Source: an uncultured Spirochaetales bacterium (GTDB taxonomy: Bacteria > Spirochaetota > Spirochaetia > Sphaerochaetales > Sphaerochaetaceae). Taken from it: 64,000 nt of DNA. The translations under genes were made by a program, and so were the position numbers. The notes beneath the pieces are model-generated. The model ran no database searches. It saw nothing but the letters and a program-made list of their open reading frames with translations, and had not been told where the DNA came from. Each line of letters opens with the position of its first letter. Within the stretch, counting starts at the first letter, position 1. This document shows, in pieces, positions 1-64,000 of this stretch. Where the stretch lies: NCBI GenBank assembly GCA_944390025.1, contig CALXOK010000002.1, forward strand, positions 62,001 through 126,000. Direction: 5' to 3'.

Positions 1-98
1 ACCAGACTAATGTCAGTATTGTTTTTTCTGGCACTGGTGTGGTGTGCGCTCAGGCTTTTCATTTGACAGAAAAAGATGATAGCTTAATTGCATGCTAG
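1..98 (+). other. Possible 3' end of a truncated upstream gene
   Basis: Two plus-strand frames are open from the window edge. One ends with TGA at 64-66 and encodes a hydrophobic tail that looks like a membrane segment. The other ends with TAG at 96-98 and overlaps the start of yidD. Either could be the C-terminus of the gene before yidD. I cannot decide between them or name a product. Confidence 0.2.
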
Positions 99-376
99 CA
101 TTTCTGAGGAAGGTCTATCTTCTGCCTGTTTATGTCTACAAGTACTGCATATCCCCGATGCTCGGGCCAGCCAAGTGCCGCTATACACCTTCATGCTCCG
201 CATACTTTGAACAGGCTGTGCTGAGATTCGGAATAATTAAAGGAAGCATACTCGGCTTTGCGCGCCTTTTCCGCTGCTCACGTTTTTTCTTAGGCGGCGT
301 GGATGAGGTTCCTCAGACATTCTCTTTCAAGACCGTCAGGGATGGCTACATTATTTACAGGAAACATAAGTCTTGA
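92..376 (+). CDS. yidD: Membrane protein insertion efficiency factor YidD
   Basis: This 94-residue protein has the YidD family signature. It contains an N-terminal amphipathic/hydrophobic stretch followed by 'YCISPMLGPAKCRYTPSC', then a second conserved part with the paired RCSRF motif and a GGVDEVP segment. The family is peripheral to the inner membrane and is thought to help YidC/Sec-dependent membrane protein insertion. It usually sits beside rnpA and yidC, but here the next gene (udk, convergent) is unrelated. There is no clear Shine-Dalgarno. A TTGACA hexamer lies at 63-68, too close to the ATG for a normal leader, so the promoter is uncertain. Confidence 0.93.
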   Translation: MLAFLRKVYLLPVYVYKYCISPMLGPAKCRYTPSCSAYFEQAVLRFGIIKGSILGFARLFRCSRFFLGGVDEVPQTFSFKTVRDGYIIYRKHKS

Positions 377-411
377 CATTATCAAAGCTTAATATTTAGT
401 TAGCCGCCCTT

Positions 412-1026
412 TCAAAGTTTCCCGGCCAACACTTGCACATAGTTTATCAGGACATCGAGGGCATTCTGGTTATACCCTCCTTCAGGAATAATCAAATCAG
501 CATATTCCTTGCATGGCTCAATAAAATTCATATGTCCGGGACGGACGACATTCACGTACTGCTCGACAACTGAATCAACAGTCCTTCCTCTCTCGCTTAT
601 ATCTCTTTTAAGTCTTCTGACAAAGCGGATATCAGCAGGAGTGTCAACGTAGAGTTTCAGATCCAGCAGGTCCCTGATACGCTTGTCATACAGCACCATG
701 AGTCCGTCAACGATTATGATTTTTTTAGGCTCGACATGGAGACGTTCCTCACGTCTTCTGTGATGGACAAAGTCATACTGAGGCATCTCGATTGCCTTGC
801 CGTTTTTCAGGTCGGCAAGATTTTCCAGCATCAGGTCCATATCAAAAGCATCCGGATGGTCGAAATTATAATCCGTTATATTAGCATTGCTGATGAACTC
901 AGCACTCTTGTAGTAGTTATCCTGCTCAATGCAGACAGAGTCCTCATGCGCCTCTGTAATCTTCCTGACAACGGTGCTCTTTCCAGAACCGGAACCACCT
1001 GTTATTCCAATGAGTTTGACATTCAT
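412..1026 (-). CDS. udk: Uridine kinase (uridine/cytidine monophosphokinase)
   Basis: This 204-residue P-loop kinase has a Walker A motif GGSGSGKST near residues 9-17, the family motif DNYYK and the DHPDAFD segment. It phosphorylates uridine and cytidine with ATP or GTP in pyrimidine salvage. The length matches the Udk family (about 205-215 residues). Its ATG overlaps the galM stop by 4 bp, so the pair is one transcript with translational coupling. It converges on yidD with 35 bp between them. Confidence 0.93.
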   Translation of the reverse strand: MNVKLIGITGGSGSGKSTVVRKITEAHEDSVCIEQDNYYKSAEFISNANITDYNFDHPDAFDMDLMLENLADLKNGKAIEMPQYDFVHHRRREERLHVEPKKIIIVDGLMVLYDKRIRDLLDLKLYVDTPADIRFVRRLKRDISERGRTVDSVVEQYVNVVRPGHMNFIEPCKEYADLIIPEGGYNQNALDVLINYVQVLAGKL

Positions 1027-2006
1027 CGCATCACTTCCACGGTATAGCTTGTACGGCTTTTGAATATTGCACCTGCATCAAGTACAGGAGACGGGAAATC
1101 TTTTCTGTTTACAGCATCAGGGTATTCGCTTGTCTCAAGCGCCAGGGCGCAGAAAGGACCGGTATGAGGCCAGTCAGAATCTGTCACAGGATTGAACTCA
1201 CCTGTATAAAGCTGTATTGCCGGGCGGTCAGTATTAACTGTGAGCCTCAAGCCATCACACTCAACGACAGCCTTTCTTTCAGCATTGAAGACATAACAGT
1301 GATCGTACTTTCCATCCCTTCTTTCTCCAATACTGTGAAATGAGGTGAAGTCAAAATCAGTACCGCATACAGGAACGACATCTGTAGGAATCAGGCTGTC
1401 GGAAACCATCACAGCTCTGTCAGCAGAAATCTGTACCCTGTGATCAAAAATACTGCTGCCGTCCCCTTTCAGGTTGAAATAAGAATGGTTCGTAGGGTTT
1501 ACGACACACTTCCTGTCACTCTGCATTGTATAAGAGATAGTCAGACGACCCTTCTCAAGAAGATAAGCCACAGTCACACCTATATTACCTGGAAAGCCGC
1601 CTTCCATATCCCTGTGCTCTGTATTGAGAACAACAGAATTCTCTGTCTGGAAGAGAATGTTCCAGATCTTCTGTCCCAGATTAGCAGATCCGCTATGGAG
1701 GTTGTTTTCTCCATTGTTCTTCTCCAGTGTGTACTCTTTCCCATCAAGAACAAATCTGCCAAATGCGATTCTGTTGGCATAGGGTGCAACACACTGTCCC
1801 TTATATGACGGATCGTCAATATAACCTTCCAGCGAGGGTGAAGAGAACACGATATTTCTTTTTTCTTCCCCGACAGGGACGATGAAACTCTGAATGACAG
1901 CACCTAAAGTGAGCACAGAAACAGAACATCCTGTTTCATCTGTGATTGTGATTTTCTTGACTTCCTCTTCATTAAGAGTGCCGAATGCGGATATCTGAAT
2001 AGCCAT
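1023..2006 (-). CDS. galM: Aldose 1-epimerase (mutarotase)
   Basis: This 327-residue protein matches the galactose mutarotase-like beta-sandwich family. It contains the conserved PYANRIAFGRF segment, NPTNHSYFNL near residue 175 carrying the catalytic His, and the C-terminal ALETSEYPDAVN segment carrying the catalytic Glu. It interconverts alpha and beta anomers of hexoses such as glucose and galactose. It is first in the galM-udk operon. The ATG at 2006 has no Shine-Dalgarno, but TATAAT lies 8 nt upstream, so the mRNA may be leaderless. Confidence 0.92.
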   Translation of the reverse strand: MAIQISAFGTLNEEEVKKITITDETGCSVSVLTLGAVIQSFIVPVGEEKRNIVFSSPSLEGYIDDPSYKGQCVAPYANRIAFGRFVLDGKEYTLEKNNGENNLHSGSANLGQKIWNILFQTENSVVLNTEHRDMEGGFPGNIGVTVAYLLEKGRLTISYTMQSDRKCVVNPTNHSYFNLKGDGSSIFDHRVQISADRAVMVSDSLIPTDVVPVCGTDFDFTSFHSIGERRDGKYDHCYVFNAERKAVVECDGLRLTVNTDRPAIQLYTGEFNPVTDSDWPHTGPFCALALETSEYPDAVNRKDFPSPVLDAGAIFKSRTSYTVEVMR

Positions 2007-2014
2007 AATGTTGA

Positions 2015-2020
2015 ATTATA
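2015..2020 (-). promoter_or_regulatory. -10 element of galM-udk operon
   Basis: A perfect TATAAT on the minus strand ends 8 nt before the galM ATG. No good -35 hexamer is visible at 16-18 bp. Its position implies transcription starting at or next to the start codon. Confidence 0.5.
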
Positions 2021-2172
2021 GCCTATGAAGGAGAGTATGGGGATAAGCAAAAGCAAGAAAATAAGAATTATATTCATCATAGGAATATACATTCCTTTTT
2101 CGGCTTATTAATTTTCTTTATAAACAAGAGAACATAACAATACTGAACCTGAAACGGTTTGAATCTTTTAAT

Positions 2173-3042
2173 TTACTGCTTTTCAAGAATGCGGATAAGA
2201 TCTTCAACCTTGCTTTCAGGTTTCTGACTGTAGACAAGGCCGTACTGAACCTTGTAGTTCCAGTCTACAGGAAGAACATTGAGACCGAATGAAGACAGAT
2301 CCATGTGCTGAGACACAAGTAAAAAGTCTTCACACGAAGAAAGCTCTTCTAGAAAAGTCATTGTGATGACATCATAGTGGACTATTTCAATCCTGCTGTG
2401 AAAATCCCTGAAATCACCTACCAGTACATCAATACGTCTGTTGAACTTCTCATGAGGTACAAAGAGCTTTTTCTCATACAAATCCTCAATGTCGAGTTTC
2501 TTCTTGCCGGCATTATCACTGTTTTTTGAAAATGCGACAGCAATATTGTCATTGTAAAGCTCAAAGGCTTTCAGCCGGTTGCGTTTCAAGAATGAGTCGT
2601 CATAGAAAGTCATTGCAGCATCAAAATCACGGCCGCACACCTTCAGGCTTGATGTTGCATTTACACCAGAAGGATCAAAGAATCTCATTCTGAACCTTGT
2701 TTCTTGAGCAAGTGATTTCAGCTTCCTGTCCACTGACCGGCAAAGAGATGCAACAGAAATGCTTCCTTCTCTTTCTCTCTTGAACTTCTCTGCTTTCAAT
2801 TCAGCATCAATTACAAGGCGGTTGATTTTCTCACAGGCATTGGCATATACCTTTCCTGTCTCGCTGAGTTCGACACGCTCATTGTCCAGCCGTACGTATA
2901 AAGATGAAGGAATGCCTTCATTCAGACTCTCCAGATGCCTTCTCATTGTTTCCTTTGAGACATTATGAGAAGAAGCAAGTGCATTCATATCCGGATTATC
3001 CCGAGCCTGAGCAAGCAGATTATACGACTGGTTATAGAGCAT
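2173..3042 (-). CDS. LysR-like transcriptional regulator
   Basis: This 289-residue protein has an N-terminal helix-turn-helix (first 60 residues: 'NALASSHNVSKETMRRHLESL', 'LSETGKVY') and a C-terminal region resembling the periplasmic-binding-like effector domain of LysR regulators. The match is loose, so the exact family is uncertain. Longer in-frame starts at 3060 and 3114 would run back into lepA. I chose ATG 3042 because AAGGA lies 8 nt upstream and because it falls just after the lepA stop. It is last in the ftsH-lepA run. The target genes are not evident; self-regulation from this position would need a separate promoter. Confidence 0.65.
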   Translation of the reverse strand: MLYNQSYNLLAQARDNPDMNALASSHNVSKETMRRHLESLNEGIPSSLYVRLDNERVELSETGKVYANACEKINRLVIDAELKAEKFKREREGSISVASLCRSVDRKLKSLAQETRFRMRFFDPSGVNATSSLKVCGRDFDAAMTFYDDSFLKRNRLKAFELYNDNIAVAFSKNSDNAGKKKLDIEDLYEKKLFVPHEKFNRRIDVLVGDFRDFHSRIEIVHYDVITMTFLEELSSCEDFLLVSQHMDLSSFGLNVLPVDWNYKVQYGLVYSQKPESKVEDLIRILEKQ

Positions 3043-3046
3043 GGTC

Positions 3047-4864
3047 TCAGTCCTTATCATCCTCCGTCTTGAGAACAGCCAGGAATGCACTTTGCGGAAT
3101 CTCGACGTTTCCAACCATCTTCATGCGCTTCTTTCCCTCCTTCTGTTTCTCAAGGAGCTTTCTCTTTCTGGAAATGTCACCGCCATAGCACTTAGCCGTG
3201 ACATCTTTGCGGTATGCAGAAATTGTCTCACGGGAGATGATGTTTCCTCCGATTGCACCCTGAATTGCAATTTTGAACTGCTGACGGGGAATTTCATCCT
3301 TGAGCCTCTGGCATACCTGTCGTCCACGGCTCTGTGCGTTGTCCTTGAACACAAGCTGGCTGAGAGCATCAACAGGTTCTCCGTTGACGAGGATATCAAG
3401 ACGCACAAGATCAGTCTTCTTATAGCCGATGACTTCATAATCAAAAGAGGCATAGCCACGAGAAATGCTTTTCAGACGATCATAGAAATCAAAAAGAACC
3501 TCTGCCAGCGGCATCTCATAAATGAGCTCAACGCGCTTCTGGTCAAGATAGTTCATATTTGTCTGATAGCCTCTTTTCTCCAGACAGAGGGATATGACAG
3601 GCCCGACATAGTCAGTCGGGGTAATTATGTTCGCCTGGATGTAAGGCTCTTCAACGCTTTCTATTCTCATCACTTCCGGATATTCCAGAGGATTGTCTAT
3701 ATTCAGCGTATCTCCGTTCTTCATATGCACTATATATCGCACAGAAGGGGACGTGAAGACAATGGAGAGGTCAAACTCCCTTTCAATCCTTTCCTGTACG
3801 ACCTCAAGATGAAGCATGCCGAGAAAACCGCAGCGGAAACCGAAGCCAAGAGCAGCAGAACTGTCTTTCTCGTATACGAGGCTGGCATCATTAAGTTTCA
3901 GCCTCTCGATGGCTTCCTGAAGTTCCTCATAGTCATTGCTGTCAACAGGATAGATTGAAGAGAATACTACAGGTTTCACTTCCTTGAAACCTTCAAGCGG
4001 CTCAGGTGCCGGATTCCTGACTGTTGTGACAGTGTCTCCGACTCGGATGTCGCTGATGGTCTTTATACCTGCAATGAAATATCCGACATCTCCGGCATTG
4101 AGGACTCCAGTAGAGACAAGCTGAAGCTGGAATATGCCACAGTCTTCAACCTTATACACAGCATCGGAGTGCATGAACCGGATTTCATCACCCGTCTTCA
4201 GAGTACCGTCAAACAGACGGCAATGCACGATAACTCCGCGGTATGAGTCATAGTGGCTGTCAAAGATAAGGGCTTTGAGCGGATCCTCATTCTTTCCGGA
4301 AGGAGCAGGAATCTGGTTTACAATCGCCTCAAAGAGCGAGTCAACTCCTTCACCTGTCTTTGCAGAGACGTAACAGGCACAATCAGGATCAAGTCCAAGA
4401 TCATGGTCAATCTGGTGCAGGCAGGACGGGATATCGGCACTTGGAAGGTCTATTTTGTTGATTACCGGAATGATTTCCAGGTTGTGCTCCATCGCAAGAT
4501 ACATGTTTGCAAGTGTCTGAGCCTCGACTCCCTGAGAAGCATCAATAAGAAGAAGTGCTCCCTCGCAGGAGCTTATAGCTCTAGATACTTCATAGGTGAA
4601 GTCAACATGGCCCGGAGTATCAACGAGGTTGAGCTCATAATCCTTGCCGTCTGCCGCACGGTATGGAATCGTGACAGCCTGACTCTTGATGGTTATTCCT
4701 CTTTCCTTCTCGATATCCATGTTATCAAGAAGCTGACTGCCCATCGGCCCGCGGGATGTAACCAGACGGGCCTTCTCGATGAATCTGTCAGCAAGAGTGC
4801 TCTTGCCATGGTCAATGTGGGCAATTATACAGAAATTGCGCTTTAATGATGTGTCTGTCGCCAT
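3047..4864 (-). CDS. lepA: Elongation factor 4 (LepA), ribosomal back-translocase GTPase
   Basis: The 605-residue protein has the full LepA architecture. The G domain has AHIDHGKSTLADR near residue 15, DTPGHVDF and NKIDLP. EF-G-like domains II, III and V follow, and then the LepA-specific C-terminal domain ('DVTAKCYGGDISRKRKLLEKQ'). It acts on stalled or mis-translocated ribosomes. Length is normal for the family. It starts 3 bp after the ftsH stop, so the two are co-transcribed and probably translationally coupled. No strong Shine-Dalgarno is present. Confidence 0.97.
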   Translation of the reverse strand: MATDTSLKRNFCIIAHIDHGKSTLADRFIEKARLVTSRGPMGSQLLDNMDIEKERGITIKSQAVTIPYRAADGKDYELNLVDTPGHVDFTYEVSRAISSCEGALLLIDASQGVEAQTLANMYLAMEHNLEIIPVINKIDLPSADIPSCLHQIDHDLGLDPDCACYVSAKTGEGVDSLFEAIVNQIPAPSGKNEDPLKALIFDSHYDSYRGVIVHCRLFDGTLKTGDEIRFMHSDAVYKVEDCGIFQLQLVSTGVLNAGDVGYFIAGIKTISDIRVGDTVTTVRNPAPEPLEGFKEVKPVVFSSIYPVDSNDYEELQEAIERLKLNDASLVYEKDSSAALGFGFRCGFLGMLHLEVVQERIEREFDLSIVFTSPSVRYIVHMKNGDTLNIDNPLEYPEVMRIESVEEPYIQANIITPTDYVGPVISLCLEKRGYQTNMNYLDQKRVELIYEMPLAEVLFDFYDRLKSISRGYASFDYEVIGYKKTDLVRLDILVNGEPVDALSQLVFKDNAQSRGRQVCQRLKDEIPRQQFKIAIQGAIGGNIISRETISAYRKDVTAKCYGGDISRKRKLLEKQKEGKKRMKMVGNVEIPQSAFLAVLKTEDDKD

Positions 4865-4867
4865 ATA

Positions 4868-6895
4868 TCAAACCAGCTGGGATACATGATGCTCAGGTTC
4901 GAATCCGAGAAGTTCACGGATCTGGGCATCATCAAGGGTTTCCTTCAGGCAGAGCTCTTCTGTCAGCCTGTCAAGCTGATCCCTGTGCTCGCTGAGTATA
5001 GTTCTTGTAGTGTTCAGGCACTGGTCAAGGATTTTCTCCGTCTCCTCATCAATACGCTTTGCTGTCGCATCAGAGAAGTCCTTGTGCTGAGTGATCTCAC
5101 GTCCCAGGAAGAGAGGTTCACCCTCACTCGACAGGTTGATGAAACCAAGATCGCTCATTCCCCATTCAGTGACCATGCGCCGAGCCATAGTCGTCGCCTG
5201 CTTTATATCATTGGATGTGCCGGTTGTGGTCTCTCCATAGACAAGTTCCTCAGCGACATAACCGCCCATGCAAATCACGATTCTGTCCATGAGATAGCCT
5301 TTACGCAGTGTATACTGATCCTTTTCAGGCAGTGAGATTGTAAGACCAAGTGCATTGCCATGTGGGATTATGGTCACTTTGTGAAGCGGGTCTACATGCT
5401 TGAGGTAATAGTGAAGCAGCGTATGTCCGGCTTCATGGTAAGCTGTGGCTTTCTTCTCCTCGTCAGTCATGAACTTGCTCTGGCGTGCGACACCGAGAAT
5501 GATCTTGTCACGTGCCTGCTCGAAATCATCCATGTTGACGGTCTCACGCTTTGCTCTTGCAGCATAAAGAGCCGCCTCATTGACAAGATTTGCAAGGTCA
5601 GCACCAGAAGAACCGGGTGTAGCTCTGGCAACTCTCTCAAGGTCGATATCCTGTGAGCATTTGACCTTGGCACTGTGTATTCTCAGGATATCAAGACGCT
5701 CCTGGACATCAGGAAGATCAACTGTGACCTGTCTGTCGAATCGTCCCGGACGCAGAAGAGCAGGATCAAGGACATCAGGTCTGTTGGTTGCTGCAATGAC
5801 GATGACACCGGGATCGGTTGAGAAACCGTCCATTTCAACCAGAATCTGGTTCAGTGTCTGCTCTCTCTCATCATGGCCGCCGCCAAGGCCGCTACCACGG
5901 CTTCTTCCCACAGCATCAATCTCATCAATGAAGAGAATACATGGGGCATTCTTCCTTCCGGTCTCGAAAAGATCCCTGACACGGGCGGCTCCCATTCCGA
6001 CAAACATCTCAACGAAATCAGATCCTGATGTATGGAAGAAGTTCACGCCTGCTTCTCCGGCTACAGCCCGGGCAAGAAGAGTCTTACCGGTTCCCGGAGG
6101 ACCGACCAGAAGGACACCTTTCGGGATTTTCGCTCCGATTTTCACATAGCGCTCCGGGTTCTTGAGGAAATCAACGACTTCCTGAAGCTCGTACTTGCTT
6201 TCCTTCTGTCCTGCGACATCCTTGAAAAGAACCTTGTTGTCTTTTGATGAATACTGTACGGCATGGCTCTTTCCGAGCTGGCCCATCATCCTGTTGCCGC
6301 CTGCCGCACCGACCTGACGGTACATCGAGACGATGATTACAAGGAAAACAATCCAGGGAAGGAGGTTGAGAAGGACAACCCAGAAGGATACTGAAGCCAC
6401 AGAACCGGCAATTTCAACACCGTACTGGCTGAGTTTTTCCATCAGAGACGCATCATAGTATGGAATCCTCGTGGTTCCATAGAAACCGCTGTCAGTAAGG
6501 AACGTGATGACTGTCTGGTCTTCTATGTCAGCCTGAATGACAGAACCGCTCTCAACAGCACTCGTGAATGCGGAATAAGTCACTTCAACAGCTCTCTGGC
6601 TGTTTCCCTGGCTGAAGAAAAGGAAGGCAAAAGAAATAATGAGAGCAAGGAAAATGAAAAGAGTGAAACGGTTTCTGCCGTTCATCTTGAAACGTGATTC
6701 CCCCTTGTCATCACTGCCCCAGTAGCGGTACTGGTCATATACGTTCTTTTTCTTCTTGTCTTTGTCTTTATCTTTCTTCACTTCATCCGGCTTGTCATCC
6801 GAAGGCTGACCGGAAGAAGGTGTCTCATTCTGTTCAGGCATGCCTGCCCGCCCGGATTCTGTATTTTTTTTCTCTTCTTCTTTATGTTCGTCCAT
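4868..6895 (-). CDS. ftsH: ATP-dependent zinc metalloprotease FtsH
   Basis: This 675-residue membrane AAA protease has transmembrane segments near residues 78-95 and 170-190, Walker A GPPGTGKT at 265-272, Walker B LFIDEID at 321-327, an [19 protein letters not shown] second region of homology, and the zinc site HEAGH at 487-491. It degrades misassembled membrane proteins and selected cytosolic proteins. An unusual trait is the highly charged N-terminal cytoplasmic extension of about 70 residues, including a long Lys/Asp run (residues 40-50). It has its own promoter (6924-6952) and leads lepA. Confidence 0.97.
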
Positions 6896-6923
6896 ATCAA
6901 ATCCAAAAAATGCAATTGAGTAA

Positions 6924-6952
6924 AATATAATATTTTAATAAAGCACTTGCAA
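6924..6952 (-). promoter_or_regulatory. Sigma-70-type promoter of ftsH-lepA
   Basis: On the minus strand TTGCAA (6952-6947) and TATATT (6929-6924) are separated by 17 bp. The predicted leader is about 20 nt. It lies between the tilS stop and the ftsH start. Confidence 0.6.
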
Positions 6953-6960
6953 GGCAGACT

Positions 6961-8205
6961 TCAACATCTGACTATTTCCACTCCCTCAAGGCTCTCCCAG
7001 TCAGCACTTCTCATACTGTCGCTGATGCGGTTATGAGCACCGAAAGCAGCGGCGAAAACCGCTTTTATCCCCTCTCTGTCCTGAAGGACAAGAACATAAT
7101 GACAGCCCGGAGGAAGAACCGGGACAGCTCGTCCGCAGTGCATGATCTCATCCCCTTCCTGGCTGAAGCGGATTATTGCAGGTCCTTTGAGAAGACTGGT
7201 GTCTATACGAAGCGCATCCCTGGTGTCGCTTTTCTCAAGTTTCAGTCCAAATGGAAGGCTGCAGGGTGAAGAGAACGGAGTGCAGAAAAACACAGGCGCC
7301 GGATAGAAGCGTACCTCATCACCTCTGACCCTGAGGGAGAAAGAGCGTGCATCAAGCACGCCAGAAGAGGCGATTGCACTCACAATCTGCCTGCGCTCTC
7401 CTTCAGAAAGACGGGAGTTCTCGTACATACTGTAAACCGTATAAAGAGCCTTCAGCTGTGAAAGCGGAGAAGCAGCAAGAAAAGCCTTCCTGCTGAAAAA
7501 ACGATAGCCTGTACACTCAGTAACTTCTATGTTTTTAAGCTTGTCCTCAATCTGAGAGACATTTTCAGCTATATGGCACAGAGTGTCACAGATATCCGTT
7601 TCCAGATAAGGAACAAGAAGCCTGCGCACTCTGTTGCGCATACAGAAAAGAGTGTCGTTAGTGCTGTCGTTGCTTGGAGAGAAACCGCAGGAGGTGACAA
7701 AGCGGACAATATCAGCACGCTCAGCTTCAAGCAGAGGCCTCACGATACTTCCTCTCACAGGTCTGACTCCGGCAAGGGAAAGAAGAGTGCCTCCGGACAG
7801 CAGCTTCATCAACACGGTCTCAACCTGATCATTCCTGTTATGGGCTGTCGCGATGATGCCCCGGTTCTCGAATACCCGGTAGCGGGCATCTCTTGCCGCC
7901 GCTTCTATTGTAATACCCTTCTCTCTTGCAATGCGCTCTATTTCTCCGCGTTTAAGAGTGACAATCTCCAGAGGAATATCAAGCCGTGCACAGTTGCCAC
8001 TGTTGATTTCAAGTTCCCTGGCCAGCTCCTCTTCTGGTCTCAGGTTGTGATTCACATACAGCGCACTGACCATGGAGAGGTGTTTTTTCAAAAGAATGAG
8101 AAGACACAGTGAATCATAGCCGCCGGAAAAAGCCACTGTCACATGACAATCCCGGATCCAGCCGTTTCTCTCAATGAATGATTTCACTGACTCTTCTGCT
8201 TTCAC
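6961..8205 (-). CDS. tilS: tRNA(Ile)-lysidine synthase
   Basis: This 414-residue protein carries the PP-loop SGGYDS near residues 26-31 and the downstream ATAHNRNDQVETVLMKL motif, typical of TilS. It converts C34 of the CAU-anticodon tRNA-Ile to lysidine with ATP and lysine, which is essential for AUA decoding. The C-terminal part (substrate-binding and TilS C-terminal domain) is divergent, as usual. The ATG overlaps the pth stop by 4 bp (ATGA). It is last in rplY-pth-tilS and is followed by the ftsH promoter. Confidence 0.93.
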   Translation of the reverse strand: MKAEESVKSFIERNGWIRDCHVTVAFSGGYDSLCLLILLKKHLSMVSALYVNHNLRPEEELARELEINSGNCARLDIPLEIVTLKRGEIERIAREKGITIEAAARDARYRVFENRGIIATAHNRNDQVETVLMKLLSGGTLLSLAGVRPVRGSIVRPLLEAERADIVRFVTSCGFSPSNDSTNDTLFCMRNRVRRLLVPYLETDICDTLCHIAENVSQIEDKLKNIEVTECTGYRFFSRKAFLAASPLSQLKALYTVYSMYENSRLSEGERRQIVSAIASSGVLDARSFSLRVRGDEVRFYPAPVFFCTPFSSPCSLPFGLKLEKSDTRDALRIDTSLLKGPAIIRFSQEGDEIMHCGRAVPVLPPGCHYVLVLQDREGIKAVFAAAFGAHNRISDSMRSADWESLEGVEIVRC

Positions 8206-8771
8206 CTATCAACCCTGAATGAATTAATCTCCTGCTCAAGACGGGCCATGTCAAAGCCATCTATCAGCAGTCTGAGGCCTCTTACAGCCTCATCCTCTGC
8301 AGCGTTGACAAGCTGTCTGTCCTCCTGACTGAAACGGGTGAGCACATGGTCGATTACAGACACTCCCTCCTGTGGACGTCCTACACCGATGTAAAGGCGC
8401 ATGAAACCTTCCGGAAGAGCCTCCATCATGGACTTCAGTCCGTTATGACCTGCATTTGCCCCTTTTGCTCGGAGCCGTACGCGGCCACAAGGCAGATCCA
8501 TCTGATCACAAATCACCAGAACCCTGTCGCCATCACTCACTGTCTTTGCCACGGCAAGCCCTGAGCTGTTCATATAAGTGAGAGGAAAAACAAGCTTCAC
8601 TTTCTGGCCGCTTTCAGAAGTTATGATGCAGCTCTTATAAGAAGAAAAACAGCGTCTTACCAGTTTTTTCCGGTAAGATGCTGCCAGTTTTCCGAGTGTC
8701 TCCACTCCGGCATTATGCCGTGTGCCTTCGTACTTCAGCCCGGGATTCCCTAAGCCAAAGATAACAAGCAT
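8202..8771 (-). CDS. pth: Peptidyl-tRNA hydrolase
   Basis: This 189-residue Pth has the start 'VIFGLGNPGLKYEGTRHNAG' with the catalytic His, plus the PLTYMNSSG, CDQMDLPCGRVRLR and GHNGLKSM motifs. It frees peptides from prematurely released peptidyl-tRNA. Length is typical. Its start codon shares one base with the rplY stop, and the rplY-pth order is common in bacteria. Confidence 0.96.
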   Translation of the reverse strand: MLVIFGLGNPGLKYEGTRHNAGVETLGKLAASYRKKLVRRCFSSYKSCIITSESGQKVKLVFPLTYMNSSGLAVAKTVSDGDRVLVICDQMDLPCGRVRLRAKGANAGHNGLKSMMEALPEGFMRLYIGVGRPQEGVSVIDHVLTRFSQEDRQLVNAAEDEAVRGLRLLIDGFDMARLEQEINSFRVDR

Positions 8772-9406
8772 TATTTTGTCTCAGGTGCTGCGGCGGCTGC
8801 TGTGTCTGCACTCTCAGCTGCGGCTGCATCCTCTGCAGGAGCTGCTTCCTCAACCTTGACTGCCTTGACTGTTGCAACTGTCTCATCTTCAGGTGTGTGA
8901 ATCTTGACACCTTCAGCGACAGCAAGCTGACCGACACGGATTGACTCGTTGAGCTCAAGAGCTGAGACATCAACCTTGATTTCAGAAGGAAGATCCTTCG
9001 GAAGACATTCGATATCGACTTCGTGAAGAACCTGATCGAGAACACCGCCGTTCCTGACACCGGCAGGAGTGCCGACAAGCTCGATGACAACATGAGCCCT
9101 GACCTTTGAGCCTGCTGTGACTTCATAGAAATCGATGTGCTGGATGATTCCCTTCAGGAGGTTCTCCTGATAGTTCTTGACGAAGACTGTATGGTCTGTT
9201 CCGTCAACAGAGAGTGTGACCAGTGTGGAACCTGTGAAAGTGTGCATCTTCATGCCGAATTCTTTCGCATTGACTGCACAATGAACAGGTGCCTGCTTTC
9301 CGTAGATGACTGCAGGAATATAACCGGCTCTGATGAGACGGCGGCTGCCTGCACTTCCGAAGTCAGTTGTCCTTGACTTTGCTGAAAGAGTGACTTTATC
9401 GCTCAT
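8771..9406 (-). CDS. rplY: 50S ribosomal protein L25/general stress protein Ctc
   Basis: The 211-residue protein is the long (CTC) form of L25. The N-terminal 5S rRNA-binding beta barrel (RRLIRAGYIPAVIYGKQ) is followed by a TL5/CTC C-terminal domain and an Ala/Glu-rich tail of about 25 residues. I place the start at ATG 9406 because AAGGAG lies 8 nt upstream; an in-frame extension upstream has no such signal. It heads rplY-pth-tilS and has a promoter at 9479-9508 and a leader of about 65 nt containing two dyads. Confidence 0.94.
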   Translation of the reverse strand: MSDKVTLSAKSRTTDFGSAGSRRLIRAGYIPAVIYGKQAPVHCAVNAKEFGMKMHTFTGSTLVTLSVDGTDHTVFVKNYQENLLKGIIQHIDFYEVTAGSKVRAHVVIELVGTPAGVRNGGVLDQVLHEVDIECLPKDLPSEIKVDVSALELNESIRVGQLAVAEGVKIHTPEDETVATVKAVKVEEAAPAEDAAAAESADTAAAAAPETK

Positions 9407-9428
9407 TTCCTTTTCTCCTTGTACTCTC

Positions 9429-9469
9429 ATTGGATGAATCCAATTACCATGGATGTGGTGCGCATGCGC
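9429..9469 (-). other. Structured leader of rplY mRNA (two dyads)
   Basis: The predicted rplY 5' leader contains the 10-bp palindrome GCGCATGCGC (9460-9469) and an inverted repeat ATTGGAT-2-ATCCAAT (9429-9444), both before the Shine-Dalgarno. These could fold into hairpins or bind L25 itself. Function is unproven. Confidence 0.3.
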
Positions 9470-9478
9470 GCAAGGGCT

Positions 9479-9508
9479 ATCTTAGCACTTAAATCAGAAT
9501 AATTGCAA
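9479..9508 (-). promoter_or_regulatory. Promoter of rplY-pth-tilS
   Basis: On the minus strand TTGCAA (9508-9503) and the extended -10 TGC-TAAGAT (hexamer 9484-9479) are separated by 18 bp. It lies immediately downstream of the tRNA-Gln terminator. Confidence 0.6.
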
Positions 9509-9510
9509 GC

Positions 9511-9545
9511 AAAGAAAAAACCTCATTTCTGCTTGGGAAATGAGG
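9511..9545 (-). terminator. Intrinsic terminator after tRNA-Gln
   Basis: On the minus strand CCTCATTT and AAATGAGG arms (9545-9538 and 9528-9521) enclose a short loop and are followed by a T-rich run (9520-9511). It ends the SMUG1-ispE-spoVG-tRNA transcript. Confidence 0.85.
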
Positions 9546-9555
9546 CTGGATGCTT

Positions 9556-9627
9556 CTGGGAAGGCAGGACTCGAACCTGCGATGCCGGCACCAAAAACCA
9601 GTGCCTTAACCACTTGGCGACTTCCCA
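9556..9627 (-). tRNA. tRNA-Gln (anticodon TTG)
   Basis: The 72-nt cloverleaf folds cleanly. The acceptor TGGGAAG pairs with CTTCCCA, the discriminator is G, the anticodon stem CTGGT/GCCGG holds the loop TTTTGGT (anticodon TTG), and the T-arm GCAGG-TTCGAGT-CCTGC is canonical. The 3' CCA is not encoded. It sits 51 bp after spoVG on the same strand and is followed by a terminator. Confidence 0.96.
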
Positions 9628-9678
9628 AACATGCTTACAGAGGTTAGCAAATCGCCCTGTATATGTAAAGTGGCGTCA

Positions 9679-9951
9679 TCAGGAGCCCTGTACTGACTCA
9701 AGCTCCTTTGTGTATGCTTCAATGACCTTCTGTGAAAGCAGATTCCTGAATGAGCTGGTAATCGGGTGGACTATGTCCTTGTACTCCCCGTTATGGACCT
9801 GACGTGACGGCATTGCAATAATCAGCTTGTCTCCTGTGGAGACAATTTTGATATTGTGAACGACAAGAACCGAATCGAAAACTACTGTCGCGAAGGCTCT
9901 CAACTGCTCTTTCTGGGACACCAGCCGGATTTTTATATCTGTTACTTCCAT
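9679..9951 (-). CDS. spoVG: Septation regulator/RNA-binding protein SpoVG
   Basis: This 90-residue protein has the SpoVG start MEVTDIKIRL and the conserved core MPSRQ and DIVHPITSSFR. In spirochaetes (Borrelia) SpoVG is known as a site-specific DNA- and RNA-binding regulator; in Bacillus it affects septation. The start at 9951 is chosen because the family begins with MEVTD and AGGG lies about 9 nt upstream. The ispE-spoVG order is conserved in many bacteria. Confidence 0.95.
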   Translation of the reverse strand: MEVTDIKIRLVSQKEQLRAFATVVFDSVLVVHNIKIVSTGDKLIIAMPSRQVHNGEYKDIVHPITSSFRNLLSQKVIEAYTKELESVQGS

Positions 9952-10000
9952 ATTCTTTACCCTGAGACACAATAATACTACTCTCAGCCATACTTATCAA

Positions 10001-10867
10001 TTAAAAGCTCGCCTCAGAGTGAATATTTTTACAAAATCCTGTCTTAATTATATGGAATTTTCCATCTTTTTCTGAAAAAAGCTCGCAGATACGCTCCCTT
10101 TCTTCAATCGATTGCATCACAAGCAGCTGGCTGGAACCAGAACCGCTGGTTGAGAAATATGTCACAGTACGGGCAATCTCAAGAAAATCCTCATCTTCAA
10201 GAACAGGCTGGATGCAGTCAAAATCATTGTGGTAAAGAATTGACCATGAGTGAAAATCCGGATTCCACGCGGCAAGCGGAATCTTCGCCTCTTTCTTCTG
10301 GTCAGCCAGTCGGAAAGCCTGTGCGGTGGAGACCCTGTCACCTTTTCTGATGACAATGAGAGCAGGCAGGTCAACGGCCTCTTTCTGCGTGAGAATCTCC
10401 CCTCGCCCGGTCGCATGGGCACAGCATAAGCCTGATGTGAAAAACGGAACATCCGAGCCAAGAGCCAGAGATGCTTTCATCAGATCATCATGGCTTAGTG
10501 GATAGCCCGCAAACTCATTCAGGCATGTCAGCGTAACGCTTGCATTCCCAGAACCGCCGCCCAGTCCGGCCTGAGATGGAATATGTTTCTCTATTGACAC
10601 ATCAAGAGAGAAAGTCAGGCCGCTTTGAGAGGAAAACAGACGGGCAGCCTTCTCTATGAGATCGGTTTTACCCTCTTCCAGATAGCTCTCGTTTCCGTGG
10701 ATTCTCACTGAAAAAGAAGAAGCCTCCTCATACTCGAAATGCAGCCTGTCAGCAAGGCTGATCAGATGGAAATAGGTATCAAGATCATGATACCCGTCTT
10801 CCCTTTTACCCATTATTTTCAAGCCGATGTTCACCTTTGCGCGGCTCAGTCTGTCAGCACATCTCAC
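10001..10867 (-). CDS. ispE: 4-diphosphocytidyl-2-C-methyl-D-erythritol kinase
   Basis: This 288-residue GHMP kinase has the ATP-binding motif 'PSQAGLGGGSGNAS' and the N-terminal AKVNIGLKIMGKREDGYH. It phosphorylates CDP-ME in the MEP isoprenoid pathway. The start is GTG at 10867, overlapping the upstream stop by 4 bp (GTGA). The C-terminal motif is 'FSTSGSGSS', close to the usual TGSGS. Synthesis is coupled to the uracil-DNA glycosylase gene upstream. Confidence 0.93.
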   Translation of the reverse strand: MRCADRLSRAKVNIGLKIMGKREDGYHDLDTYFHLISLADRLHFEYEEASSFSVRIHGNESYLEEGKTDLIEKAARLFSSQSGLTFSLDVSIEKHIPSQAGLGGGSGNASVTLTCLNEFAGYPLSHDDLMKASLALGSDVPFFTSGLCCAHATGRGEILTQKEAVDLPALIVIRKGDRVSTAQAFRLADQKKEAKIPLAAWNPDFHSWSILYHNDFDCIQPVLEDEDFLEIARTVTYFSTSGSGSSQLLVMQSIEERERICELFSEKDGKFHIIKTGFCKNIHSEASF

Positions 10868-11595
10868 AGCACACCCTCTCTTTCCAGCATCTCAAGCACA
10901 GCCCTTCCGTCATCAGCCCATACGATGTGGGCTGATGGATTTGCCGGCGAAGGATGCATGATTTTTACAACTCTTGTCTTTCCAAGCTTCAACAGCTGTC
11001 TTTCAGCATAGTTTCCGATTGCAACCGCAGTCTCAACATCATATTGCGTGATTATGAAATCAAGATAATCAAGACACAGCGGCTCAATCAGGGCTCTGTC
11101 TCTCCGGCTGAGTCTGTCCGGTGTGATGTTTCTTCCGCTGTCCCTGTCAAGAAAGGCAAGCGGACAGAAATTCTGTACAGTGGCAAATGCGAAGAAATCC
11201 CTGACATCAGGCCACCGGCTTCTGATCATCGACCAGAAATGCCTTCCGCTGGGCTCATCTTTTGCTGTGCTGAAACCGAGTACTGGCTTTTTCGGATGTT
11301 CCCGCTCTGGCCTTGCTATTTCTCCTTCAAGTCCCAGATAAGAACGCACCATTGAGACAGAGCCGAAAGGAACTCCCGTCTGGGCCATTCCGTCAGGGCC
11401 TGGATTCATTCCGATGAACATGACACGGTTTTCTCCACCCAGTGCCATGTCCTGATACCTTTCGTACATGTTCCAGGCATACTCAAGCGGGTTATATATG
11501 TATCCGTCAAAATCCAGCTCCAGTAGATCCAGTGACTGGCACAGCTTTTCAGTGCGGCTGATGAAACATTCATCCATATGGAAAGAGTGTAGCAT
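10864..11595 (-). CDS. SMUG1-type single-strand-selective uracil-DNA glycosylase
   Basis: This protein of about 243 residues carries SMUG1-family motif 1 'GMNPGPDGMAQTGVPFG', the segments EHPKKPVLGFSTAKDEPSGRHFW and NFCPLAFLDRDSGRNITP, and motif 2 HPSPANP. SMUG1 enzymes excise uracil and oxidised pyrimidines in base-excision repair. They are best known from animals and are patchy in bacteria. Differences from the animal consensus as I recall it are Phe to Asp in motif 1 (NPGPD) and Arg to Ala in motif 2 (HPSPA). The start is uncertain: ATG 11595 (used here), TTG 11628 or ATG 11577; none has a good Shine-Dalgarno. It is divergent from the HAD gene. Confidence 0.9.
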   Translation of the reverse strand: MLHSFHMDECFISRTEKLCQSLDLLELDFDGYIYNPLEYAWNMYERYQDMALGGENRVMFIGMNPGPDGMAQTGVPFGSVSMVRSYLGLEGEIARPEREHPKKPVLGFSTAKDEPSGRHFWSMIRSRWPDVRDFFAFATVQNFCPLAFLDRDSGRNITPDRLSRRDRALIEPLCLDYLDFIITQYDVETAVAIGNYAERQLLKLGKTRVVKIMHPSPANPSAHIVWADDGRAVLEMLEREGVL

Positions 11596-11627
11596 AAGAG
11601 CTTTTTTCGGTGTACTCTTTGATAGCA

Positions 11628-12374
11628 ATGGCTATAAAAGGAATCATCTTCGACAAGGACGGAACCCTCTTCAACTACGCAGAGGTCTGGGGCCCTGTAA
11701 TCAGGGACTATGTCGACACGGTTCTCATGACCTTCAACATCCGCAACAAGAAGAAAGCCCGCCAGAAAATCTATGAGATTGTCGGAATCGATGACAGGGG
11801 CCACAACTACCCGGACGGCTTTCTGTTCAACCATGACAAGGTTGTGCGCATCTTTTTCAAGATTCTCCGTTTCTGCATCGAGAACCACATAAACCCTGTC
11901 AAGCTTTACCGTCTGCTGACAATCCTCCTGAACAGCCAGAGCCGCAAAGTCATCACTAAGCTCAGACAGATTGATTTCTCACGTCTTGATGATCTGATGC
12001 AGAGGATTAATGAGAGAGGAATCTACATAGGACTTGTGACCAATGACATAACCGCAAACACCATGGGCTTCATGGAAGTGATGGGAATCACGAAGTATGT
12101 GCACTTCCTCAGAACAAAGGAATCCAACTGCCGCAAGAAACCCAACAGCGAGTCCATCAGGCAGTTTGCAAGTCTATTCGGACTGAAGAGCGAGGAAATC
12201 GCGATTGTCGGAGACTCGATTGTCGATATGGAATATGCGCATAACGGCCAGGTCGGCTATACCGTTGCAGTCATGACCGGCTATGGCAAGCGTGAGGTGC
12301 TGGAAAAATATGCAGATGTCATATACGACAGGGTTGAAGATTTAATCAACGACCCTGTCATCCTGCCAGAATGA
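11628..12374 (+). CDS. HAD-superfamily hydrolase, phosphoglycolate phosphatase-like
   Basis: This 248-residue HAD phosphatase has motif I FDKDGTLF (residues 8-15), motif II LVTND, the motif III lysine in NCRKKPNSE, and motif IV GDSIVDMEYA. It resembles the Gph/PGP subfamily with an alpha-helical cap; the substrate cannot be set from sequence. The start at 11628 gives the usual short N-terminus before motif I. There is no Shine-Dalgarno, and a TACTCT hexamer lies 9 nt upstream. Its 3' end overlaps convergent cysK by 33 bp. Confidence 0.85.
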   Translation: MAIKGIIFDKDGTLFNYAEVWGPVIRDYVDTVLMTFNIRNKKKARQKIYEIVGIDDRGHNYPDGFLFNHDKVVRIFFKILRFCIENHINPVKLYRLLTILLNSQSRKVITKLRQIDFSRLDDLMQRINERGIYIGLVTNDITANTMGFMEVMGITKYVHFLRTKESNCRKKPNSESIRQFASLFGLKSEEIAIVGDSIVDMEYAHNGQVGYTVAVMTGYGKREVLEKYADVIYDRVEDLINDPVILPE

Positions 12375-13262
12375 CTGAGAGAGGTACCTCTCCCCTGTAT
12401 CCGGCAGTATTACAAGCACCTTGTCTCCTTTCTGTGCCTTTTTCAAAGCTGCGGCAAGCGCCGCTCCCGAGGAGATTCCGCAAAGCAGCCCTTCAGATCT
12501 CGCAAGAAGGCGCGTGCATTCATAAGCTTCCTCATCACTCACCGTGACAACCTCATCCACAAGGCTTCTGTCCAGGACACCCGGTACGAACCCGGCTCCT
12601 ATCCCCTGTATTCCATGACGCCCGGAATATCCCTGGCTGAGAACCGGGGACAAAGCCGGCTCAACACCGATGAAACGGGCTTTATATCCTTTTTCCCTGA
12701 AGTATCTGGCGATGCCGGTGATTGTGCCTCCGCTGCCTATTCCCGCGACAATCATGTCAAGACTGTCAGAAAAATCCTTCTCAATCTCAACCGCTGTAGT
12801 ACGGTAATGAGCAAGGGCATTGTCAGGGTTGTCAAACTGCATCGGGATGAATGCGTTCTTCATTGAAGATGCAAGCTGTCTTGCCTTCTTTATCGCGCCG
12901 TTCATTCCCTCAGAGGCAGGACTGAGTACAAGTGAGGCACCAAGCGCCTTCACAAGCATGCGCCGCTCTTCAGACATGCTCTCAGGCATTACGATAATAC
13001 ATCGCAGATGGAGCATTGAGCAGATACCGCTGAGCGCGATACCAGTATTGCCGCTTGTCGGTTCAATGATGACTGTTTCCTGATTGATTTCACCCCGGTC
13101 AAGAGCATTTCTTATCATGCTGTAAGCTGCCCGGTCCTTGGCAGAGCCAAGCGGGTTGAAGCGCTCTGCCTTCACATAAACCTCCGCGCCATGAGTATCA
13201 ATCCCGGAAAGTTTTATGCACGGAGTATTGCCGATAAGTTCAAGCACGGATGAGACAATCAT
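12342..13262 (-). CDS. cysK: Cysteine synthase (O-acetylserine sulfhydrylase)
   Basis: This 306-residue PLP enzyme has NPLGSAKDRAA with the PLP-binding Lys, EPTSGNTGIAL, GIGSGGTITG and SSGAAL. It makes cysteine from O-acetylserine and sulfide. The Asn of the usual PGGSVKDR/NP.SSVKDR motif is preserved in spirit as NPLGSAKDR, supporting CysK/CysM rather than a cystathionine beta-synthase. It overlaps the upstream small gene by 4 bp. No cysE is in the window. Confidence 0.93.
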   Translation of the reverse strand: MIVSSVLELIGNTPCIKLSGIDTHGAEVYVKAERFNPLGSAKDRAAYSMIRNALDRGEINQETVIIEPTSGNTGIALSGICSMLHLRCIIVMPESMSEERRMLVKALGASLVLSPASEGMNGAIKKARQLASSMKNAFIPMQFDNPDNALAHYRTTAVEIEKDFSDSLDMIVAGIGSGGTITGIARYFREKGYKARFIGVEPALSPVLSQGYSGRHGIQGIGAGFVPGVLDRSLVDEVVTVSDEEAYECTRLLARSEGLLCGISSGAALAAALKKAQKGDKVLVILPDTGERYLSQSFWQDDRVVD

Positions 13263-13501
13263 TTCTCCTTCCCCCTTCTTATATCTTCCCTGAGACGGCG
13301 AAGCTCATTGTTAAGCTCGATTTCATCCGCCTCTTTCTGTCTGAGTCTCTGCTCAATGGCTGCAGCCCTGATGCTGTCTTTCTCCAGCAGCGCCACCTCA
13401 AGCTCAAGCTTCAGAGGATCGATACAATGCTCAAACGCAAGCTCATGAAGGTCCGCACCCTGTGTGACAATCTGCTTTGCAAGCCGCTGTGTCTGTGTCA
13501 T
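13259..13501 (-). CDS. Small coiled-coil protein of unknown function
   Basis: This is an 80-residue protein from ATG 13501. It is rich in Glu, Arg, Lys and Leu; residues 30-80 are predicted helical and could form a coiled coil ('LLEKDSIRAAAIEQRLRQKE'). No family is recognised. The 4-bp ATGA overlap with cysK suggests co-translation. There is no Shine-Dalgarno; a TGG-TATTCT element lies 6 nt upstream, which suggests a leaderless message. Confidence 0.6.
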   Translation of the reverse strand: MTQTQRLAKQIVTQGADLHELAFEHCIDPLKLELEVALLEKDSIRAAAIEQRLRQKEADEIELNNELRRLREDIRRGKEK

Positions 13502-13507
13502 ATGACA

Positions 13508-13516
13508 AGAATACCA
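13508..13516 (-). promoter_or_regulatory. Extended -10 for the small gene-cysK operon
   Basis: TG-G-TATTCT on the minus strand (hexamer 13513-13508) ends 6 nt before the ATG at 13501. A weak TAGCAT lies 17 bp further upstream. Confidence 0.45.
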
Positions 13517-13613
13517 TGAATGAAAGCAGCATGCTATAACCCACAACAAAATGCTTGAATAGTTAATACTAACCATCAGTTTAAATTTAAAAAAGAAAAA
13601 GAATTATCTTTTA

Positions 13614-13642
13614 TTGACAAAACAATCCCCATTTGTCATATT
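13614..13642 (+). promoter_or_regulatory. Promoter of the acyl-CoA synthetase gene
   Basis: A perfect TTGACA (13614-13619) is separated by 17 bp from CATATT (13637-13642). It lies about 45 bp before the ATG at 13688, which has GAGG 10 nt upstream. Confidence 0.55.
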
Positions 13643-13687
13643 ACCCATGTAGCAAAAATTACCTATATATTTCAGAGGTTATAAATA

Positions 13688-15400
13688 ATGAACAAGATTG
13701 AAAACGAGCTGAACTTATACAGAGGCAAGCACTTTCAGGGAGAATGGCCGACAATCTATCAGATGTTCGAGATTGCGCTTTCCCGCTTCCCGGGCAGAAA
13801 CTGTCTGACTGTATTCGAGCCAAAGCGCAAGAGCTATAACTATCAGGAAGTCGACCTGATGATAAAAAGACTTGCCACACAGCTGTCTAAGGACGGAGTC
13901 AGTGCCGGTGACAAGGTTGTAATCAACGGAAAGAACTCAATCCAGTGGGCCATCGCCTATATGGCAGTCAACTACCTTGGTGCTGTTGTTGTTCCAATTG
14001 ACAACCAGATGCATGTTGACAGAATGTGCCGCCTTGCAGCCTTCTCTGACAGTGTCTATCTTATTGCAGACTTTGACGTCATCAGCAAGATTGATCCGGC
14101 TGACAAGTGGTTCAGCTCACTCAAGGGATACATGACTCTCAAGGGACATATCGATGAACATTTCAATGTGCTTGAAGTCCCGGATGACACAAGCGCCCAG
14201 TGCGCATCCACAGACTGCGAGGCTCTCGCGGCAATCCTCTTCACAAGCGGAACCACAGGGAATGAGAAGGGAGCGATGCTTACCAACAAGAACATTGTCT
14301 CTGATGTCTATGCCGCTGCCTGCGACATGAATGTGACAGAGAACGATATCTTCTATGCCCTTCTTCCGCTGCACCACTCCTATGCCTGCACCACAGTCCT
14401 TCTTGAGACTCTGAAGCATGGAAGTGAGTGTGTCTTCGGACATGGAATTGTCGTATCCAGAATGCTCAACGACATGAAGCAGGGAAGCGTCACGATCTTC
14501 ATGGGAATCCCTCTTCTGTACAACAAGCTTCTTTCAGGCATCATGAAGCAGGTCAAGGCAAAGGGTGCCCTCACCTATGCTGTCGTGAAGAGTGCAATGG
14601 CCTTCAACGGCTTCTTCAAACAGCACTTCCATGTCTGTCCGCTCAGGGGTTTCTTCAACAAGAAAATTCTCAGCAATCTCGGACTTGATACAAACAGAAT
14701 CCTCATCTGCGGAGCCGGCCCTCTTTCTCCTCAGGTCTTCAAGCAGTACCAGCAGTTTGGTCTTGATTTCCTTCAGGGATACGGCCTTACAGAGACAGCT
14801 CCTGTTCTGACACTCAATCCGATTGAGAAATTCAAGGTCGAGTCCATCGGAAAGGCACTCAACATGATGGATATCATCATCGCCGATCCAGACAAGGAAG
14901 GTGTGGGAGAAATCCGCGTCAAGGGTCCGAATGTGACTCCGGGCTATTACAAGGACGAGGAGAACACAAAAGCCCTCTTCGACAGCAACGGATATCTCAA
15001 GACAGGAGATTTGGCTGTAATGGACAAGGACGGATACTTCATCCTCAAGGGAAGAGCGAAAAACATCATCGTCACAGAAGGCGGAAAGAATGTCTATCCG
15101 GAGGAAATCGAGGATGCATTCCAGACCTGTGAGAACATCGAGCAGATTCTCATCCGCGGCTATCAGCAGAAGAAAGATGTGCCCTGTGAGGCAATCGAGG
15201 CTGTCATCTATCCGAATATGGACTATTACAAGGAGAAGAATATGGATGCTGATGCCATGAAAAAGGACATCGAAGCAACTGTCACATCTGTAAACAAGTC
15301 CCTTGTCGGCTACAAGAAGATTGAGAAAATCACAATCCTCGACAAGCCGATGGATATGACTACAACAAAGAAAATCAAGAGAGGAACTGTCGCGAAGTAA
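13688..15400 (+). CDS. AMP-dependent acyl-CoA synthetase (long-chain fatty acid-CoA ligase family)
   Basis: This 570-residue adenylate-forming enzyme has the P-loop FTSGTTGNEKG near residue 187, the core 'GYGLTETAPVLTLNP', GYYKDEENTKALF, TGDLAVMDKDGYF and the hinge RAKNIIVTEGGKNVYPEEIE, plus a terminal catalytic Lys in TTKKIKRG. It activates a carboxylate as acyl-AMP and then acyl-CoA, probably for incorporating or recycling fatty acids. Chain length cannot be told from sequence. It is monocistronic with its own promoter and terminator. Codon use is biased, consistent with good expression. Confidence 0.88.
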   Translation: MNKIENELNLYRGKHFQGEWPTIYQMFEIALSRFPGRNCLTVFEPKRKSYNYQEVDLMIKRLATQLSKDGVSAGDKVVINGKNSIQWAIAYMAVNYLGAVVVPIDNQMHVDRMCRLAAFSDSVYLIADFDVISKIDPADKWFSSLKGYMTLKGHIDEHFNVLEVPDDTSAQCASTDCEALAAILFTSGTTGNEKGAMLTNKNIVSDVYAAACDMNVTENDIFYALLPLHHSYACTTVLLETLKHGSECVFGHGIVVSRMLNDMKQGSVTIFMGIPLLYNKLLSGIMKQVKAKGALTYAVVKSAMAFNGFFKQHFHVCPLRGFFNKKILSNLGLDTNRILICGAGPLSPQVFKQYQQFGLDFLQGYGLTETAPVLTLNPIEKFKVESIGKALNMMDIIIADPDKEGVGEIRVKGPNVTPGYYKDEENTKALFDSNGYLKTGDLAVMDKDGYFILKGRAKNIIVTEGGKNVYPEEIEDAFQTCENIEQILIRGYQQKKDVPCEAIEAVIYPNMDYYKEKNMDADAMKKDIEATVTSVNKSLVGYKKIEKITILDKPMDMTTTKKIKRGTVAK

Positions 15401-15434
15401 ACACTTCAAAAAGCAGGTAGAATCTTATCTGATG

Positions 15435-15465
15435 GGCAGGAAGCATGATTGTTTCCTGCCTTTTT
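15435..15465 (+). terminator. Intrinsic terminator of the acyl-CoA synthetase gene
   Basis: GGCAGGAA (15435-15442) pairs with TTCCTGCC (15453-15460) and is followed by five T residues. Confidence 0.9.
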
Positions 15466-15471
15466 CTTTCA

Positions 15472-15480
15472 TGCTATCAT
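15472..15480 (+). promoter_or_regulatory. Extended -10 of mtaD-mtnA
   Basis: TG-C-TATCAT (15472-15480) sits directly after the preceding terminator and 7 nt before the mtaD ATG at 15488. There is no usable Shine-Dalgarno (AAGG is 1 nt from the ATG). Confidence 0.5.
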
Positions 15481-15487
15481 TCAAGGC

Positions 15488-16762
15488 ATGAAAACACTGC
15501 TTAAGAATCTGACAATAATACCTGTCACAGAGGAAGGACTCCATTTCACAGGAGACATTCTCATCGAAGACAGACTCATCCGCCGCATCGGGGACTGCAG
15601 CAACGAGAAAGCTGACACTGTCCGTGACTGTACAGGGCTCATCGCAATCCCGGGTCTCGTGAACGCACATACACATCTTTCGATGACGCTGATGAGAAAC
15701 TACAAGGACACATGCTCAAACCTCCAGGAATGGCTCGGGGAGATATTCCCGATTGAGGACCGTCTTGGAGATGAGGAAATATACTGGGGCTCGATGCTGG
15801 GCCTTGCTGAGCTTATAAAATCCGGCACGACAAGCTTTGCAGATATGTACTTTCATCAGTGGATGACTGCACGCGCATGCAAGGAAGCAGGCGTCAGAGG
15901 CTTTCTTTCCCTGACTCTTTTCGGGGATGAGGAGGAAACGAGGAAAAGGCTTTCCAGTATCAGGCTTGATGATGAACTTGATGGAGATCTCCTCAGACGG
16001 GATCTTGCAGTGCATGCCATTTATACCTGTTCAGAAGATTCATACCGCTACACAGCAGACTGGGCAAGAGAACATGGTGCCATTGTCAACACCCACCTGA
16101 GTGAGACAAAGAAGGAAATGACGGACTGTCTTGAGCAATCAGGCATGCTTCCTGCATTCTGGCTTGATAAAACAGGATTTCTCGACCTTCCCTGCTATGT
16201 CGCTCATGGAGTATGGCTCCAGGATGAAGAAGTGAAGCTCCTTGCATCAAAAGGCGTTTCCGTCGTTCACAACCCCTCTTCCAACTGCAAGCTTGCAAGC
16301 GGCATTGCTCCTGTAGGACATTTCAGGAAACTCGGCCTTAATGTGGCACTCGGCACGGACGGTGCAAGCTCAAACAACAATCTGTCAATGATTAAGGAAA
16401 TGAGGCTTGCCGCAATGCTCTCGACAGTCAGCACAATGGATGTCGGCTCTCTCAGACCATATCAGATACTTGAAATGGCAACGGTGAATGGAGCGAAGGC
16501 ATTGCATGCTGAGTTACAGATTGGAACGCTTGAAGAAGGGAAAAAGGCCGATATCGTGCTCATCAACCCGGCACAGGCAAACATGACTCCGCTCAATGAC
16601 ATATTCTCAGCCCTTGTCTTCTCGCTTTCAGAGAACAATATAGACTCGGTATATGTCAGCGGACGTCAGCTTCTGGATAAAGGCAGACTGACTACAATTG
16701 ATGAAGCAGAAGTCTGCAGGAATGTCGCACGCTGCTGGGAAAAAATCAGAAAAGGAGAATAA
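15488..16762 (+). CDS. mtaD: S-adenosylhomocysteine/5'-methylthioadenosine deaminase
   Basis: This 424-residue amidohydrolase has the metal ligands HTHLSMT near residues 56-62, NTHLSETKKE in the middle, and GTDGASSNNNLSM with the catalytic Asp. It deaminates methylthioadenosine and adenosylhomocysteine to their inosine forms. It sits 6 bp before mtnA, so MTA or MTI recycling is the likely role. ATG 15488 is used; an upstream in-frame ATG would fall in the preceding terminator. Related deaminases act on guanine or chlorinated triazines, but the mtnA linkage favours the MTA assignment. Confidence 0.85.
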   Translation: MKTLLKNLTIIPVTEEGLHFTGDILIEDRLIRRIGDCSNEKADTVRDCTGLIAIPGLVNAHTHLSMTLMRNYKDTCSNLQEWLGEIFPIEDRLGDEEIYWGSMLGLAELIKSGTTSFADMYFHQWMTARACKEAGVRGFLSLTLFGDEEETRKRLSSIRLDDELDGDLLRRDLAVHAIYTCSEDSYRYTADWAREHGAIVNTHLSETKKEMTDCLEQSGMLPAFWLDKTGFLDLPCYVAHGVWLQDEEVKLLASKGVSVVHNPSSNCKLASGIAPVGHFRKLGLNVALGTDGASSNNNLSMIKEMRLAAMLSTVSTMDVGSLRPYQILEMATVNGAKALHAELQIGTLEEGKKADIVLINPAQANMTPLNDIFSALVFSLSENNIDSVYVSGRQLLDKGRLTTIDEAEVCRNVARCWEKIRKGE

Positions 16763-16768
16763 GAGAAT

Positions 16769-17794
16769 ATGTTTCCACAGGAAGATTTCAAGGCTCTTGG
16801 GATGAGAGGAGATGAGCTGGTATTGCTTGACCAGCGTCTGCTTCCATCCAGGGAGGAGAATTTCATCTGCAAATCCGTTGAAGATGTGTTCTACGCAATA
16901 AAAGAAATGGTCGTGCGCGGAGCTCCGGCAATCGGAGGCGTCGCCGCATATGGTGTCTGGTTTGCAGCCCATGACAGAAAAAACTTTGAACAGAAGTGTG
17001 ATTATTTAAAGAGCGCACGTCCGACAGCCGTCAATCTTGCCTGGGCTGTCGACAGGGTCCGCACTGTCGCACTCCAGTCAGATTTCGACCTTGATGAAGT
17101 CAGGAAGGCCGCAGACACGATTGTTGCAGAAGACATAGCGATGAACAGGAAAATGGGCCTGATTGGATCTGAGGTGATAAGGCCCGGTGCTACCATCCTG
17201 ACACACTGCAACACAGGAGCCCTTGCCACCTGCGGCTGGGGAACCGCCCTCGGCGTGATAAAAACCGCTTTCTATCAGAACAAGAATATCTTTGTCTACG
17301 CAGACGAGACACGTCCACGCCTCCAGGGAGCCCGCCTGACAGCCTGGGAACTCAGGCGCGCCAATATTCCGTCAAAGCTCATTCCGGACAGTGCTGCCGC
17401 CACCCTGATAAGAGACGGTAAAATCGATCTGGTGATTCTTGGAGCGGACAGAATCGCCGCAAACGGGGATGTTGCCAACAAGTTAGGCACCTTCGCCCTG
17501 TCAGTCATCTGCAAGCATTATGGTGTGCCTTTCTACAGTGCGGCACCGCTGAGCACAATCGACTTCGACTGTCCGGATGGCAGCCACATACCGATTGAGG
17601 AAAGAGACAAGAGCGAAGTCACCCATATTGAAGGCATCGCAGTGGCACCGGAAGACATGGATGCTTATAATCCGTCCTTTGATGTGACACCTCATGGAAA
17701 CATCACCGGAATAATCACTGAGTACGGCATACTCAGAGAGCCATATGATGTCTCAATCGCAGCCTTGAAAGAAAAGGCTGCTCAGAAGGCCTGA
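16769..17794 (+). CDS. mtnA: Methylthioribose-1-phosphate isomerase
   Basis: This 341-residue member of the eIF2B-like family has RGAPAIGGVAAYG, the catalytic Cys in 'NTGALATCGWGTALG' and the catalytic Asp in ILGADRIAANGDVANK. It isomerises methylthioribose-1-phosphate to methylthioribulose-1-phosphate. AGGAG lies about 12 nt upstream of the ATG. The phosphorylase and the downstream mtnB-E enzymes are not in the window. Its tail overlaps convergent ccdA by 13 bp. Confidence 0.94.
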   Translation: MFPQEDFKALGMRGDELVLLDQRLLPSREENFICKSVEDVFYAIKEMVVRGAPAIGGVAAYGVWFAAHDRKNFEQKCDYLKSARPTAVNLAWAVDRVRTVALQSDFDLDEVRKAADTIVAEDIAMNRKMGLIGSEVIRPGATILTHCNTGALATCGWGTALGVIKTAFYQNKNIFVYADETRPRLQGARLTAWELRRANIPSKLIPDSAAATLIRDGKIDLVILGADRIAANGDVANKLGTFALSVICKHYGVPFYSAAPLSTIDFDCPDGSHIPIEERDKSEVTHIEGIAVAPEDMDAYNPSFDVTPHGNITGIITEYGILREPYDVSIAALKEKAAQKA

Positions 17795-18474
17795 TAGAAA
17801 AGATAGAAAGACAGCAGCAGGATAGCCAGGCCGAGAAGAATCTGAACAAACTGGCCGAGCTTCCTGTATGCTTCTTTTGAGCTGAGTGCCGTTACAAAGC
17901 CGACAAAAGTTCCTGCAATAACGGAAAGCACGCTATATCCTATGCTGTAGCACAGGAGCAGAAGCGCTGAAAAAAGCACGCCATCTGCCATGCTTGCTAT
18001 CGAGAGTACTGCCACCAGCACAGGAGTTGAGCATGGAGACGAGAAGACTCCAGACAGGATTCCTGCAAGCAGTGCTCCCGGGTAACCACGCTTCTGGTTT
18101 TTCGTCTGAAGATAAGATGACGGAATAAAATTGAAAACACCAAGCATCTGCAAGCCCATCATCAGCATGAGAACTGCAAGAATAAGATACCACAGGTGTC
18201 CTGTTGTCCCTATGATGTTACCAAGAGCGAGTGCGATGAGCGATAAAAAGGTATAAGTCACAGCCATGCCTGCTGCAAATACCAGTGACAGGAGGAAGGA
18301 TGACTTAGTGTCCCTCTTTCCTGCTGACACATAGCTTATAATCAGAGGAAGGGAGGAAAGCGAACAAGGCAGGAAGGAGGATAGCACGCCTCCCAGAAGC
18401 ACGATAAGGTAAACCCATGGCTGAGACGGGTCGATAACCGAAGAAAGGGATGACAGTATAGATTCAATCATCAA
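17782..18474 (-). CDS. CcdA-like thiol-disulfide transmembrane protein
   Basis: This 230-residue polytopic membrane protein has about six hydrophobic segments. The paired motifs FLPCSLSSLPLI (residues 34-45) and SSPCSTPVLVAV in the second half each carry one Cys, as in CcdA/DsbD membrane domains. It would carry electrons from cytoplasmic thioredoxin across the membrane. It overlaps the thioredoxin-fold gene by 11 bp, its probable extracytoplasmic partner. Confidence 0.85.
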   Translation of the reverse strand: MMIESILSSLSSVIDPSQPWVYLIVLLGGVLSSFLPCSLSSLPLIISYVSAGKRDTKSSFLLSLVFAAGMAVTYTFLSLIALALGNIIGTTGHLWYLILAVLMLMMGLQMLGVFNFIPSSYLQTKNQKRGYPGALLAGILSGVFSSPCSTPVLVAVLSIASMADGVLFSALLLLCYSIGYSVLSVIAGTFVGFVTALSSKEAYRKLGQFVQILLGLAILLLSFYLFYQAF

Positions 18475-19276
18475 GGCCTCCGGCGTCTTCTGCGATTCTC
18501 TTCATCTGGGTTTCAGTAAGCACACCCTGATGGACTGTCCAGGCAGGCTTTCCTGTGTCCGAATAGACGAACTGCACGAAATTTCCGACTGAAGCCTTAA
18601 TCCGGCTGGAAGGAACATAGTTCTCTCCTGATGCAGTCAGGAATATCTGAGTCGGAACAACCATCACAGGATATTCCATAGCCGACTCAGGATGCTCCTC
18701 GACATTCAATGCGACAACCCTCACCTTTCCATAACTTTCCGAATAGAAGGATTTAAGGTCATCCATCATGCTCTGGCAGGGAATGCAACTTGTCGTATAG
18801 AACTGAATCATGACAGGCAGCCCTTCATTTCTGAGTTCATCCATATCAAGGCTGGATACGAAAAGCGGCTTTACTTTCACCTGATTCACATACTCTTCGA
18901 CAAGAGCGATGAGAAGCTCAAGGTCCTCATCCGGATTTCCGCTACGGATTCTGACTTCCCTGTCTGAGATTGTGTAATCCCATTCACCCGAAAGAGTGCT
19001 GAAGAAGTCTTCAGCCTGCCTTGTCTCGACAGTGGAAGGCAGAGTCAGGATGATGTCATCCCCATCTGTCAGGTATTCCACAGTGAGGTCAGCGACAGTG
19101 AAGCTTCCGCTGTAACTGCTGGTCTTTGTCACTTCAGCTGAAGTGGATGCTGTGCAAGCAAGCACAGGCTCACTGACACTTCTGGTCACATTGACCTGCT
19201 TTACGATGTATATGCCGGCTATAATCACAACAAGTGCGATGACGGTCAGAATCTGAACAATCCGTTTCTTTGTCAT
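18464..19276 (-). CDS. Membrane-anchored thioredoxin-fold protein
   Basis: This 270-residue protein has an N-terminal signal anchor (residues 5-27) and then an extracytoplasmic domain of about 110 residues that I do not recognise. The C-terminal thioredoxin fold has the active site CIPC at 164-167 and the cis-Pro in VVPTQIFL. Coupling to ccdA suggests it receives electrons through CcdA and reduces envelope disulfides. There is no Shine-Dalgarno; a TGC-TAGAGT element sits 6 nt before the ATG. Confidence 0.82.
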   Translation of the reverse strand: MTKKRIVQILTVIALVVIIAGIYIVKQVNVTRSVSEPVLACTASTSAEVTKTSSYSGSFTVADLTVEYLTDGDDIILTLPSTVETRQAEDFFSTLSGEWDYTISDREVRIRSGNPDEDLELLIALVEEYVNQVKVKPLFVSSLDMDELRNEGLPVMIQFYTTSCIPCQSMMDDLKSFYSESYGKVRVVALNVEEHPESAMEYPVMVVPTQIFLTASGENYVPSSRIKASVGNFVQFVYSDTGKPAWTVHQGVLTETQMKRIAEDAGGLDD

Positions 19277-19282
19277 GGCATT

Positions 19283-19291
19283 ACTCTAGCA
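19283..19291 (-). promoter_or_regulatory. Extended -10 of the thioredoxin-ccdA operon
   Basis: TG-C-TAGAGT on the minus strand (hexamer 19288-19283) ends 6 nt before the ATG at 19276. No good -35 is seen. Confidence 0.4.
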
Positions 19292-19324
19292 CAGAAAAAA
19301 ACTCTTTTTATGTAACATAATCAC

Positions 19325-19358
19325 AAAAAGGGCACGCGGTTATCTCACGTACCCTTTT
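19325..19358 (-). terminator. Intrinsic terminator of gltX-glyS-tyrS
   Basis: On the minus strand GGGTACG pairs with CGTGCCC around a short loop, flanked by A and T runs (AAAAGGG...CCCTTTTT). It lies just after the tyrS stop. Confidence 0.85.
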
Positions 19359-19365
19359 GTCTGAT

Positions 19366-20616
19366 TCAGTCAGCAATGACAAGACGGCAGAACTTCTTCT
19401 TGCCGCTTTTCAGCATGATCTCACCCCTTTCATCAGCATCATTGAGCGTGATTGTATGACGCGGATCAGATATCCTGACACCGTTCACCTCAGCGCCGCC
19501 CTGCATGACAATGGTTCTTGCCTCGCTGTTTGATTTGCAGAAGGCAGCCCTCACCATTGCAGAAAGAAGTCCGATTCCATTCTCAAGCTCCTCCTTTGTG
19601 ACGCTGAGTGAAGGAATACCCTCTCTGTTCACCACCTCTCCGGAGAAAAGAGCCCTTGCTGCATGACGGGCCTTCTCGGCCTCTTCCTGACCGTGGATGA
19701 TTGCAGTCTGCTCGTAGGCAAGACGTTCCTTTGCCTCATTGATGTTCCTCTTCGGGTCAGCATACTCGGCAATCTCATCCAGACTCATGAATGTGAAGAG
19801 CTTCATGAACTTGATGACATCATCATCTGGAACGTTTCTCCAGTACTGGTAGAAGTCATAGACAGAGCACAGGTTGCTGTCAAGGAAAATAGCACCCTTC
19901 TCGCTCTTGCCCATCTTCTTTCCGTCTGCACGCATGATGAGGTTGAATGTAAGGCCGAAGCACTGAGGGCCGTCCATTCTGTTAATCAGGTCGATACCTG
20001 CAACAATATTGCCCCACTGGTCGGCACCGCCAATCTGAAGACGGCATCCTTCATTCTTGTTGAGCATGTAGAAGTCGTAAGACTGCAGCAGCTGGTAGTT
20101 GAACTCGATGAAGCTGAGACCGCGTTCAAGCCGCTGCTTAGTTCCCTCGAATGTCAGCATGCGGTTTACGGAGAAGTAACGCCCGATATCCCTCAGAAAT
20201 TCGATGTAATTCAGGTTGACAAGCCAGTCAGCATTATTTCTGAGCACGGCATGACCCCAGCCTTCAGGAACGTCGTCACTGAAGTTGACGATACGTGAAA
20301 ACTGCTTCTTCAGCGCCTCAGCATTCTGCTGGATCTGCTCGACTGTGAGCAGTTTTCTCATCTCTGTCTTTCCAGAGGGGTCTCCGATCAGGCCCGTACC
20401 GCCTCCGACAAGGGCAATCGGATTGTTGCCGCTTTCCTGAAGATGACGCATTGCATATACAGGAACCGTATGACCGACATGCATGGAGGAACCGGAAGGA
20501 TCCACTCCGAGATAGAAGGTCACAGGACCTTTGTCCATAAGATCAGAAAGCTGGTCAAGGTCAGTACAGTCCTTGACAAAGCCTCTGTCAAAAAGCACTT
20601 GCAGTCCTTTGTTCAT
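19366..20616 (-). CDS. tyrS: Tyrosyl-tRNA synthetase
   Basis: This 416-residue class I synthetase has the HIGH-like HVGH in SSMHVGHTVPVYAM, the KMSKS motif as KMGKS, and a C-terminal S4 RNA-binding domain. The start at ATG 20616 is preferred over TTG 20631 because GAGG lies 9 nt upstream. It begins 1 bp after the glyS stop, as the last gene of the synthetase operon. Confidence 0.96.
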   Translation of the reverse strand: MNKGLQVLFDRGFVKDCTDLDQLSDLMDKGPVTFYLGVDPSGSSMHVGHTVPVYAMRHLQESGNNPIALVGGGTGLIGDPSGKTEMRKLLTVEQIQQNAEALKKQFSRIVNFSDDVPEGWGHAVLRNNADWLVNLNYIEFLRDIGRYFSVNRMLTFEGTKQRLERGLSFIEFNYQLLQSYDFYMLNKNEGCRLQIGGADQWGNIVAGIDLINRMDGPQCFGLTFNLIMRADGKKMGKSEKGAIFLDSNLCSVYDFYQYWRNVPDDDVIKFMKLFTFMSLDEIAEYADPKRNINEAKERLAYEQTAIIHGQEEAEKARHAARALFSGEVVNREGIPSLSVTKEELENGIGLLSAMVRAAFCKSNSEARTIVMQGGAEVNGVRISDPRHTITLNDADERGEIMLKSGKKKFCRLVIAD

Positions 20617-20617
20617 A

Positions 20618-21964
20618 TTAATTTTCCTCAACTCTCCTGTAATTCTTCATCTGCTCTGTGATGAAAGAGGACAGGGATGAGACACTCACCCTCTCCTGTC
20701 TCATGCTGTCGCGGAAGCGCACAGTGACAGTCTGGTCCTGAAGCGTCTGGTAGTCGACAGTGACACAGTAAGGGGTTCCAATCTCATCCATTCTTCTGTA
20801 ACGGCGGCCGATGGCACCAGACTGGTCGTAGAATGTGACGAAATCCTCTCTGAGATCATGCTCGAGCTTTGATGCGTATTCACCAAGACCGTCTTTCTTG
20901 ACAAGAGGCAGAACAGCAACCTTGACAGGTGCGATGGACGGATGGAAATGAAGGACAGTGCGCATATCACCTTCAGGAGTCATCTCTTCATCATAGGCAT
21001 CGCTGAGGGCCATGAGCACATTCCTTGTCAGACCGGCTGAGGTCTCGACAACATATGGGATGTATCTCTCATTTGTCTCCGGATCGAGGTATGTGAGGTC
21101 CTTTCCGCTGAACTTCTGATGCTGGGTGAGGTCATAGTCTGTTCTTGAATGGACACCCTCAAGCTCCTGCCATCCCATCGGGAAGAGGAACTGGATGTCA
21201 TATGCATCCTTAGCATAGAAGGCAAGCTCATCCGGACCATGCTGATGCCATCTGAGATGCTCAGGATGGATACCCATCTTGTGATAGAAGGCCATCCTCT
21301 GCTCTCTCCAGTACGGGAACCACTGATCCTCAGTTCCGGGCTTGCAGAAGAACTGCATCTCCATCTGCTCAAACTCACAGGAGCGGAAGATAAAGTTCTT
21401 TGTCGTGATTTCATTTCTGAAAGACTTGCCGACCTGTGCGATACCGAAAGGGATCTTGACTCTGGAGGACTGCAGGACATTCTTGAAGTCCACATAGATG
21501 CCCTGGGCTGTCTCCGGGCGGAGATAGACGACAGAAGCGCTGTCCTTGTTGGCTCCGATATGGGTCTCGAACATCAGGTTGAAGTTTCTTGGTTCTGTGA
21601 AGCTGTCCCTGTTGCCGCATACAGGACAGGGGGCATTGAGATCAATCTGGTCAGCGCGGAAGCGTGACTTGCACACCTTGCAGTCAACCATCGGATCTGA
21701 GAAGTTCGAGACATGACCGCTGGCTTCCCACACACGGGGATGCATCAGGATGGAGGCATCCAGACCGACGATGTTGTCATGCATCTGGGTCATCTCCTTC
21801 CACCAGAAATCGCGGATGTTGTTTTTCAGGTCAACACCAAGCGGACCGTAGTCATATGCGCCATTCAGGCCTCCGTATATTTCGGAAGACTGGAAGATGA
21901 ACCCTCTCCTTCTGCAGAGGGAAATGATTTTATCCATTGTGACAATCTGCTTTTCCTCACTCAT
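20618..21964 (-). CDS. glyS: Glycyl-tRNA synthetase (single-chain, alpha2 type)
   Basis: This 448-residue class II synthetase is of the bacterial/eukaryotic single-chain type. It has 'RRGFIFQSSEIYGGLNGAYDYGP' at the N-terminus (quoted in part: SSEIYGGLNGAYDYGPLG), motif 2 GIAQVGKSFRNEITT and a C-terminal anticodon-binding domain. A zinc-like CxxC pair occurs (CKVC and CPVC). ATG 21964 has AGGAG 7 nt upstream and lies 4 bp after the gltX stop. Confidence 0.96.
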   Translation of the reverse strand: MSEEKQIVTMDKIISLCRRRGFIFQSSEIYGGLNGAYDYGPLGVDLKNNIRDFWWKEMTQMHDNIVGLDASILMHPRVWEASGHVSNFSDPMVDCKVCKSRFRADQIDLNAPCPVCGNRDSFTEPRNFNLMFETHIGANKDSASVVYLRPETAQGIYVDFKNVLQSSRVKIPFGIAQVGKSFRNEITTKNFIFRSCEFEQMEMQFFCKPGTEDQWFPYWREQRMAFYHKMGIHPEHLRWHQHGPDELAFYAKDAYDIQFLFPMGWQELEGVHSRTDYDLTQHQKFSGKDLTYLDPETNERYIPYVVETSAGLTRNVLMALSDAYDEEMTPEGDMRTVLHFHPSIAPVKVAVLPLVKKDGLGEYASKLEHDLREDFVTFYDQSGAIGRRYRRMDEIGTPYCVTVDYQTLQDQTVTVRFRDSMRQERVSVSSLSSFITEQMKNYRRVEEN

Positions 21965-21968
21965 TTTC

Positions 21969-23447
21969 TCACTCCTGATCAAAGAGCCTCATCGCTCTTT
22001 CTATTCTTCTTCTTGATTCCTGCACGCCAAGCAGGGCGACTGTATCATGCAACGGCAGGGAGACAGTGCTGTTTGTCAGGGCAACCCTCACCGGCTGGAA
22101 CACGCCATTCACCTTGATTCCCGCACTTTCAGCATAAGCCTTGATCTCATCCTCACTCTGACTGAAAGGCTTTCCGGCCTCAGCATTTGCAAGGATGATC
22201 TCGCTTCCCTTACGGAATGCTTCCCTGGTCTTCTCCTCATCCATTCCCTTTGCAATATACTGGGCCTTGTCTGTGACAGGCTCATCCTTGAAAAGGAAGG
22301 CGGAAAGCGGAACCGCATCAGAAAGGATTTTCATTCTCTCCTTCAGCGGAGGAGCAAGCAGCATGAGAGTCTTCCTCTCCTCATCACTCACCTCCTTGCT
22401 GATGAAGCCGGCCTCCTGCAGATAAGGCAGGATGAGAGAGACAATCTCCTCATCGCTCTTCTGTCTTATATACTGGCCGTTGAACCAGTCAAGCTTCTTG
22501 TAGTCGAATGTACCGGAAGAGACATGTATGTTCTCAAGCACGAAGCATTTCTCAAGCTCCTGCCGGGAGAAGAACTCCCTGCTTCCGTCCAGAGACCAGC
22601 CGACAAGCGTGACATAGTTGAGGATTGCCTCAGGCAGATAGCCCTTCTTCCTGAAGTCGCGCACTGCAGTGTCTCCATGTCGCTTGCTGAGTTTCTGCCC
22701 ATCCTTTCCGCAGACCATCGGCAGATGGCAGTACACAGGAGGCTGCCAGCCGAATGCTTCGTAAAGGAGGATATGAAGAGGACCGGAAGGAATCCATTCC
22801 TGTGCCCTCATGATATGCGTGATACCCATAAGGTGATCATCGATGACATTCGCAAGATGGTATGTCGGATAACCGTCAGACTTGAGAAGGACAGGATCCG
22901 GAGAGACATCCTTGTTCTTTCTTGTGATATCTCCCATGAGGATGTCATGGAAGGTGGTCTTGCCTTCTGTAGGAACTTTGAGCCTGATTACCGGCTTTAT
23001 TCCAGCCTCAATCGCCTTCTGGCGCTCTTCTTCGCTCAGATGCTCACAGTGTCTGTCATACCCCTGATACTGGCTCTTTGAGGCAGCCTGCTCCTGTCTG
23101 AGCTTCTCAAGGCGCTCTGGGGTGCAGTAGCAGTAATATGCCTTGCCTTCCTCAACGAGCTGACGGGCATAGCGCTGATAAAGCTCCAGCCTCTCGGACT
23201 GTATATAAGGACCGTATGGTCCCCCGATATTCGGTCCCTCATCCCATGTTATGCCAAGCCATTCGAGGGTGTCATAAAGATCCTGAAGCGACTCATCTGA
23301 ATAGCGCTCCCTGTCTGTATCCTCGATGCGGAGAATGAACTTTCCGTGCTGGCTGCGTGCGAAAAAATAATTGTAAAGTGCTGTCCGCACTCCTCCGATA
23401 TGCTGTAACCCAGTTGGAGACGGGGCATAGCGTACTCGAACTTCCAT
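21969..23447 (-). CDS. gltX: Glutamyl-tRNA synthetase
   Basis: This 492-residue class I synthetase has HIGH as QHIGG in SPTGLQHIGGVRTAL and KMSKS as KLSKRHG. It heads gltX-glyS-tyrS and has GGAG 6 nt upstream of the ATG. With tRNA-Gln present but no glnS in the window, it may also charge tRNA-Gln for the amidotransferase route; that is inference. The upstream 66 bp are AT-rich and probably hold the promoter. Confidence 0.96.
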   Translation of the reverse strand: MEVRVRYAPSPTGLQHIGGVRTALYNYFFARSQHGKFILRIEDTDRERYSDESLQDLYDTLEWLGITWDEGPNIGGPYGPYIQSERLELYQRYARQLVEEGKAYYCYCTPERLEKLRQEQAASKSQYQGYDRHCEHLSEEERQKAIEAGIKPVIRLKVPTEGKTTFHDILMGDITRKNKDVSPDPVLLKSDGYPTYHLANVIDDHLMGITHIMRAQEWIPSGPLHILLYEAFGWQPPVYCHLPMVCGKDGQKLSKRHGDTAVRDFRKKGYLPEAILNYVTLVGWSLDGSREFFSRQELEKCFVLENIHVSSGTFDYKKLDWFNGQYIRQKSDEEIVSLILPYLQEAGFISKEVSDEERKTLMLLAPPLKERMKILSDAVPLSAFLFKDEPVTDKAQYIAKGMDEEKTREAFRKGSEIILANAEAGKPFSQSEDEIKAYAESAGIKVNGVFQPVRVALTNSTVSLPLHDTVALLGVQESRRRIERAMRLFDQE

Positions 23448-23513
23448 TTCTATCTCCAGAAAAATTAAAAAATGATTGCTGAAATAATATTATTATATGC
23501 CCTCTTGAGCAAG

Positions 23514-24335
23514 TCAGGACAGGAAGGCCTCGCTTTCTCTCAGAGCCTCTTCCTCACAGCTTTCACTGATATCATAAAACACGAAATGAGTTGCATTCTC
23601 AATGAAGCGGACAGAAGCCTTTTTCTCATAGGCTCTGACGGCTGAAGCATCAGTGACAGTATCGCTTTCGCTGGCGAGTATCAGGATTCTGTTGCGTATC
23701 TCTTTCATCGCCTTAGCCGCCTCTTCACACAGCAGGCCCATCTGATACAGCTGTCTGGGATAGATATGGCTGTAGTACTCCTTACCGAGCCTCATGTCGT
23801 CGCAAGGCGCATTCTCATAGTGAAGCCTGTAGCGGCTGTCGCTTTGCCAGGGGGCAGGCAGATCCTTCCTGAAAACTGAGACAAGCCGTAACTTCTTCAT
23901 ATCGAGAGAAGGAATCCTGAAAGCCGGCATGGCCAGCACCAGACGGCTGTGAGGACGTCTTCTTGCAGCAAGGACGGCAAGCAGACAACCCATTGAATGT
24001 GCAAGTATGTCAACGCGGGTGTAATTCTCATAAAGGAAATCAAGAGCCTTGGTGACCGGATACATCCAGTCATAGCGGGTCGTGTTCATGAAGTCCTTTC
24101 CGCTCGTGCCCATGCCTGGAAGCCGGGGAACGAAGACATCACAGCCCGCCTCATAAAGCCTCTCGGCAGGAGAGACCATCTCTCCCGGGTAGCCGGCATA
24201 ACCGTGAATCATCAGCACTGCATGATCAGGAGCCTTATCATGCAGCATGCTGAAGCTGCGGGCTGCGGGAATCACCTCGAGCGAGTCATGATAGCAGGAT
24301 GTGTACCACTCATCAAAAGTGTCGAAGACCTTCAT
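23514..24335 (-). CDS. Alpha/beta hydrolase (esterase/lysophospholipase-like)
   Basis: This 273-residue alpha/beta hydrolase has the nucleophile elbow AHSMG, the oxyanion motif HGYAG, a late Asp in ASESDTVTD and the catalytic His in NATHFVFYD. It resembles carboxylesterase EstB and monoacylglycerol lipase. ATG 24335 overlaps the LuxR-type gene by 4 bp (ATGA) and has GGAG 8 nt upstream. It is the last gene of the RloAB-like/receptor operon. No signal peptide is seen, so it is probably cytoplasmic. Confidence 0.8.
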   Translation of the reverse strand: MKVFDTFDEWYTSCYHDSLEVIPAARSFSMLHDKAPDHAVLMIHGYAGYPGEMVSPAERLYEAGCDVFVPRLPGMGTSGKDFMNTTRYDWMYPVTKALDFLYENYTRVDILAHSMGCLLAVLAARRRPHSRLVLAMPAFRIPSLDMKKLRLVSVFRKDLPAPWQSDSRYRLHYENAPCDDMRLGKEYYSHIYPRQLYQMGLLCEEAAKAMKEIRNRILILASESDTVTDASAVRAYEKKASVRFIENATHFVFYDISESCEEEALRESEAFLS

Positions 24336-25243
24336 TTCCCATTCTCCAGCCACAGGCTCTTGTGAATCAGATTCAACAGATCGATACGGCTTCTCACCCC
24401 GGTCTTGCTGAATATGTTTGCGATATGGTTGTTGACTGTATTCACACTCAGGGAGAGTGCTGATGCGATTTCCTTGTTTGTCATGCCCTTTCCAACCAGC
24501 TCAATGACTTCCATCTCCCTGTCGGTTATATGATAGCGCTCAAGCTCCTGAGCAAGGTCGACATCCTTTTTCCCATCCTTCTCGTGTATAAGACGGTTGA
24601 TTCCGAGAAAGAGGAAAACAAGTATGACTATCGCATAGGCAAGGATGAACACAGGAACGGAAATCATCCTGATCAGAGGAAAGAAAAGTCCTGCGAGCAC
24701 AAAAGGCATCAGAGAAGCTGCGACAATGAATGTCGTGAGAACGAGAATCCTGACATCCCTGTCTGCAATGCCCTTGCGGTTCTTTATCATGACAATCACA
24801 CAGAAGAAAATGTCTGTGAAGCATATGAGAAACGATATCTGCGAGAGCACGGGAGCATCAGTGACAACATCGACTATCGCTACTCCCGTAAACAGAACGG
24901 AAGCAAGAAAGAAAAGTGTCTTGTACGGATTGCGGTAAGGATGGCCTATGATCCAGGTCGTATAGTACGGGACAAAGGACAAAAGGAATGCACCGTCCGC
25001 AATAAGAAGGCCGGTCCAGATATAGCTGAGAATATTATAGACACCTTCCGAAAAGGTGAGCGCCGACCATGAGTTGAGAATGATGAAAAAAACCAGGCCA
25101 AGGCTGGTTGCCGTGAAGACTATCAAGGCAGCCGCCCTGGTCTGATGTGTCAGCTTTCTGTATACAATGCTGAGACACAGGTCCATGCTGAGTATACAGA
25201 AAGCGAGAAGACCCAGAAGCAGCGATACGGATGCTTCCATCAT
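24332..25243 (-). CDS. Seven-TM sensor with C-terminal LuxR-type DNA-binding domain
   Basis: This 303-residue protein has about seven hydrophobic segments in residues 1-225, then a short linker and a GerE/LuxR helix-turn-helix ('ITDREMEVIELVGKGMTNKE', then SLSVNTVNNHIANIFSKTG). It looks like a one-component membrane receptor that binds DNA directly, with no receiver or kinase domain. The start overlaps the RloB-like stop by 4 bp and the end overlaps the hydrolase start by 4 bp. It may regulate its own operon. The ligand is unknown. Confidence 0.85.
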   Translation of the reverse strand: MMEASVSLLLGLLAFCILSMDLCLSIVYRKLTHQTRAAALIVFTATSLGLVFFIILNSWSALTFSEGVYNILSYIWTGLLIADGAFLLSFVPYYTTWIIGHPYRNPYKTLFFLASVLFTGVAIVDVVTDAPVLSQISFLICFTDIFFCVIVMIKNRKGIADRDVRILVLTTFIVAASLMPFVLAGLFFPLIRMISVPVFILAYAIVILVFLFLGINRLIHEKDGKKDVDLAQELERYHITDREMEVIELVGKGMTNKEIASALSLSVNTVNNHIANIFSKTGVRSRIDLLNLIHKSLWLENGK

Positions 25244-25869
25244 TTAAAGACCTTGGTGTTATGTGACATATCAGCCTGTCCGCAGATTTCCGTGATAGCC
25301 ATGTTCAGCTCCGGCATAGTTGTTGCCTTTGCTCCTGTGGCCTGAACTGCAATACGGTTGTAGTCACGCGCATTCTGGTCTGCAACTGAGTGACGCGGGA
25401 ACAGCTTCATATGGAGGTTGAGCCCGTCTGTGAGAAGGTATTCCGGTGTCCATTCAAAGCCTTCAATGGCTTTCTGGAGCTGACCTTCAATCGCAGCTTT
25501 ATCAGCGATGAATGAAGCCGGCTTTCCAAGGTGGAGATAGAACCAGAGAGTGAATGACGGATTGAAATAGACAAGGTTGAGCCTCTTGGTCACACAGGCC
25601 TCCTCTGCCTCTTTCACCTCTTCAATCGTGCATCCGACATCATCAAGGCCGAAAAGGACATACGCGACATCATATCTGTTTCTGTTTTTCTCCCTGCTGG
25701 CGAAAGTCAGCAGCTGCTTAAGTGAGCCGGCAGCGGCATTGACGACTGTCAGGTTGCCGTAGCGGCAGTCCTTCCTCATCTGGGAAAAGAAGAGAGCCTC
25801 AGCCTCAGTGGCTGTGACAAGAAGGAGAGTCCTTCTTGAATCTGTGCTGTTTCTTTTGCGGGTAGCCAT
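25240..25869 (-). CDS. RloB-like protein (AbiLii/RloB family)
   Basis: This 209-residue protein resembles RloB, the partner of AAA ATPases in RloAB/AbiL-type modules. The recognisable pieces are TEAEALFF (21-28), VLFGLDD (71-77) and FNPSFTLWFYLH (102-113). In the family pattern as I recall it, the second reads like VFDxDD and the third like SNPCFELWLLLH, so two conserved acidic positions are replaced here (Asp to Gly, Glu to Thr). It shares its first base with the ATPase stop (TGATG) and overlaps the receptor gene by 4 bp. Activity is unknown. Confidence 0.72.
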   Translation of the reverse strand: MATRKRNSTDSRRTLLLVTATEAEALFFSQMRKDCRYGNLTVVNAAAGSLKQLLTFASREKNRNRYDVAYVLFGLDDVGCTIEEVKEAEEACVTKRLNLVYFNPSFTLWFYLHLGKPASFIADKAAIEGQLQKAIEGFEWTPEYLLTDGLNLHMKLFPRHSVADQNARDYNRIAVQATGAKATTMPELNMAITEICGQADMSHNTKVFK

Positions 25870-27110
25870 CAGTCTGCCTCCTTTTCATCGTTTACAAAGT
25901 AGAATTCGCTCGTGATTGGCAGAGCGCCATAAGCACCCTGCAGATACTTCTCACGAGTGCCGGCCTTTCCACGTGAAGCCTTGAAGTCTGCCAGAGAGAA
26001 GTAGACTGTGCTTGACTCGTGATCCTTCTGTGCGAACCACACGCCATCGCGGCGCAGCAGACCTTCCTTGAGAAGTGACGGGTTGCAGTCAACGACAAGC
26101 ATCTGGCTTTCCTTGTTGCATGCTTCGAAGATTTCCACGATGTGGCACAGGACATCCGGATGCAGCAGCATGCCGAAGTCATCGATGACAAGTGTCTTGT
26201 GGCTTGTGAAGCATTCGAAGAAGGCGACTGCAAGACTGGTAAGACGTCTCAGGGACAGGCTCTCAAGAGTGAAGAGATTGGAATAACCGTCAGCCTTCTT
26301 GTCGTTGATGTAAACGTGTGTGAAGACAACCTTTCCGTCATCTCTGACGCCAACTCTTCTGATATCCGTGATATCCACTGCCCAGAAGAAATTCGAAAGC
26401 TGCTCCCTCCAGCTCGGATGCTCTGTAAGCATCTTTGCGATATATGCTTCAGTTGCGCTGGAAACGCCCATCGGCATGATATGAAGGCTGTCTGTAAACC
26501 AGCTGTAAAGCTGCATGCAGGTCTCACCGCCCTTTCTGGCAGCCATGCCGAGGAAACTTGCTGTGTCAGGGATTCTTGAGGCAAGGCGCTTCTTCTCACC
26601 TCTGTACATCTTGCCGTAGCGGTATGCATAGGCGTTCTCTTCCTCGATGTACTTGCGCTCGAACATGAGCTTCTTTGAGCCGTTTATGATATGGTACAGT
26701 GTCTCCTCATAGACTCTGTCCTTGTTTGCCACAAAGCGGTAGCGGGCGATGACAGAAGGATTCTCATCGCTTCCGTCTCCCTTCTCAAGGAGAACCTCGA
26801 TCTCGATTGTCGCAGGAGTTGCCTTGTCAACACCATAGGCGAAGACAGTACCTGCGAGAGCACCTGCAAGAGGATTCTCATTCTCGTCAGGACTTGTCAC
26901 AACTCTGTTGAGGACCTCAAGAGCACGTACGAAGGAGCTCTTTCCTGCTCCGTTCGGACCGATGATGGCACTTGTCTTGATTGCCTTGAGCTTGTCATTG
27001 ATGACAACGACCTTGCTCTCGGGAAGGCGGTTGTCCTTCAAAGCCTCAAAACTGATTTTCTGAGGGGACTTTACGGACTTGAAGTTCGCAATAGTCATGT
27101 TCAGCAGCAT
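25869..27110 (-). CDS. AAA-family ATPase, RloA/AbiLi-like
   Basis: This 413-residue SMC/ABC-like ATPase has Walker A GPNGAGKSS at 51-59 and Walker B-like VIDDFGMLLHP near 312-322. The Walker B usually reads IDEPE.GLHP, so the catalytic Glu is Asp here. The signature loop reads ESLSLRRL instead of the common ES.GT.RL. It is paired with an RloB-like gene, as in RloAB and AbiL defence modules. The ATG at 27110 has a strong AGGAGG 5 nt upstream. ATP binding is likely; hydrolysis may be slow or altered. Confidence 0.78.
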   Translation of the reverse strand: MLLNMTIANFKSVKSPQKISFEALKDNRLPESKVVVINDKLKAIKTSAIIGPNGAGKSSFVRALEVLNRVVTSPDENENPLAGALAGTVFAYGVDKATPATIEIEVLLEKGDGSDENPSVIARYRFVANKDRVYEETLYHIINGSKKLMFERKYIEEENAYAYRYGKMYRGEKKRLASRIPDTASFLGMAARKGGETCMQLYSWFTDSLHIMPMGVSSATEAYIAKMLTEHPSWREQLSNFFWAVDITDIRRVGVRDDGKVVFTHVYINDKKADGYSNLFTLESLSLRRLTSLAVAFFECFTSHKTLVIDDFGMLLHPDVLCHIVEIFEACNKESQMLVVDCNPSLLKEGLLRRDGVWFAQKDHESSTVYFSLADFKASRGKAGTREKYLQGAYGALPITSEFYFVNDEKEAD

Positions 27111-27160
27111 AGCTACCTCCTAATGAATCTCCGGACAGGACCGGGGGAATTTCCATATCT

Positions 27161-27811
27161 TCAGTCCAGATGTTCCCGGACGAAAGAATCCATCTTTCTG
27201 GCCACCTGAGGATACTGGCCAAGTATTTCATAAAGCGCGACCGGCAGGGACTCATCCCCATGGTTGTCTGTCGCAATGAAGTCAACGACCCCGCTCTTCA
27301 GCCAGGCTCTTCCCTCAGGGGTTCTCGCTCCTCTGGCGTTGACCTGGACAAGACATCCGAGTCCGTCATGAAGCTCCTCGAAAAGACTGCTTGAGGGAGA
27401 GAGGAACTTGTAGCGCTCCACATGAGCAAGAATGACTTTATAGCCCTTTTCAGTGATGCTCCTCACAGTGTCCAAGTAGTCTGAAGGGGCAAAGTTCGTG
27501 TCTGTCTCACAAAGCACATGAGTATTGAAATGAGGGATGAAGGAGAAATCCTTCTGGCTTCTTACATAGAACTCACTTCCCAGATAGCACCTGATTCCGT
27601 ATTTCGCGGCCTTTTCCTTCGCCCACTCGAAAACCGGCTGGATTCTGTCACGGTGAGTGTCGACGAATGGGTCATCGATATGAGGTGAGAAGACTATGCG
27701 CTCAATGCCCGCTTCCTTATATTTTCCCATCATCGCACTGAATTTCCACTTCTTCAGCGTGCTGTCATCAACCCGTGGCAGCAGATGGGTATGAATGTCA
27801 ATAATCGTCAT
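27161..27811 (-). CDS. PHP-domain phosphatase, CpsB/YwqE-like
   Basis: This 216-residue PHP metal-dependent hydrolase has DIHTHLLPRVDDS (metal site), FSPHID, LAHVERYKF and IATDNHG. In Gram-positives CpsB/YwqE is a protein-tyrosine phosphatase acting on capsule kinases; the target in this organism is unknown. It is the first gene of the operon, 50 bp ahead of the AAA ATPase. It has no Shine-Dalgarno; a TTGCAA-18-TAAACT promoter ends 7 nt before the ATG. Confidence 0.82.
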   Translation of the reverse strand: MTIIDIHTHLLPRVDDSTLKKWKFSAMMGKYKEAGIERIVFSPHIDDPFVDTHRDRIQPVFEWAKEKAAKYGIRCYLGSEFYVRSQKDFSFIPHFNTHVLCETDTNFAPSDYLDTVRSITEKGYKVILAHVERYKFLSPSSSLFEELHDGLGCLVQVNARGARTPEGRAWLKSGVVDFIATDNHGDESLPVALYEILGQYPQVARKMDSFVREHLD

Positions 27812-27818
27812 GTAATCA

Positions 27819-27848
27819 AGTTTAATGATTCAGAAAGCGGAATTGCAA
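27819..27848 (-). promoter_or_regulatory. Promoter of the PHP-RloAB-like-receptor operon
   Basis: On the minus strand TTGCAA (27848-27843) and TAAACT (27824-27819) are 18 bp apart. The ATG at 27811 is only 7 nt downstream, so the transcript is probably leaderless. Confidence 0.5.
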
Positions 27849-27982
27849 GAAAAAAGGAAAAACGCTGTTTTATCAGAAAAAATGTTCTCTGAATGAACAG
27901 AATTACAGAAAAATGAAGGTAAATTAACTCATCTTACCGTCAATTTCTGTTTTATTTGAAATCAACAGGCTATCGTTAATGA

Positions 27983-28019
27983 AAAAAAACATAAAAATAC
28001 TTAAAATATGTTAAGTATT
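27983..28019 (-). terminator. AT-rich intrinsic terminator
   Basis: A perfect inverted repeat AATACTTAA-6-TTAAGTATT (27996-28019) overlaps the stop codon of the 107-residue gene and is followed on the minus strand by a T-rich tract. The stem is AT-rich, so it may be weak or may instead be a protein-binding site. Confidence 0.5.
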
Positions 28020-28341
28020 ACAAGATTCCGTCACACATAGCACTGTCAATTCCGCTCAGGACGAGGTTGCACTCTGTGCTGTTCTTCAGATGGTCTGAAA
28101 GCCAGATGAGGATGTCATCACGCCCTTCAAAGTCAAGCGCATCACGGGCATTTGACACCAGAATGACTTCAAAATCCCCGCTTGAGACAAACCGTTTGAC
28201 TGTCTCGAAAAGCTTTTTCCCTTCTCCCGGTCTGAATCTCTTTGTTGACGGAAAGAACAAGGAGCACGGTCCGCATGTCAGATGGGCTGACCTGTGATCC
28301 TTCATGAATTCCTGACCGTCACTCATCGTGAATGTGATCAT
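28018..28341 (-). CDS. Hypothetical protein (107 aa)
   Basis: I do not recognise this 107-residue cytosolic protein. It has no signal peptide or membrane segment. It contains a C.C-containing stretch (LTCGPCSLFF), a central beta-strand FEVILVSN and a C-terminal mixed region, and may be a small alpha/beta domain. It overlaps the upstream lipoprotein gene by 4 bp (ATGA), which supports real translation as the last gene of a three-gene operon. Confidence 0.6.
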   Translation of the reverse strand: MITFTMSDGQEFMKDHRSAHLTCGPCSLFFPSTKRFRPGEGKKLFETVKRFVSSGDFEVILVSNARDALDFEGRDDILIWLSDHLKNSTECNLVLSGIDSAMCDGIL

Positions 28342-29465
28342 AGGTAATCTCCGATTACAAGTGAAAAGACATTGTCTCCATCAATGAGATGGAGATTCTC
28401 AGATCCCTGTCCGCTGAACTGGAGTGCGGCCTCATCACTCTTTTGTTTGATTTTCAGCAGGTCCTCATACAGCTTGTCGCATTCAGCCGAGACATGGGAT
28501 GAGCGCACATCCTCCAGGACTGCAAGCGCCTCATCCGTCTTTCCGAGTGCGGCAGAAAGCAGTGCATAATTATAACCGGAGGCCAGATGCCTCTCCTCCT
28601 TCCAGCCTGTGCGGAAGATTTCACAGGCCTGTTCGATATAGCCGTCCTTGGTCAGGTCATATGCTCTCTCAACTGTCTCAAGTTCAGGATCGTTCTTCAT
28701 CAGATTCATTGAAAGAGTGACTCTGTGCGGAGCCAGCTGATAGGCGCTGATTCGGCTCATATGGTCACTCATCTGGCGGAATAGCGCCATGACAGATGGT
28801 GTCGAGAATGCAAGGCTGGTCACTTCCTCCGTCTTCTCATTCTTGTCAGAGAAATTCTTCACGGCATAGACAGTCATGGTTCTTGCATCGATGACTGTGT
28901 ATTGGAAGACAAGTGTCACTGTCTGCGTCAGGTAATAGTCATAATGGGCCCGGCGTACCGGCCTGCCCTCATCATCATGACGGGTATAGTCATAGACATA
29001 TGTCCTCTCGCTTGAGAGATACTCGTCAACATCCATTGAGACAATCTTGGGAATGATGAACGCATCTATATCATATTCCTCAATATAAGAGGAGATATCC
29101 ATCCCATGCCGGCTGTACGAGACAAGTCTGTCCGTGACAGATGGCCCGATTACAGAGAAAAACCCGGTTGCTCTGAGGGAGCTGATGAAACTGTCCGTCA
29201 TATAGGATGCGACATCATTCTTTATGCTCTCCCGTACTGACGATGAGAGTCTTCCCACTCTGGCAGAGTAAGGATCTGTCGCCCGCACATAGTAGTCCGG
29301 CATATGAAAGCCTTCAAAAGGCACGCAGGAGGCGACGGCAATATTCCTGTAACGCCCCATGTCGATTTCACTCGGGCTGTAATATGAAAGCGAGACAGAG
29401 GTAGAACAGGAGGCAAATAGAAGAAGTATCGCCACGATAAGTACGGACAAAAATGTTTTTCTCAA
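28338..29465 (-). CDS. Lipoprotein of unknown function (DUF6340-like)
   Basis: This 375-residue protein has an N-terminal signal with lipobox LLFASC and Cys20 as the acylation site. The body has alternating beta/alpha parts with an ISAYQLAPH segment. The C-terminal 120 residues contain a TPR-like helical repeat ('DGYIEQACEIFRTG' and 'LSAALGKTDEALAVLED'). It resembles the DUF6340 lipoproteins of Bacteroidetes and spirochaetes from memory; the role is unknown. It overlaps the PdxA-like gene upstream and the orphan downstream by 4 bp each. Confidence 0.75.
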   Translation of the reverse strand: MRKTFLSVLIVAILLLFASCSTSVSLSYYSPSEIDMGRYRNIAVASCVPFEGFHMPDYYVRATDPYSARVGRLSSSVRESIKNDVASYMTDSFISSLRATGFFSVIGPSVTDRLVSYSRHGMDISSYIEEYDIDAFIIPKIVSMDVDEYLSSERTYVYDYTRHDDEGRPVRRAHYDYYLTQTVTLVFQYTVIDARTMTVYAVKNFSDKNEKTEEVTSLAFSTPSVMALFRQMSDHMSRISAYQLAPHRVTLSMNLMKNDPELETVERAYDLTKDGYIEQACEIFRTGWKEERHLASGYNYALLSAALGKTDEALAVLEDVRSSHVSAECDKLYEDLLKIKQKSDEAALQFSGQGSENLHLIDGDNVFSLVIGDYL

Positions 29466-30478
29466 CTGATTACTCCTAAGTCAACATACTTTCTGGCAAC
29501 TCTGAGTGCCTGATTGAGACAGTAAGGAGCACTCATGTTCTTTCCTGCTCTCTCAAGCATGGCAGGCCTGTCCACCCTGATTACCGGGAATGGCCATCCC
29601 CAGACAACAGTCACCGTTTTCTCAAAGCTCATGCTCATTGCCGCGATATGGGCCTGATCGTAGAACAGTGCAATCACGGCACGGTAAAGACCTTTTTCCG
29701 CACGGTGCATGAGAACATCCGCACTGACCGGTCCGATTATGTCAATACCGATCTGACGGGCTTTCTCGATTGCAGGAATGAGAATATCCCGCTCCTCCTC
29801 TTCCCAGACAAGGCTGTCTTCACGATGCGGATTGACACTGGCAATCGCAAGCGGCTTGTCAAGACTGAAAACGCTGTTCTCCTGAGTCAGTGAGTCGACG
29901 CGTATGATCGTGTCAAGGATTTTCTCGAATGTGATTTCATCGAGGGCAAGCCTGAGGCGTGTGTTGTAAGTGTGGCTGAATATCTTGACTCCGTCAGCAT
30001 CAAGCATCCTCAGTCCGCGCTTGGAAAGCGTCAGCTCGTCAATCATGTCATCATACGTGAGCACATCCAGACCGGCAAGCGCCAGAGCCCTGCTGTCGGC
30101 AGGAAGGGTGACAAGTGCTGATGCATAGGAATTCTGGATGAGGCTGACGGCCTTTGCTGTGGTTGTATATGCGGCAAGTCCGGTATTCTCACTCGGATGG
30201 CCGAACTCAAAGTGCTCCATGTCGACACACTTTATGTCATAGAATATCTTTTTCTCGCCGGCAAGCATGCATTTTGTCAGCTCCTCATCGCTGGAAGCGA
30301 AGGCTGTGAAGGGCATTGGGATGCGGAGAGTCTTCGAAACATATGAGAAAAGCTCCCTGTCTCCGACGACAATCACTGCGGAAAACGAGGCAGCTTCGTC
30401 ACTGCTTAGGCTTTTGATAATAAGCTCAGGGCCGATACCTGAGCACTCTCCCATGTTTAGGGCTATGTATCTTGTCAT
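29462..30478 (-). CDS. PdxA-like protein lacking conserved metal ligands
   Basis: This 338-residue protein aligns along its length with 4-hydroxythreonine-4-phosphate dehydrogenase. It shows ECSGIGPELI (10-19), NPHRED (216-221), EEERDILIPAIEKAR, GPVSADVLMH (249-258) and an active-site tail. In true PdxA the metal is held by His in GHTE, a central His and YHDQ. Here those positions read TYDD (141-144) and FYDQ (272-275), so at least two metal-binding His are lost. It is probably a diverged paralog with another role. It is coupled to a lipoprotein, not to PLP genes. Confidence 0.75.
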   Translation of the reverse strand: MTRYIALNMGECSGIGPELIIKSLSSDEAASFSAVIVVGDRELFSYVSKTLRIPMPFTAFASSDEELTKCMLAGEKKIFYDIKCVDMEHFEFGHPSENTGLAAYTTTAKAVSLIQNSYASALVTLPADSRALALAGLDVLTYDDMIDELTLSKRGLRMLDADGVKIFSHTYNTRLRLALDEITFEKILDTIIRVDSLTQENSVFSLDKPLAIASVNPHREDSLVWEEEERDILIPAIEKARQIGIDIIGPVSADVLMHRAEKGLYRAVIALFYDQAHIAAMSMSFEKTVTVVWGWPFPVIRVDRPAMLERAGKNMSAPYCLNQALRVARKYVDLGVIS

Positions 30479-30563
30479 ATTAAAAAAATAAACTAATTAC
30501 AGATAATAATAAATAGACTAGAATGAGATATATCCTGACTAACCGACAAGGAGAGCCTTGAGC

Positions 30564-30836
30564 ATGAGAAAGAGCCCGGAAGAAGAAAGAGAATACTCAG
30601 AAACCAGAGACTTGTGGGATGACGATGACTGGGATGAAAGGGACGACGACGGATTTGACGGATTCGACGACGATGATGAAATCGGCTATATGGATGAAGA
30701 CGGAGAATGGCACAGCGGTGATGAAGAAGAAAGCGACGATGACTATTACTCGCATGGATTCTCCATTGAAGACGAGAGTGATGAAGAGATGCAGTATGAA
30801 GACGAGGAGGATGAGAAGTACGATATAGACTTCTGA
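30564..30836 (+). CDS. Highly acidic small protein
   Basis: This 90-residue protein is dominated by Asp and Glu, with runs such as DDDDWDERDDDGFDGFDDDD. It has a DEDGEWHSGDEEESDDD-type segment and almost no Lys, and is probably disordered. The start is ATG 30564 (AAGGAG 10 nt upstream); a TTG two codons earlier is 4 nt from the same signal. No family is recognised. Resemblance to DNA mimics or metal-binding peptides is composition only. It is divergent from the PdxA-like gene, with an AT-rich 85-bp gap. Confidence 0.65.
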   Translation: MRKSPEEEREYSETRDLWDDDDWDERDDDGFDGFDDDDEIGYMDEDGEWHSGDEEESDDDYYSHGFSIEDESDEEMQYEDEEDEKYDIDF

Positions 30837-30850
30837 TTTCTTTTCATATT

Positions 30851-30908
30851 CACTGCATTATTATTCATTTTTCTGCATATTGAATCTTGTAACTGCATTA
30901 TTCTTCAT
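30851..30908 (+). repeat. Direct repeat pair, 40 bp apart (possible operator)
   Basis: CACTGCATTATTATTCAT (30851-30868) and AACTGCATTATTCTTCAT (30891-30908) are direct repeats 40 bp apart, with the second inside the promoter spacer. They precede the ABC transporter genes and look like a regulator's paired sites. Confidence 0.5.
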
Positions 30909-30916
30909 GCTATATT
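30887..30916 (+). promoter_or_regulatory. Promoter of the ABC importer operon
   Basis: TTGTAA (30887-30892) and an extended -10 TG-C-TATATT (hexamer 30911-30916) are 18 bp apart. The second repeat lies in the spacer, so a bound protein would block polymerase. Confidence 0.55.
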
Positions 30917-30958
30917 CATCTCCATAAAACAGCATTCAGCCCTAAGGAGGTGGATTGT

Positions 30959-31960
30959 ATGAAAAAATTAGCTCTGCTCCTGCTCATGGTCTCAGTCATC
31001 ATCGCAGGCGCCTTTGCCGCAGGCAGCCAGGAAGCTGCTGATGACGGCACAATCACAGTCGGAATATCAAAGCTCATGTCCCACCCTGCCCTCGACGCAG
31101 CAGAGCAGGGATGTATGGACTATCTGAACTCGACCGGTCTTCCGGTTGTCTTCCAGCAGCAGAATGCAAACGGAGATGTCTCCACTGCCGCTTCAATCGC
31201 ACAGCAGTTCAAGACTTCCGGATGCGATATCGTCCTCGGAATCGCCACAGGAACAGCACAGGCGCTTGCCAATGTCTTTTCTGACATTCCTGTTGTTTTT
31301 GCCGCCGTCACGGATCCTGTCGATGCAGGACTTGTTCCGTCAATGGACGGAAGCAGTGAAGTGAATGTCTGCGGTGTCTCTGACATGAACCCTGTCGAGG
31401 AGCAGATCAAGCTTCTTGTCGATATCACAGGGGCAAAGACAATCGGAAACATCTATGCTTCCGGAGAGGCCAACGGAGTCACTCTGATGAATCAGGCAAA
31501 GGAAGCCTGCCAGAAGCTTGGCGTAAACTTTGTTGAAGTCGCCATCGCGAACTCATCTGAGGTGCGTCAGGCAGCACAGTCAATTGTTGACAGAGTCGAT
31601 GCAATCTACATCGCGACTGACAACGCCGTCATCTCTGCCCTTCCTTCTGTTGATGAGGTCTGTTCTGATGCCGGAATTCCTCTCATGTCAGCTGACCCGT
31701 CCGGCATTGACGGTCTTGACTGCATGATCAGCTGGGGCTTCGACTACTACAGCCTCGGTGTTGCCACAGGCGAGATGATTGAGAAGATAATCAACGGTGC
31801 ACAGCCCGGTCCGCTTGGTACAGTTATCCTTGAGGATCCGGCAGACTTTGAGCTCTGGTTCAACCTTGACACAGCAAAGACTCTCGGAATCGAAATCAGT
31901 CAGAAATATCTGGACATGGCCAGCGTAATAATCCAGAATGGAGAGCAGATTACTGTTTAA
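30959..31960 (+). CDS. ABC transporter substrate-binding protein (COG2984 type)
   Basis: This 333-residue extracytoplasmic protein has a Sec signal peptide ending at an AFAAGSQEA-type junction without a lipobox Cys, a pattern common in spirochaete binding proteins. The mature part is a type I periplasmic-binding fold of the ABC_sub_bind family (TVGISKLMSHPALDAAEQG, GTAQALANVF, VVFAAVTDPVDAGL, GDSIYIATDN-like segment). Relatives such as streptococcal TrpX bind tryptophan; the substrate here is unproven. ATG 30959 has AAGGAGG 8 nt upstream. Confidence 0.88.
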   Translation: MKKLALLLLMVSVIIAGAFAAGSQEAADDGTITVGISKLMSHPALDAAEQGCMDYLNSTGLPVVFQQQNANGDVSTAASIAQQFKTSGCDIVLGIATGTAQALANVFSDIPVVFAAVTDPVDAGLVPSMDGSSEVNVCGVSDMNPVEEQIKLLVDITGAKTIGNIYASGEANGVTLMNQAKEACQKLGVNFVEVAIANSSEVRQAAQSIVDRVDAIYIATDNAVISALPSVDEVCSDAGIPLMSADPSGIDGLDCMISWGFDYYSLGVATGEMIEKIINGAQPGPLGTVILEDPADFELWFNLDTAKTLGIEISQKYLDMASVIIQNGEQITV

Positions 31961-31972
31961 CTGGATTAAATC

Positions 31973-32905
31973 ATGATAGAAGGAATTTTCGTTGAAGGTC
32001 TGATTTTCTCCGTGATGGCTCTCGGAATCCTTGTCACATACAGGATTCTGGACCTTGCGGATTTGACATGTGACGGCTCGGTGGCGACAGGCGCTGCCGT
32101 AGCCGCCATCTGTATAACAAACGGCTGGAGCATCCCGATGGCGATGCTTCTTGCTTTTTTCGCGGGTATCCTGTGCGGGCTGTGTACGGCAGCGATTCAC
32201 AACAACCTGCACATTCCGGGACTGCTTGCCGGTATTCTGACAATGACAATGCTTTATTCAGTCAACCTCAGAATCCTGGGCAACAAGGCAAACGTCCCTC
32301 TTGTGCGTGTCGAGACGCTGTACGACATTTTCCCCGAAGCGTTCAGCTTCATCCCTTCTGCCTTTGCGTCCCTTGCGGGAACAGTACTGCTCGTTCTGGT
32401 CATCAAGGTCATCTTCGACCTCTTCTTCCGCTGTGACATGGGAATCGCGATTGGTGCTCTGGGAGGAAACGAGCAGGTTGTTATAAGCCTCGGCATGAAT
32501 CCCTCCACACTGAAATACATTGCAATCGGACTGTCTAATGGTCTTATTGCCCTTTCTGGTGCAATGCTTGCCCAGTATCAGGGCTTTGCTGACGCGAACC
32601 TCGGACAGGGAATGGTTGTACAGGGACTTGCAGCAATCATGCTTGGTGAGTTCCTCTTCAATTCCAACAGGATTTCACTGATCACCTTGCGTGTCATTCT
32701 CGGCTCAATCATATACAAGGGACTGATGTTCCTCGGCCGCCGCTACGGTTATCTTGTAGGCATCACGCCGAATGACTTCAAGCTTCTAACCGGACTTCTG
32801 GTCATCATCTCACTCATCGTTGCTTCGACAAGAATCAAGGCAGCAGAGGAGAAGGCAAAGAAGAAAGCTGTTGAAAGAGTCATGGGAGGAAGAATCGATG
32901 CTTGA
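31973..32905 (+). CDS. ABC transporter permease (COG4120 type)
   Basis: This 310-residue polytopic permease has about eight hydrophobic segments, the LDLADLTCDGSVATGAAVA segment near the N-terminus and GxLG-type loops (ALGGNEQVVISLG), typical of permeases in COG2984/4120/1101 importers. It lies 12 bp after the binding protein and overlaps the ATPase gene by 8 bp. There is no strong Shine-Dalgarno, so it may rely on coupling. Confidence 0.87.
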   Translation: MIEGIFVEGLIFSVMALGILVTYRILDLADLTCDGSVATGAAVAAICITNGWSIPMAMLLAFFAGILCGLCTAAIHNNLHIPGLLAGILTMTMLYSVNLRILGNKANVPLVRVETLYDIFPEAFSFIPSAFASLAGTVLLVLVIKVIFDLFFRCDMGIAIGALGGNEQVVISLGMNPSTLKYIAIGLSNGLIALSGAMLAQYQGFADANLGQGMVVQGLAAIMLGEFLFNSNRISLITLRVILGSIIYKGLMFLGRRYGYLVGITPNDFKLLTGLLVIISLIVASTRIKAAEEKAKKKAVERVMGGRIDA

Positions 32906-33692
32906 CATAAAACACGTTACAAAGGTCTTCTTTCCTGGAACGGTAAACGAGAAAGTCGCACTTGAGGATATCAACCTGCATGTTGATGAAGGCGATGTCG
33001 TAAGCGTCATCGGCTCCAACGGCTCCGGTAAATCCACTCTTTTCAATATGATTGCAGGAACCTTCCCAGTCACTTGCGGAACCATCACCCTTGATGGAAA
33101 GGACATCACGAGGGCCCCCGAGTACAAAAGGGCATTCGAGATTGGAAGAATCTTCCAGGATCCGACTAAAGGAACCAGCGCGAACATGTCCATTCAGGAT
33201 AACATGCTCCTTTCCCTCAAGAAAGGCATGAGAGGCATAGGCTTCTCGCTCACAAACGAGAACAAGCAGCTTTTCAGGAAGCTTATCGAGCCGGTCGGCC
33301 TTCAGGACAGACTGGAGGACAATGTCGGACTCCTTTCGGGCGGACAGCGTCAGGCTCTGACACTCATCATGGCATGCATGGCAAAGCCGAAACTGCTGCT
33401 TCTTGATGAGCACACAGCTGCTCTTGACCCGGGAAATGCCCGCATTGTCATGCAGCTGAGTGAGGAATACATCAGCAGGGAGCATCTTACTGCAATGATG
33501 ATCACTCACAACATGCAGTTCGCCATTGAGTTCGGCAACAAGCTTATAATGATGGATGAAGGCAAGATAATCCTTGAAGTGAGCGGAGAGGAGAAAAAGA
33601 AGCTGACTGTTCCAGACCTGATCCAGCGTTTCAGGGAAATAAGGAAAAAGGACTTCGCCTCGGATGAGGAGCTTCTGACTGAAGCAGACTGA
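32898..33692 (+). CDS. ABC transporter ATP-binding protein (COG1101 type)
   Basis: This 264-residue ATPase has Walker A GSNGSGKST, Q-loop RIFQDP, signature LSGGQRQALTL, Walker B LLLDEHTAALDP and switch His in MMITHNM. It energises the importer made with the two preceding genes. ATG 32898 lies within the permease end (ATGCTTGA), indicating translational coupling. A terminator follows. Confidence 0.93.
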   Translation: MLDIKHVTKVFFPGTVNEKVALEDINLHVDEGDVVSVIGSNGSGKSTLFNMIAGTFPVTCGTITLDGKDITRAPEYKRAFEIGRIFQDPTKGTSANMSIQDNMLLSLKKGMRGIGFSLTNENKQLFRKLIEPVGLQDRLEDNVGLLSGGQRQALTLIMACMAKPKLLLLDEHTAALDPGNARIVMQLSEEYISREHLTAMMITHNMQFAIEFGNKLIMMDEGKIILEVSGEEKKKLTVPDLIQRFREIRKKDFASDEELLTEAD

Positions 33693-33700
33693 CATAATGC

Positions 33701-33729
33701 AGAGCAGGTTTCCCCTGCTCTGTTTTTTT
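33701..33729 (+). terminator. Intrinsic terminator of the ABC importer operon
   Basis: AGAGCAGG (33701-33708) pairs with CCTGCTCT (33714-33721), then GTTTTTTT. Confidence 0.9.
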
Positions 33730-33793
33730 CTCACGACTGAAATTCACAACTTCTGTTCTTTTTCACATTCTTTTCACAAATTCCATTAGGGAA

Positions 33794-33799
33794 TATCAT
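33794..33799 (+). promoter_or_regulatory. -10 element of the MATE gene
   Basis: TATCAT ends 6 nt before the ATG at 33806, with a weak TTTTCA 17 bp upstream. No Shine-Dalgarno is present, so a leaderless message is likely. Confidence 0.4.
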
Positions 33800-33805
33800 C
33801 GCATT

Positions 33806-35155
33806 ATGCCTAAGATTCCATCTTCAGAAAGAATGTTTTCTAATGCATACCTGAAGTCCCTGATAATCCCGCTGTTCTTCGAGCAGCTTCTGACTATCAC
33901 TATCGGTATGGCAGACACAATAATGGTCGCAGCCGTCGGAGAGGCTTCTGTCAGCGGGATTTCCCTTGTTGACAGCATCTCTAACCTTTTCATCCAGCTT
34001 TTCTCAGCTTTTGCGACAGGAGGAGCCGTAGTTGCAAGCCAGTATCTGGGACGCGGGGACAGGGATGATGCATGCAAGTCCGCAAAACAGCTTGTGTATA
34101 TCACAGTACTGTTTTCCGGAGGAATCTCACTAATCTGTCTTATGGGCAACAAGGCCCTTCTCTCGCTTGTATTCGGTTCAATTGAGGCTGACGTCATGAG
34201 TGCAGCTGAGAACTACTTCATTTTCATTGTCATCAGCTATCCCTTCCTCGCCCTGTGCAACAGCTGCAATGCCCTTTGCAGAAGCATGGGAAGGAGCCGG
34301 ATCACAATGACAGTCTCCATTGTCATGAACGTAATCAATATCGGAGGAAACGCAATACTTATCTATGGCGCGGGCCTGGGAACTGCCGGTGCCGGAATCG
34401 CATCCCTTGCAAGCAGAATCACCGGAGCTGTCATCATGATGACTGTCGTATGCAACCGCAGTCTGGAAATACATATCGACAGGCTTTTCAGATTTGAATG
34501 GAATCCTATGATGATACGCAGGATCCTGCGTATCGGACTGCCTTCCGGTATTGAGAACAGCACCTTCCATATCGGCAAGATTCTAGTTCAGTCCCTCATC
34601 TCCACATTCGGAACCGCATCCATTGCGGCAAATGCAGTAGTGAACAACATCTGCTCGTTCTCAAACATACCGGGAAGCGTGATAGGCATGGCATCCATCA
34701 CGGTCATAGGCCAGTGCTGCGGTGCCAGCAAATACGATCAGGCAAGATTCTACGCACGCCGCCTGATGATTCTCTCTTACATACTGATGGCAGTCACCTG
34801 TCTTGTCTTCTATATCTTCACCCCGCAGGTCAGCATGCTTTACAACCTCTCTCAGGAAGCGCTTGACCTCGCAGTGCTCTGCTCAAGGATGCTGCTGATT
34901 CAGACAGCCATCTTCTGGCCGCTGTCATTCACCCTGCCCAACTATCTCAGAGCGGCCGGTGATGCCCGCTATACGATGACAGTTGCAATGCTGAGCATGT
35001 GGCTGTGCCGCGTTGCACTGGCCTACGTGTTTTCATGGATGGGACTCGGACTTTACGGAACAAGCTGGGCCATGGTAATTGACTGGTACTGCAGGATTGT
35101 CTTCTTCAGCCTCCGCTGGCTAAAAGGAGGCTGGAAGACCAGAAGCGTCATCTGA
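33806..35155 (+). CDS. MATE-family multidrug/cation exporter
   Basis: This 449-residue protein has about twelve transmembrane segments in two related halves. It shows the MATE features MADTIMVAAVGEASVSGIS near residue 35, 'GGAVVASQYLGRGD' and a repeat of the pattern in the second half (TASIAANAVVNNICSFSNIPG). It probably extrudes drugs or metabolites in exchange for Na+ or H+; the substrate is unknown. Its stop overlaps the convergent rsfS stop within one hairpin. Confidence 0.9.
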   Translation: MPKIPSSERMFSNAYLKSLIIPLFFEQLLTITIGMADTIMVAAVGEASVSGISLVDSISNLFIQLFSAFATGGAVVASQYLGRGDRDDACKSAKQLVYITVLFSGGISLICLMGNKALLSLVFGSIEADVMSAAENYFIFIVISYPFLALCNSCNALCRSMGRSRITMTVSIVMNVINIGGNAILIYGAGLGTAGAGIASLASRITGAVIMMTVVCNRSLEIHIDRLFRFEWNPMMIRRILRIGLPSGIENSTFHIGKILVQSLISTFGTASIAANAVVNNICSFSNIPGSVIGMASITVIGQCCGASKYDQARFYARRLMILSYILMAVTCLVFYIFTPQVSMLYNLSQEALDLAVLCSRMLLIQTAIFWPLSFTLPNYLRAAGDARYTMTVAMLSMWLCRVALAYVFSWMGLGLYGTSWAMVIDWYCRIVFFSLRWLKGGWKTRSVI

Positions 35156-35168
35156 CGCTTTCTGGCTC
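35139..35168. terminator. Possible shared bidirectional terminator over both stop codons
   Basis: AAGCGTCA-2-TGACGCTT (35143-35160) contains the stop codons of the MATE gene and rsfS. Flanking CCAGA/TCTGG extend the stem with a bulge. T-tracts are short on both sides, so termination efficiency is uncertain. Confidence 0.45.
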
Positions 35169-35504
35169 AGATGCGGCCCAGAGCTTCTCAAGGGAATAGA
35201 AATCCCTGAGCTCCTGGCTCATCAGATGAATCACGATGTCTCCGGTGTCTATAAGAGTCCATCCGTCTTCTCCCGGAGTCTTGTGCCGGTTGTTCACGCT
35301 GAGTCCCAGTTCATTCATGAGGTCCCATATCTGGTGCACGACACCCTTCAGATGACCTACGGAATTCACTGTCCCGATAACAAAGCAGTCTGTCCAAGAG
35401 CAGTTCTCAAGAGGGAGGACTACAACATCCTTGCAACTGTGTTCTTCTAGAAAGGCCTTTATCGCCTGACTGTCTTTAACTGTTTTCTCATTCATCATTT
35501 TCAT
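35148..35504 (-). CDS. rsfS: Ribosomal silencing factor RsfS
   Basis: This 118-residue protein matches RsfS/Iojap/DUF143: DVVVLPLENCSWTDCFVIGT, GEDGWTLIDTGDIVIHLM and YSLEKLW. It binds L14 and blocks subunit joining under starvation. The ATG at 35504 overlaps the lipoprotein stop by 4 bp; the next ATG at 35498 has GGAG 8 nt upstream and may be the true start. It ends the obg-nadD-yqeK-lipoprotein-rsfS run, where nadD, yqeK and rsfS are commonly neighbours. Confidence 0.94.
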   Translation of the reverse strand: MKMMNEKTVKDSQAIKAFLEEHSCKDVVVLPLENCSWTDCFVIGTVNSVGHLKGVVHQIWDLMNELGLSVNNRHKTPGEDGWTLIDTGDIVIHLMSQELRDFYSLEKLWAASEPESVR

Positions 35505-36046
35505 TTCTCCAGATTCAATACAGAATCAAGCCAGAGCTGAAGGAATTCAGCACTGTCAGATGCGCTGACACTGCCAAGCACCTGCTCCAGATTATATACA
35601 TAATGTTCATCCACCGTGGCAAGCGCCTCAGTGAAAGCCTTCTCATCGAAACCGGGGGTCAGAGCATCCACAGTCTCAACGAAGTCAGAGCCCTTCAGCT
35701 GTCTGCTGTAGCGGCTGTATGCAAGATAGGGATCAGGACTTCCTGTCACATCACCAAGGCTCTTATAGAATCCCAGACGTTCCTCATACACAGCATCAGT
35801 GACACTGTCATAGGAATCAGGAGAAAACGAGAACAGTGAGGTGAATGTATCCTGGCCCTGACTGCCGTCCTGCCTGAGGGATGAAAGGATATCTGAAGGA
35901 ATCTCAACCTCGACAAGGGAATCTTCCGTGAAGAAGTAAGCCGCCACTTTCTCATCGCTTTCAAGGACAAAGGCCTTCCTCTGTGCGGAACATGATACAA
36001 GAGTGAAAACCAGTGCCAGGATGATGAAAAGCCTACGAACGCTCAA
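35501..36046 (-). CDS. Small lipoprotein between yqeK and rsfS (TTG start)
   Basis: I place the start at TTG 36046, with AGGAGG 5 nt upstream; this gives a 181-residue protein with a signal and lipobox TLVSC (Cys19). Longer starts would precede the signal peptide implausibly. The body is acidic and mostly alpha/beta, without a family I recognise. It overlaps yqeK by 14 bp and rsfS by 4 bp. This slot often holds a LytR-CpsA-Psr protein in Firmicutes, but it does not match that family. Confidence 0.7.
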   Translation of the reverse strand: MSVRRLFIILALVFTLVSCSAQRKAFVLESDEKVAAYFFTEDSLVEVEIPSDILSSLRQDGSQGQDTFTSLFSFSPDSYDSVTDAVYEERLGFYKSLGDVTGSPDPYLAYSRYSRQLKGSDFVETVDALTPGFDEKAFTEALATVDEHYVYNLEQVLGSVSASDSAEFLQLWLDSVLNLEK

Positions 36047-36614
36047 ACAGGCCTCCTGATTCCAGATACTCCTTGCATTCCTGACTGACTGAGGCAAAGC
36101 GTCTTGAGACAGTGAATGAATAATCCTCCTCTCGTGTGAGCACTTCAAGCACCATCTTCTCCAGGTTGGGTTTTCCCCAGATTACCAGGCGGTCGTTATC
36201 ATCAAGATGCCGGCGCCCCTTCTCAGAATAGTCAGCCACATAGAGCACTGCACCATAGGCTCCCATATGGGCACTTGCAAGAGTATGATGCCTTATAGCC
36301 TTAACCGCCCTTTCGTCCCAGTTGTTCGTTATCCGGGGGAAGTACCATGCAGCAACAGCCCCGTGCAGAAGCATCGGACTTTCTTCCTCCTCAGGAACCA
36401 TCTCAATGTCATGCTTGCGGCAGAACCGGAGCATCTCATCTCCGTCCATATAGCGGGCGTAATCATGGAAGACTGCAATCATCTTCGCAAGCTCACAGTC
36501 CAGCCGGAAACGCTTTGCCAGCACCTCACTGACTTCAACGACACCAAGAGAATGCTCAAAGCGGGAAGGCTTCTCAACATCCCTGACAATCTTTTCCAGC
36601 GTAATATAATCCAT
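36033..36614 (-). CDS. yqeK: HD-domain hydrolase YqeK (Ap4A hydrolase)
   Basis: This 193-residue HD protein has RFEHSLGVVEVS, the metal motif FHDYAR, LLHGAVAAW and RHHTLASAHMG. YqeK proteins hydrolyse diadenosine tetraphosphate symmetrically. The nadD-yqeK-rsfS neighbourhood supports the assignment. It overlaps nadD by 41 bp. Confidence 0.9.
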   Translation of the reverse strand: MDYITLEKIVRDVEKPSRFEHSLGVVEVSEVLAKRFRLDCELAKMIAVFHDYARYMDGDEMLRFCRKHDIEMVPEEEESPMLLHGAVAAWYFPRITNNWDERAVKAIRHHTLASAHMGAYGAVLYVADYSEKGRRHLDDNDRLVIWGKPNLEKMVLEVLTREEDYSFTVSRRFASVSQECKEYLESGGLFERS

Positions 36615-37191
36615 GCTCTTCTATATACCTTCTCACTGCATCGGGAAGCTGAGTGACATCCCCCTCTCGCACAGCCGTGCTGGAGGCCTCGTACGCAGTC
36701 ACGTGGTAAAATTTTACACAAGCCCCGTGAGGACAATCAAGAGGCCTGTCTAAGCGTGTGAAGCACACAAAATCGACAAGGGAGCACAAATCATCATAGC
36801 GGTACCAGCCTGTAAGCCTGTCAATCAGATCATCGCCCATGAGAAAGCCAAGCCTGCCCTTCAGTGCATAATCCTTATATATCTGGCATACAGTATCGTA
36901 AGTATAACTCACTCCGCCCTTTCTGATTTCCCAGTCGCTGAGGACAATCTCTGTTCCTTTGCTGTCAAAATCCTCAAGCGCAAGAGAGAGCATCTCATAG
37001 CGCTGTATGGCATCAGCCGGATGCGTGCCCGGCTTGAAGTTGGATATGAATGCGGGCATGATGATAATCCGCTCATAACCTGAAAGCTCTATTGCCTTGT
37101 CAATGATATAAAGATGCCCTTTGTGAACAGGGTCAAAGGTTCCCCCGAAAAGAAGGGTGCTTTTCTCAGTATTCGTCCCTGTAGAAAGCAT
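36574..37191 (-). CDS. nadD: Nicotinate-nucleotide adenylyltransferase
   Basis: This 205-residue nucleotidyltransferase has GGTFDPVHKGHL near residue 15 and the C-terminal ASSTAVREG motif. It makes deamido-NAD from nicotinate mononucleotide and ATP. ATG 37191 lies inside the obg end (26-bp overlap), and longer starts are less likely. The adenylyltransferase core is complete. Confidence 0.94.
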   Translation of the reverse strand: MLSTGTNTEKSTLLFGGTFDPVHKGHLYIIDKAIELSGYERIIIMPAFISNFKPGTHPADAIQRYEMLSLALEDFDSKGTEIVLSDWEIRKGGVSYTYDTVCQIYKDYALKGRLGFLMGDDLIDRLTGWYRYDDLCSLVDFVCFTRLDRPLDCPHGACVKFYHVTAYEASSTAVREGDVTQLPDAVRRYIEEHGLYYAGKDCQGC

Positions 37192-38224
37192 CGTTGTCAA
37201 CCCTTGATGTGAAGCCTCCGGTCTCATCGTCCTTCACGATTCCGCTTTCACTCACCGTGCGGATGAAAGCTCTCTTCACATCCTCAACAGTGTCATCCAT
37301 GTAGATTGAAAGCCTGTGAATCTCCTTTCCAGGAAGGCTTTTTGCAAGTTCTGCAAGCTTTGAGCCGTCCATGTCCTCATCCGCCTTTGATGCGATGATT
37401 ATCTGAGGTTTCTGGACAAGTTCAGGAGCATAGCTGGCAAGCTCATTCATCAGGATGTCATAGCTTGCAAGATAATTCTCATCCTCAAGATCGATGAAGA
37501 CAGCCAGTGCTTTTGTGCGGGAAATGTGACGCAGGAACTTTATTCCCATTCCTGCCCCCTGGCTTGCGCCTTCGATAATTCCCGGGATGTCTGCAAGGAT
37601 GAGATCCTGATTGTCATAGCGCATTGCGCCAAGCTGGGGAATTTTTGTCGTGAAAGGATAGCCTGCGACCTTGCTGCGTGCATTCGTCAGCAGGTTCAGC
37701 AGAGAGCTCTTGCCTGCATTCGGGAATCCCACGAAACCGATATCTGCAATGACAAGAAGCTCGACTCCGATTCTCATTTCCACGCCCTTCTCGCCCGGCT
37801 GGGCGAAACGCGGAGTCTGGCGTGTCGCAGTTCTGAAATGCCAGTTTCCCTGACCGCCTCGTCCACCCTTGAGGAAGACCCAGCGGGTCTCTCCTGTGAG
37901 GTCCTTGATTATTTCACCGCTCTGTGCATCCTTGATGACAGTACCGGGCGGGACGGGAATCTCGACATCGGCACCAGCGCGGCCAAAACATCTGTCGCCC
38001 TGACCTGCGCGTCCGTTCTCAGCACGGTAAACACGGACCATCTTCAGATGCCCGAGCGTGCGGAGATTGTCCTTCACCACAAAGACGACATCACCGCCCT
38101 TGCCGCCGTCTCCGCCGTCAGGGCCTCCTTTGGGAACAAATTTCTCCCTGTGGAAGGAAACACAGCCGTTGCCCCCGTTTCCGGAGGCAACGTCGATATA
38201 GGTCTCGTCAGAAAAACCGAACAT
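37166..38224 (-). CDS. obg: GTPase Obg/CgtA
   Basis: This 352-residue protein has the glycine-rich Obg fold (GGDGGKGGDVVF, 'GRAGQGDRCFGRAGADVEI') and a G domain with GFPNAGKSSLLN, DIPGIIEGASQGAGMG and ASKADEDM. It aids 50S maturation and stress signalling. It is short at the C-terminus: no full OCT domain is seen, only a tail ending near residue 352. It follows rpmA by 5 bp. Confidence 0.96.
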   Translation of the reverse strand: MFGFSDETYIDVASGNGGNGCVSFHREKFVPKGGPDGGDGGKGGDVVFVVKDNLRTLGHLKMVRVYRAENGRAGQGDRCFGRAGADVEIPVPPGTVIKDAQSGEIIKDLTGETRWVFLKGGRGGQGNWHFRTATRQTPRFAQPGEKGVEMRIGVELLVIADIGFVGFPNAGKSSLLNLLTNARSKVAGYPFTTKIPQLGAMRYDNQDLILADIPGIIEGASQGAGMGIKFLRHISRTKALAVFIDLEDENYLASYDILMNELASYAPELVQKPQIIIASKADEDMDGSKLAELAKSLPGKEIHRLSIYMDDTVEDVKRAFIRTVSESGIVKDDETGGFTSRVDNDAFYRDEY

Positions 38225-38229
38225 GAATC

Positions 38230-38487
38230 TTATTCAGCTGCTTCAACGACAGTCACATACTTTCTGTTGTTTCTGTTAACGAACTCAACAGTGCCTGCGA
38301 CCTTGGCAAAGAGTGTGTAGTCTGTTCCAAGACCGACATTCTTACCCGGATGAATGACTGTGCCGCGCTGGCGGACAAGAATCTCACCAGCCTTCACAAC
38401 CTGACCACCGAAGCGCTTGACACCCAAGCGCTGTGCGTTAGAATCGCGTCCGTTACGGGATGATCCACCACCTTTCTTATGTGCCAT
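38230..38487 (-). CDS. rpmA: 50S ribosomal protein L27
   Basis: This 85-residue L27 starts directly with [17 protein letters not shown], so it has no cleavable N-terminal extension. That matches the absence of a Prp protease gene between rplU and rpmA. It sits 12 bp after rplU. Confidence 0.98.
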
Positions 38488-38499
38488 CTGAGCGCCTCC

Positions 38500-38811
38500 T
38501 TATGCGTTGATCTTGTTGATTGTGATCATGGAATACTGCTGTCTGTGTCCCTGGGTTCTTCTGTAACCCTTTCTTCTGTGGAACTTGTAAACCTTGACCT
38601 TGTCACCTTTGACTTCACTGCCGACAGTTGCCTGAACTGATGCTCCTGCAACATAAGGAGTGCCGAATCTGGCATTGTCCCCGTCAACGACAGCGAGAAC
38701 CTTGTCTGTCTCCCAGGAAGAACCCTCTTCCATATTGAGAAGATCGACCTGCAGTGTCTCACCTTCAACAGCTTTGTACTGCTTGCCGAGAATTTCAACG
38801 AGTGCGTACAT
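38500..38811 (-). CDS. rplU: 50S ribosomal protein L21
   Basis: This 103-residue L21 begins MYALVEILGKQYK and ends with the conserved GYRRTQGHRQ segment. ATG 38811 has GAGG 6 nt upstream; a 14-residue extension is spurious. It heads rplU-rpmA-obg-nadD-yqeK-lipoprotein-rsfS. Confidence 0.97.
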   Translation of the reverse strand: MYALVEILGKQYKAVEGETLQVDLLNMEEGSSWETDKVLAVVDGDNARFGTPYVAGASVQATVGSEVKGDKVKVYKFHRRKGYRRTQGHRQQYSMITINKINA

Positions 38812-38842
38812 TTCTTTCCTCTGTTTGTTTAGTTTCTGCCAA

Positions 38843-38871
38843 AGAATATTCATCCGTCAGATTCATGGCAA
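38843..38871 (-). promoter_or_regulatory. Promoter of the rplU operon
   Basis: TTGCCA (38871-38866) and TATTCT (38848-38843) are 17 bp apart on the minus strand, giving a leader of about 25 nt. It does not overlap the TetR operator at 38915-38942. Confidence 0.55.
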
Positions 38872-38914
38872 CCACATGGGGAAAGAAAAAAACAGGAGGA
38901 TAGATAAAAAAACA

Positions 38915-38942
38915 TTTTTCTACCTACCGTACGGTAGAAAAA
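38915..38942. promoter_or_regulatory. Nested palindromes, probable TetR operator
   Basis: A 14-bp perfect palindrome CTACCGTACGGTAG (38924-38937) lies inside a second inverted repeat TTTTTCTACC-8-GGTAGAAAAA (38915-38924 and 38933-38942). The two dyad centres differ by 2 bp. It sits directly upstream of tetR and covers its -35 region, so autorepression is likely. Confidence 0.7.
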
Positions 38943-38970
38943 CATTCTTCATTCATGTTATCTTGAGACC

Positions 38971-39507
38971 ATGACAAGAACGGAAATACTCACTGAAGCG
39001 GGACGGATTATAAGAGATGAAGGATACGACAGGCTGACGATGTCAGCACTTGCTCAGGCTCTTGGAGTAAGAAAGGCAAGCCTTTATTACCATTTCCAGA
39101 GCAAGGAAGAAATCATACAGGAGCTGTATGAGCACTTTGAGAACGGGTTGCTGCATCTGAGCTTCTCTGTCGATTTCAGCAAGAGCATGGATGTTGTGAT
39201 GAGCACAGCGCTGAGTCACTGGAAAAACATCTTTTCAGACAAGGAGAACTCAGTATTCATATCATTGATTGAACAGCGCAAGGAGACAGATGAGAGAGCC
39301 TGGGCGGATGTCGGCAGCCTTTATCTCATGATTGAAAGCCAGAGCGAGGCAATTCTGGAAAATCTTTCAGTTTCTTCACGATTGAAAATCATGAATGTGC
39401 CACTTATGAGCAAAATGTTTGCCTCCACCGTCTATCTCATGCTGGTGAATGAAGATGAATCAATCGACCAGTTCGTATACTCATTCATTGAGAATTTTCT
39501 GAAATAA
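38971..39507 (+). CDS. TetR/AcrR-family transcriptional regulator
   Basis: This 178-residue protein has an N-terminal TetR helix-turn-helix ('LTMSALAQALGVRKASLYYH', then F.SKEEI) and a variable C-terminal ligand domain. It lacks a Shine-Dalgarno, and an extended -10 (TG-T-TATCTT, 38956-38964) ends 6 nt before the ATG. It is divergent from rplU. No obvious transporter target is adjacent; the next gene downstream encodes the H1-like protein. Confidence 0.88.
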   Translation: MTRTEILTEAGRIIRDEGYDRLTMSALAQALGVRKASLYYHFQSKEEIIQELYEHFENGLLHLSFSVDFSKSMDVVMSTALSHWKNIFSDKENSVFISLIEQRKETDERAWADVGSLYLMIESQSEAILENLSVSSRLKIMNVPLMSKMFASTVYLMLVNEDESIDQFVYSFIENFLK

Positions 39508-39675
39508 TGTGCTTTTCCCGGTCAAAAATGTTATTTTCGTTGAAATTTCTGCCTTTTTTAAGTAAATAAAATATCAAAAACCCTTTTTTCTTACATTTTT
39601 GTAATTTCTCTTTGTTTTTGCTTTTTTCTATGCTAAGCTTACACTTAAACAACTTATTCAGGAGAAAAACTAATC

Positions 39676-39858
39676 ATGACATTACATGAACAGCTGGTTG
39701 AACAGTTTGAGATTTACATGACAGAGTCAGGTAAATTCGAATCAAAGGGAACAAAGGCTTCTGCAACAAGAACAAGAAAGGCTCTTTCCGAAATCGCAAA
39801 GCTCTGCAAGGAGAGAAGAAAGGAGATTCAGGACGCCAAGGATGCTGCTGAAGCATAA
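39676..39858 (+). CDS. Histone H1-like/Hc1-type small basic protein
   Basis: This 60-residue protein reads as a helical, Lys/Arg-rich polypeptide with the motif KASATRTRKALSEIAKLCKE. It resembles the short H1-like proteins of Bacteroidetes and spirochaetes (Hc1-related). It probably binds the nucleoid; that is inference. AGGAG lies 11 nt upstream. The gap before it (39508-39675) is AT-rich with a possible TATGCT -10. It has strong terminators after it. Confidence 0.75.
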   Translation: MTLHEQLVEQFEIYMTESGKFESKGTKASATRTRKALSEIAKLCKERRKEIQDAKDAAEA

Positions 39859-39864
39859 AAAAAA

Positions 39865-39931
39865 GGTCAGGAATCCTGACCTGATGTTTACCCTGATTGA
39901 GAAGGCCGGTTTTGCCGGCCTTCTTTGTTTT
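39865..39931. terminator. Two hairpins, bidirectional terminator between the H1-like gene and valS
   Basis: AGGTCAGGA/TCCTGACCT forms a first dyad (about 39866-39884), and GAAGGCCGG/CCGGCCTTC (39901-39923) is followed by T-rich sequence on the plus strand. The latter also serves convergent valS, which ends at 39933. Confidence 0.75.
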
Positions 39932-39932
39932 G

Positions 39933-42584
39933 TCACAGTTTCCTAAGAAGGGCGATATGCTCTTCTGACTTCCTGATTTTCTCCTCGAACTCAGCCTTCT
40001 TGCCCTGCTCTTTGGCAACAGCCTCGCTCTTGGCATTCTGCAGGAACTGAGGATTGGAAAGCTTCTTCATCGTACCTTCAAGGCTCTTTGATGCCTTTTC
40101 TATCTCACTCTCAAGTTTCTTTATCTCAGCATCCACATCAATGGCTTCCCTGACAAAGGAGAAGACTTCATAACCAAGAGCCGTTGACGGATAAGCGGAC
40201 GAGACATCCTCAGAAGAAGATTTGTCTATAATCAGCTGGCTTGCTCCCATGAAGCTGGACATAAGGTCCTTCTCTTCTTCGAAAAGCGCGGTACCAGTGA
40301 AGTTCTCAGACGGTCTGATGACAACCTTGAATTTCTTTTCCGGTGCGATTGAAAGCTGGCTGCGAGCGCTGCGGACAATTCTGACAGCTTCCTGTAGCTG
40401 GCTGACAAGAGCCTCCTGGGCAGGGAAATCGAACTCAGGTCTGACAGACGGGAACTGCTGGCTTATCAGCAGGCCTTCACTTCCGGGCAGCTTCTGATAT
40501 ATTTCCTCTGTGACGAATGACAGGAAGGGATGCATAAGCTTCATGCTCTGGGAAAGCAGGTCAATCATGACAGAGACCACAAGGTCCTTCTCCTCATCGC
40601 TTCCATTGAAAAGGCGCTGTTTTGTGGCTTCAACATACCAGTCGCAGAAGTCATTCCAGAAGAAGGAATAGACACCCTGAGCCGCCTCGTTGAAGCGGTA
40701 GCTGTCCATTGCCCTGTCAATGGTTTCGATTGTCCTGTTCAGCCTTGTGTATATCCACTTGTCGATTACAGTGAGCTTATCAGGCTCAATGCTGACAAGG
40801 TTCCGTCCTTCAGCATTCATCAGCAGGAAGCGTGTCGCATTCCAGATTTTGTTTGCAAAGCGGCTTCCCATCTTGAAGGAATCCATGTCAATCTGGACAT
40901 CCTGACCCTGAGCGGCAAGGTAGCACAGCGTGAACTTCATCGCATCGGCACCGTAAAGGTCAATGACCTCAATCGGATCGATACCGTTTCCAAGGCTCTT
41001 GCTCATCTTGCGGCCCTGCTTGTCGCGCACAAGTCCTGTGATTACGATGTCGCGGAAAGGAGCCTTGCCTGTGAATTCCTCGGAAGCCATAATCATCCTG
41101 CTGATCCAGAAGAAAATGATGTCATAGGCAGAGACAAGGGTGTCTGTCGGGAAGAAGTTCTTCAGATCCTCAGTCTTTTCTGGCCAGCCGAGTGTGCTGA
41201 ACGGCCATAGCCAGGAGCTGAACCAGGTATCAAGGACATCAGGATCCTGCTCAAGATTATGACTATGGCAATGAGGACACTCTGTCACATCCGTGCGGGA
41301 GACTGTCATCTGACCGCAGTCCTTGCAGTACCAGACCGGGATTCTGTGTCCCCACCAGAGCTGACGTGAGATACACCAGTCCCTGATGTTCTCCATCCAG
41401 TGGATGTATGTATTCTCCCAGCGCTTGGGATAGAAGACAATGTCCTTGTCTTCAAGGGCTTTGAGTGCTTTCTCAGCCATCCCCTTCATCGAGACGAACC
41501 ACTGATCAGAAAGATATGGCTCGACCACAGTGTGACAGCGGTAGCAGTGACCGACATCATGCGCATGCGGTGTCTGCTTAACAAGATAGCCCTGCTCCTG
41601 CAGGTCTTCCACTACAAGCTTTCTCGCGCTCACCGGATCAAGACCGCGGTATTTCTCTGGAACATTCTCATTGAGGGTTCCATCCGGATTGAGAAGGTTT
41701 ATAGCCTCAAGGCCGTGGCGTCTTCCGCATTCCCAGTCGTTCGGGTCATGAGCCGGAGTGATCTTGACCATTCCGGTTCCGAACTCACGCTCGACAAAGC
41801 TGTCAGCAATAACCGGGATTTTCCTGTCTGTAAGCGGCAGGCACAGAAGCTTTCCGACTATGTTCTTGTAACGCTCATCGTCCGGGTGGACAGCAACCGC
41901 GACATCACCGAACATTGTCTCAGGACGTGTGGTCGCGACAGTAATATACCCGCTTCCATCCTCATAAGGATAGCGCACATCATAGAGCATGCCCGGCATG
42001 TTCTCGTATTCAACTTCATCATCGGCAAGTGCCGTTCCGCATTTCGGGCAGTAGTTGACAAGATACTGGCCTTTATAGATGAGCCCACGCTCATAAAGAG
42101 TCACGAAGGCTTCCCTGACAGCCTTGGAAAGACCTTCATCCATAGTGAAGCGCTCATGATCCCAGTCACAGGAACAGCCCATCTTCTTCAGCTGGGATGT
42201 GATGATTCCATGATGCTTCTCCTTGACAGTCCAGGTTCTCTCGATGAACTTCTCACGTCCCAGATCCTGACGGCGGAGACCTTCTTTTGCAAGCTGGCGC
42301 TCAACGACGTTCTGTGTCGCGATTCCAGCATGATCGGTTCCAGGCACCCACAGCGTCTTAAAGCCCTTCATCCTCTTGTAGCGGACGATGATGTCCTGCA
42401 GGACGTTATTGAGGGCATGGCCCATATGAAGGATGCCTGTGACGTTGGGTGGCGGCATGACGACAGTGAAATGCTCCTTGCCGTTCTCATCAGGGTGGAA
42501 GGCACCTTCCTTCACCCACTGACTGTATATTCTCTGCTCAAAATCTTTGGGATCATATGCTTTCGAAAGCTCTGTTGAGATCAT
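39933..42584 (-). CDS. valS: Valyl-tRNA synthetase
   Basis: This 883-residue class I synthetase has HIGH as 'PPNVTGILHMGHALNNVLQD', KMSKS as GRKMSKSLGNG, an editing domain with TTRPETMFGD, and a C-terminal coiled-coil arm that ends the protein. The ATG has CGGAGG 8 nt upstream. Confidence 0.98.
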   Translation of the reverse strand: MISTELSKAYDPKDFEQRIYSQWVKEGAFHPDENGKEHFTVVMPPPNVTGILHMGHALNNVLQDIIVRYKRMKGFKTLWVPGTDHAGIATQNVVERQLAKEGLRRQDLGREKFIERTWTVKEKHHGIITSQLKKMGCSCDWDHERFTMDEGLSKAVREAFVTLYERGLIYKGQYLVNYCPKCGTALADDEVEYENMPGMLYDVRYPYEDGSGYITVATTRPETMFGDVAVAVHPDDERYKNIVGKLLCLPLTDRKIPVIADSFVEREFGTGMVKITPAHDPNDWECGRRHGLEAINLLNPDGTLNENVPEKYRGLDPVSARKLVVEDLQEQGYLVKQTPHAHDVGHCYRCHTVVEPYLSDQWFVSMKGMAEKALKALEDKDIVFYPKRWENTYIHWMENIRDWCISRQLWWGHRIPVWYCKDCGQMTVSRTDVTECPHCHSHNLEQDPDVLDTWFSSWLWPFSTLGWPEKTEDLKNFFPTDTLVSAYDIIFFWISRMIMASEEFTGKAPFRDIVITGLVRDKQGRKMSKSLGNGIDPIEVIDLYGADAMKFTLCYLAAQGQDVQIDMDSFKMGSRFANKIWNATRFLLMNAEGRNLVSIEPDKLTVIDKWIYTRLNRTIETIDRAMDSYRFNEAAQGVYSFFWNDFCDWYVEATKQRLFNGSDEEKDLVVSVMIDLLSQSMKLMHPFLSFVTEEIYQKLPGSEGLLISQQFPSVRPEFDFPAQEALVSQLQEAVRIVRSARSQLSIAPEKKFKVVIRPSENFTGTALFEEEKDLMSSFMGASQLIIDKSSSEDVSSAYPSTALGYEVFSFVREAIDVDAEIKKLESEIEKASKSLEGTMKKLSNPQFLQNAKSEAVAKEQGKKAEFEEKIRKSEEHIALLRKL

Positions 42585-42668
42585 TATTTCAGCCTCCGGG
42601 AAAAATTCGCCTTGAATATTAACAAAAGAAAGTTAAGAATACAACACGAGTTGAATACAGGAGTGTTT

Positions 42669-44000
42669 ATGATAGAACCAGTCGTTTTAAAAGGCTTCAG
42701 GGATTCAGTCCCATCTCAGGAGATTCCCAAGCGGAGGCTTATCACAAAGCTTGAAGGCATTTTCTCCTTATACGGCTTCAGTCCGATTGACACGCCGGCA
42801 CTGGAATACACGAACGTCCTTCTTGGCAAGGGCGGCGGAGAGACGGACAAGCAGATATTCCGCTTTGAAGACAACGGAGGCCGTGATGTTGCACTGCGCT
42901 TTGACCTCACTGTCCCTTTTGCCCGTTTTGTCGCGCTTCACGGCAGTGAACTGTCACGCCCTTTCAAGCGCTATCATATAAACAAGGTCTGGAGAGGCGA
43001 GAACCCGCAGAAGGGCCGCTACAGGGAGTTCTACCAGTGCGATTTCGATATCGTGGGTGTAGACAACGAGTATGCTGACAGCGAGATTCTTTCCACAATG
43101 GACTTCTGCTTCAGGACCATCTTCTCATCAGACAGCAGCGCATACCGTTTCCACATCTCCCACAGGGGACTGTTCAACGAATTCCTTGACAGCCTTGAAG
43201 TGAGGGACAAGTCAGTGGAGATTCTCAGGACTGTCGACAAGCTGAGGAAGATCGGTCGCGATGAGGTCTTGAGACTGCTTTCTGAGGAGACCGGAAGCCA
43301 GGACAAGGCAGAGAAGATTCTCTCCTTCATTTCCTGTGACACTTCAAGACCGTTTCTTGAAAACCTTGAATATCTGGAAGGCCTGATCGGTCATGAAAGT
43401 GAATCATCTGAGCGCCTGAGGGCTATTTACGCCCTGCTTGAGCAAGAAGGCATCGCCTCTTCTTTCAGCCTCGACTCATCCATAACAAGAGGCCTCGACT
43501 ACTATACGGGAATCGTCTACGAGACCTTCCTCACCGGCGCACCTTCAATCGGCTCTGTCTGTTCTGGAGGACGCTACAACAATCTTGCATCTCTTTATAC
43601 GAAGGAAAGTCTGCCCGGCGTCGGCTCCTCAATCGGTCTTGACAGGCTGCTTGCAGCTCTGGAAGACCTTCACTCACCTCTTCTGGAGAGCCGCTCAAGT
43701 GCTGATGTTCTCATCGCAAGCGAGGACAAGGCCTCCAGCTATGAAGAGGATGTGCGCATTGCAGGCCGCCTCAGGCAGGAAGGCATAAGATGCGACATCT
43801 ATCCTTTCAACGTGAAGAAGATGAAGGCCGTCTATGATTACAGCGGGAAGAACAGCATTCCTCTCATTCTTTTCCACAACTGGAAGAAAGAGCGCATGCT
43901 CAAGGACACAAGAGACCAGTCTTCACAGACTGTGACGGAGGAAGAGACAGTAATTGCAGTCAGGAATAAACTTTCTGGACCTGCCGGTATACAGGCATAA
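42669..44000 (+). CDS. hisS: Histidyl-tRNA synthetase
   Basis: This 443-residue class II synthetase has motif 2 KVWRGENPQKGRYREFYQCDFDIVG, the HisA-type SSITRGLDYYTGIVYE and a C-terminal anticodon-binding domain. ATG 42669 has AGGAG 5 nt upstream and starts with MIEPVVLKGFRD; an upstream extension is rejected. The 3' end overlaps hrpA by 47 bp. Confidence 0.96.
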   Translation: MIEPVVLKGFRDSVPSQEIPKRRLITKLEGIFSLYGFSPIDTPALEYTNVLLGKGGGETDKQIFRFEDNGGRDVALRFDLTVPFARFVALHGSELSRPFKRYHINKVWRGENPQKGRYREFYQCDFDIVGVDNEYADSEILSTMDFCFRTIFSSDSSAYRFHISHRGLFNEFLDSLEVRDKSVEILRTVDKLRKIGRDEVLRLLSEETGSQDKAEKILSFISCDTSRPFLENLEYLEGLIGHESESSERLRAIYALLEQEGIASSFSLDSSITRGLDYYTGIVYETFLTGAPSIGSVCSGGRYNNLASLYTKESLPGVGSSIGLDRLLAALEDLHSPLLESRSSADVLIASEDKASSYEEDVRIAGRLRQEGIRCDIYPFNVKKMKAVYDYSGKNSIPLILFHNWKKERMLKDTRDQSSQTVTEEETVIAVRNKLSGPAGIQA

Positions 44001-46554
44001 GGACCTCATTCTCAGCTCGCTGAGAGACAATCAGGTCATCATCGTCGAAAGTCCTACAGGAAGCGGCAAGACAACCCAGCTGCCGCTCATCCTGAAGGAG
44101 GCAGGGTATGACAGGAACGGAGTCATCGGCGTGACTCAGCCAAGGCGTATCGCAGCCCTGTCAATCTGCGACTTCATAAAAAGACAGCTCAATATAGAAG
44201 ACAACTACTGCGCCTATACGATGCGCTTTGCCGACACGAGTGATGACACGACCCGCATCAGGATAATGACGGACGGCATCCTGCTTCAGGAACTGAAGGG
44301 AGACCGCTATCTTTCCCGTTACTCTGTCATGATGGTGGATGAGGCTCATGAGCGGAGCCTCAACATTGATTTCATTCTCGGTCTTCTCAAGCAGGTGCTT
44401 GCTGTCAGAAACGACCTTAAGGTCATTATCAGCAGCGCGACCATAAACACGAAGAAGTTCAGTGACTTCTTCGACGGTGCTGAAATCATAAGCATCCCGA
44501 CAAAGGTCTATCCTGTCACACTCAACTACATTGAAGACAAGTTCCCTTCCTACGGAGAAAGGATGAGCGAGACGGATGAGCGCCTTGAGCGTATCTACGC
44601 CATCACGGAAAGCCGCATCCGGGACAAGAAGGAAGGAGACCTGCTGATTTTCCTTCCCGGGGAGTTTGAGATTAACCAGTGTCAGGACATGCTCTCCCAC
44701 TCCCCCTTCAGGGACAGTCTGCAGATCTATCCGCTTTATGGACGCCTGAGCAAGGAGGAACAGGAAAGGGTATTCACCCCTACCGCAGAAGGAAAGATCA
44801 AGGTCGTCATCTCAACGAACATCGCGGAGACAAGCATCACGATTGACGGCATCAAGGCTGTCATCGACTCAGGAGTCGCAAAGGTCAACTATTATGACCA
44901 GAAGACTTTCACCTCTGCGCTTATCAGCCAGCCTGTAAGCAAGGCAAGCGCCGAGCAGAGGAAGGGAAGAGCCGGACGCACCGCACCGGGTGAATGCTAC
45001 CGCCTGTACACTGAAGAGAGCTTCTCCCGCCGTCCCGATTTCTCAAAAGAGGAGATCACGCGCTGCGATCTGGCTGAGGTGGCTCTGCGCATGAGCGACC
45101 TTGCCATTTACGACTACGAAAACTTCCCATTCATCACGGCGCCGAAGAAGAGCGCGCTGAAGTCCGCGGAATATCTTCTGAAACTTCTCGGTGCGATTGA
45201 TGAGGAGCATCATCTGACAGCAACAGGCCAGATGATGGTGCGTTTTCCCCTCATCCCCCGCCTGAGTCGGGCCATCGTCCAGTCAATCATGTACTACCCG
45301 GATGTACTTAGCGAGGTGCTTGTCGCGGTCAGCTTCCTTTCAACAAAGGGGCCCTTCCTCTTTCCAAAGGACAAAGCGATGCTCGCACGTGCCAGACAGG
45401 AAAAATTCCAGGATTCCGTATATGGAGACTTCGCAGGCTATCTGAAGCTCTTCGAGGCATACACCAGACTGATTGAGGAACAGCCCAACGCGAAAAGCGC
45501 GGAAAAGGCATGCGAGAAGTTCTGCAAATACTATTTCCTGGATCTTCAGACGATGAACGAGATTGTGCACATCAAGAAGCAGCTTGAGGAAATCATCTCG
45601 ATATCTATGGGAGTTCCTGTCACGGGAGGCGGTGAGATCTCGCACTACCTCATCTGTCTTGCAAGCGGACTCATACAGTTCGTGTGCACACTTGATGACT
45701 ATTCATCTTACCGTTCTCTCACTGCTGATGAGATATACATCCACCCTTCCTGCAGCTGGTTCCGCAACAAGCCGCAGTACATTCTGGCAGGCGAGGTTGT
45801 CATGACCAGCCGCATGTTCGCCCGTTCTGTCTCCCCTCTCAAGGCTGAGTGGCTTGATGCAATCTATCCAGATTTGAAGAAACTGCTGCGTTACAGCAGG
45901 GCCAGCGGATACGAGAACATCCAGTACAGTTACCAGAAAGGGCTTGAGAGTGAAGAGAAGAAGAAAGCCAGGGACAGCGAGAAGAAGAAAACAGACTCCG
46001 GCTATATGCTTTACGGCTGCAATCTGAAACTTTCGAGGATATCTAAGAAAGGCAAGAAAGGCGGCGAGGTTTATAATCTCAGCCTCAAAGACCTCAAGGA
46101 TATCGCTGAAAAGGCCTTCGCAGCAGGCAGCGTGCCCAAGATCCGTGTGATTCTGACAACAAAGCATGGCGTCACCGTCCAGTCCCTGCCCCTGAAGACA
46201 TACATTCAGGAAGCTGCACTCATCACAGACAGGCCTGTTCTGGAAAGATTCAATGAGGAAACATACACAATCGAAGACGGTCATGAGGCTCTTGCCCAGG
46301 CACTGGAGAATCTCTTCTGTCCGACGGGACTTGGCGGAGGAAAGGCGGGCTTTGTCTCCATAATGAAGGTTAAAGGAAAGAAGAACACATACCGTATGTA
46401 CCCCTCTTCCTCCCTTCCCTCCTGTGTTGACAACGCGTACAGTGTCCTCAGCGAGATTGCCCAGCTTACAAAAAAAGGCAGACGCTACGCAGCACTTAAC
46501 GAGGCCTGCAGGAAAATCCTTGACAGGCTGAATGAACTTGAAGGACTTGAATGA
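43954..46554 (+). CDS. DEAH-box ATP-dependent helicase, HrpA/HrpB type
   Basis: This protein of about 866 residues has motif I SPTGSGKTTQ, motif II DEAH, SAT, motif VI QRKGRAGRTAPGECYRLY, plus HA2 and OB-fold regions. It belongs to RNA helicases of the DEAH/RHA group, so an RNA-remodelling role is likely. The start is uncertain: TTG 43954 is used, and CTG 43974 with AGGA upstream is also possible; no ATG fits. It overlaps hisS and is followed by rlmI with a 4-bp overlap (ATGA). Confidence 0.9.
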   Translation: MQSGINFLDLPVYRHKDLILSSLRDNQVIIVESPTGSGKTTQLPLILKEAGYDRNGVIGVTQPRRIAALSICDFIKRQLNIEDNYCAYTMRFADTSDDTTRIRIMTDGILLQELKGDRYLSRYSVMMVDEAHERSLNIDFILGLLKQVLAVRNDLKVIISSATINTKKFSDFFDGAEIISIPTKVYPVTLNYIEDKFPSYGERMSETDERLERIYAITESRIRDKKEGDLLIFLPGEFEINQCQDMLSHSPFRDSLQIYPLYGRLSKEEQERVFTPTAEGKIKVVISTNIAETSITIDGIKAVIDSGVAKVNYYDQKTFTSALISQPVSKASAEQRKGRAGRTAPGECYRLYTEESFSRRPDFSKEEITRCDLAEVALRMSDLAIYDYENFPFITAPKKSALKSAEYLLKLLGAIDEEHHLTATGQMMVRFPLIPRLSRAIVQSIMYYPDVLSEVLVAVSFLSTKGPFLFPKDKAMLARARQEKFQDSVYGDFAGYLKLFEAYTRLIEEQPNAKSAEKACEKFCKYYFLDLQTMNEIVHIKKQLEEIISISMGVPVTGGGEISHYLICLASGLIQFVCTLDDYSSYRSLTADEIYIHPSCSWFRNKPQYILAGEVVMTSRMFARSVSPLKAEWLDAIYPDLKKLLRYSRASGYENIQYSYQKGLESEEKKKARDSEKKKTDSGYMLYGCNLKLSRISKKGKKGGEVYNLSLKDLKDIAEKAFAAGSVPKIRVILTTKHGVTVQSLPLKTYIQEAALITDRPVLERFNEETYTIEDGHEALAQALENLFCPTGLGGGKAGFVSIMKVKGKKNTYRMYPSSSLPSCVDNAYSVLSEIAQLTKKGRRYAALNEACRKILDRLNELEGLE

Positions 46555-47771
46555 TGTATACAGTCAGACTCAAAAGAAACCGTGATGAGATTTTCCGCAA
46601 GCACAATCCATGGGTCTTCACAGGAGCCATTGATTCTGTAAGCCCGGCCTTCTTTCAGGCAGACAACGCTCGTGTCATCTCATCCAGCGGCACTTTCATC
46701 GCTTACGGATGGTACGACGAGAAGGCTCACACCACACTTCACCTGCTCAGCTGGGATGAAGGTAGAGTCCCCGGCGAATGCTGGCTCAGGGAAAAAGTCC
46801 GTCAGGCGGTGGATGCAAGGGCGTCAGTCCTTGACAAAGACACCACATGCTGCCGCCTGATACACGGTGAAGCTGATTTCATCCCGGGCCTTGCCGCCGA
46901 CATCTATGGCGACACAATACGCATAATCATCTCATCGCGCTATGCAGCAGACCACGTGGAAGAAACAGTCAGGGCACTTTTCGAATATACTGAAGCCAGA
47001 CGCATTGACATATTCACGGACAACACCTTCGCCCGTCTTGAGAATCTCAGGAACGTCACGCGTCATTTCACACGTGATGGCGAGGTCAGCCAGCCATCAC
47101 AGGAAAACATCCTTTTCAGGGAAAGCGGCATCTGGTATGAAATAGAAAGCGGAATCAGCCAGAAAAGCGGCTTCTACTGTGACCAAAGGGAGAACAGGAA
47201 CATCGTCGAAGCCTACACTGAGGGAAAGAGAGTGCTTGATGTGTGCTGCTTCACCGGCTCTTTCACCCTTCACGCCCTGCGCTCAGGGGCCAGAGAGGTT
47301 CTCTGCATAGATGCTTCCGAATCCGTCCTGAGGCATCTTCTATACCAGATACATCTCAACGAGAACAAGGGTGTCCTTCCTCCAGGCTCAAGGCAGAAAG
47401 TCACGACAAGGAAGGCGGATGCCTTTGAAGCCTTGAGACAGGAAGAAGAGAACAGCTGGGATGTCATCATACTCGACCCGCCGAAACTGGCTTCCAGCAA
47501 GAGCCGCCTTCAGACAGCGCTTAAAGGCTACAAGGATCTGAGCCTTGCCGCCATGCGTCTGGTCAGAGACGGTGGTATCATAGCAAGCTTCTCATGCTCC
47601 GGTGCCGTGTCAAAAGATGATTTCAGGCGTGCCACTGCATGGGCCGCGGCGGATCTGGGCTATGAGATTCAGATTCTCAATCAGCTCACTCAGGCCAGTG
47701 ACCATCCGGTGAGAATCTCGCTTGAGGAGACAGAATACCTCAAAGGGCTTGTTTACAGAGTCAAAAAATGA
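46551..47771 (+). CDS. Class I SAM-dependent rRNA methyltransferase, RlmI-like (PUA domain)
   Basis: This 406-residue protein has an N-terminal PUA domain (residues 1-75; NPWVFTGAIDSV), an RlmI/RlmK-type linker and a Rossmann methyltransferase with DVCCFTGSFTLHALRSGAREVLCID and ILDPPKLASSK, then FSCSG. RlmI methylates C5 of 23S rRNA C1962 in E. coli; the exact site here is unknown. Two adjacent ATG codons at 46551 and 46554 overlap the hrpA stop. Confidence 0.88.
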   Translation: MMYTVRLKRNRDEIFRKHNPWVFTGAIDSVSPAFFQADNARVISSSGTFIAYGWYDEKAHTTLHLLSWDEGRVPGECWLREKVRQAVDARASVLDKDTTCCRLIHGEADFIPGLAADIYGDTIRIIISSRYAADHVEETVRALFEYTEARRIDIFTDNTFARLENLRNVTRHFTRDGEVSQPSQENILFRESGIWYEIESGISQKSGFYCDQRENRNIVEAYTEGKRVLDVCCFTGSFTLHALRSGAREVLCIDASESVLRHLLYQIHLNENKGVLPPGSRQKVTTRKADAFEALRQEEENSWDVIILDPPKLASSKSRLQTALKGYKDLSLAAMRLVRDGGIIASFSCSGAVSKDDFRRATAWAAADLGYEIQILNQLTQASDHPVRISLEETEYLKGLVYRVKK

Positions 47772-48115
47772 AAATAAAAGTGGCGGACATCATCATTCTG
47801 ACAGTGTGTCTTGCAGCCTGCCTGATAGCCCTGCTTCATCCGCAGGAGGGAACCGGCATGCTTGTGATACACAGTCCGGATGCTGTTTACCGCTACTCGC
47901 TTGAACAAGACAGGACTGTAGAAATCGAGGGGCTTGAAGGCATTACGGAAATAAAGATTGAAGATGGAAGTGCCAGGGTCATCTCAAGCCCGTGCAGGAA
48001 CAGAATCTGCATGAGAGGTTCCGTGAGCCAGTACCCGGATACACTCGCATGTCTGCCTAACGGTGTGATTATCTCAGTGGAAGGAGAATCAGATGTGGAC
48101 GCAGAATCATACTGA
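47768..48115 (+). CDS. NusG domain II-containing protein
   Basis: This 115-residue protein has one N-terminal membrane segment (residues 6-24) and then a single NusG_II/DUF-type beta domain (SPDAVYRYSLEQDRTVEIEG, SPCRNRICMRGSVSQYPDTLACLPNGV). The two CxxxxC-like cysteines (SPCRNRIC) are typical. These proteins usually sit next to Gx transporter and Rnf-linked genes. It overlaps rlmI by 4 bp. Confidence 0.85.
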   Translation: MKIKVADIIILTVCLAACLIALLHPQEGTGMLVIHSPDAVYRYSLEQDRTVEIEGLEGITEIKIEDGSARVISSPCRNRICMRGSVSQYPDTLACLPNGVIISVEGESDVDAESY

Positions 48116-49151
48116 CAGGCTGAGCTATCTGAGTGCGCTTGCCCTCACGTTCTCGCTTGTGGAGGCAAGCCTTCCACATGCCCTTCCTTTTCTGAGAATC
48201 GGACTTGCCAACATTCCTCTTCTGTGGGCTCTTGGCAGCTTCAATCTGTCTGGTTACCTCGCCTTGGCCGCTCTCAAATGGCTTCTGTCCTCATTCATCT
48301 CAGGTCTGCTCTTCTCTCCATTTGCACTTGTGAGCCTTGCCGGAACAGCTTCCAGCGCACTTGTCATGCTGGTTCTTCACAGGGCATTCTCACGCTTCAT
48401 AAGCCTTTACACGGTCTCGGCTCTCGGGGCGGCTGTATCAGGTTTCTTCCAGCTTGCCGTTTCCGCATCATTCCTGTCTGATGCTGTGATGAACCTTGTT
48501 CCACTCATGATGCTTTTCAACCTTGTCTGCGGCGTTGTCACGGCATTCATCGCCTGCCGTTTCCCTGCAGCGGATAAGGTGAGGGTGCAGCATGGAGACA
48601 GCACAGTGCAGCATCAGAAAGCAGGAAAACACATCCTCTTTTTCCTTCTTGCCTTCATCTTCATCATACTCTCACAGAGCATTATTGCGCTGGCAGCCAC
48701 TTTCATCCTTGCCATTATCTTCTCCCGCCTTAACGGAAGAAAGACGAAGTGGATGATTTACATCATCACCTTCATTGCCGTTGTCTTCTTCAACCTGCTG
48801 TCTCCCTCCGGAAGGGTTCTGTTTCTCTTTGTCACACAGAATGCTCTGGCAGCAGGACTTGAACGGGCCCTGAGACTCCTTTCCCTGGTTGCCCTCTCCC
48901 AGAGCCTTGCCACGCTTCCGCTCACCGGTTCCTCTATTGTAAGTGAGACACTCCAGATTGCAAGCCAGCTGGAAGATAGCTTCTACTCATCACAGTCCCC
49001 TGTTCTTGAAAGACTGAAAAACACGCTTTCTAAAGACAGCTTCCAGATATCAGCAAAGAACGTGAAGCCTCACTCCATTTCCATGTGTGCCGTCTTCTGC
49101 ACTGCAATCGTGCTTGTTTCTGCGGCCTGCCTGCTTTTTAAATTACCATGA
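48093..49151 (+). CDS. Gx transporter (HepI-like) fused to an EcfT/CbiQ-like domain
   Basis: This 352-residue membrane protein has about eleven hydrophobic segments. Residues 1-165 match the Gx transporter/heptaprenyl diphosphate synthase component I family (an ECF S-component relative). Residues 180-352 look like an EcfT-type transmembrane unit (RLNGRKTKW and GLERALRLLSLVALSQSL). AAGGAG lies 6 nt upstream. No A-component ATPase follows. The substrate is unknown; the NusG-II neighbour hints at the Rnf/flavin context. Confidence 0.72.
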   Translation: MWTQNHTDRLSYLSALALTFSLVEASLPHALPFLRIGLANIPLLWALGSFNLSGYLALAALKWLLSSFISGLLFSPFALVSLAGTASSALVMLVLHRAFSRFISLYTVSALGAAVSGFFQLAVSASFLSDAVMNLVPLMMLFNLVCGVVTAFIACRFPAADKVRVQHGDSTVQHQKAGKHILFFLLAFIFIILSQSIIALAATFILAIIFSRLNGRKTKWMIYIITFIAVVFFNLLSPSGRVLFLFVTQNALAAGLERALRLLSLVALSQSLATLPLTGSSIVSETLQIASQLEDSFYSSQSPVLERLKNTLSKDSFQISAKNVKPHSISMCAVFCTAIVLVSAACLLFKLP

Positions 49152-49414
49152 GACAGGATAAATGCAGTATTATTTCACAAAGATTTCATAACCTGACACA
49201 AAATGGATATTAACATAGATTTTATATGCAATTCTAACTGTTTATTATCCAATTTGTCACAATAAAGAAACATTTGTCCGATTAAATGACTGAATCAGAC
49301 ATCCCAATGGGATTATTTCTTGCTTTTTCAGCTTTTATTTCATTTTGCTTGACTATATTTCCTTTTGCCTTTGATAATCTAACTAACGATTAACAAGAAC
49401 ACAAGGAGTATTAA
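49152..49414 (+). other. adhE upstream region
   Basis: This is a 263-bp AT-rich gap with no gene. It contains a TTGACT-18-GATAAT promoter near its 3' end and isolated half-sites such as TTAACAA (49391-49397) and TCACAA. No complete Rex or riboswitch structure was found. Confidence 0.5.
49349..49378 (+). promoter_or_regulatory. adhE promoter
   Basis: TTGACT (49349-49354) and GATAAT (49373-49378) are 18 bp apart. The leader of about 30 nt has AAGGAG 7 nt before the ATG. Confidence 0.6.
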
Positions 49415-52078
49415 ATGGCTAGTGTAAACACCGAGACTTTTCCCGGACAGAACGAGCTCCAGGAACTGATTGAGAGAGTCAAGCGTGCCCAGATTATCTA
49501 CGCCTCCTACTCACAGGAGCAGGTCGACAAGATTTTCCGCGCCGCCGCCATTGCAGCCAACAATGCCCGTATTTCCCTGGCTCAGGACGCTGTTCAGGAG
49601 ACAGGAATGGGAATTGTGGAAGACAAGGTCATCAAGAACCACTTCGCAGCCGAGTACATCTTCCATAAGTATAAGGACGACAAGACATGCGGAATCATTG
49701 AAGAAGACACTGGTTTCGGCATTGAGAAAATCGCAGAGCCGAAGGGGGTCATCTGCGGAATCATTCCGACAACAAACCCGACAAGCACTGCAATCTTCAA
49801 ATCCCTGATTTCACTGAAGACCAGAAACGCAATCATCTTCAGTCCGCATCCGAGAGCAAAAAAGTGCACATGTGATGCTGCAAGAATCGTAAGGGATGCA
49901 GCTGTCGCAGCAGGTGCTCCTGAGGACATCATCGCCTGGATTGAAGAGCCTTCAATGGACAAGACAAACTACCTGATGCACAACCCGCTTGTGAACCTCA
50001 TTCTCGCAACAGGCGGTCCGGGCATGGTCAAGAGCGCCTACTCTTCAGGAAAGCCGGCTATCGGTGTCGGTGCTGGAAACACACCTGCACTCATCGACAA
50101 GAGTGCAAACATCAAGATGGCTGTGGCTTCAATCCTCATGTCCAAGACATTCGACAACGGTGTTGTCTGTGCATCCGAGCAGGCAATCATCGTCCATCAG
50201 GACATCTACAATGAAGTCAAGAAAGAGTTCAAGGAAATGGGCGCTCACTTCCTTACAAAGGATGAAATGGCAAAGCTCAGCCCGATTATCCTTGACCCGC
50301 AGCGCGGATCCGTCAACCCGAAGATTGTCGGCCAGCCGGCAAGTGTGATTGCACAGATTGCAGGCTTCGAGGTTCCTGCCAACACAAAGGTGCTCATCGG
50401 CGAGGTTTCAAAGGTCGCTGTTGAAGAGCCTTTCGCTCACGAGAAGCTTTCCCCTGTCCTCGGCATGTACAAGTGCCACAACTTCGGAGAGGGAGCTGAC
50501 ATGGCTGCCCGCCTGATTGCTCTTGGAGGTTTCGGTCATACATCAGTCCTCTACATCGACGAGAAGGAGAAGGACAAGGTTGACGCTTACGGCAGAGCAG
50601 TCAAGACAAGCAGAATCCTGATCAACATGCCAGCCAGCCAGGGAGCCATCGGTGATATCTACAACTTCCGCCTTGAGCCAAGTCTGACACTCGGTTGCGG
50701 TTCTTGGGGCAACAACTCGATTTCAGAGAACGTCGGCCCGAAACACTTGCTGAACGTCAAGACACTTGCAAAGAGGAGAGAGAATATGCTGTGGTTCCGC
50801 TTACCGCCTAAAATTTACTTCAAGTACGGCTGTCTGCCAGTCGCACTTCAGGAGCTTGAGAACAAGAAGAAGGCTTTCATTGTCACAGACAGCTTCCTCT
50901 TCTCTTCCGGCATGATTGACAGAATCACGAACCAGCTCGAGCAGCTCGGTGTCGAGACAGAAGTCTTCCATCAGGTCAAGCCGGATCCGACACTCGGCAC
51001 AATCAACACTGCAATGCAGCTTGTCAACGCCTACAACCCGGATGTCATCATTGCAGTCGGCGGCGGAAGCCCTATGGATGCGGCAAAGATTATCTGGCTG
51101 CTTTACGAGCACCCGGAAGTGTCATTCGAAGGTCTTGCCCTCCGCTTCATGGATATCCGCAAGAGAATCTACAACTTCCCGAACATGGGCAAGAAGGCAG
51201 AGCTTGTATGTATCCCGACAACATCCGGTACAGGAAGTGAAGTCACACCGTTTGCAATCATCACAGATGAGAAGACCGGCATGAAGTGGGCAATCGCAGA
51301 CTACGCTCTCACACCGAGCATGGCAATCGTTGACAGCGAGCTGGCTGTCGGACAGCCTAAGGGTCTCACAGCAAGCTGCGGTATCGACGTCCTTACACAT
51401 GCCCTTGAGGCTCTTGTCTCCTCAATGAGCACAGACTACACAAATGGTCTTGCCCTTGAAGCGACACGTCTCATCTTCAAGTATCTGCCTCAGGCATACG
51501 CTGACGGAACAAACATCAAGGCCCGTGAGAAAGTCCACAATGCCTCAACAATGGCTGGAATGGCCTTCTCCAATGCCTTCCTCGGTGTCTGTCACTCAAT
51601 GGCTCACAAGCTTGGCGCCCAGTTCCATGTCCCACACGGAATGGCCAACGCTCTCCTGCTTACAAACGTCATCCGCTTCAACAGGAACGACAACCCGACA
51701 AAGCAGGCAAGCTTCCCGCAGTACGAGTATCCTTCTGTTACAAGCCGCTACGCAAGAGCAGCTGACTATGTCGCAATGGCCTGCAATGACACACCTAACG
51801 GTGACTTCATTCACATCAAGCCGGGCATGACAATGGATCAGAAAGTTGACGCACTCATCGAGGGAATCGAAAAGCTCAAGAAAGAACTCAACGTTCCTTC
51901 CTCCATTCAGGAATGGGGTGTCGATGAGAAAGAGTTCCTCGCCGTTGTCGATGAACTTTCAGTCAAGGCATTCGATGACCAGTGCACAGGCAGCAACCCG
52001 CGCTACCCGCTCATCAGCCAGATCAAGCAGCTCTATCTTGATTCCTTCTATGGAAGACCATGGAAAGAAGAAGTCTGA
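49415..52078 (+). CDS. adhE: Bifunctional acetaldehyde/alcohol dehydrogenase
   Basis: This 887-residue AdhE has an N-terminal CoA-acylating aldehyde dehydrogenase (catalytic Cys in FDNGVVCASEQ) and a C-terminal iron alcohol dehydrogenase (GGGSPMDAAK, metal-site GVCHSMAHKLGAQFHVPHGMANA). It reduces acetyl-CoA to ethanol with two NADH in fermentation and forms spirosomes in other bacteria. Codon use is strongly biased, indicating high expression. It is monocistronic, with a strong terminator after it. Confidence 0.98.
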   Translation: MASVNTETFPGQNELQELIERVKRAQIIYASYSQEQVDKIFRAAAIAANNARISLAQDAVQETGMGIVEDKVIKNHFAAEYIFHKYKDDKTCGIIEEDTGFGIEKIAEPKGVICGIIPTTNPTSTAIFKSLISLKTRNAIIFSPHPRAKKCTCDAARIVRDAAVAAGAPEDIIAWIEEPSMDKTNYLMHNPLVNLILATGGPGMVKSAYSSGKPAIGVGAGNTPALIDKSANIKMAVASILMSKTFDNGVVCASEQAIIVHQDIYNEVKKEFKEMGAHFLTKDEMAKLSPIILDPQRGSVNPKIVGQPASVIAQIAGFEVPANTKVLIGEVSKVAVEEPFAHEKLSPVLGMYKCHNFGEGADMAARLIALGGFGHTSVLYIDEKEKDKVDAYGRAVKTSRILINMPASQGAIGDIYNFRLEPSLTLGCGSWGNNSISENVGPKHLLNVKTLAKRRENMLWFRLPPKIYFKYGCLPVALQELENKKKAFIVTDSFLFSSGMIDRITNQLEQLGVETEVFHQVKPDPTLGTINTAMQLVNAYNPDVIIAVGGGSPMDAAKIIWLLYEHPEVSFEGLALRFMDIRKRIYNFPNMGKKAELVCIPTTSGTGSEVTPFAIITDEKTGMKWAIADYALTPSMAIVDSELAVGQPKGLTASCGIDVLTHALEALVSSMSTDYTNGLALEATRLIFKYLPQAYADGTNIKAREKVHNASTMAGMAFSNAFLGVCHSMAHKLGAQFHVPHGMANALLLTNVIRFNRNDNPTKQASFPQYEYPSVTSRYARAADYVAMACNDTPNGDFIHIKPGMTMDQKVDALIEGIEKLKKELNVPSSIQEWGVDEKEFLAVVDELSVKAFDDQCTGSNPRYPLISQIKQLYLDSFYGRPWKEEV

Positions 52079-52097
52079 GCCTGAAGACATCAGCACA

Positions 52098-52125
52098 CAG
52101 GGAGCCAGCCGGCTCCCTGTTTTTT
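52098..52125 (+). terminator. Intrinsic terminator of adhE
   Basis: CAGGGAGCC (52098-52106) pairs with GGCTCCCTG (52111-52119), then six T residues. Confidence 0.92.
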
Positions 52126-52151
52126 CTATGAATCGAAATATGGAAAATGCT

Positions 52152-53426
52152 TTAAGGTTTCAGGCAGGCTAAAGGAACGACATGGACACCATCAGGCCTG
52201 GTGTATGCGGCATTCCCGGCAGTCACAATCATCAGGAAAGATGGCACTCTCATATATCCCGTATCAATCAAGCTTGCAAGAGTCCTGAGATGCTCTGCTC
52301 CATCGTCAATATCAATCTGACGTCCTAGCTTCATTTCAATAAGCCCATAATTTCCATTACGCAAATGAATGACTGCGTCTGCTTCAAGTCCGTTGCTATC
52401 CCGATAGTGATACAATGTGCCATTCATGGCTGACGCATAAACGCTCAAATCTCTGTCACACATTGACTCAAAGAAAAGCCCGAATGTCTTCAAATCATCA
52501 ATGAGATCCTGTGGACCAAGACCAAGAATGGCTGTTGCGATTGACGGATCAGTGAACTGTCGTACAGGGGAAGACTGAATCCTTGCTCTTGATCTTATAT
52601 TAGGATTCCAGGCCGGTATATCCTCAATTACAAACAACTTCTTCAACGCGTCATAATATCTGTCAAATGTCTTCTCAGAAATAGTATCATTTCCAATATC
52701 CTTCCTGATAAGGGACTTTGTTGCCGGTGTACTAAGGTGTCTTGAGTAAGACCTGAGTAATCTTGTGAGTGTCTGAGGCGAATAATCTCCATCCAATGCT
52801 TTAGAGAAATCTGTTCTGACAAGCCCGTTACAATAGTCAAATGCCTGCTCCAGCGCGATATCTTTGTCAAGGTCTATTGCTTTTGGCCATCCTCCACGAC
52901 AAAGCCAGAATGCATAATCCATAATCGTTCTTTCGCAAACCGCTGCAACGCTCTTGCCTTCAAAAAGGTCTTTAAGTGAAACACTGCCATCTGAATCTCC
53001 TGACTCATACAAAGACATTGTTTTCATCGTCATAGTTGCGATACGTCCGATTCCTGAATGATGAATCGAATCTTTTGATACTCTGTCAAGGGGAGATACA
53101 GAACCGGTCAAAACAAACTGACCGAAACTGTCTCTGCGGTCGACTTCTATTCTGACTGCATCCCAGAGTACTGGTGCCTCCTGCCATTCATCTATGAGCA
53201 GTGGTGGTTCTTTATTCAGAAGAACAGAAGGAGCAGTTTCAGCAATAACCTTATTATTATCCCTTGTAGCAGGATCCTGCATCATTAAGACAGACTTTGC
53301 CTGTCTCATACACGTTGTTGATTTACCGCACCATTTAGGACCTTCCACAAGAACAGCACCTTTTGAGCGCAACTTAAATGAAAGAATCTGATCTGCAATT
53401 CTTGGCAAATATCTTTTCATAAACAT
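52152..53426 (-). CDS. AAA ATPase with DUF4143 (AAA_14 family)
   Basis: This 424-residue protein has an AAA_14 domain with Walker A GPKWCGKST, Walker B LLIDEWQEAP and sensor FVLTGSVSP, and a C-terminal DUF4143 restriction-like fold (ESMCDRDLSVYASAMNGTL, DSNGLEADAVIHLRNGNYGLIEMKLG). Such proteins are common, laterally mobile and of unknown function. Codon use is more AT-rich than in neighbouring genes. The ATG could be 53426 or 53420. A TATTAT hexamer lies 8 nt upstream of 53426, without a Shine-Dalgarno. Confidence 0.85.
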   Translation of the reverse strand: MFMKRYLPRIADQILSFKLRSKGAVLVEGPKWCGKSTTCMRQAKSVLMMQDPATRDNNKVIAETAPSVLLNKEPPLLIDEWQEAPVLWDAVRIEVDRRDSFGQFVLTGSVSPLDRVSKDSIHHSGIGRIATMTMKTMSLYESGDSDGSVSLKDLFEGKSVAAVCERTIMDYAFWLCRGGWPKAIDLDKDIALEQAFDYCNGLVRTDFSKALDGDYSPQTLTRLLRSYSRHLSTPATKSLIRKDIGNDTISEKTFDRYYDALKKLFVIEDIPAWNPNIRSRARIQSSPVRQFTDPSIATAILGLGPQDLIDDLKTFGLFFESMCDRDLSVYASAMNGTLYHYRDSNGLEADAVIHLRNGNYGLIEMKLGRQIDIDDGAEHLRTLASLIDTGYMRVPSFLMIVTAGNAAYTRPDGVHVVPLACLKP

Positions 53427-53457
53427 ATTTTCTTATAATACATAAGAAATGTCAACT

Positions 53458-53526
53458 TCACTCCCTGTCTTGCAGACATTTCACTCCCTGTCTTGCAGAC
53501 ATTTCACTCCCTGTTTTGTAGAATCA
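53458..53526. repeat. Tandem repeats of 23 bp, about 2.6 copies
   Basis: The unit TCACTCCCTGTCTTGCAG plus ACATT occurs at 53458-53480 and 53481-53503 without mismatch, and a diverged third copy (53504-53526) keeps the first half. CATAAGAAAT occurs on both sides (53441-53450 and 53525-53534). They lie between the DUF4143 gene start and a terminator. Confidence 0.85.
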
Positions 53527-53535
53527 TAAGAAATA

Positions 53536-53562
53536 AAGAAAGCCGGAGAACAACTCTCCGGC
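53536..53562 (-). terminator. Intrinsic terminator of serA-serC-lrp
   Basis: On the minus strand GCCGGAGA-5-TCTCCGGC (53562-53542) is followed by TTTCTTT. Confidence 0.88.
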
Positions 53563-53574
53563 GATACTTGATAA

Positions 53575-54030
53575 CTAAAGAAGATATGGAACTCTCAGAT
53601 TATGGCTCTGGTAAACGATGAAAGTCTCCACCTCGGCAATCTCATCGACTTTCACCAGCTCATTCTTGAAGAAGTTGAGAAGTGAGCAGTCCTCATCTTC
53701 AGAAAGCTCCAGCTGGAGAATGAGGTCATAGCGTCCTGTGACAACTGCACAGCTGATTACACCGTGCAGTTCACTGAGCTCAGACGCCTTCCTCTCAAGA
53801 TCAAGGGTCTTCACCTTGATTCCCATAATCGCAACCTGCAAGGAAGGCATGTACTGAGGATCGACAAGTCCCGTGACAGTGAGAATCCTGTCATCAATCA
53901 GCTTGTTGACACGGCTGCGGACAGTGTTCTCCGTTATTCCAAGCTCCTCTGCAATTGCAGAGAAGCTCTTTCGGCCATCCTGAAGCAGCCGGATTATCTG
54001 TCTGTTGGTCTCGTCTACCTTCTTAGCCAT
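53575..54030 (-). CDS. Lrp/AsnC-family transcriptional regulator
   Basis: This 151-residue protein has an AsnC helix-turn-helix ('FSAIAEELGITENTVRSRVN') and a C-terminal RAM ligand domain (GVISCAVVTGRYDLILQLELS). ATG 54030 has GAGG 4 nt upstream and overlaps serC by 8 bp. Because it lies after serA-serC, it may sense serine or another amino acid and control the pathway. Confidence 0.92.
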   Translation of the reverse strand: MAKKVDETNRQIIRLLQDGRKSFSAIAEELGITENTVRSRVNKLIDDRILTVTGLVDPQYMPSLQVAIMGIKVKTLDLERKASELSELHGVISCAVVTGRYDLILQLELSEDEDCSLLNFFKNELVKVDEIAEVETFIVYQSHNLRVPYLL

Positions 54031-55102
54031 TCTTCCTCTCAAATTCCTTCATGAAGTCCTGAAGAGCTTTCACATCCTCGACAGGGAGCGCATTGTAAAG
54101 GGAAGCTCTCAGACCTCCGACAGAGCGGTGACCCTTGAGACCGAGCATGCCTTCTTTCTTCGATTCCTCAATGAATTTCGCCTCAAGCTCCTCACAGGGA
54201 AGGCGGAACACGATATTCATTCTTGAGCGCACAGCCTTGTCAACCGGAGAGCGGAAGAAGTCAGAAGAATCGATGACAGAGTAAATCATCTGGCTCTTTT
54301 CCTCTGCCCTTCTGTCCATGGCATCAACGCCGCCCATCTTCTTCACCCAGTCAAGGACAAGCTTGACTGCCCATATAGAGAACACAGGAGGTGTGTTGTA
54401 AAGACCCTTGTTCTTTGAATGCAGAGCGTAGTCCATATAAGCTGTCACGTTCTCATTCCTTCTGTCCAGCATATCCTTTCTCATGATGATGAATGTGGCA
54501 CCTGCAGGTCCGAGGTTCTTCTGGACTCCGCCATAGATCATACCGAACTTTGAGACATCGACAGGGCGGGACAGAATGTCGGAAGACATGTCGCAGATAA
54601 GAGGGACGTCTCCTGTATCAGGGAAACTCTTCCACTCGATTCCGCCTATTGTCTCATTTGCGCAGATATAAACATAAGAACTGTTCTCAGATGGTCTGAT
54701 TGAGGCAGGATCAGGAAGCTTTGTATAGGAGTTGTCCTTGCCATCGTAAATGACATTCACATCCCCGAGCTTCATTGCATCACTGGCAGCCTTGTTTGCC
54801 CAGCTTCCTGTCTTGCAGTAATCTGCAGTCTTTCCCTTGAGAAGGAAGTTGACCGGAATCATTGTGAACTGCAGGGTCGCACCGCCGCCCAGGAAATATA
54901 CATCATAATCCTCAGGAATACCGAGAAGCTCCCTGAACAGAGCAAGGCACTCATCATACATCTCCTCAAACATACCGCCGCGGTGGCTGGCCTCAATCAT
55001 GCTCAGGCCCTGTCCTTTGTAGTCAACAATGTTGTCACGGATAGTTTCCAGGACTTCCACAGGAAGCACTGACGGTCCGGCAAAATAATTCTTCTTTCTC
55101 AT
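54023..55102 (-). CDS. serC: Phosphoserine aminotransferase
   Basis: This 359-residue PLP enzyme starts KKNYFAGPSVLP and has the PLP Lys in GGVQKNLGPAG and the C-terminal HRSVGGLRASLYNAL. It converts 3-phosphohydroxypyruvate to phosphoserine. It overlaps serA by 4 bp. No serB is in the window. Confidence 0.96.
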   Translation of the reverse strand: MRKKNYFAGPSVLPVEVLETIRDNIVDYKGQGLSMIEASHRGGMFEEMYDECLALFRELLGIPEDYDVYFLGGGATLQFTMIPVNFLLKGKTADYCKTGSWANKAASDAMKLGDVNVIYDGKDNSYTKLPDPASIRPSENSSYVYICANETIGGIEWKSFPDTGDVPLICDMSSDILSRPVDVSKFGMIYGGVQKNLGPAGATFIIMRKDMLDRRNENVTAYMDYALHSKNKGLYNTPPVFSIWAVKLVLDWVKKMGGVDAMDRRAEEKSQMIYSVIDSSDFFRSPVDKAVRSRMNIVFRLPCEELEAKFIEESKKEGMLGLKGHRSVGGLRASLYNALPVEDVKALQDFMKEFERKNG

Positions 55103-55989
55103 TTCAGCTTTCCCTCCTTGATAAGGCTGTCGATTGTATCAAAGACCTCCTGTCCGATTCTCAAGAGGTTCTCATTGCTGTTCGCTCCGACATGCGGGCT
55201 CAGCGTCACGTTCTCACAGTCGAGAATCGGGTTCTCACCCTTCACCGGAGGCTCGGTGGAATAGACATCCGTGCAGAACCAGGAGACCTTTCCTTCCTTG
55301 AGAGCCTGAGCAAGGGCAGCCTCATCAACGGTTTTACCTCTTCCCGTGTTGATGATTACAGGAGCCTTTGTCATGCAGGCAATCAGATCCGCATTCAGAA
55401 TCTTGTCAGTTTCAGAAGTGTACGGCAGATGCATTGAGATGTAATCGGCATCCTTCACGGCATCTTCAAGGGCTTTCACCAGAGTCGCATTCTCAGCTTC
55501 CTTCACATATGGATCATAAGCAAGGACATTCATTCCGAATGCCTTGGCACGCACTGCAACCTGACGGGGGATGTTTCCATATCCGAGCAAGGCAAGGGTC
55601 TTTCCGCAAAGCTCGCTGCGCTTTGTCTTCTTGGCCCACTCGCCTTTTTTCATCGTGCTGTCATAAAAGCAAATCTTGCTTGCCGTGGAGAGCATCATCG
55701 CAAAAGCCATCTCGGCTACCGCGATTGCAGAAGAACGCGGGGTATTCACCGCAATGATTCCTTTCTCCTTGCAGTATTCCCTGTCAATGTTGTCCATGCC
55801 CACGCCGCCACGGATGATGAGCTTGCAATTCACAGCCTGGTCGATATATTCCTTAGTGCACTTTGTCTTTGAGCGGACAAGTATGACATCGGCCTCAGCA
55901 AGACGGGATGTGTCCTCAGTGACAGTACCGAAAACAGAAAGCTTTTCCGGCAGGCTCTTATCAAAAGCATCAGAAATGAGAATCAGCAT
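55099..55989 (-). CDS. serA: D-3-phosphoglycerate dehydrogenase (short form)
   Basis: This 296-residue 2-hydroxyacid dehydrogenase has a Rossmann motif LLGYGNIPRQVA (GxGxxG variant), NTGRGKTVDEAAL and a late HVGANSNENLLRIG with the catalytic His. It lacks the ACT domain of long SerA. The paired serC supports serine synthesis. The ATG has GGAGG 9 nt upstream. The promoter is in the AT-rich gap 55990-56160. Confidence 0.9.
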   Translation of the reverse strand: MLILISDAFDKSLPEKLSVFGTVTEDTSRLAEADVILVRSKTKCTKEYIDQAVNCKLIIRGGVGMDNIDREYCKEKGIIAVNTPRSSAIAVAEMAFAMMLSTASKICFYDSTMKKGEWAKKTKRSELCGKTLALLGYGNIPRQVAVRAKAFGMNVLAYDPYVKEAENATLVKALEDAVKDADYISMHLPYTSETDKILNADLIACMTKAPVIINTGRGKTVDEAALAQALKEGKVSWFCTDVYSTEPPVKGENPILDCENVTLSPHVGANSNENLLRIGQEVFDTIDSLIKEGKLK

Positions 55990-56075
55990 AGCAGAAGTCC
56001 TCCCTTTTGTTTTTTCTCAACTTCAGTATTTGTTAATTGAGCCATATTGTCAATTTTTATTTTGTTTTTTGCGGA

Positions 56076-56108
56076 AAAAATAAAGAAACAGCCCGCGATT
56101 TGCGGGCT
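56076..56108 (-). terminator. Intrinsic terminator of the hydantoinase-PLD-envelope gene run
   Basis: On the minus strand AGCCCGC-5-GCGGGCT (56108-56090) is followed by GTTTCTTTATTTTTT. Confidence 0.88.
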
Positions 56109-56160
56109 AAATGCGGTTTTGTTCAGAAAGAAAAAAGTTTCTTTCACCTGATATGATAAA

Positions 56161-56700
56161 TCATTCCACGTACTGACGCCAAGTACCGTGAATGTAATAA
56201 TCGAATTTGAACAGACTGAAGAAGAAACCGACACGGTTCTGTGCCCAGTTGTAGCTCACTCCGACTTCAAAAAGACGCTCTCGTCGCCCGAGAACAGAAC
56301 TTCCGAGCGTAAGTGGAGTAAATGACACATAGGCTGTTGTCGGTGCGAAGACGCCCCAGTCATTATGCATGCTCAGCATCAGGCCGGCATTGACAAACAT
56401 GTTTATTGCATTACCAGGAACAGAAGTGCCGGTATTCCTGTCTCCCATCACGGCATAGCTCAGACTGAGACCAAGAGCATTGTCCTGAAAGAAATCAGGA
56501 GTAAGCATGCTTTCTGCCCAGATAGAACCTTCAAGCCGTTTTGTCAGGCCGACATTCAATCCGTATGTGACGTTCAGTCCCTGCAGGTTCCTTAGTCCCG
56601 CCTGATGGCCGACCGTCAAGGAGACATCATTGTAAGGCCCTGCCATAGCAGAGAAAAGCAAGGTCATGAGAACAGTCATTGTAATCAGAACTTTTTTCAT
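56161..56700 (-). CDS. Secreted beta-rich envelope protein (179 aa)
   Basis: This 179-residue protein has a signal peptide ending LLFSAMA-GP. The rest is alternating aromatic and polar strands with repeated Gly/Asn turns (SLTVGHQAGLRNLQGLNVTYGLNVGLTKRL-type; ends WRQYVE), like a small outer-membrane beta barrel. No family is recognised. It has GGAGG 6 nt upstream and lies 16 bp after a related envelope gene. Confidence 0.65.
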   Translation of the reverse strand: MKKVLITMTVLMTLLFSAMAGPYNDVSLTVGHQAGLRNLQGLNVTYGLNVGLTKRLEGSIWAESMLTPDFFQDNALGLSLSYAVMGDRNTGTSVPGNAINMFVNAGLMLSMHNDWGVFAPTTAYVSFTPLTLGSSVLGRRERLFEVGVSYNWAQNRVGFFFSLFKFDYYIHGTWRQYVE

Positions 56701-56716
56701 CTCTTCCCTCCTTTTC

Positions 56717-57211
56717 TCACAAATAGTATGTGATGCGGATCAAATCCATTCCCCATCCGCAATAGTCGAAATCAGGATCAAACATCACAAAGGGCCTGAG
56801 GAACTCGTAGTTGAAATGGACATCAACAAAATTCAATACCGAAAGGCCGAAACGCCAGCTGAAATCCCAGCTGTCATCCCAAAGTATTCCCGCACTGGCC
56901 TTCGGAGACCAGATCACGGGATTGGCAAACATGAATGAGAAAATGTGGTCGGTCAGAGAGAAAGTGCGCATCGACAGGTCAAGATTGAAACCTGTGAACA
57001 GCATCTTCCATCCTCTTAAACCAAGTCCGGCGCCCCCTTCAACCGTGAGATAGCGGTTGTCAGTCAGATCCAGGGCAAAGCTCAAACGGGATGATGAGCT
57101 CTGATTGAATCCAGAAAAACCTTCCATTGAATAGCCATAGCCGAATGAGACTGCGTACAGGCAGGATGAAAGGACCAAGGCAATAAGGATAAAAAACAGT
57201 TTCTTCTTCAT
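56717..57211 (-). CDS. Secreted beta-rich envelope protein (164 aa)
   Basis: This 164-residue protein has a signal peptide; a Cys occurs in LVLSSCLYA, which could be a lipobox or part of a Sec signal. It has a beta-strand-rich, aromatic body (VEGGAGLGLRGWKMLFTGFN, FSWRFGLSVLNFVDVHFNYEF). It resembles its downstream neighbour in composition and size. GGAGG lies 7 nt upstream. It lies 3 bp after the PLD lipoprotein gene. Confidence 0.65.
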   Translation of the reverse strand: MKKKLFFILIALVLSSCLYAVSFGYGYSMEGFSGFNQSSSSRLSFALDLTDNRYLTVEGGAGLGLRGWKMLFTGFNLDLSMRTFSLTDHIFSFMFANPVIWSPKASAGILWDDSWDFSWRFGLSVLNFVDVHFNYEFLRPFVMFDPDFDYCGWGMDLIRITYYL

Positions 57212-57214
57212 TGC

Positions 57215-58492
57215 TCATCCTCCATAATAACTGAAGAGGTAGGAGAAGAAATTACCCTTCTCCTCTTTCAGCTCCAGAGCTGTATCAATATCCAGCCGGT
57301 GCATGTTTTCCATTATCTGGTCAAACTGCTTCAGGGATGATGATGCGAATTCCTCACTGTCAAGGACGAGGGAAATCTCATGGCTGAGTCCCATCGAGCG
57401 GTAATTTATGTTGCTTGAGCCGATGACTGTCCAGCGGCCGTCAACGACGCACAGCTTCTGATGAAGCAGGGCAAGGCCAGTCTCCTCTCCAGAATACTCG
57501 ATGAAGACGTCAAAGCCTGCATCAACGAGATTATGATAGTCATAGAAAAGAGCTCCCTGCACATACTCACGTGAATCAATGGGCACTGCGATAGTCACTT
57601 TCACTCCACGCTCAAGAGCCTCTTCAAGGCACTGATACATGTTGTCGTCGAAGAATGCGAGATAAGGCAGCATGACAATCTCCTTTTCAGCTGATGAGAA
57701 AAGAGCTGCATACATGCTTGCGACAGAAACATCACTTCCCGGTCCCTGATTGAAAAGCCAGGCATCGATATTTCCCCTGTCCTCTTCTTTGCTTAAAGGA
57801 AAGTCATCTTCACTGACTTTCACGACGCTTGTCTCGTTCCATATTGTCACGAATTCCTTTATCAGGGCCTGTGCAAGAGACGGGGAGCGGAAGACATACA
57901 TGCTGTCCCGCTGCAGGTTGATATCATCGGCGCCCATGGAAATGTAGTTCATGTTCATGCCGCCAAGAGCACACCAGAGGCCATCTACGATGACCATCTT
58001 CCTGTGCTCTCTGATAAGAAGGCTTGTCGGATGAATGATATTAAGTGCACTGAGCGGATTATACTCAATCAGATGGACCCCGCTTTCTCTGAGGAAATAC
58101 AGAGGGAACATATGGTCGGCACTTGCTGTCATGTCATAGCTTGAGACACCGTCAATGATCATATAAACATCAACACCGCGCTCGCTTGCACGGGCAATAC
58201 TGTCATAAAGCTCTTCAAGGCCTTCACAGGAACTGCCGAGGAATGTCGTGATGACAAGATATTCCTCTGCGCTGTTTACAAGCTGTATGTAGCGCTCCAG
58301 AAAAGACGGCGCGTCAAAGTACATCTCCGGATAAGGAACACTGACGCGGATGCCGCCACCGGCATCCAGCTTCTGTTCTGCCGGCAGATTTGGATCAGAA
58401 AGCGTTCCATCGACAAAGGGCTCACTGAGTGCACAGGATGAAAGAATCATCACAGCAAGTGCCATCAGGAGGAAGCATGAGAATCTCTTCAT
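57215..58492 (-). CDS. Phospholipase D/cardiolipin synthase-like lipoprotein
   Basis: This 425-residue protein has a signal with lipobox LSSC (Cys20) and two complete HKD motifs: HRKMVIVD at 163-170 and HQKLCVVD at 344-351. The fold is that of the PLD superfamily (cardiolipin synthase, nuclease, phosphatidyl transferases). Lipid attachment puts it outside the cytoplasm, unlike canonical cardiolipin synthases, which are membrane-embedded. It lies 5 bp after the HAD-deaminase gene. Confidence 0.82.
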   Translation of the reverse strand: MKRFSCFLLMALAVMILSSCALSEPFVDGTLSDPNLPAEQKLDAGGGIRVSVPYPEMYFDAPSFLERYIQLVNSAEEYLVITTFLGSSCEGLEELYDSIARASERGVDVYMIIDGVSSYDMTASADHMFPLYFLRESGVHLIEYNPLSALNIIHPTSLLIREHRKMVIVDGLWCALGGMNMNYISMGADDINLQRDSMYVFRSPSLAQALIKEFVTIWNETSVVKVSEDDFPLSKEEDRGNIDAWLFNQGPGSDVSVASMYAALFSSAEKEIVMLPYLAFFDDNMYQCLEEALERGVKVTIAVPIDSREYVQGALFYDYHNLVDAGFDVFIEYSGEETGLALLHQKLCVVDGRWTVIGSSNINYRSMGLSHEISLVLDSEEFASSSLKQFDQIMENMHRLDIDTALELKEEKGNFFSYLFSYYGG

Positions 58493-58497
58493 ATGTT

Positions 58498-59643
58498 TTA
58501 TTTTCTTTCAGAAGGGAAAATAAATGGATTTGGCAGCAGCTCGCTGAAACGGTACTCTGCCCTCTTGCCCTCCAAGGATGAAAGTATAACAAGAGAGTCC
58601 GGGGCTGTAAACTCAGCCAGTACCTGAAGGCACATGGCACACGGAGGAGCCGGAGGATTGTCGTCAGAGACTACGACAAGCGTCTCGACACCTATTGTAC
58701 CTTCCTGAGCGATTGCATTCAGCAAAGCATTGCGCTCAGCACATATTGTCGCTCCGAATGATGAGTTTTCCACATTGCATCCTGTGTAGATGCGTCCTGT
58801 CGCTGCAGACTTGATACATGCCCCGACCTTGAAATGGGAATAAGGGGTATATGCATGCTCCCTTGTCTTAGCCGCAGCCTCAATCATCGCATCAATGCTT
58901 ATTTCAGTAATTTTCTTCTTATGCTCAAGGATATAGTTTGCTCCATAGAGTTTTCTTCTGTCTTCGCCGCCTTCAAGATTTTCAATAACTTCATTCATTG
59001 TGTTTCCTCCGATAAAAACACCAACATCACTTGCGATGAAGGTGGCACCTGCACTGGCAAGGCCGCCCACAGAAAGCGTTCCCGTCACTCCAAGTGATTT
59101 CATTCCGGCATCTTCTGCCGCCCTGAGGCCGTTCTCGCTGTCCTCAACGACAAGACAGTGCGAAGGCTCCTTTCCAAGAAGTCGGGCAGCTGTCCGGTAT
59201 ATTTCCCCGTCTGGCTTGTTACATTTCACACTTTCTCCTGAGAGGATGAGGTCAAAATCTGACTCCTCCAGACCAACTGTCCTGATATTGCTCACTGCCT
59301 TCCACCGCGGAGCCGATGTGCATACGGCAAGCGTGAAACCAAGTCTTTTAAGATGGCGCACAGCAAGGACGCTTGTCCTTACACCTTCAGGGAAGGTCCT
59401 GTGGACAAGTTCATCGTAATGCTCCCGGAACCAGAAGGAAGCTTCTTCAAGGTCAACCTTATAGCCATGGCTTTCCGCAGGACCGGTGAAAAAGACTTTC
59501 TCTCCGGCTCCGAGCCAGGGTGTCACATCTTCATTCCTCAGCTTCAGCCCCTTTGAGCTGAAATACTCGACACAAAGGCGTACTGAAACAGGCTCGCTGT
59601 CAATCAGCACACCGTCCATGTCAAAAAGAACCGTATCAATCAT
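58498..59643 (-). CDS. HAD hydrolase fused to cytidine deaminase
   Basis: This 381-residue fusion has HAD motif I DMDGVLIDSEP (residues 8-18), CTSAP, a KPDGEIY motif and GDS-like VVEDSENGLRAAE (165-177), a beta-phosphoglucomutase-like subgroup. A cytidine deaminase domain follows from about residue 250, with 'GCNVENSSFGATICAERNAL' (288-307; CAE at 301-303) and PCAMC at 334-338. The last motif reads CAMCLQ, not CGACRQ. An internal ATG (58998, Met216) has GGAGG 7 nt upstream. It may act on pyrimidine nucleotides and nucleosides. It overlaps the hydantoinase gene by 4 bp. Confidence 0.88.
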   Translation of the reverse strand: MIDTVLFDMDGVLIDSEPVSVRLCVEYFSSKGLKLRNEDVTPWLGAGEKVFFTGPAESHGYKVDLEEASFWFREHYDELVHRTFPEGVRTSVLAVRHLKRLGFTLAVCTSAPRWKAVSNIRTVGLEESDFDLILSGESVKCNKPDGEIYRTAARLLGKEPSHCLVVEDSENGLRAAEDAGMKSLGVTGTLSVGGLASAGATFIASDVGVFIGGNTMNEVIENLEGGEDRRKLYGANYILEHKKKITEISIDAMIEAAAKTREHAYTPYSHFKVGACIKSAATGRIYTGCNVENSSFGATICAERNALLNAIAQEGTIGVETLVVVSDDNPPAPPCAMCLQVLAEFTAPDSLVILSSLEGKRAEYRFSELLPNPFIFPSERK

Positions 59644-61007
59644 CGGACCTTTATGAATCTTCCATCTCCCGGAATTCCGAGATACATGTCACCGCCCATG
59701 ATAAGCCTGCCACGCAGGTATGTCATGACAACATGTCCGATGACAGGCATTCCGTCATATGCCGTGTAGCCGCACTCGGAATGGATATTGTCATTTGACA
59801 GCGTCCATGACACATCAGGGTTGAAAACCACGATATCCGCATCACTGCCCTCTCTAAGAGCGCCTTTCTGAGGATAAAGACCGAAGTACTTCGCCGGCCC
59901 TGTTGAAAGCACGTTGACCATCTCATTGAGCGTGAGCAGCGCACCGTTGGCGACAAGGTTGTGAATAAGAGGAAGCATTTCCTCGCTTCCGGGGATTCCC
60001 GGATAGATTGTCCTCACATCATTGCTTTCCAGCTTCTGTGCCCTGGTGAACGAACAGTGGTCTGTTGCGACAACCTGAATCTCTCCGTTGCACAGCGCTT
60101 CCTGAAGCGCCTCATTGTCCTCCTCATCCCTGAGTGGCGGAGTCATGATGTATAAAGAGGCATCGCTGCCTTCGAGTTTCTTCCTGTTGAGGAAAAGATA
60201 ATGAGGTGTAGTCTCTACAACGAGATCCAGTCCCCTGTCCCTCAGTCTGCGGACAGCCTCAAGGCCTTCCTTGCTTGAAAGATGGACTATGTAAAGCTGC
60301 GCTCCAGTCTCCAGGGCGAGCTCACCGACCTTCTCAATCGCAAGAGCCTCAGCATGTGCCGGGCGGAGAACAGGATGGTCAGCGGCTCTGTAGTCACCTT
60401 TATAGGAAGCCTCGATGGAAGCCAGGAACTCATCATCTTCACAGTGGACACAGACCATCAGGCCGAGATCAGCGCACATTGAGAATATTTGCTTAAGCTC
60501 CTCACGTTTCTCGATGAGATAGCCGGCATCACGGTATGTGGTGAACAGCTTGATGGCCCTGCAGCCGGCATCCCGGACTGCCTTAAGTTCATCGTAAAGG
60601 CCTTCTCGGAAGGCATAGACACCCTGATGGATTGCAAAGTCGATGCTCATGTCAGCACCCATCGCATCCGCTCTTGACTTGAATGAGGAAACAAGGCTCT
60701 TCTTGTCATCATCCGCGAAATCGATGACTGTGGTCACGCCTCCATAGCTTGCCGCCTTGCTTCCTTCCTTGAAGCTGTCGGCAGTGACAGTCCCGCGTGA
60801 GACGAGATGATAATGGGTATGCGCATCAATGATGCCAGGAAGGACAAGCAGTCCGTCAGCATGTACGACTGTGACATTGTCAGGAATTGAGTCCGGATTT
60901 ATATGAGGGGCAATCCTGACGATTTTAGATCCTCGGACAAGGATGTCCGCACGCCTTTTCCACTCTGTGTCTATCAGTAGACCATTCTGAATCAAAATAC
61001 AGCTCAT
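59640..61007 (-). CDS. Dihydropyrimidinase/D-hydantoinase-like amidohydrolase
   Basis: This 455-residue cyclic amidohydrolase has the metal site DAHTHYHL (residues 61-68), the carboxylated Lys in AIKLFTTY, VHLSSKEGLEAV and ATDHCSFTRAQK with a catalytic Asp. It hydrolyses 5,6-dihydropyrimidines or hydantoins. Coupling to a cytidine deaminase suggests pyrimidine breakdown. The ATG has no Shine-Dalgarno; TAATAT ends 6 nt before it. No dihydropyrimidine dehydrogenase or ureidopropionase is seen. Confidence 0.85.
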   Translation of the reverse strand: MSCILIQNGLLIDTEWKRRADILVRGSKIVRIAPHINPDSIPDNVTVVHADGLLVLPGIIDAHTHYHLVSRGTVTADSFKEGSKAASYGGVTTVIDFADDDKKSLVSSFKSRADAMGADMSIDFAIHQGVYAFREGLYDELKAVRDAGCRAIKLFTTYRDAGYLIEKREELKQIFSMCADLGLMVCVHCEDDEFLASIEASYKGDYRAADHPVLRPAHAEALAIEKVGELALETGAQLYIVHLSSKEGLEAVRRLRDRGLDLVVETTPHYLFLNRKKLEGSDASLYIMTPPLRDEEDNEALQEALCNGEIQVVATDHCSFTRAQKLESNDVRTIYPGIPGSEEMLPLIHNLVANGALLTLNEMVNVLSTGPAKYFGLYPQKGALREGSDADIVVFNPDVSWTLSNDNIHSECGYTAYDGMPVIGHVVMTYLRGRLIMGGDMYLGIPGDGRFIKVR

Positions 61008-61013
61008 GTAAGA

Positions 61014-61019
61014 ATATTA
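61014..61019 (-). promoter_or_regulatory. -10 of the hydantoinase operon
   Basis: TAATAT on the minus strand ends 6 nt before the ATG at 61007; no -35 is clear. Upstream (61052-61087) a CCGGAA/TTCCGG dyad of unknown meaning lies between divergent genes. Confidence 0.35.
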
Positions 61020-61125
61020 ATACGGAAAAGACACAAATACCAGAAAAAAACCGGAAGAAGAGGCCTTTCTGAATCTTCCATTTTCCGGCTTTCCATGCAT
61101 ACGATTAATTAACAGGAGTACGCCT

Positions 61126-61386
61126 ATGGCTGACAACATTATGGATGCTTTTCTGCTTTATGTGGGCTCTGATGATGAGATAAGAGAAGAGCTTGACAGG
61201 AGAATCATGAGCTGGAAGGGAGAAAAACGAGAAATCACGAAACATGTGCTCATTCCCTTCGCAGCCGAGCACGGCTATATCATGACCGAAGAGGACGTGG
61301 AACTGTACAACGGCCATGAGAATGACGGCTCCGAGGTGCCCTCCTTCCTGTTTGAAGAAGAAGGGCAGCAGATGTCAGAACATTGA
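61126..61386 (+). CDS. Nif11-like small protein
   Basis: This 86-residue protein has an N-terminal segment MDAFLLYVGSDDEIREELD and FAAEHGYIMTEEDVELY, which resemble the Nif11 domain, with an insertion between them. Nif11 domains occur as RiPP leaders and in uncharacterised stand-alone proteins; here there is no Cys/Ser/Thr-rich core and no modifying enzyme nearby. AGGAG lies 7 nt upstream. Its end overlaps the convergent OPT gene by 12 bp. Confidence 0.55.
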   Translation: MADNIMDAFLLYVGSDDEIREELDRRIMSWKGEKREITKHVLIPFAAEHGYIMTEEDVELYNGHENDGSEVPSFLFEEEGQQMSEH

Positions 61387-62958
61387 GAATATTGCCGTCA
61401 GGACGCCTGTGATTCCCTCTCCTCCCAGAAAACCGGATGAGATGAGGGAAGTCATTCTGTCCGCCTTCTGTTTTCCATTTGAAGCTTTCTTCACAATCAA
61501 TGCCACAAGTGCGCCAAGGCCCATTATCATGGAGATGTTTGTTCCCAGATAGACACCGAGACCAAGTGTTGCGGCTGGCACATTGAAAAGACAAAGTGCG
61601 ATGCCGACGACAAGTCCTGTCACAAAGCCCGGAATGCTTCCTAGCCCGCTGACCATTGCGGATACAGCGGCTGCCTGCGGAGCAGGAAGCTCTGTACCCG
61701 GCCCGAAAGAGCCGTAAGTGCCAAGCATCAGCATGAGCACAAGAGAGGCGACTACTGCTCCGATGACACCGCCTGCGGCTTCTGCAATCACCTGAGCCCT
61801 GACAGGAGTTCCCAGCATGTGACCGCTCTTGAAATCATTCATGACATCTCCGGCCAGACCTGCGGCGACTGCCACGACTCCTGCAATCGAGAATGATGCG
61901 GCAAGAGATGGATTGAAGACTGCAGAGACGGCAAGAAGCACGAGAATTGCGAAGATTTCCATCGGATTCACTCCGGTCTGACCGGTGAGCATCCCGGAAA
62001 GGTATGTGGCCAGCCAGACTCCGATGATGACAAGCACCGACTCAAATATCGTGATTTCAGTGAACAGGACAAGAACTACCGCAGACATCACGCATAGGAC
62101 AAGCGGAAGCACAAGCCTTTCCTTTTTCACTTCCGTTTTTTCACTAGAGCGCTGTGATTTCACAAATGAGATGACTGCTTTGATGAAGATTCCTATTCCA
62201 GTTCCAATCATCAGTCCGATTCCCAAATCGTTGCGGAAACCTGAGGCAATCTCAGCACCGAAAAAGACTGTTGCCACAGGCTGGATCACATAGTAGCCGA
62301 TGACCATTCCCAGAAACCAGACTCCGGCAAGCAGAGGGCCTATGACAGCTCCGATGCCAAGCGCCATTGGAGAAACCCACATCTGCAATGCGGGAAACAG
62401 CGTGTTTCCGTTCCAGATTGTCAGAACTGAGGGAATCACACCCAGTCCATCGCGAAGATATGTGAAGAGCGCAGAGAATCCCATGCTTGAAAAAAGAGGA
62501 ACTGCTCCAGTGTGGTCCTCAGCTGTTTTCAGCGTGGCATATGCCGCCTCCCCCATCGGATAAGGAAGCTTCTCCTTTTCAATCAGGCGACGTCTGTTGA
62601 TTGTCGTGAAAAGAGTTCCAAGCACCGCACCGACAACAGTCAGCGCTATCAGGGAAGAAAGCGGGAATGTCGCAGCAGGATTCAGCATCCACAGCCCTGG
62701 CAGCGTGAACGCAAGTCCACCTGCAACCATCGCACCTGCACTCATGAGCGTATGAGTTGTGTTGATCTCCTGAAGAGTCGAGTCTTTCATGCGTGAAAGA
62801 ACTGCCATTGAGACTACAGTCACAAATACTGTCGGCCATGGCAAGGCACCCATGCGGAGTGCTACATACATGCTTGATGCCGTTATGATTACAAGACCTA
62901 TGACTCCAGTAATGAAACCTCTGAATGTAAGCGGGTAGAAAGCTGAATTGCGGTTCAC
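61375..62958 (-). CDS. OPT family oligopeptide transporter
   Basis: This 527-residue polytopic protein has about fourteen hydrophobic segments and the OPT-like motifs GVIGLVIITASSMYVALRMGALPWP, GTLFTTINRRRLIEKEKLPYP(MGEAA) and 'VVAVAAGLAGDVMNDFKSGH'. It likely imports peptides or metal-chelate compounds. GTG 62958 has AGGAG 9 nt upstream. Longer starts run into the tRNA-Arg gene and are rejected. Confidence 0.9.
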   Translation of the reverse strand: MNRNSAFYPLTFRGFITGVIGLVIITASSMYVALRMGALPWPTVFVTVVSMAVLSRMKDSTLQEINTTHTLMSAGAMVAGGLAFTLPGLWMLNPAATFPLSSLIALTVVGAVLGTLFTTINRRRLIEKEKLPYPMGEAAYATLKTAEDHTGAVPLFSSMGFSALFTYLRDGLGVIPSVLTIWNGNTLFPALQMWVSPMALGIGAVIGPLLAGVWFLGMVIGYYVIQPVATVFFGAEIASGFRNDLGIGLMIGTGIGIFIKAVISFVKSQRSSEKTEVKKERLVLPLVLCVMSAVVLVLFTEITIFESVLVIIGVWLATYLSGMLTGQTGVNPMEIFAILVLLAVSAVFNPSLAASFSIAGVVAVAAGLAGDVMNDFKSGHMLGTPVRAQVIAEAAGGVIGAVVASLVLMLMLGTYGSFGPGTELPAPQAAAVSAMVSGLGSIPGFVTGLVVGIALCLFNVPAATLGLGVYLGTNISMIMGLGALVALIVKKASNGKQKADRMTSLISSGFLGGEGITGVLTAIFSMF

Positions 62959-63024
62959 GTGGTGTTCTCCTGTGCTCGTTACAATACTATATTGTGTCGT
63001 CAGTTGCAAATAGAAGAAAACAAC

Positions 63025-63096
63025 TACCCGCAAGCGGAATCGGACCGCTATCCCACCCTCCGGAGGGGCGTGCACTATCCATTATGCTATGCGGGC
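63025..63096 (-). tRNA. tRNA-Arg (anticodon CCG)
   Basis: The 72-nt cloverleaf has an acceptor GCCCGCA/TGCGGGT with a G-U pair at the end, discriminator A, D-arm GCAT/GTGC and anticodon stem CGCCC/GGGTG with loop CTCCGGA (CCG). The T-arm AGCGG-TCCGATT-CCGCT has C at position 55, where U is normal. The 3' CCA is not encoded. It lies 67 bp upstream of the OPT start on the same strand. Confidence 0.85.
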
Positions 63097-63210
63097 ACTT
63101 GAATCTCAAATAAATCTATCAGGACTGGACTTTCCTTTCAACTGCCTTTGTACTGAGAATGTTTCCAGAGTCATTGCATAATACAACAGACCAGTCATGT
63201 TCTGTCAGTG

Positions 63211-63240
63211 AAAAAGGCTTATCCGGAAAAGAATAAGCCT
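63211..63240 (-). terminator. Intrinsic terminator of the phosphohexomutase gene
   Basis: AGGCTTAT-10-ATAAGCCT on the minus strand (63240-63215) is followed by a T run (63215-63211). The interval 63097-63210 has no gene that I can see. Confidence 0.85.
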
Positions 63241-63283
63241 CAGTTCACAATTACTGAAATCAGCCAGCCTGGATTTCCCGGCA

Positions 63284-64000
63284 TCAGAGTGCAGACTTGA
63301 ACTCGTTCAGAATGTCACCCTTCTTCTCTTCAAGAGCACTGCGTCCGTCCTTTCCTTCGACAAGGAAGATGTAGTATTTAATCTTCGGCTCTGTGCCTGA
63401 TGGGCGGATGACAAGCTTCTCACCGCTTGTGAATCTTATAATCACGACATCAGCCTTCGGGAAGGGCGTGCCTTCACAAAGGAGGTCTTCAATGCTCTCA
63501 ATCGTCCTGTTGACGAAGGTATCCCCTTTCTTGAGGTTTCTCAGGTTATGCATGATGTCAGCCATCTGCTTCTTACCCTCGGCACCTTCGTAGTCTCTTG
63601 AGAAGACAAGCTCAGTGTAATAGCCGTAATGGGCATAGATGCTATCAAGGCGCTGCTGAAGCGTGATACCCTTGCTCGCGTAATAGCACATCATCTCGAC
63701 TGCGGCCATTGCAGAAGAGACAGCATCCTTGTCATGGACCTCGTTTACAGTCAGGAAACCATAACTTTCCTCACAGCCGAAGAGGAAATAGTTCTCCTTG
63801 TTCTCCCCCTGGTCGATTGCATTCATCTCACGGGCGATGTACTTGAAGCCTGTGAGAACATCCTTGCAGTCAGCTCCGTTTTCCTGAGCGATTTTCTTCA
63901 CCAGGTCAGTTGTGACAAGACTCTTGACGACAAGCGGCTTTCTGTCCCGTCCGCCCTGCTGGCGGGAAGTTGTCAGAAGATAGTCCGCAAGAAGCGTGGC
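63284..64000 (-). CDS. Phosphoglucomutase/phosphomannomutase, C-terminal part
   Basis: This 239-codon fragment is open to the window edge and encodes the C-terminal part of an alpha-D-phosphohexomutase: 'LFGCEESYGFL' (sugar-binding EES loop) and the phosphate-binding VIRPSGTEPKIKYY. It interconverts glucose-1-P and glucose-6-P, or mannose forms. The start is outside the window. The length of the whole gene is unknown. Confidence 0.93.
   Translation of the reverse strand, partial: ATLLADYLLTTSRQQGGRDRKPLVVKSLVTTDLVKKIAQENGADCKDVLTGFKYIAREMNAIDQGENKENYFLFGCEESYGFLTVNEVHDKDAVSSAMAAVEMMCYYASKGITLQQRLDSIYAHYGYYTELVFSRDYEGAEGKKQMADIMHNLRNLKKGDTFVNRTIESIEDLLCEGTPFPKADVVIIRFTSGEKLVIRPSGTEPKIKYYIFLVEGKDGRSALEEKKGDILNEFKSAL

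Follow-up and report, generated by a model that had tools for sequence, protein, structure and literature searches.

A HAD phosphatase-cytidine deaminase fusion gene in Sphaerochaetaceae and the Shine-Dalgarno sequence and ATG inside it

The fused gene and its surroundings

The window analysed is a 64,000-nucleotide stretch of DNA from an uncultured Spirochaetales bacterium of the family Sphaerochaetaceae. Near one end it carries a gene in which a HAD phosphatase is joined to a cytidine deaminase, with a Shine-Dalgarno (SD)-like sequence and an ATG inside the frame. The features are as follows.

57215..58492, minus strand: phospholipase D (PLD)-like protein, directly downstream of the fusion, syntenic in the family
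58498..59643, minus strand: HAD-cytidine deaminase fusion gene, 381 aa, ATG start, with family-wide homologues
58501..58896, minus strand: tetrameric-type cytidine deaminase domain, residues 250-381, with CAE 301-303 and PCAMC 334-338
58897..58974, minus strand: linker, residues 224-249, with low-confidence residues 226-228 followed by a predicted beta hairpin 230-239 (RKLYGANYIL)
58975..59643, minus strand: HAD-IA phosphatase domain, residues 1-223 including the C-terminal helix 216-223, with conserved DMDG, Lys143 and Glu167-Asp168
58996..58998, minus strand: in-frame ATG (Met216), at which a 166-aa deaminase may start
59006..59010, minus strand: GGAGG, internal SD-like sequence, separated from the ATG by the 7-nt spacer AAACACA
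59640..61007, minus strand: dihydropyrimidinase-like amidohydrolase, directly upstream of the fusion, with a 4-nt overlap with the fusion start (ATGA)

The sequence-only reading of the window had described one frame joining the two enzymes, and this is borne out by 381 codons with Pfam matches to both domains and a TIGR match to the deaminase. The HAD profiles PF00702 (residues 2-180) and PF13419 (residues 5-186) match over their cut-offs. The deaminase is matched by PF00383 (residues 252-348) and TIGR01354 (residues 252-374), the latter with 125.2 bits against a curated cut-off of 113.65. The HAD-IA residues D8-M-D10-G, K143 and E167-D168 are present here and in 95-96 of 99 fused genes, and the zinc motif of tetrameric deaminases (C301-A-E303, P334-C335, and C338) in 98-99 of 99. 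Both domains of the fusion keep their catalytic residues in about 95-99 of the 99 genes. None of the named HAD phosphatase equivalog models listed reaches its cut-off for the HAD domain.

In an AlphaFold2 model of the fusion (mean pLDDT 89, pTM 0.60), residues 216-223 form a helix, confidence is low for 226-228, residues 230-239 fold as a hairpin, and the deaminase starts at 250. HADs in the PDB align to the model through residue 221-226 (over residues 1-223/225 for the HAD half), and the free HAD of another spirochaete (L280) ends with a segment matching helix 216-223. On the model, the solved HADs and the free spirochaete HAD, helix 216-223 belongs to the HAD and the linker is residues 224-249. 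The earlier statement that GGAGG lies exactly 7 nt ahead of the in-frame ATG at 58998 (Met216), with 166 residues left, is confirmed in the DNA. Its placing of this start at the junction holds in part: the ATG is near the domain boundary but opens the last helix of the HAD, not the linker, because solved HADs align through residues 221-226 and the free HAD of L280 shares the segment. A YGxx motif in the linker is found in 74 of the 99 fused genes. The YGAN-type hairpin motif of the window (58927-58956, residues 230-239) is missing in the other 25 and is retained in a free deaminase of genome G002.

The dihydropyrimidinase-like neighbour has been found in nearly all fused loci examined, and the row of dihydropyrimidinase-like gene, fusion, PLD gene and two genes for small proteins is conserved in most loci read. 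The upstream gene scores 371.8 bits against the dihydropyrimidinase model TIGR02033, short of the cut-off of 393.25, and is therefore called dihydropyrimidinase-like only. Pairing of the anti-SD at the ATG of the fusion is weak (-3.5 kcal/mol, against -9.5 at Met216), which together with the ATGA overlap suggests translational coupling to the upstream gene. Elsewhere in the window, an ORF for a P-loop ATPase-like protein (52152-53426) separates the aldehyde/alcohol dehydrogenase gene from the gene of an Lrp-type regulator; in G002 (L201) these two genes are adjacent and the ORF is missing between them.

Distribution of the fusion and loss of the HAD domain

A search of 139 genomes of the window's family (E<=1e-25) returned matches in 119, which mostly span the whole fusion, and about 99 fused genes that were extracted and aligned show both domains. 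Database neighbours from Ca. Ornithospirochaeta, Ca. Aphodenecus and Sphaerochaeta point to Sphaerochaetaceae as the probable family. A search at the level of the order gave the same set. In a phylum sample of 393 genomes, matches outside the family cover one domain at a time, and separate HAD and deaminase genes are present in four non-family spirochaete genomes from which both loci were fetched (G387, G417, G437, and G480). The fusion is a family-wide trait, spanning genera of the family. Two variants were also seen. In genus g6 (L204:623-1663, L205:641-1666), a HAD homologue carries a C-terminal tail of ~120 residues with no Pfam match in place of the deaminase. L182 (G067) and G119:C20:26070-27161 match along the fused gene with one in-frame TGA, for which decay or sequencing error is possible.

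Comparison of the junction in relatives, as the sequence-only reading had proposed, reveals that split and fused versions both exist. Four genomes of the window's genus have the deaminase alone at the operon position of the fusion (L201:5420-5872 in G002, L202 in G006, L203 in G004, and L018 in G003). A tree of three neighbouring proteins (amidohydrolase, PLD and deaminase domain) requires two changes to the free state, each placed among fused genes. As the outgroups are fused, the tree points to an ancestral fused state and to two losses of the HAD at the same gene position. G002 falls inside the clade of genes with Met216 (support 100/100 for the clade of ten, and 92/90 for the group within it). 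The free deaminase of G002 is preceded by AAGGAGC-TGA-A-ATG, much like the context of the HAD start in L008, and runs on with LYGAN (residue 232 on), so that its start is not at Met216. These sequences fit an in-frame deletion that would have retained the old HAD start. The free deaminases of G003, G004, and G006 are without HAD and linker. No close copy of the HAD was found elsewhere in the four genomes, the best match having 30-32% identity (G003 is 62% complete). The two losses show that the deaminase does not need the HAD phosphatase.

The internal Shine-Dalgarno sequence and ATG

The signal at Met216 was compared with a background of 385 kb of the window's genome, in which simple longest-ORF gene calls gave 336 ORFs. 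A strong SD stands at proper spacing before the in-frame ATG, and anti-SD pairing at -9.5 kcal/mol compares with a median of -1.9. Local structure is weak, and the combined score of SD and fold is in the top 0.25% of the 1,986 internal in-frame ATGs. The score also beats 86% of longest-ORF starts, a comparison that flatters Met216, as such starts are not always the true ones. Taken singly, Met216 is a strong candidate start. GGAGG at 5-9 nt before an internal in-frame ATG occurs in 7 of these 1,986 ATGs (0.35%), and ~30 such sites are expected across the 1.83-Mb genome. ATGs in the +1 phase have it in 12 of 3,213 cases, and in the 385 kb there is no enrichment in frame over out of frame.

Met216 is present in eight fused genes, all of the window's genus (the window and L004-L010). 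Other fused genes of the family have different residues at this place, often in an F-S-S-x-E-E-L-like helix, which dates the internal start to after the fusion. Met216, G213, L223, and D228 are invariant across the eight genes, while fourfold sites between their five lineages are near saturation (about 25-40% identity). Pairing at Met216 is -9.5 in the window, -8.4 in L004, -4.8 in L005, -10.3 in L006, and -9.1 in L007; at Met215 it is -2.0 in L008, -7.6 in L009, and -2.0 in L010. The close relatives L004 and L005 (92% amino acid identity) thus differ in their SD. L008-L010 also have a second strong SD and ATG at codon 221 (GAGGTGAATGAC-ATG, -11.7 kcal/mol), with the Met216-equivalent site weaker there. 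The sequence-only reading had made loss of GGAGG and ATG in related fused genes a point against the internal start, and on this the relatives are divided. Most of the family has lost the pair, as have L005 and, at Met215, L008 and L010. There is no loss in L004, which has GGGGG in place of GGAGG, or in L006 and L007, and L008-L010 have the other strong SD and ATG six codons on.

When synonymous codons were permuted with the protein held fixed, a test that is blind to selection acting through amino acids, pairing as strong or stronger was obtained in 15-64% of draws per gene (p 0.15-0.64; combined p about 0.4-0.6). These codon shuffles give no synonymous selection for the SD and no conservation beyond that of the protein; since they reach equal or stronger pairing, the protein sequence accounts for the signal. 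In a control with conserved internal methionines of orthologues (n=298 and n=119), a strong SD was shared by the second genome in 4 of 9 and 2 of 4 cases, so that persistence of a strong SD alone is unremarkable. Seven of the eight clade genes have a strong SD and ATG within residues 205-245, compared with 2 of the 91 remaining fused genes, and elsewhere the genes of the clade have almost none. This contrast near the junction is suggestive only, since the eight share descent and the interval was picked once the site had been noticed. Overall, the internal start is real as sequence and derived, and the comparisons show no sign of its upkeep for its own sake.

Interpretation and comparison with known systems

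The best explanation, held as probable, is one bifunctional enzyme descended from an old family-wide fusion, with an internal start that is incidental to the protein sequence. The protein would combine an N-terminal HAD-IA phosphatase with a C-terminal deaminase of the tetrameric type. The HAD is predicted to release phosphate from a metabolite, perhaps CMP or dCMP, and the deaminase to turn (deoxy)cytidine into (deoxy)uridine. Translation would begin mainly at the first ATG, with the ATGA overlap coupling it to that of the upstream gene. GGAGG and ATG arose later, in one clade of the genus, in codons of the last turn and helix of the HAD (Gly-Gly-x-x-Met), and may cause some leaky internal initiation.

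It is less likely, though a serious alternative, that the gene gives two products, the fusion and a free 18-kDa deaminase from Met216 (Met221 in L008-L010). Deaminase subunits would then outnumber the phosphatase and may join mixed tetramers. The SD and ATG are strong and accessible (top 0.25%, with stronger pairing than at the HAD's own start), but the codon shuffles find no synonymous signal for that SD, and the ATG cuts within the HAD rather than in the linker. Invariance of Met216 over five diverged lineages with near-saturated fourfold sites argues for two products, yet such persistence matches that of conserved methionines generally. A strong site near the junction in seven of the eight clade genes, absent from most of their other stretches, points the same way, as does the G002 gene, whose free deaminase keeps a portion of the same extension at its N-terminus; the SD is weak in L005, and fused genes outside the clade are without the site. 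The weaker Met215 and strong Met221 of L008-L010 could be turnover of a working start. A related reading, considered unlikely, is that the clade gained a functional internal start whose position drifts (Met216, Met221) and which would give a free deaminase beside the fusion, tuning how much deaminase is made relative to phosphatase. If so, the two HAD losses in the genus would be where a greater need for the deaminase than for the phosphatase finally leads. With a working internal start, the fusion gene would have won back a separate product.

The sequence-only reading had also offered an evolved fusion in which the ancestral start of a free deaminase survives. The nearness of the site to the domain boundary would agree with this, as would the occurrence of HAD and deaminase as free genes in other members of the phylum, but other residues stand at this place in the fused outgroups, the segment begun by Met216 is already present in a free HAD, and free deaminases elsewhere start about 30 residues later. 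With the start absent from outgroups and free homologues alike, and the split versions in the genus being later HAD losses, the proposal is contradicted and has been rejected as very improbable. Still more improbable is that two genes were joined by an error of assembly or frame. The window does come from a draft assembly of 41 contigs, but the frame is also fused in some 95 further assemblies, including several single-contig genomes, and this explanation has been rejected.

The fusion is most simply read as a phosphatase that hands its nucleoside on to the deaminase. Pyrimidine reductive catabolism was considered as the theme of the operon and rejected: a search of the window's own genome (assembly about 86% complete) with the PreA/DPD model gave sub-cut-off matches only, with no dihydropyrimidine dehydrogenase over cut-off, and the upstream gene is below the dihydropyrimidinase cut-off. 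Genes of uridine kinase and of the nucleoside phosphorylase family are present in the same genome and single out no pathway. The family-wide fusion is a Rosetta-stone hint that the substrate of the HAD lies in pyrimidine salvage, and the double loss of the HAD, with the deaminase kept at the same locus, offers a clean natural comparison. No paper on the HAD-cytidine deaminase architecture was found in the literature searched, which is no proof of absence.

Both halves of the protein have solved relatives. The HAD domain shares fold and catalytic motifs with HAD-IA phosphatases of the CbbY, beta-phosphoglucomutase and TM_1254 type (4uar, 1lvh, and 3kbb). Among solved proteins, TM_1254 is closest in sequence (30% identity in the Foldseek alignment), and AlnB (4ex6/4ex7) is the best structural match (Z 26, rmsd 2.3). 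Unlike these proteins, the HAD described here is fused to a deaminase and stays below the equivalog cut-offs of the named models listed. The deaminase domain has 37-40% identity to Bacillus subtilis Cdd (1jtk) and the B. anthracis enzyme 2d30, with which it shares the CAE and PCxxC motifs; in contrast to them, it carries an N-terminal HAD and the YGAN hairpin extension. MtlD of Acinetobacter (7ocs and 7ocn) likewise has an N-terminal HAD-IA phosphatase on a second metabolic enzyme, which is a dehydrogenase in MtlD and a deaminase in the window. For archaeal Cas11b, one report (PMC11899642) describes an internal in-frame start that gives a shorter product, as shown by experiment. The candidate start at Met216 would likewise yield the C-terminal part of a protein from the same frame, with the sequence signal as the evidence here and experiment as the evidence for Cas11b.
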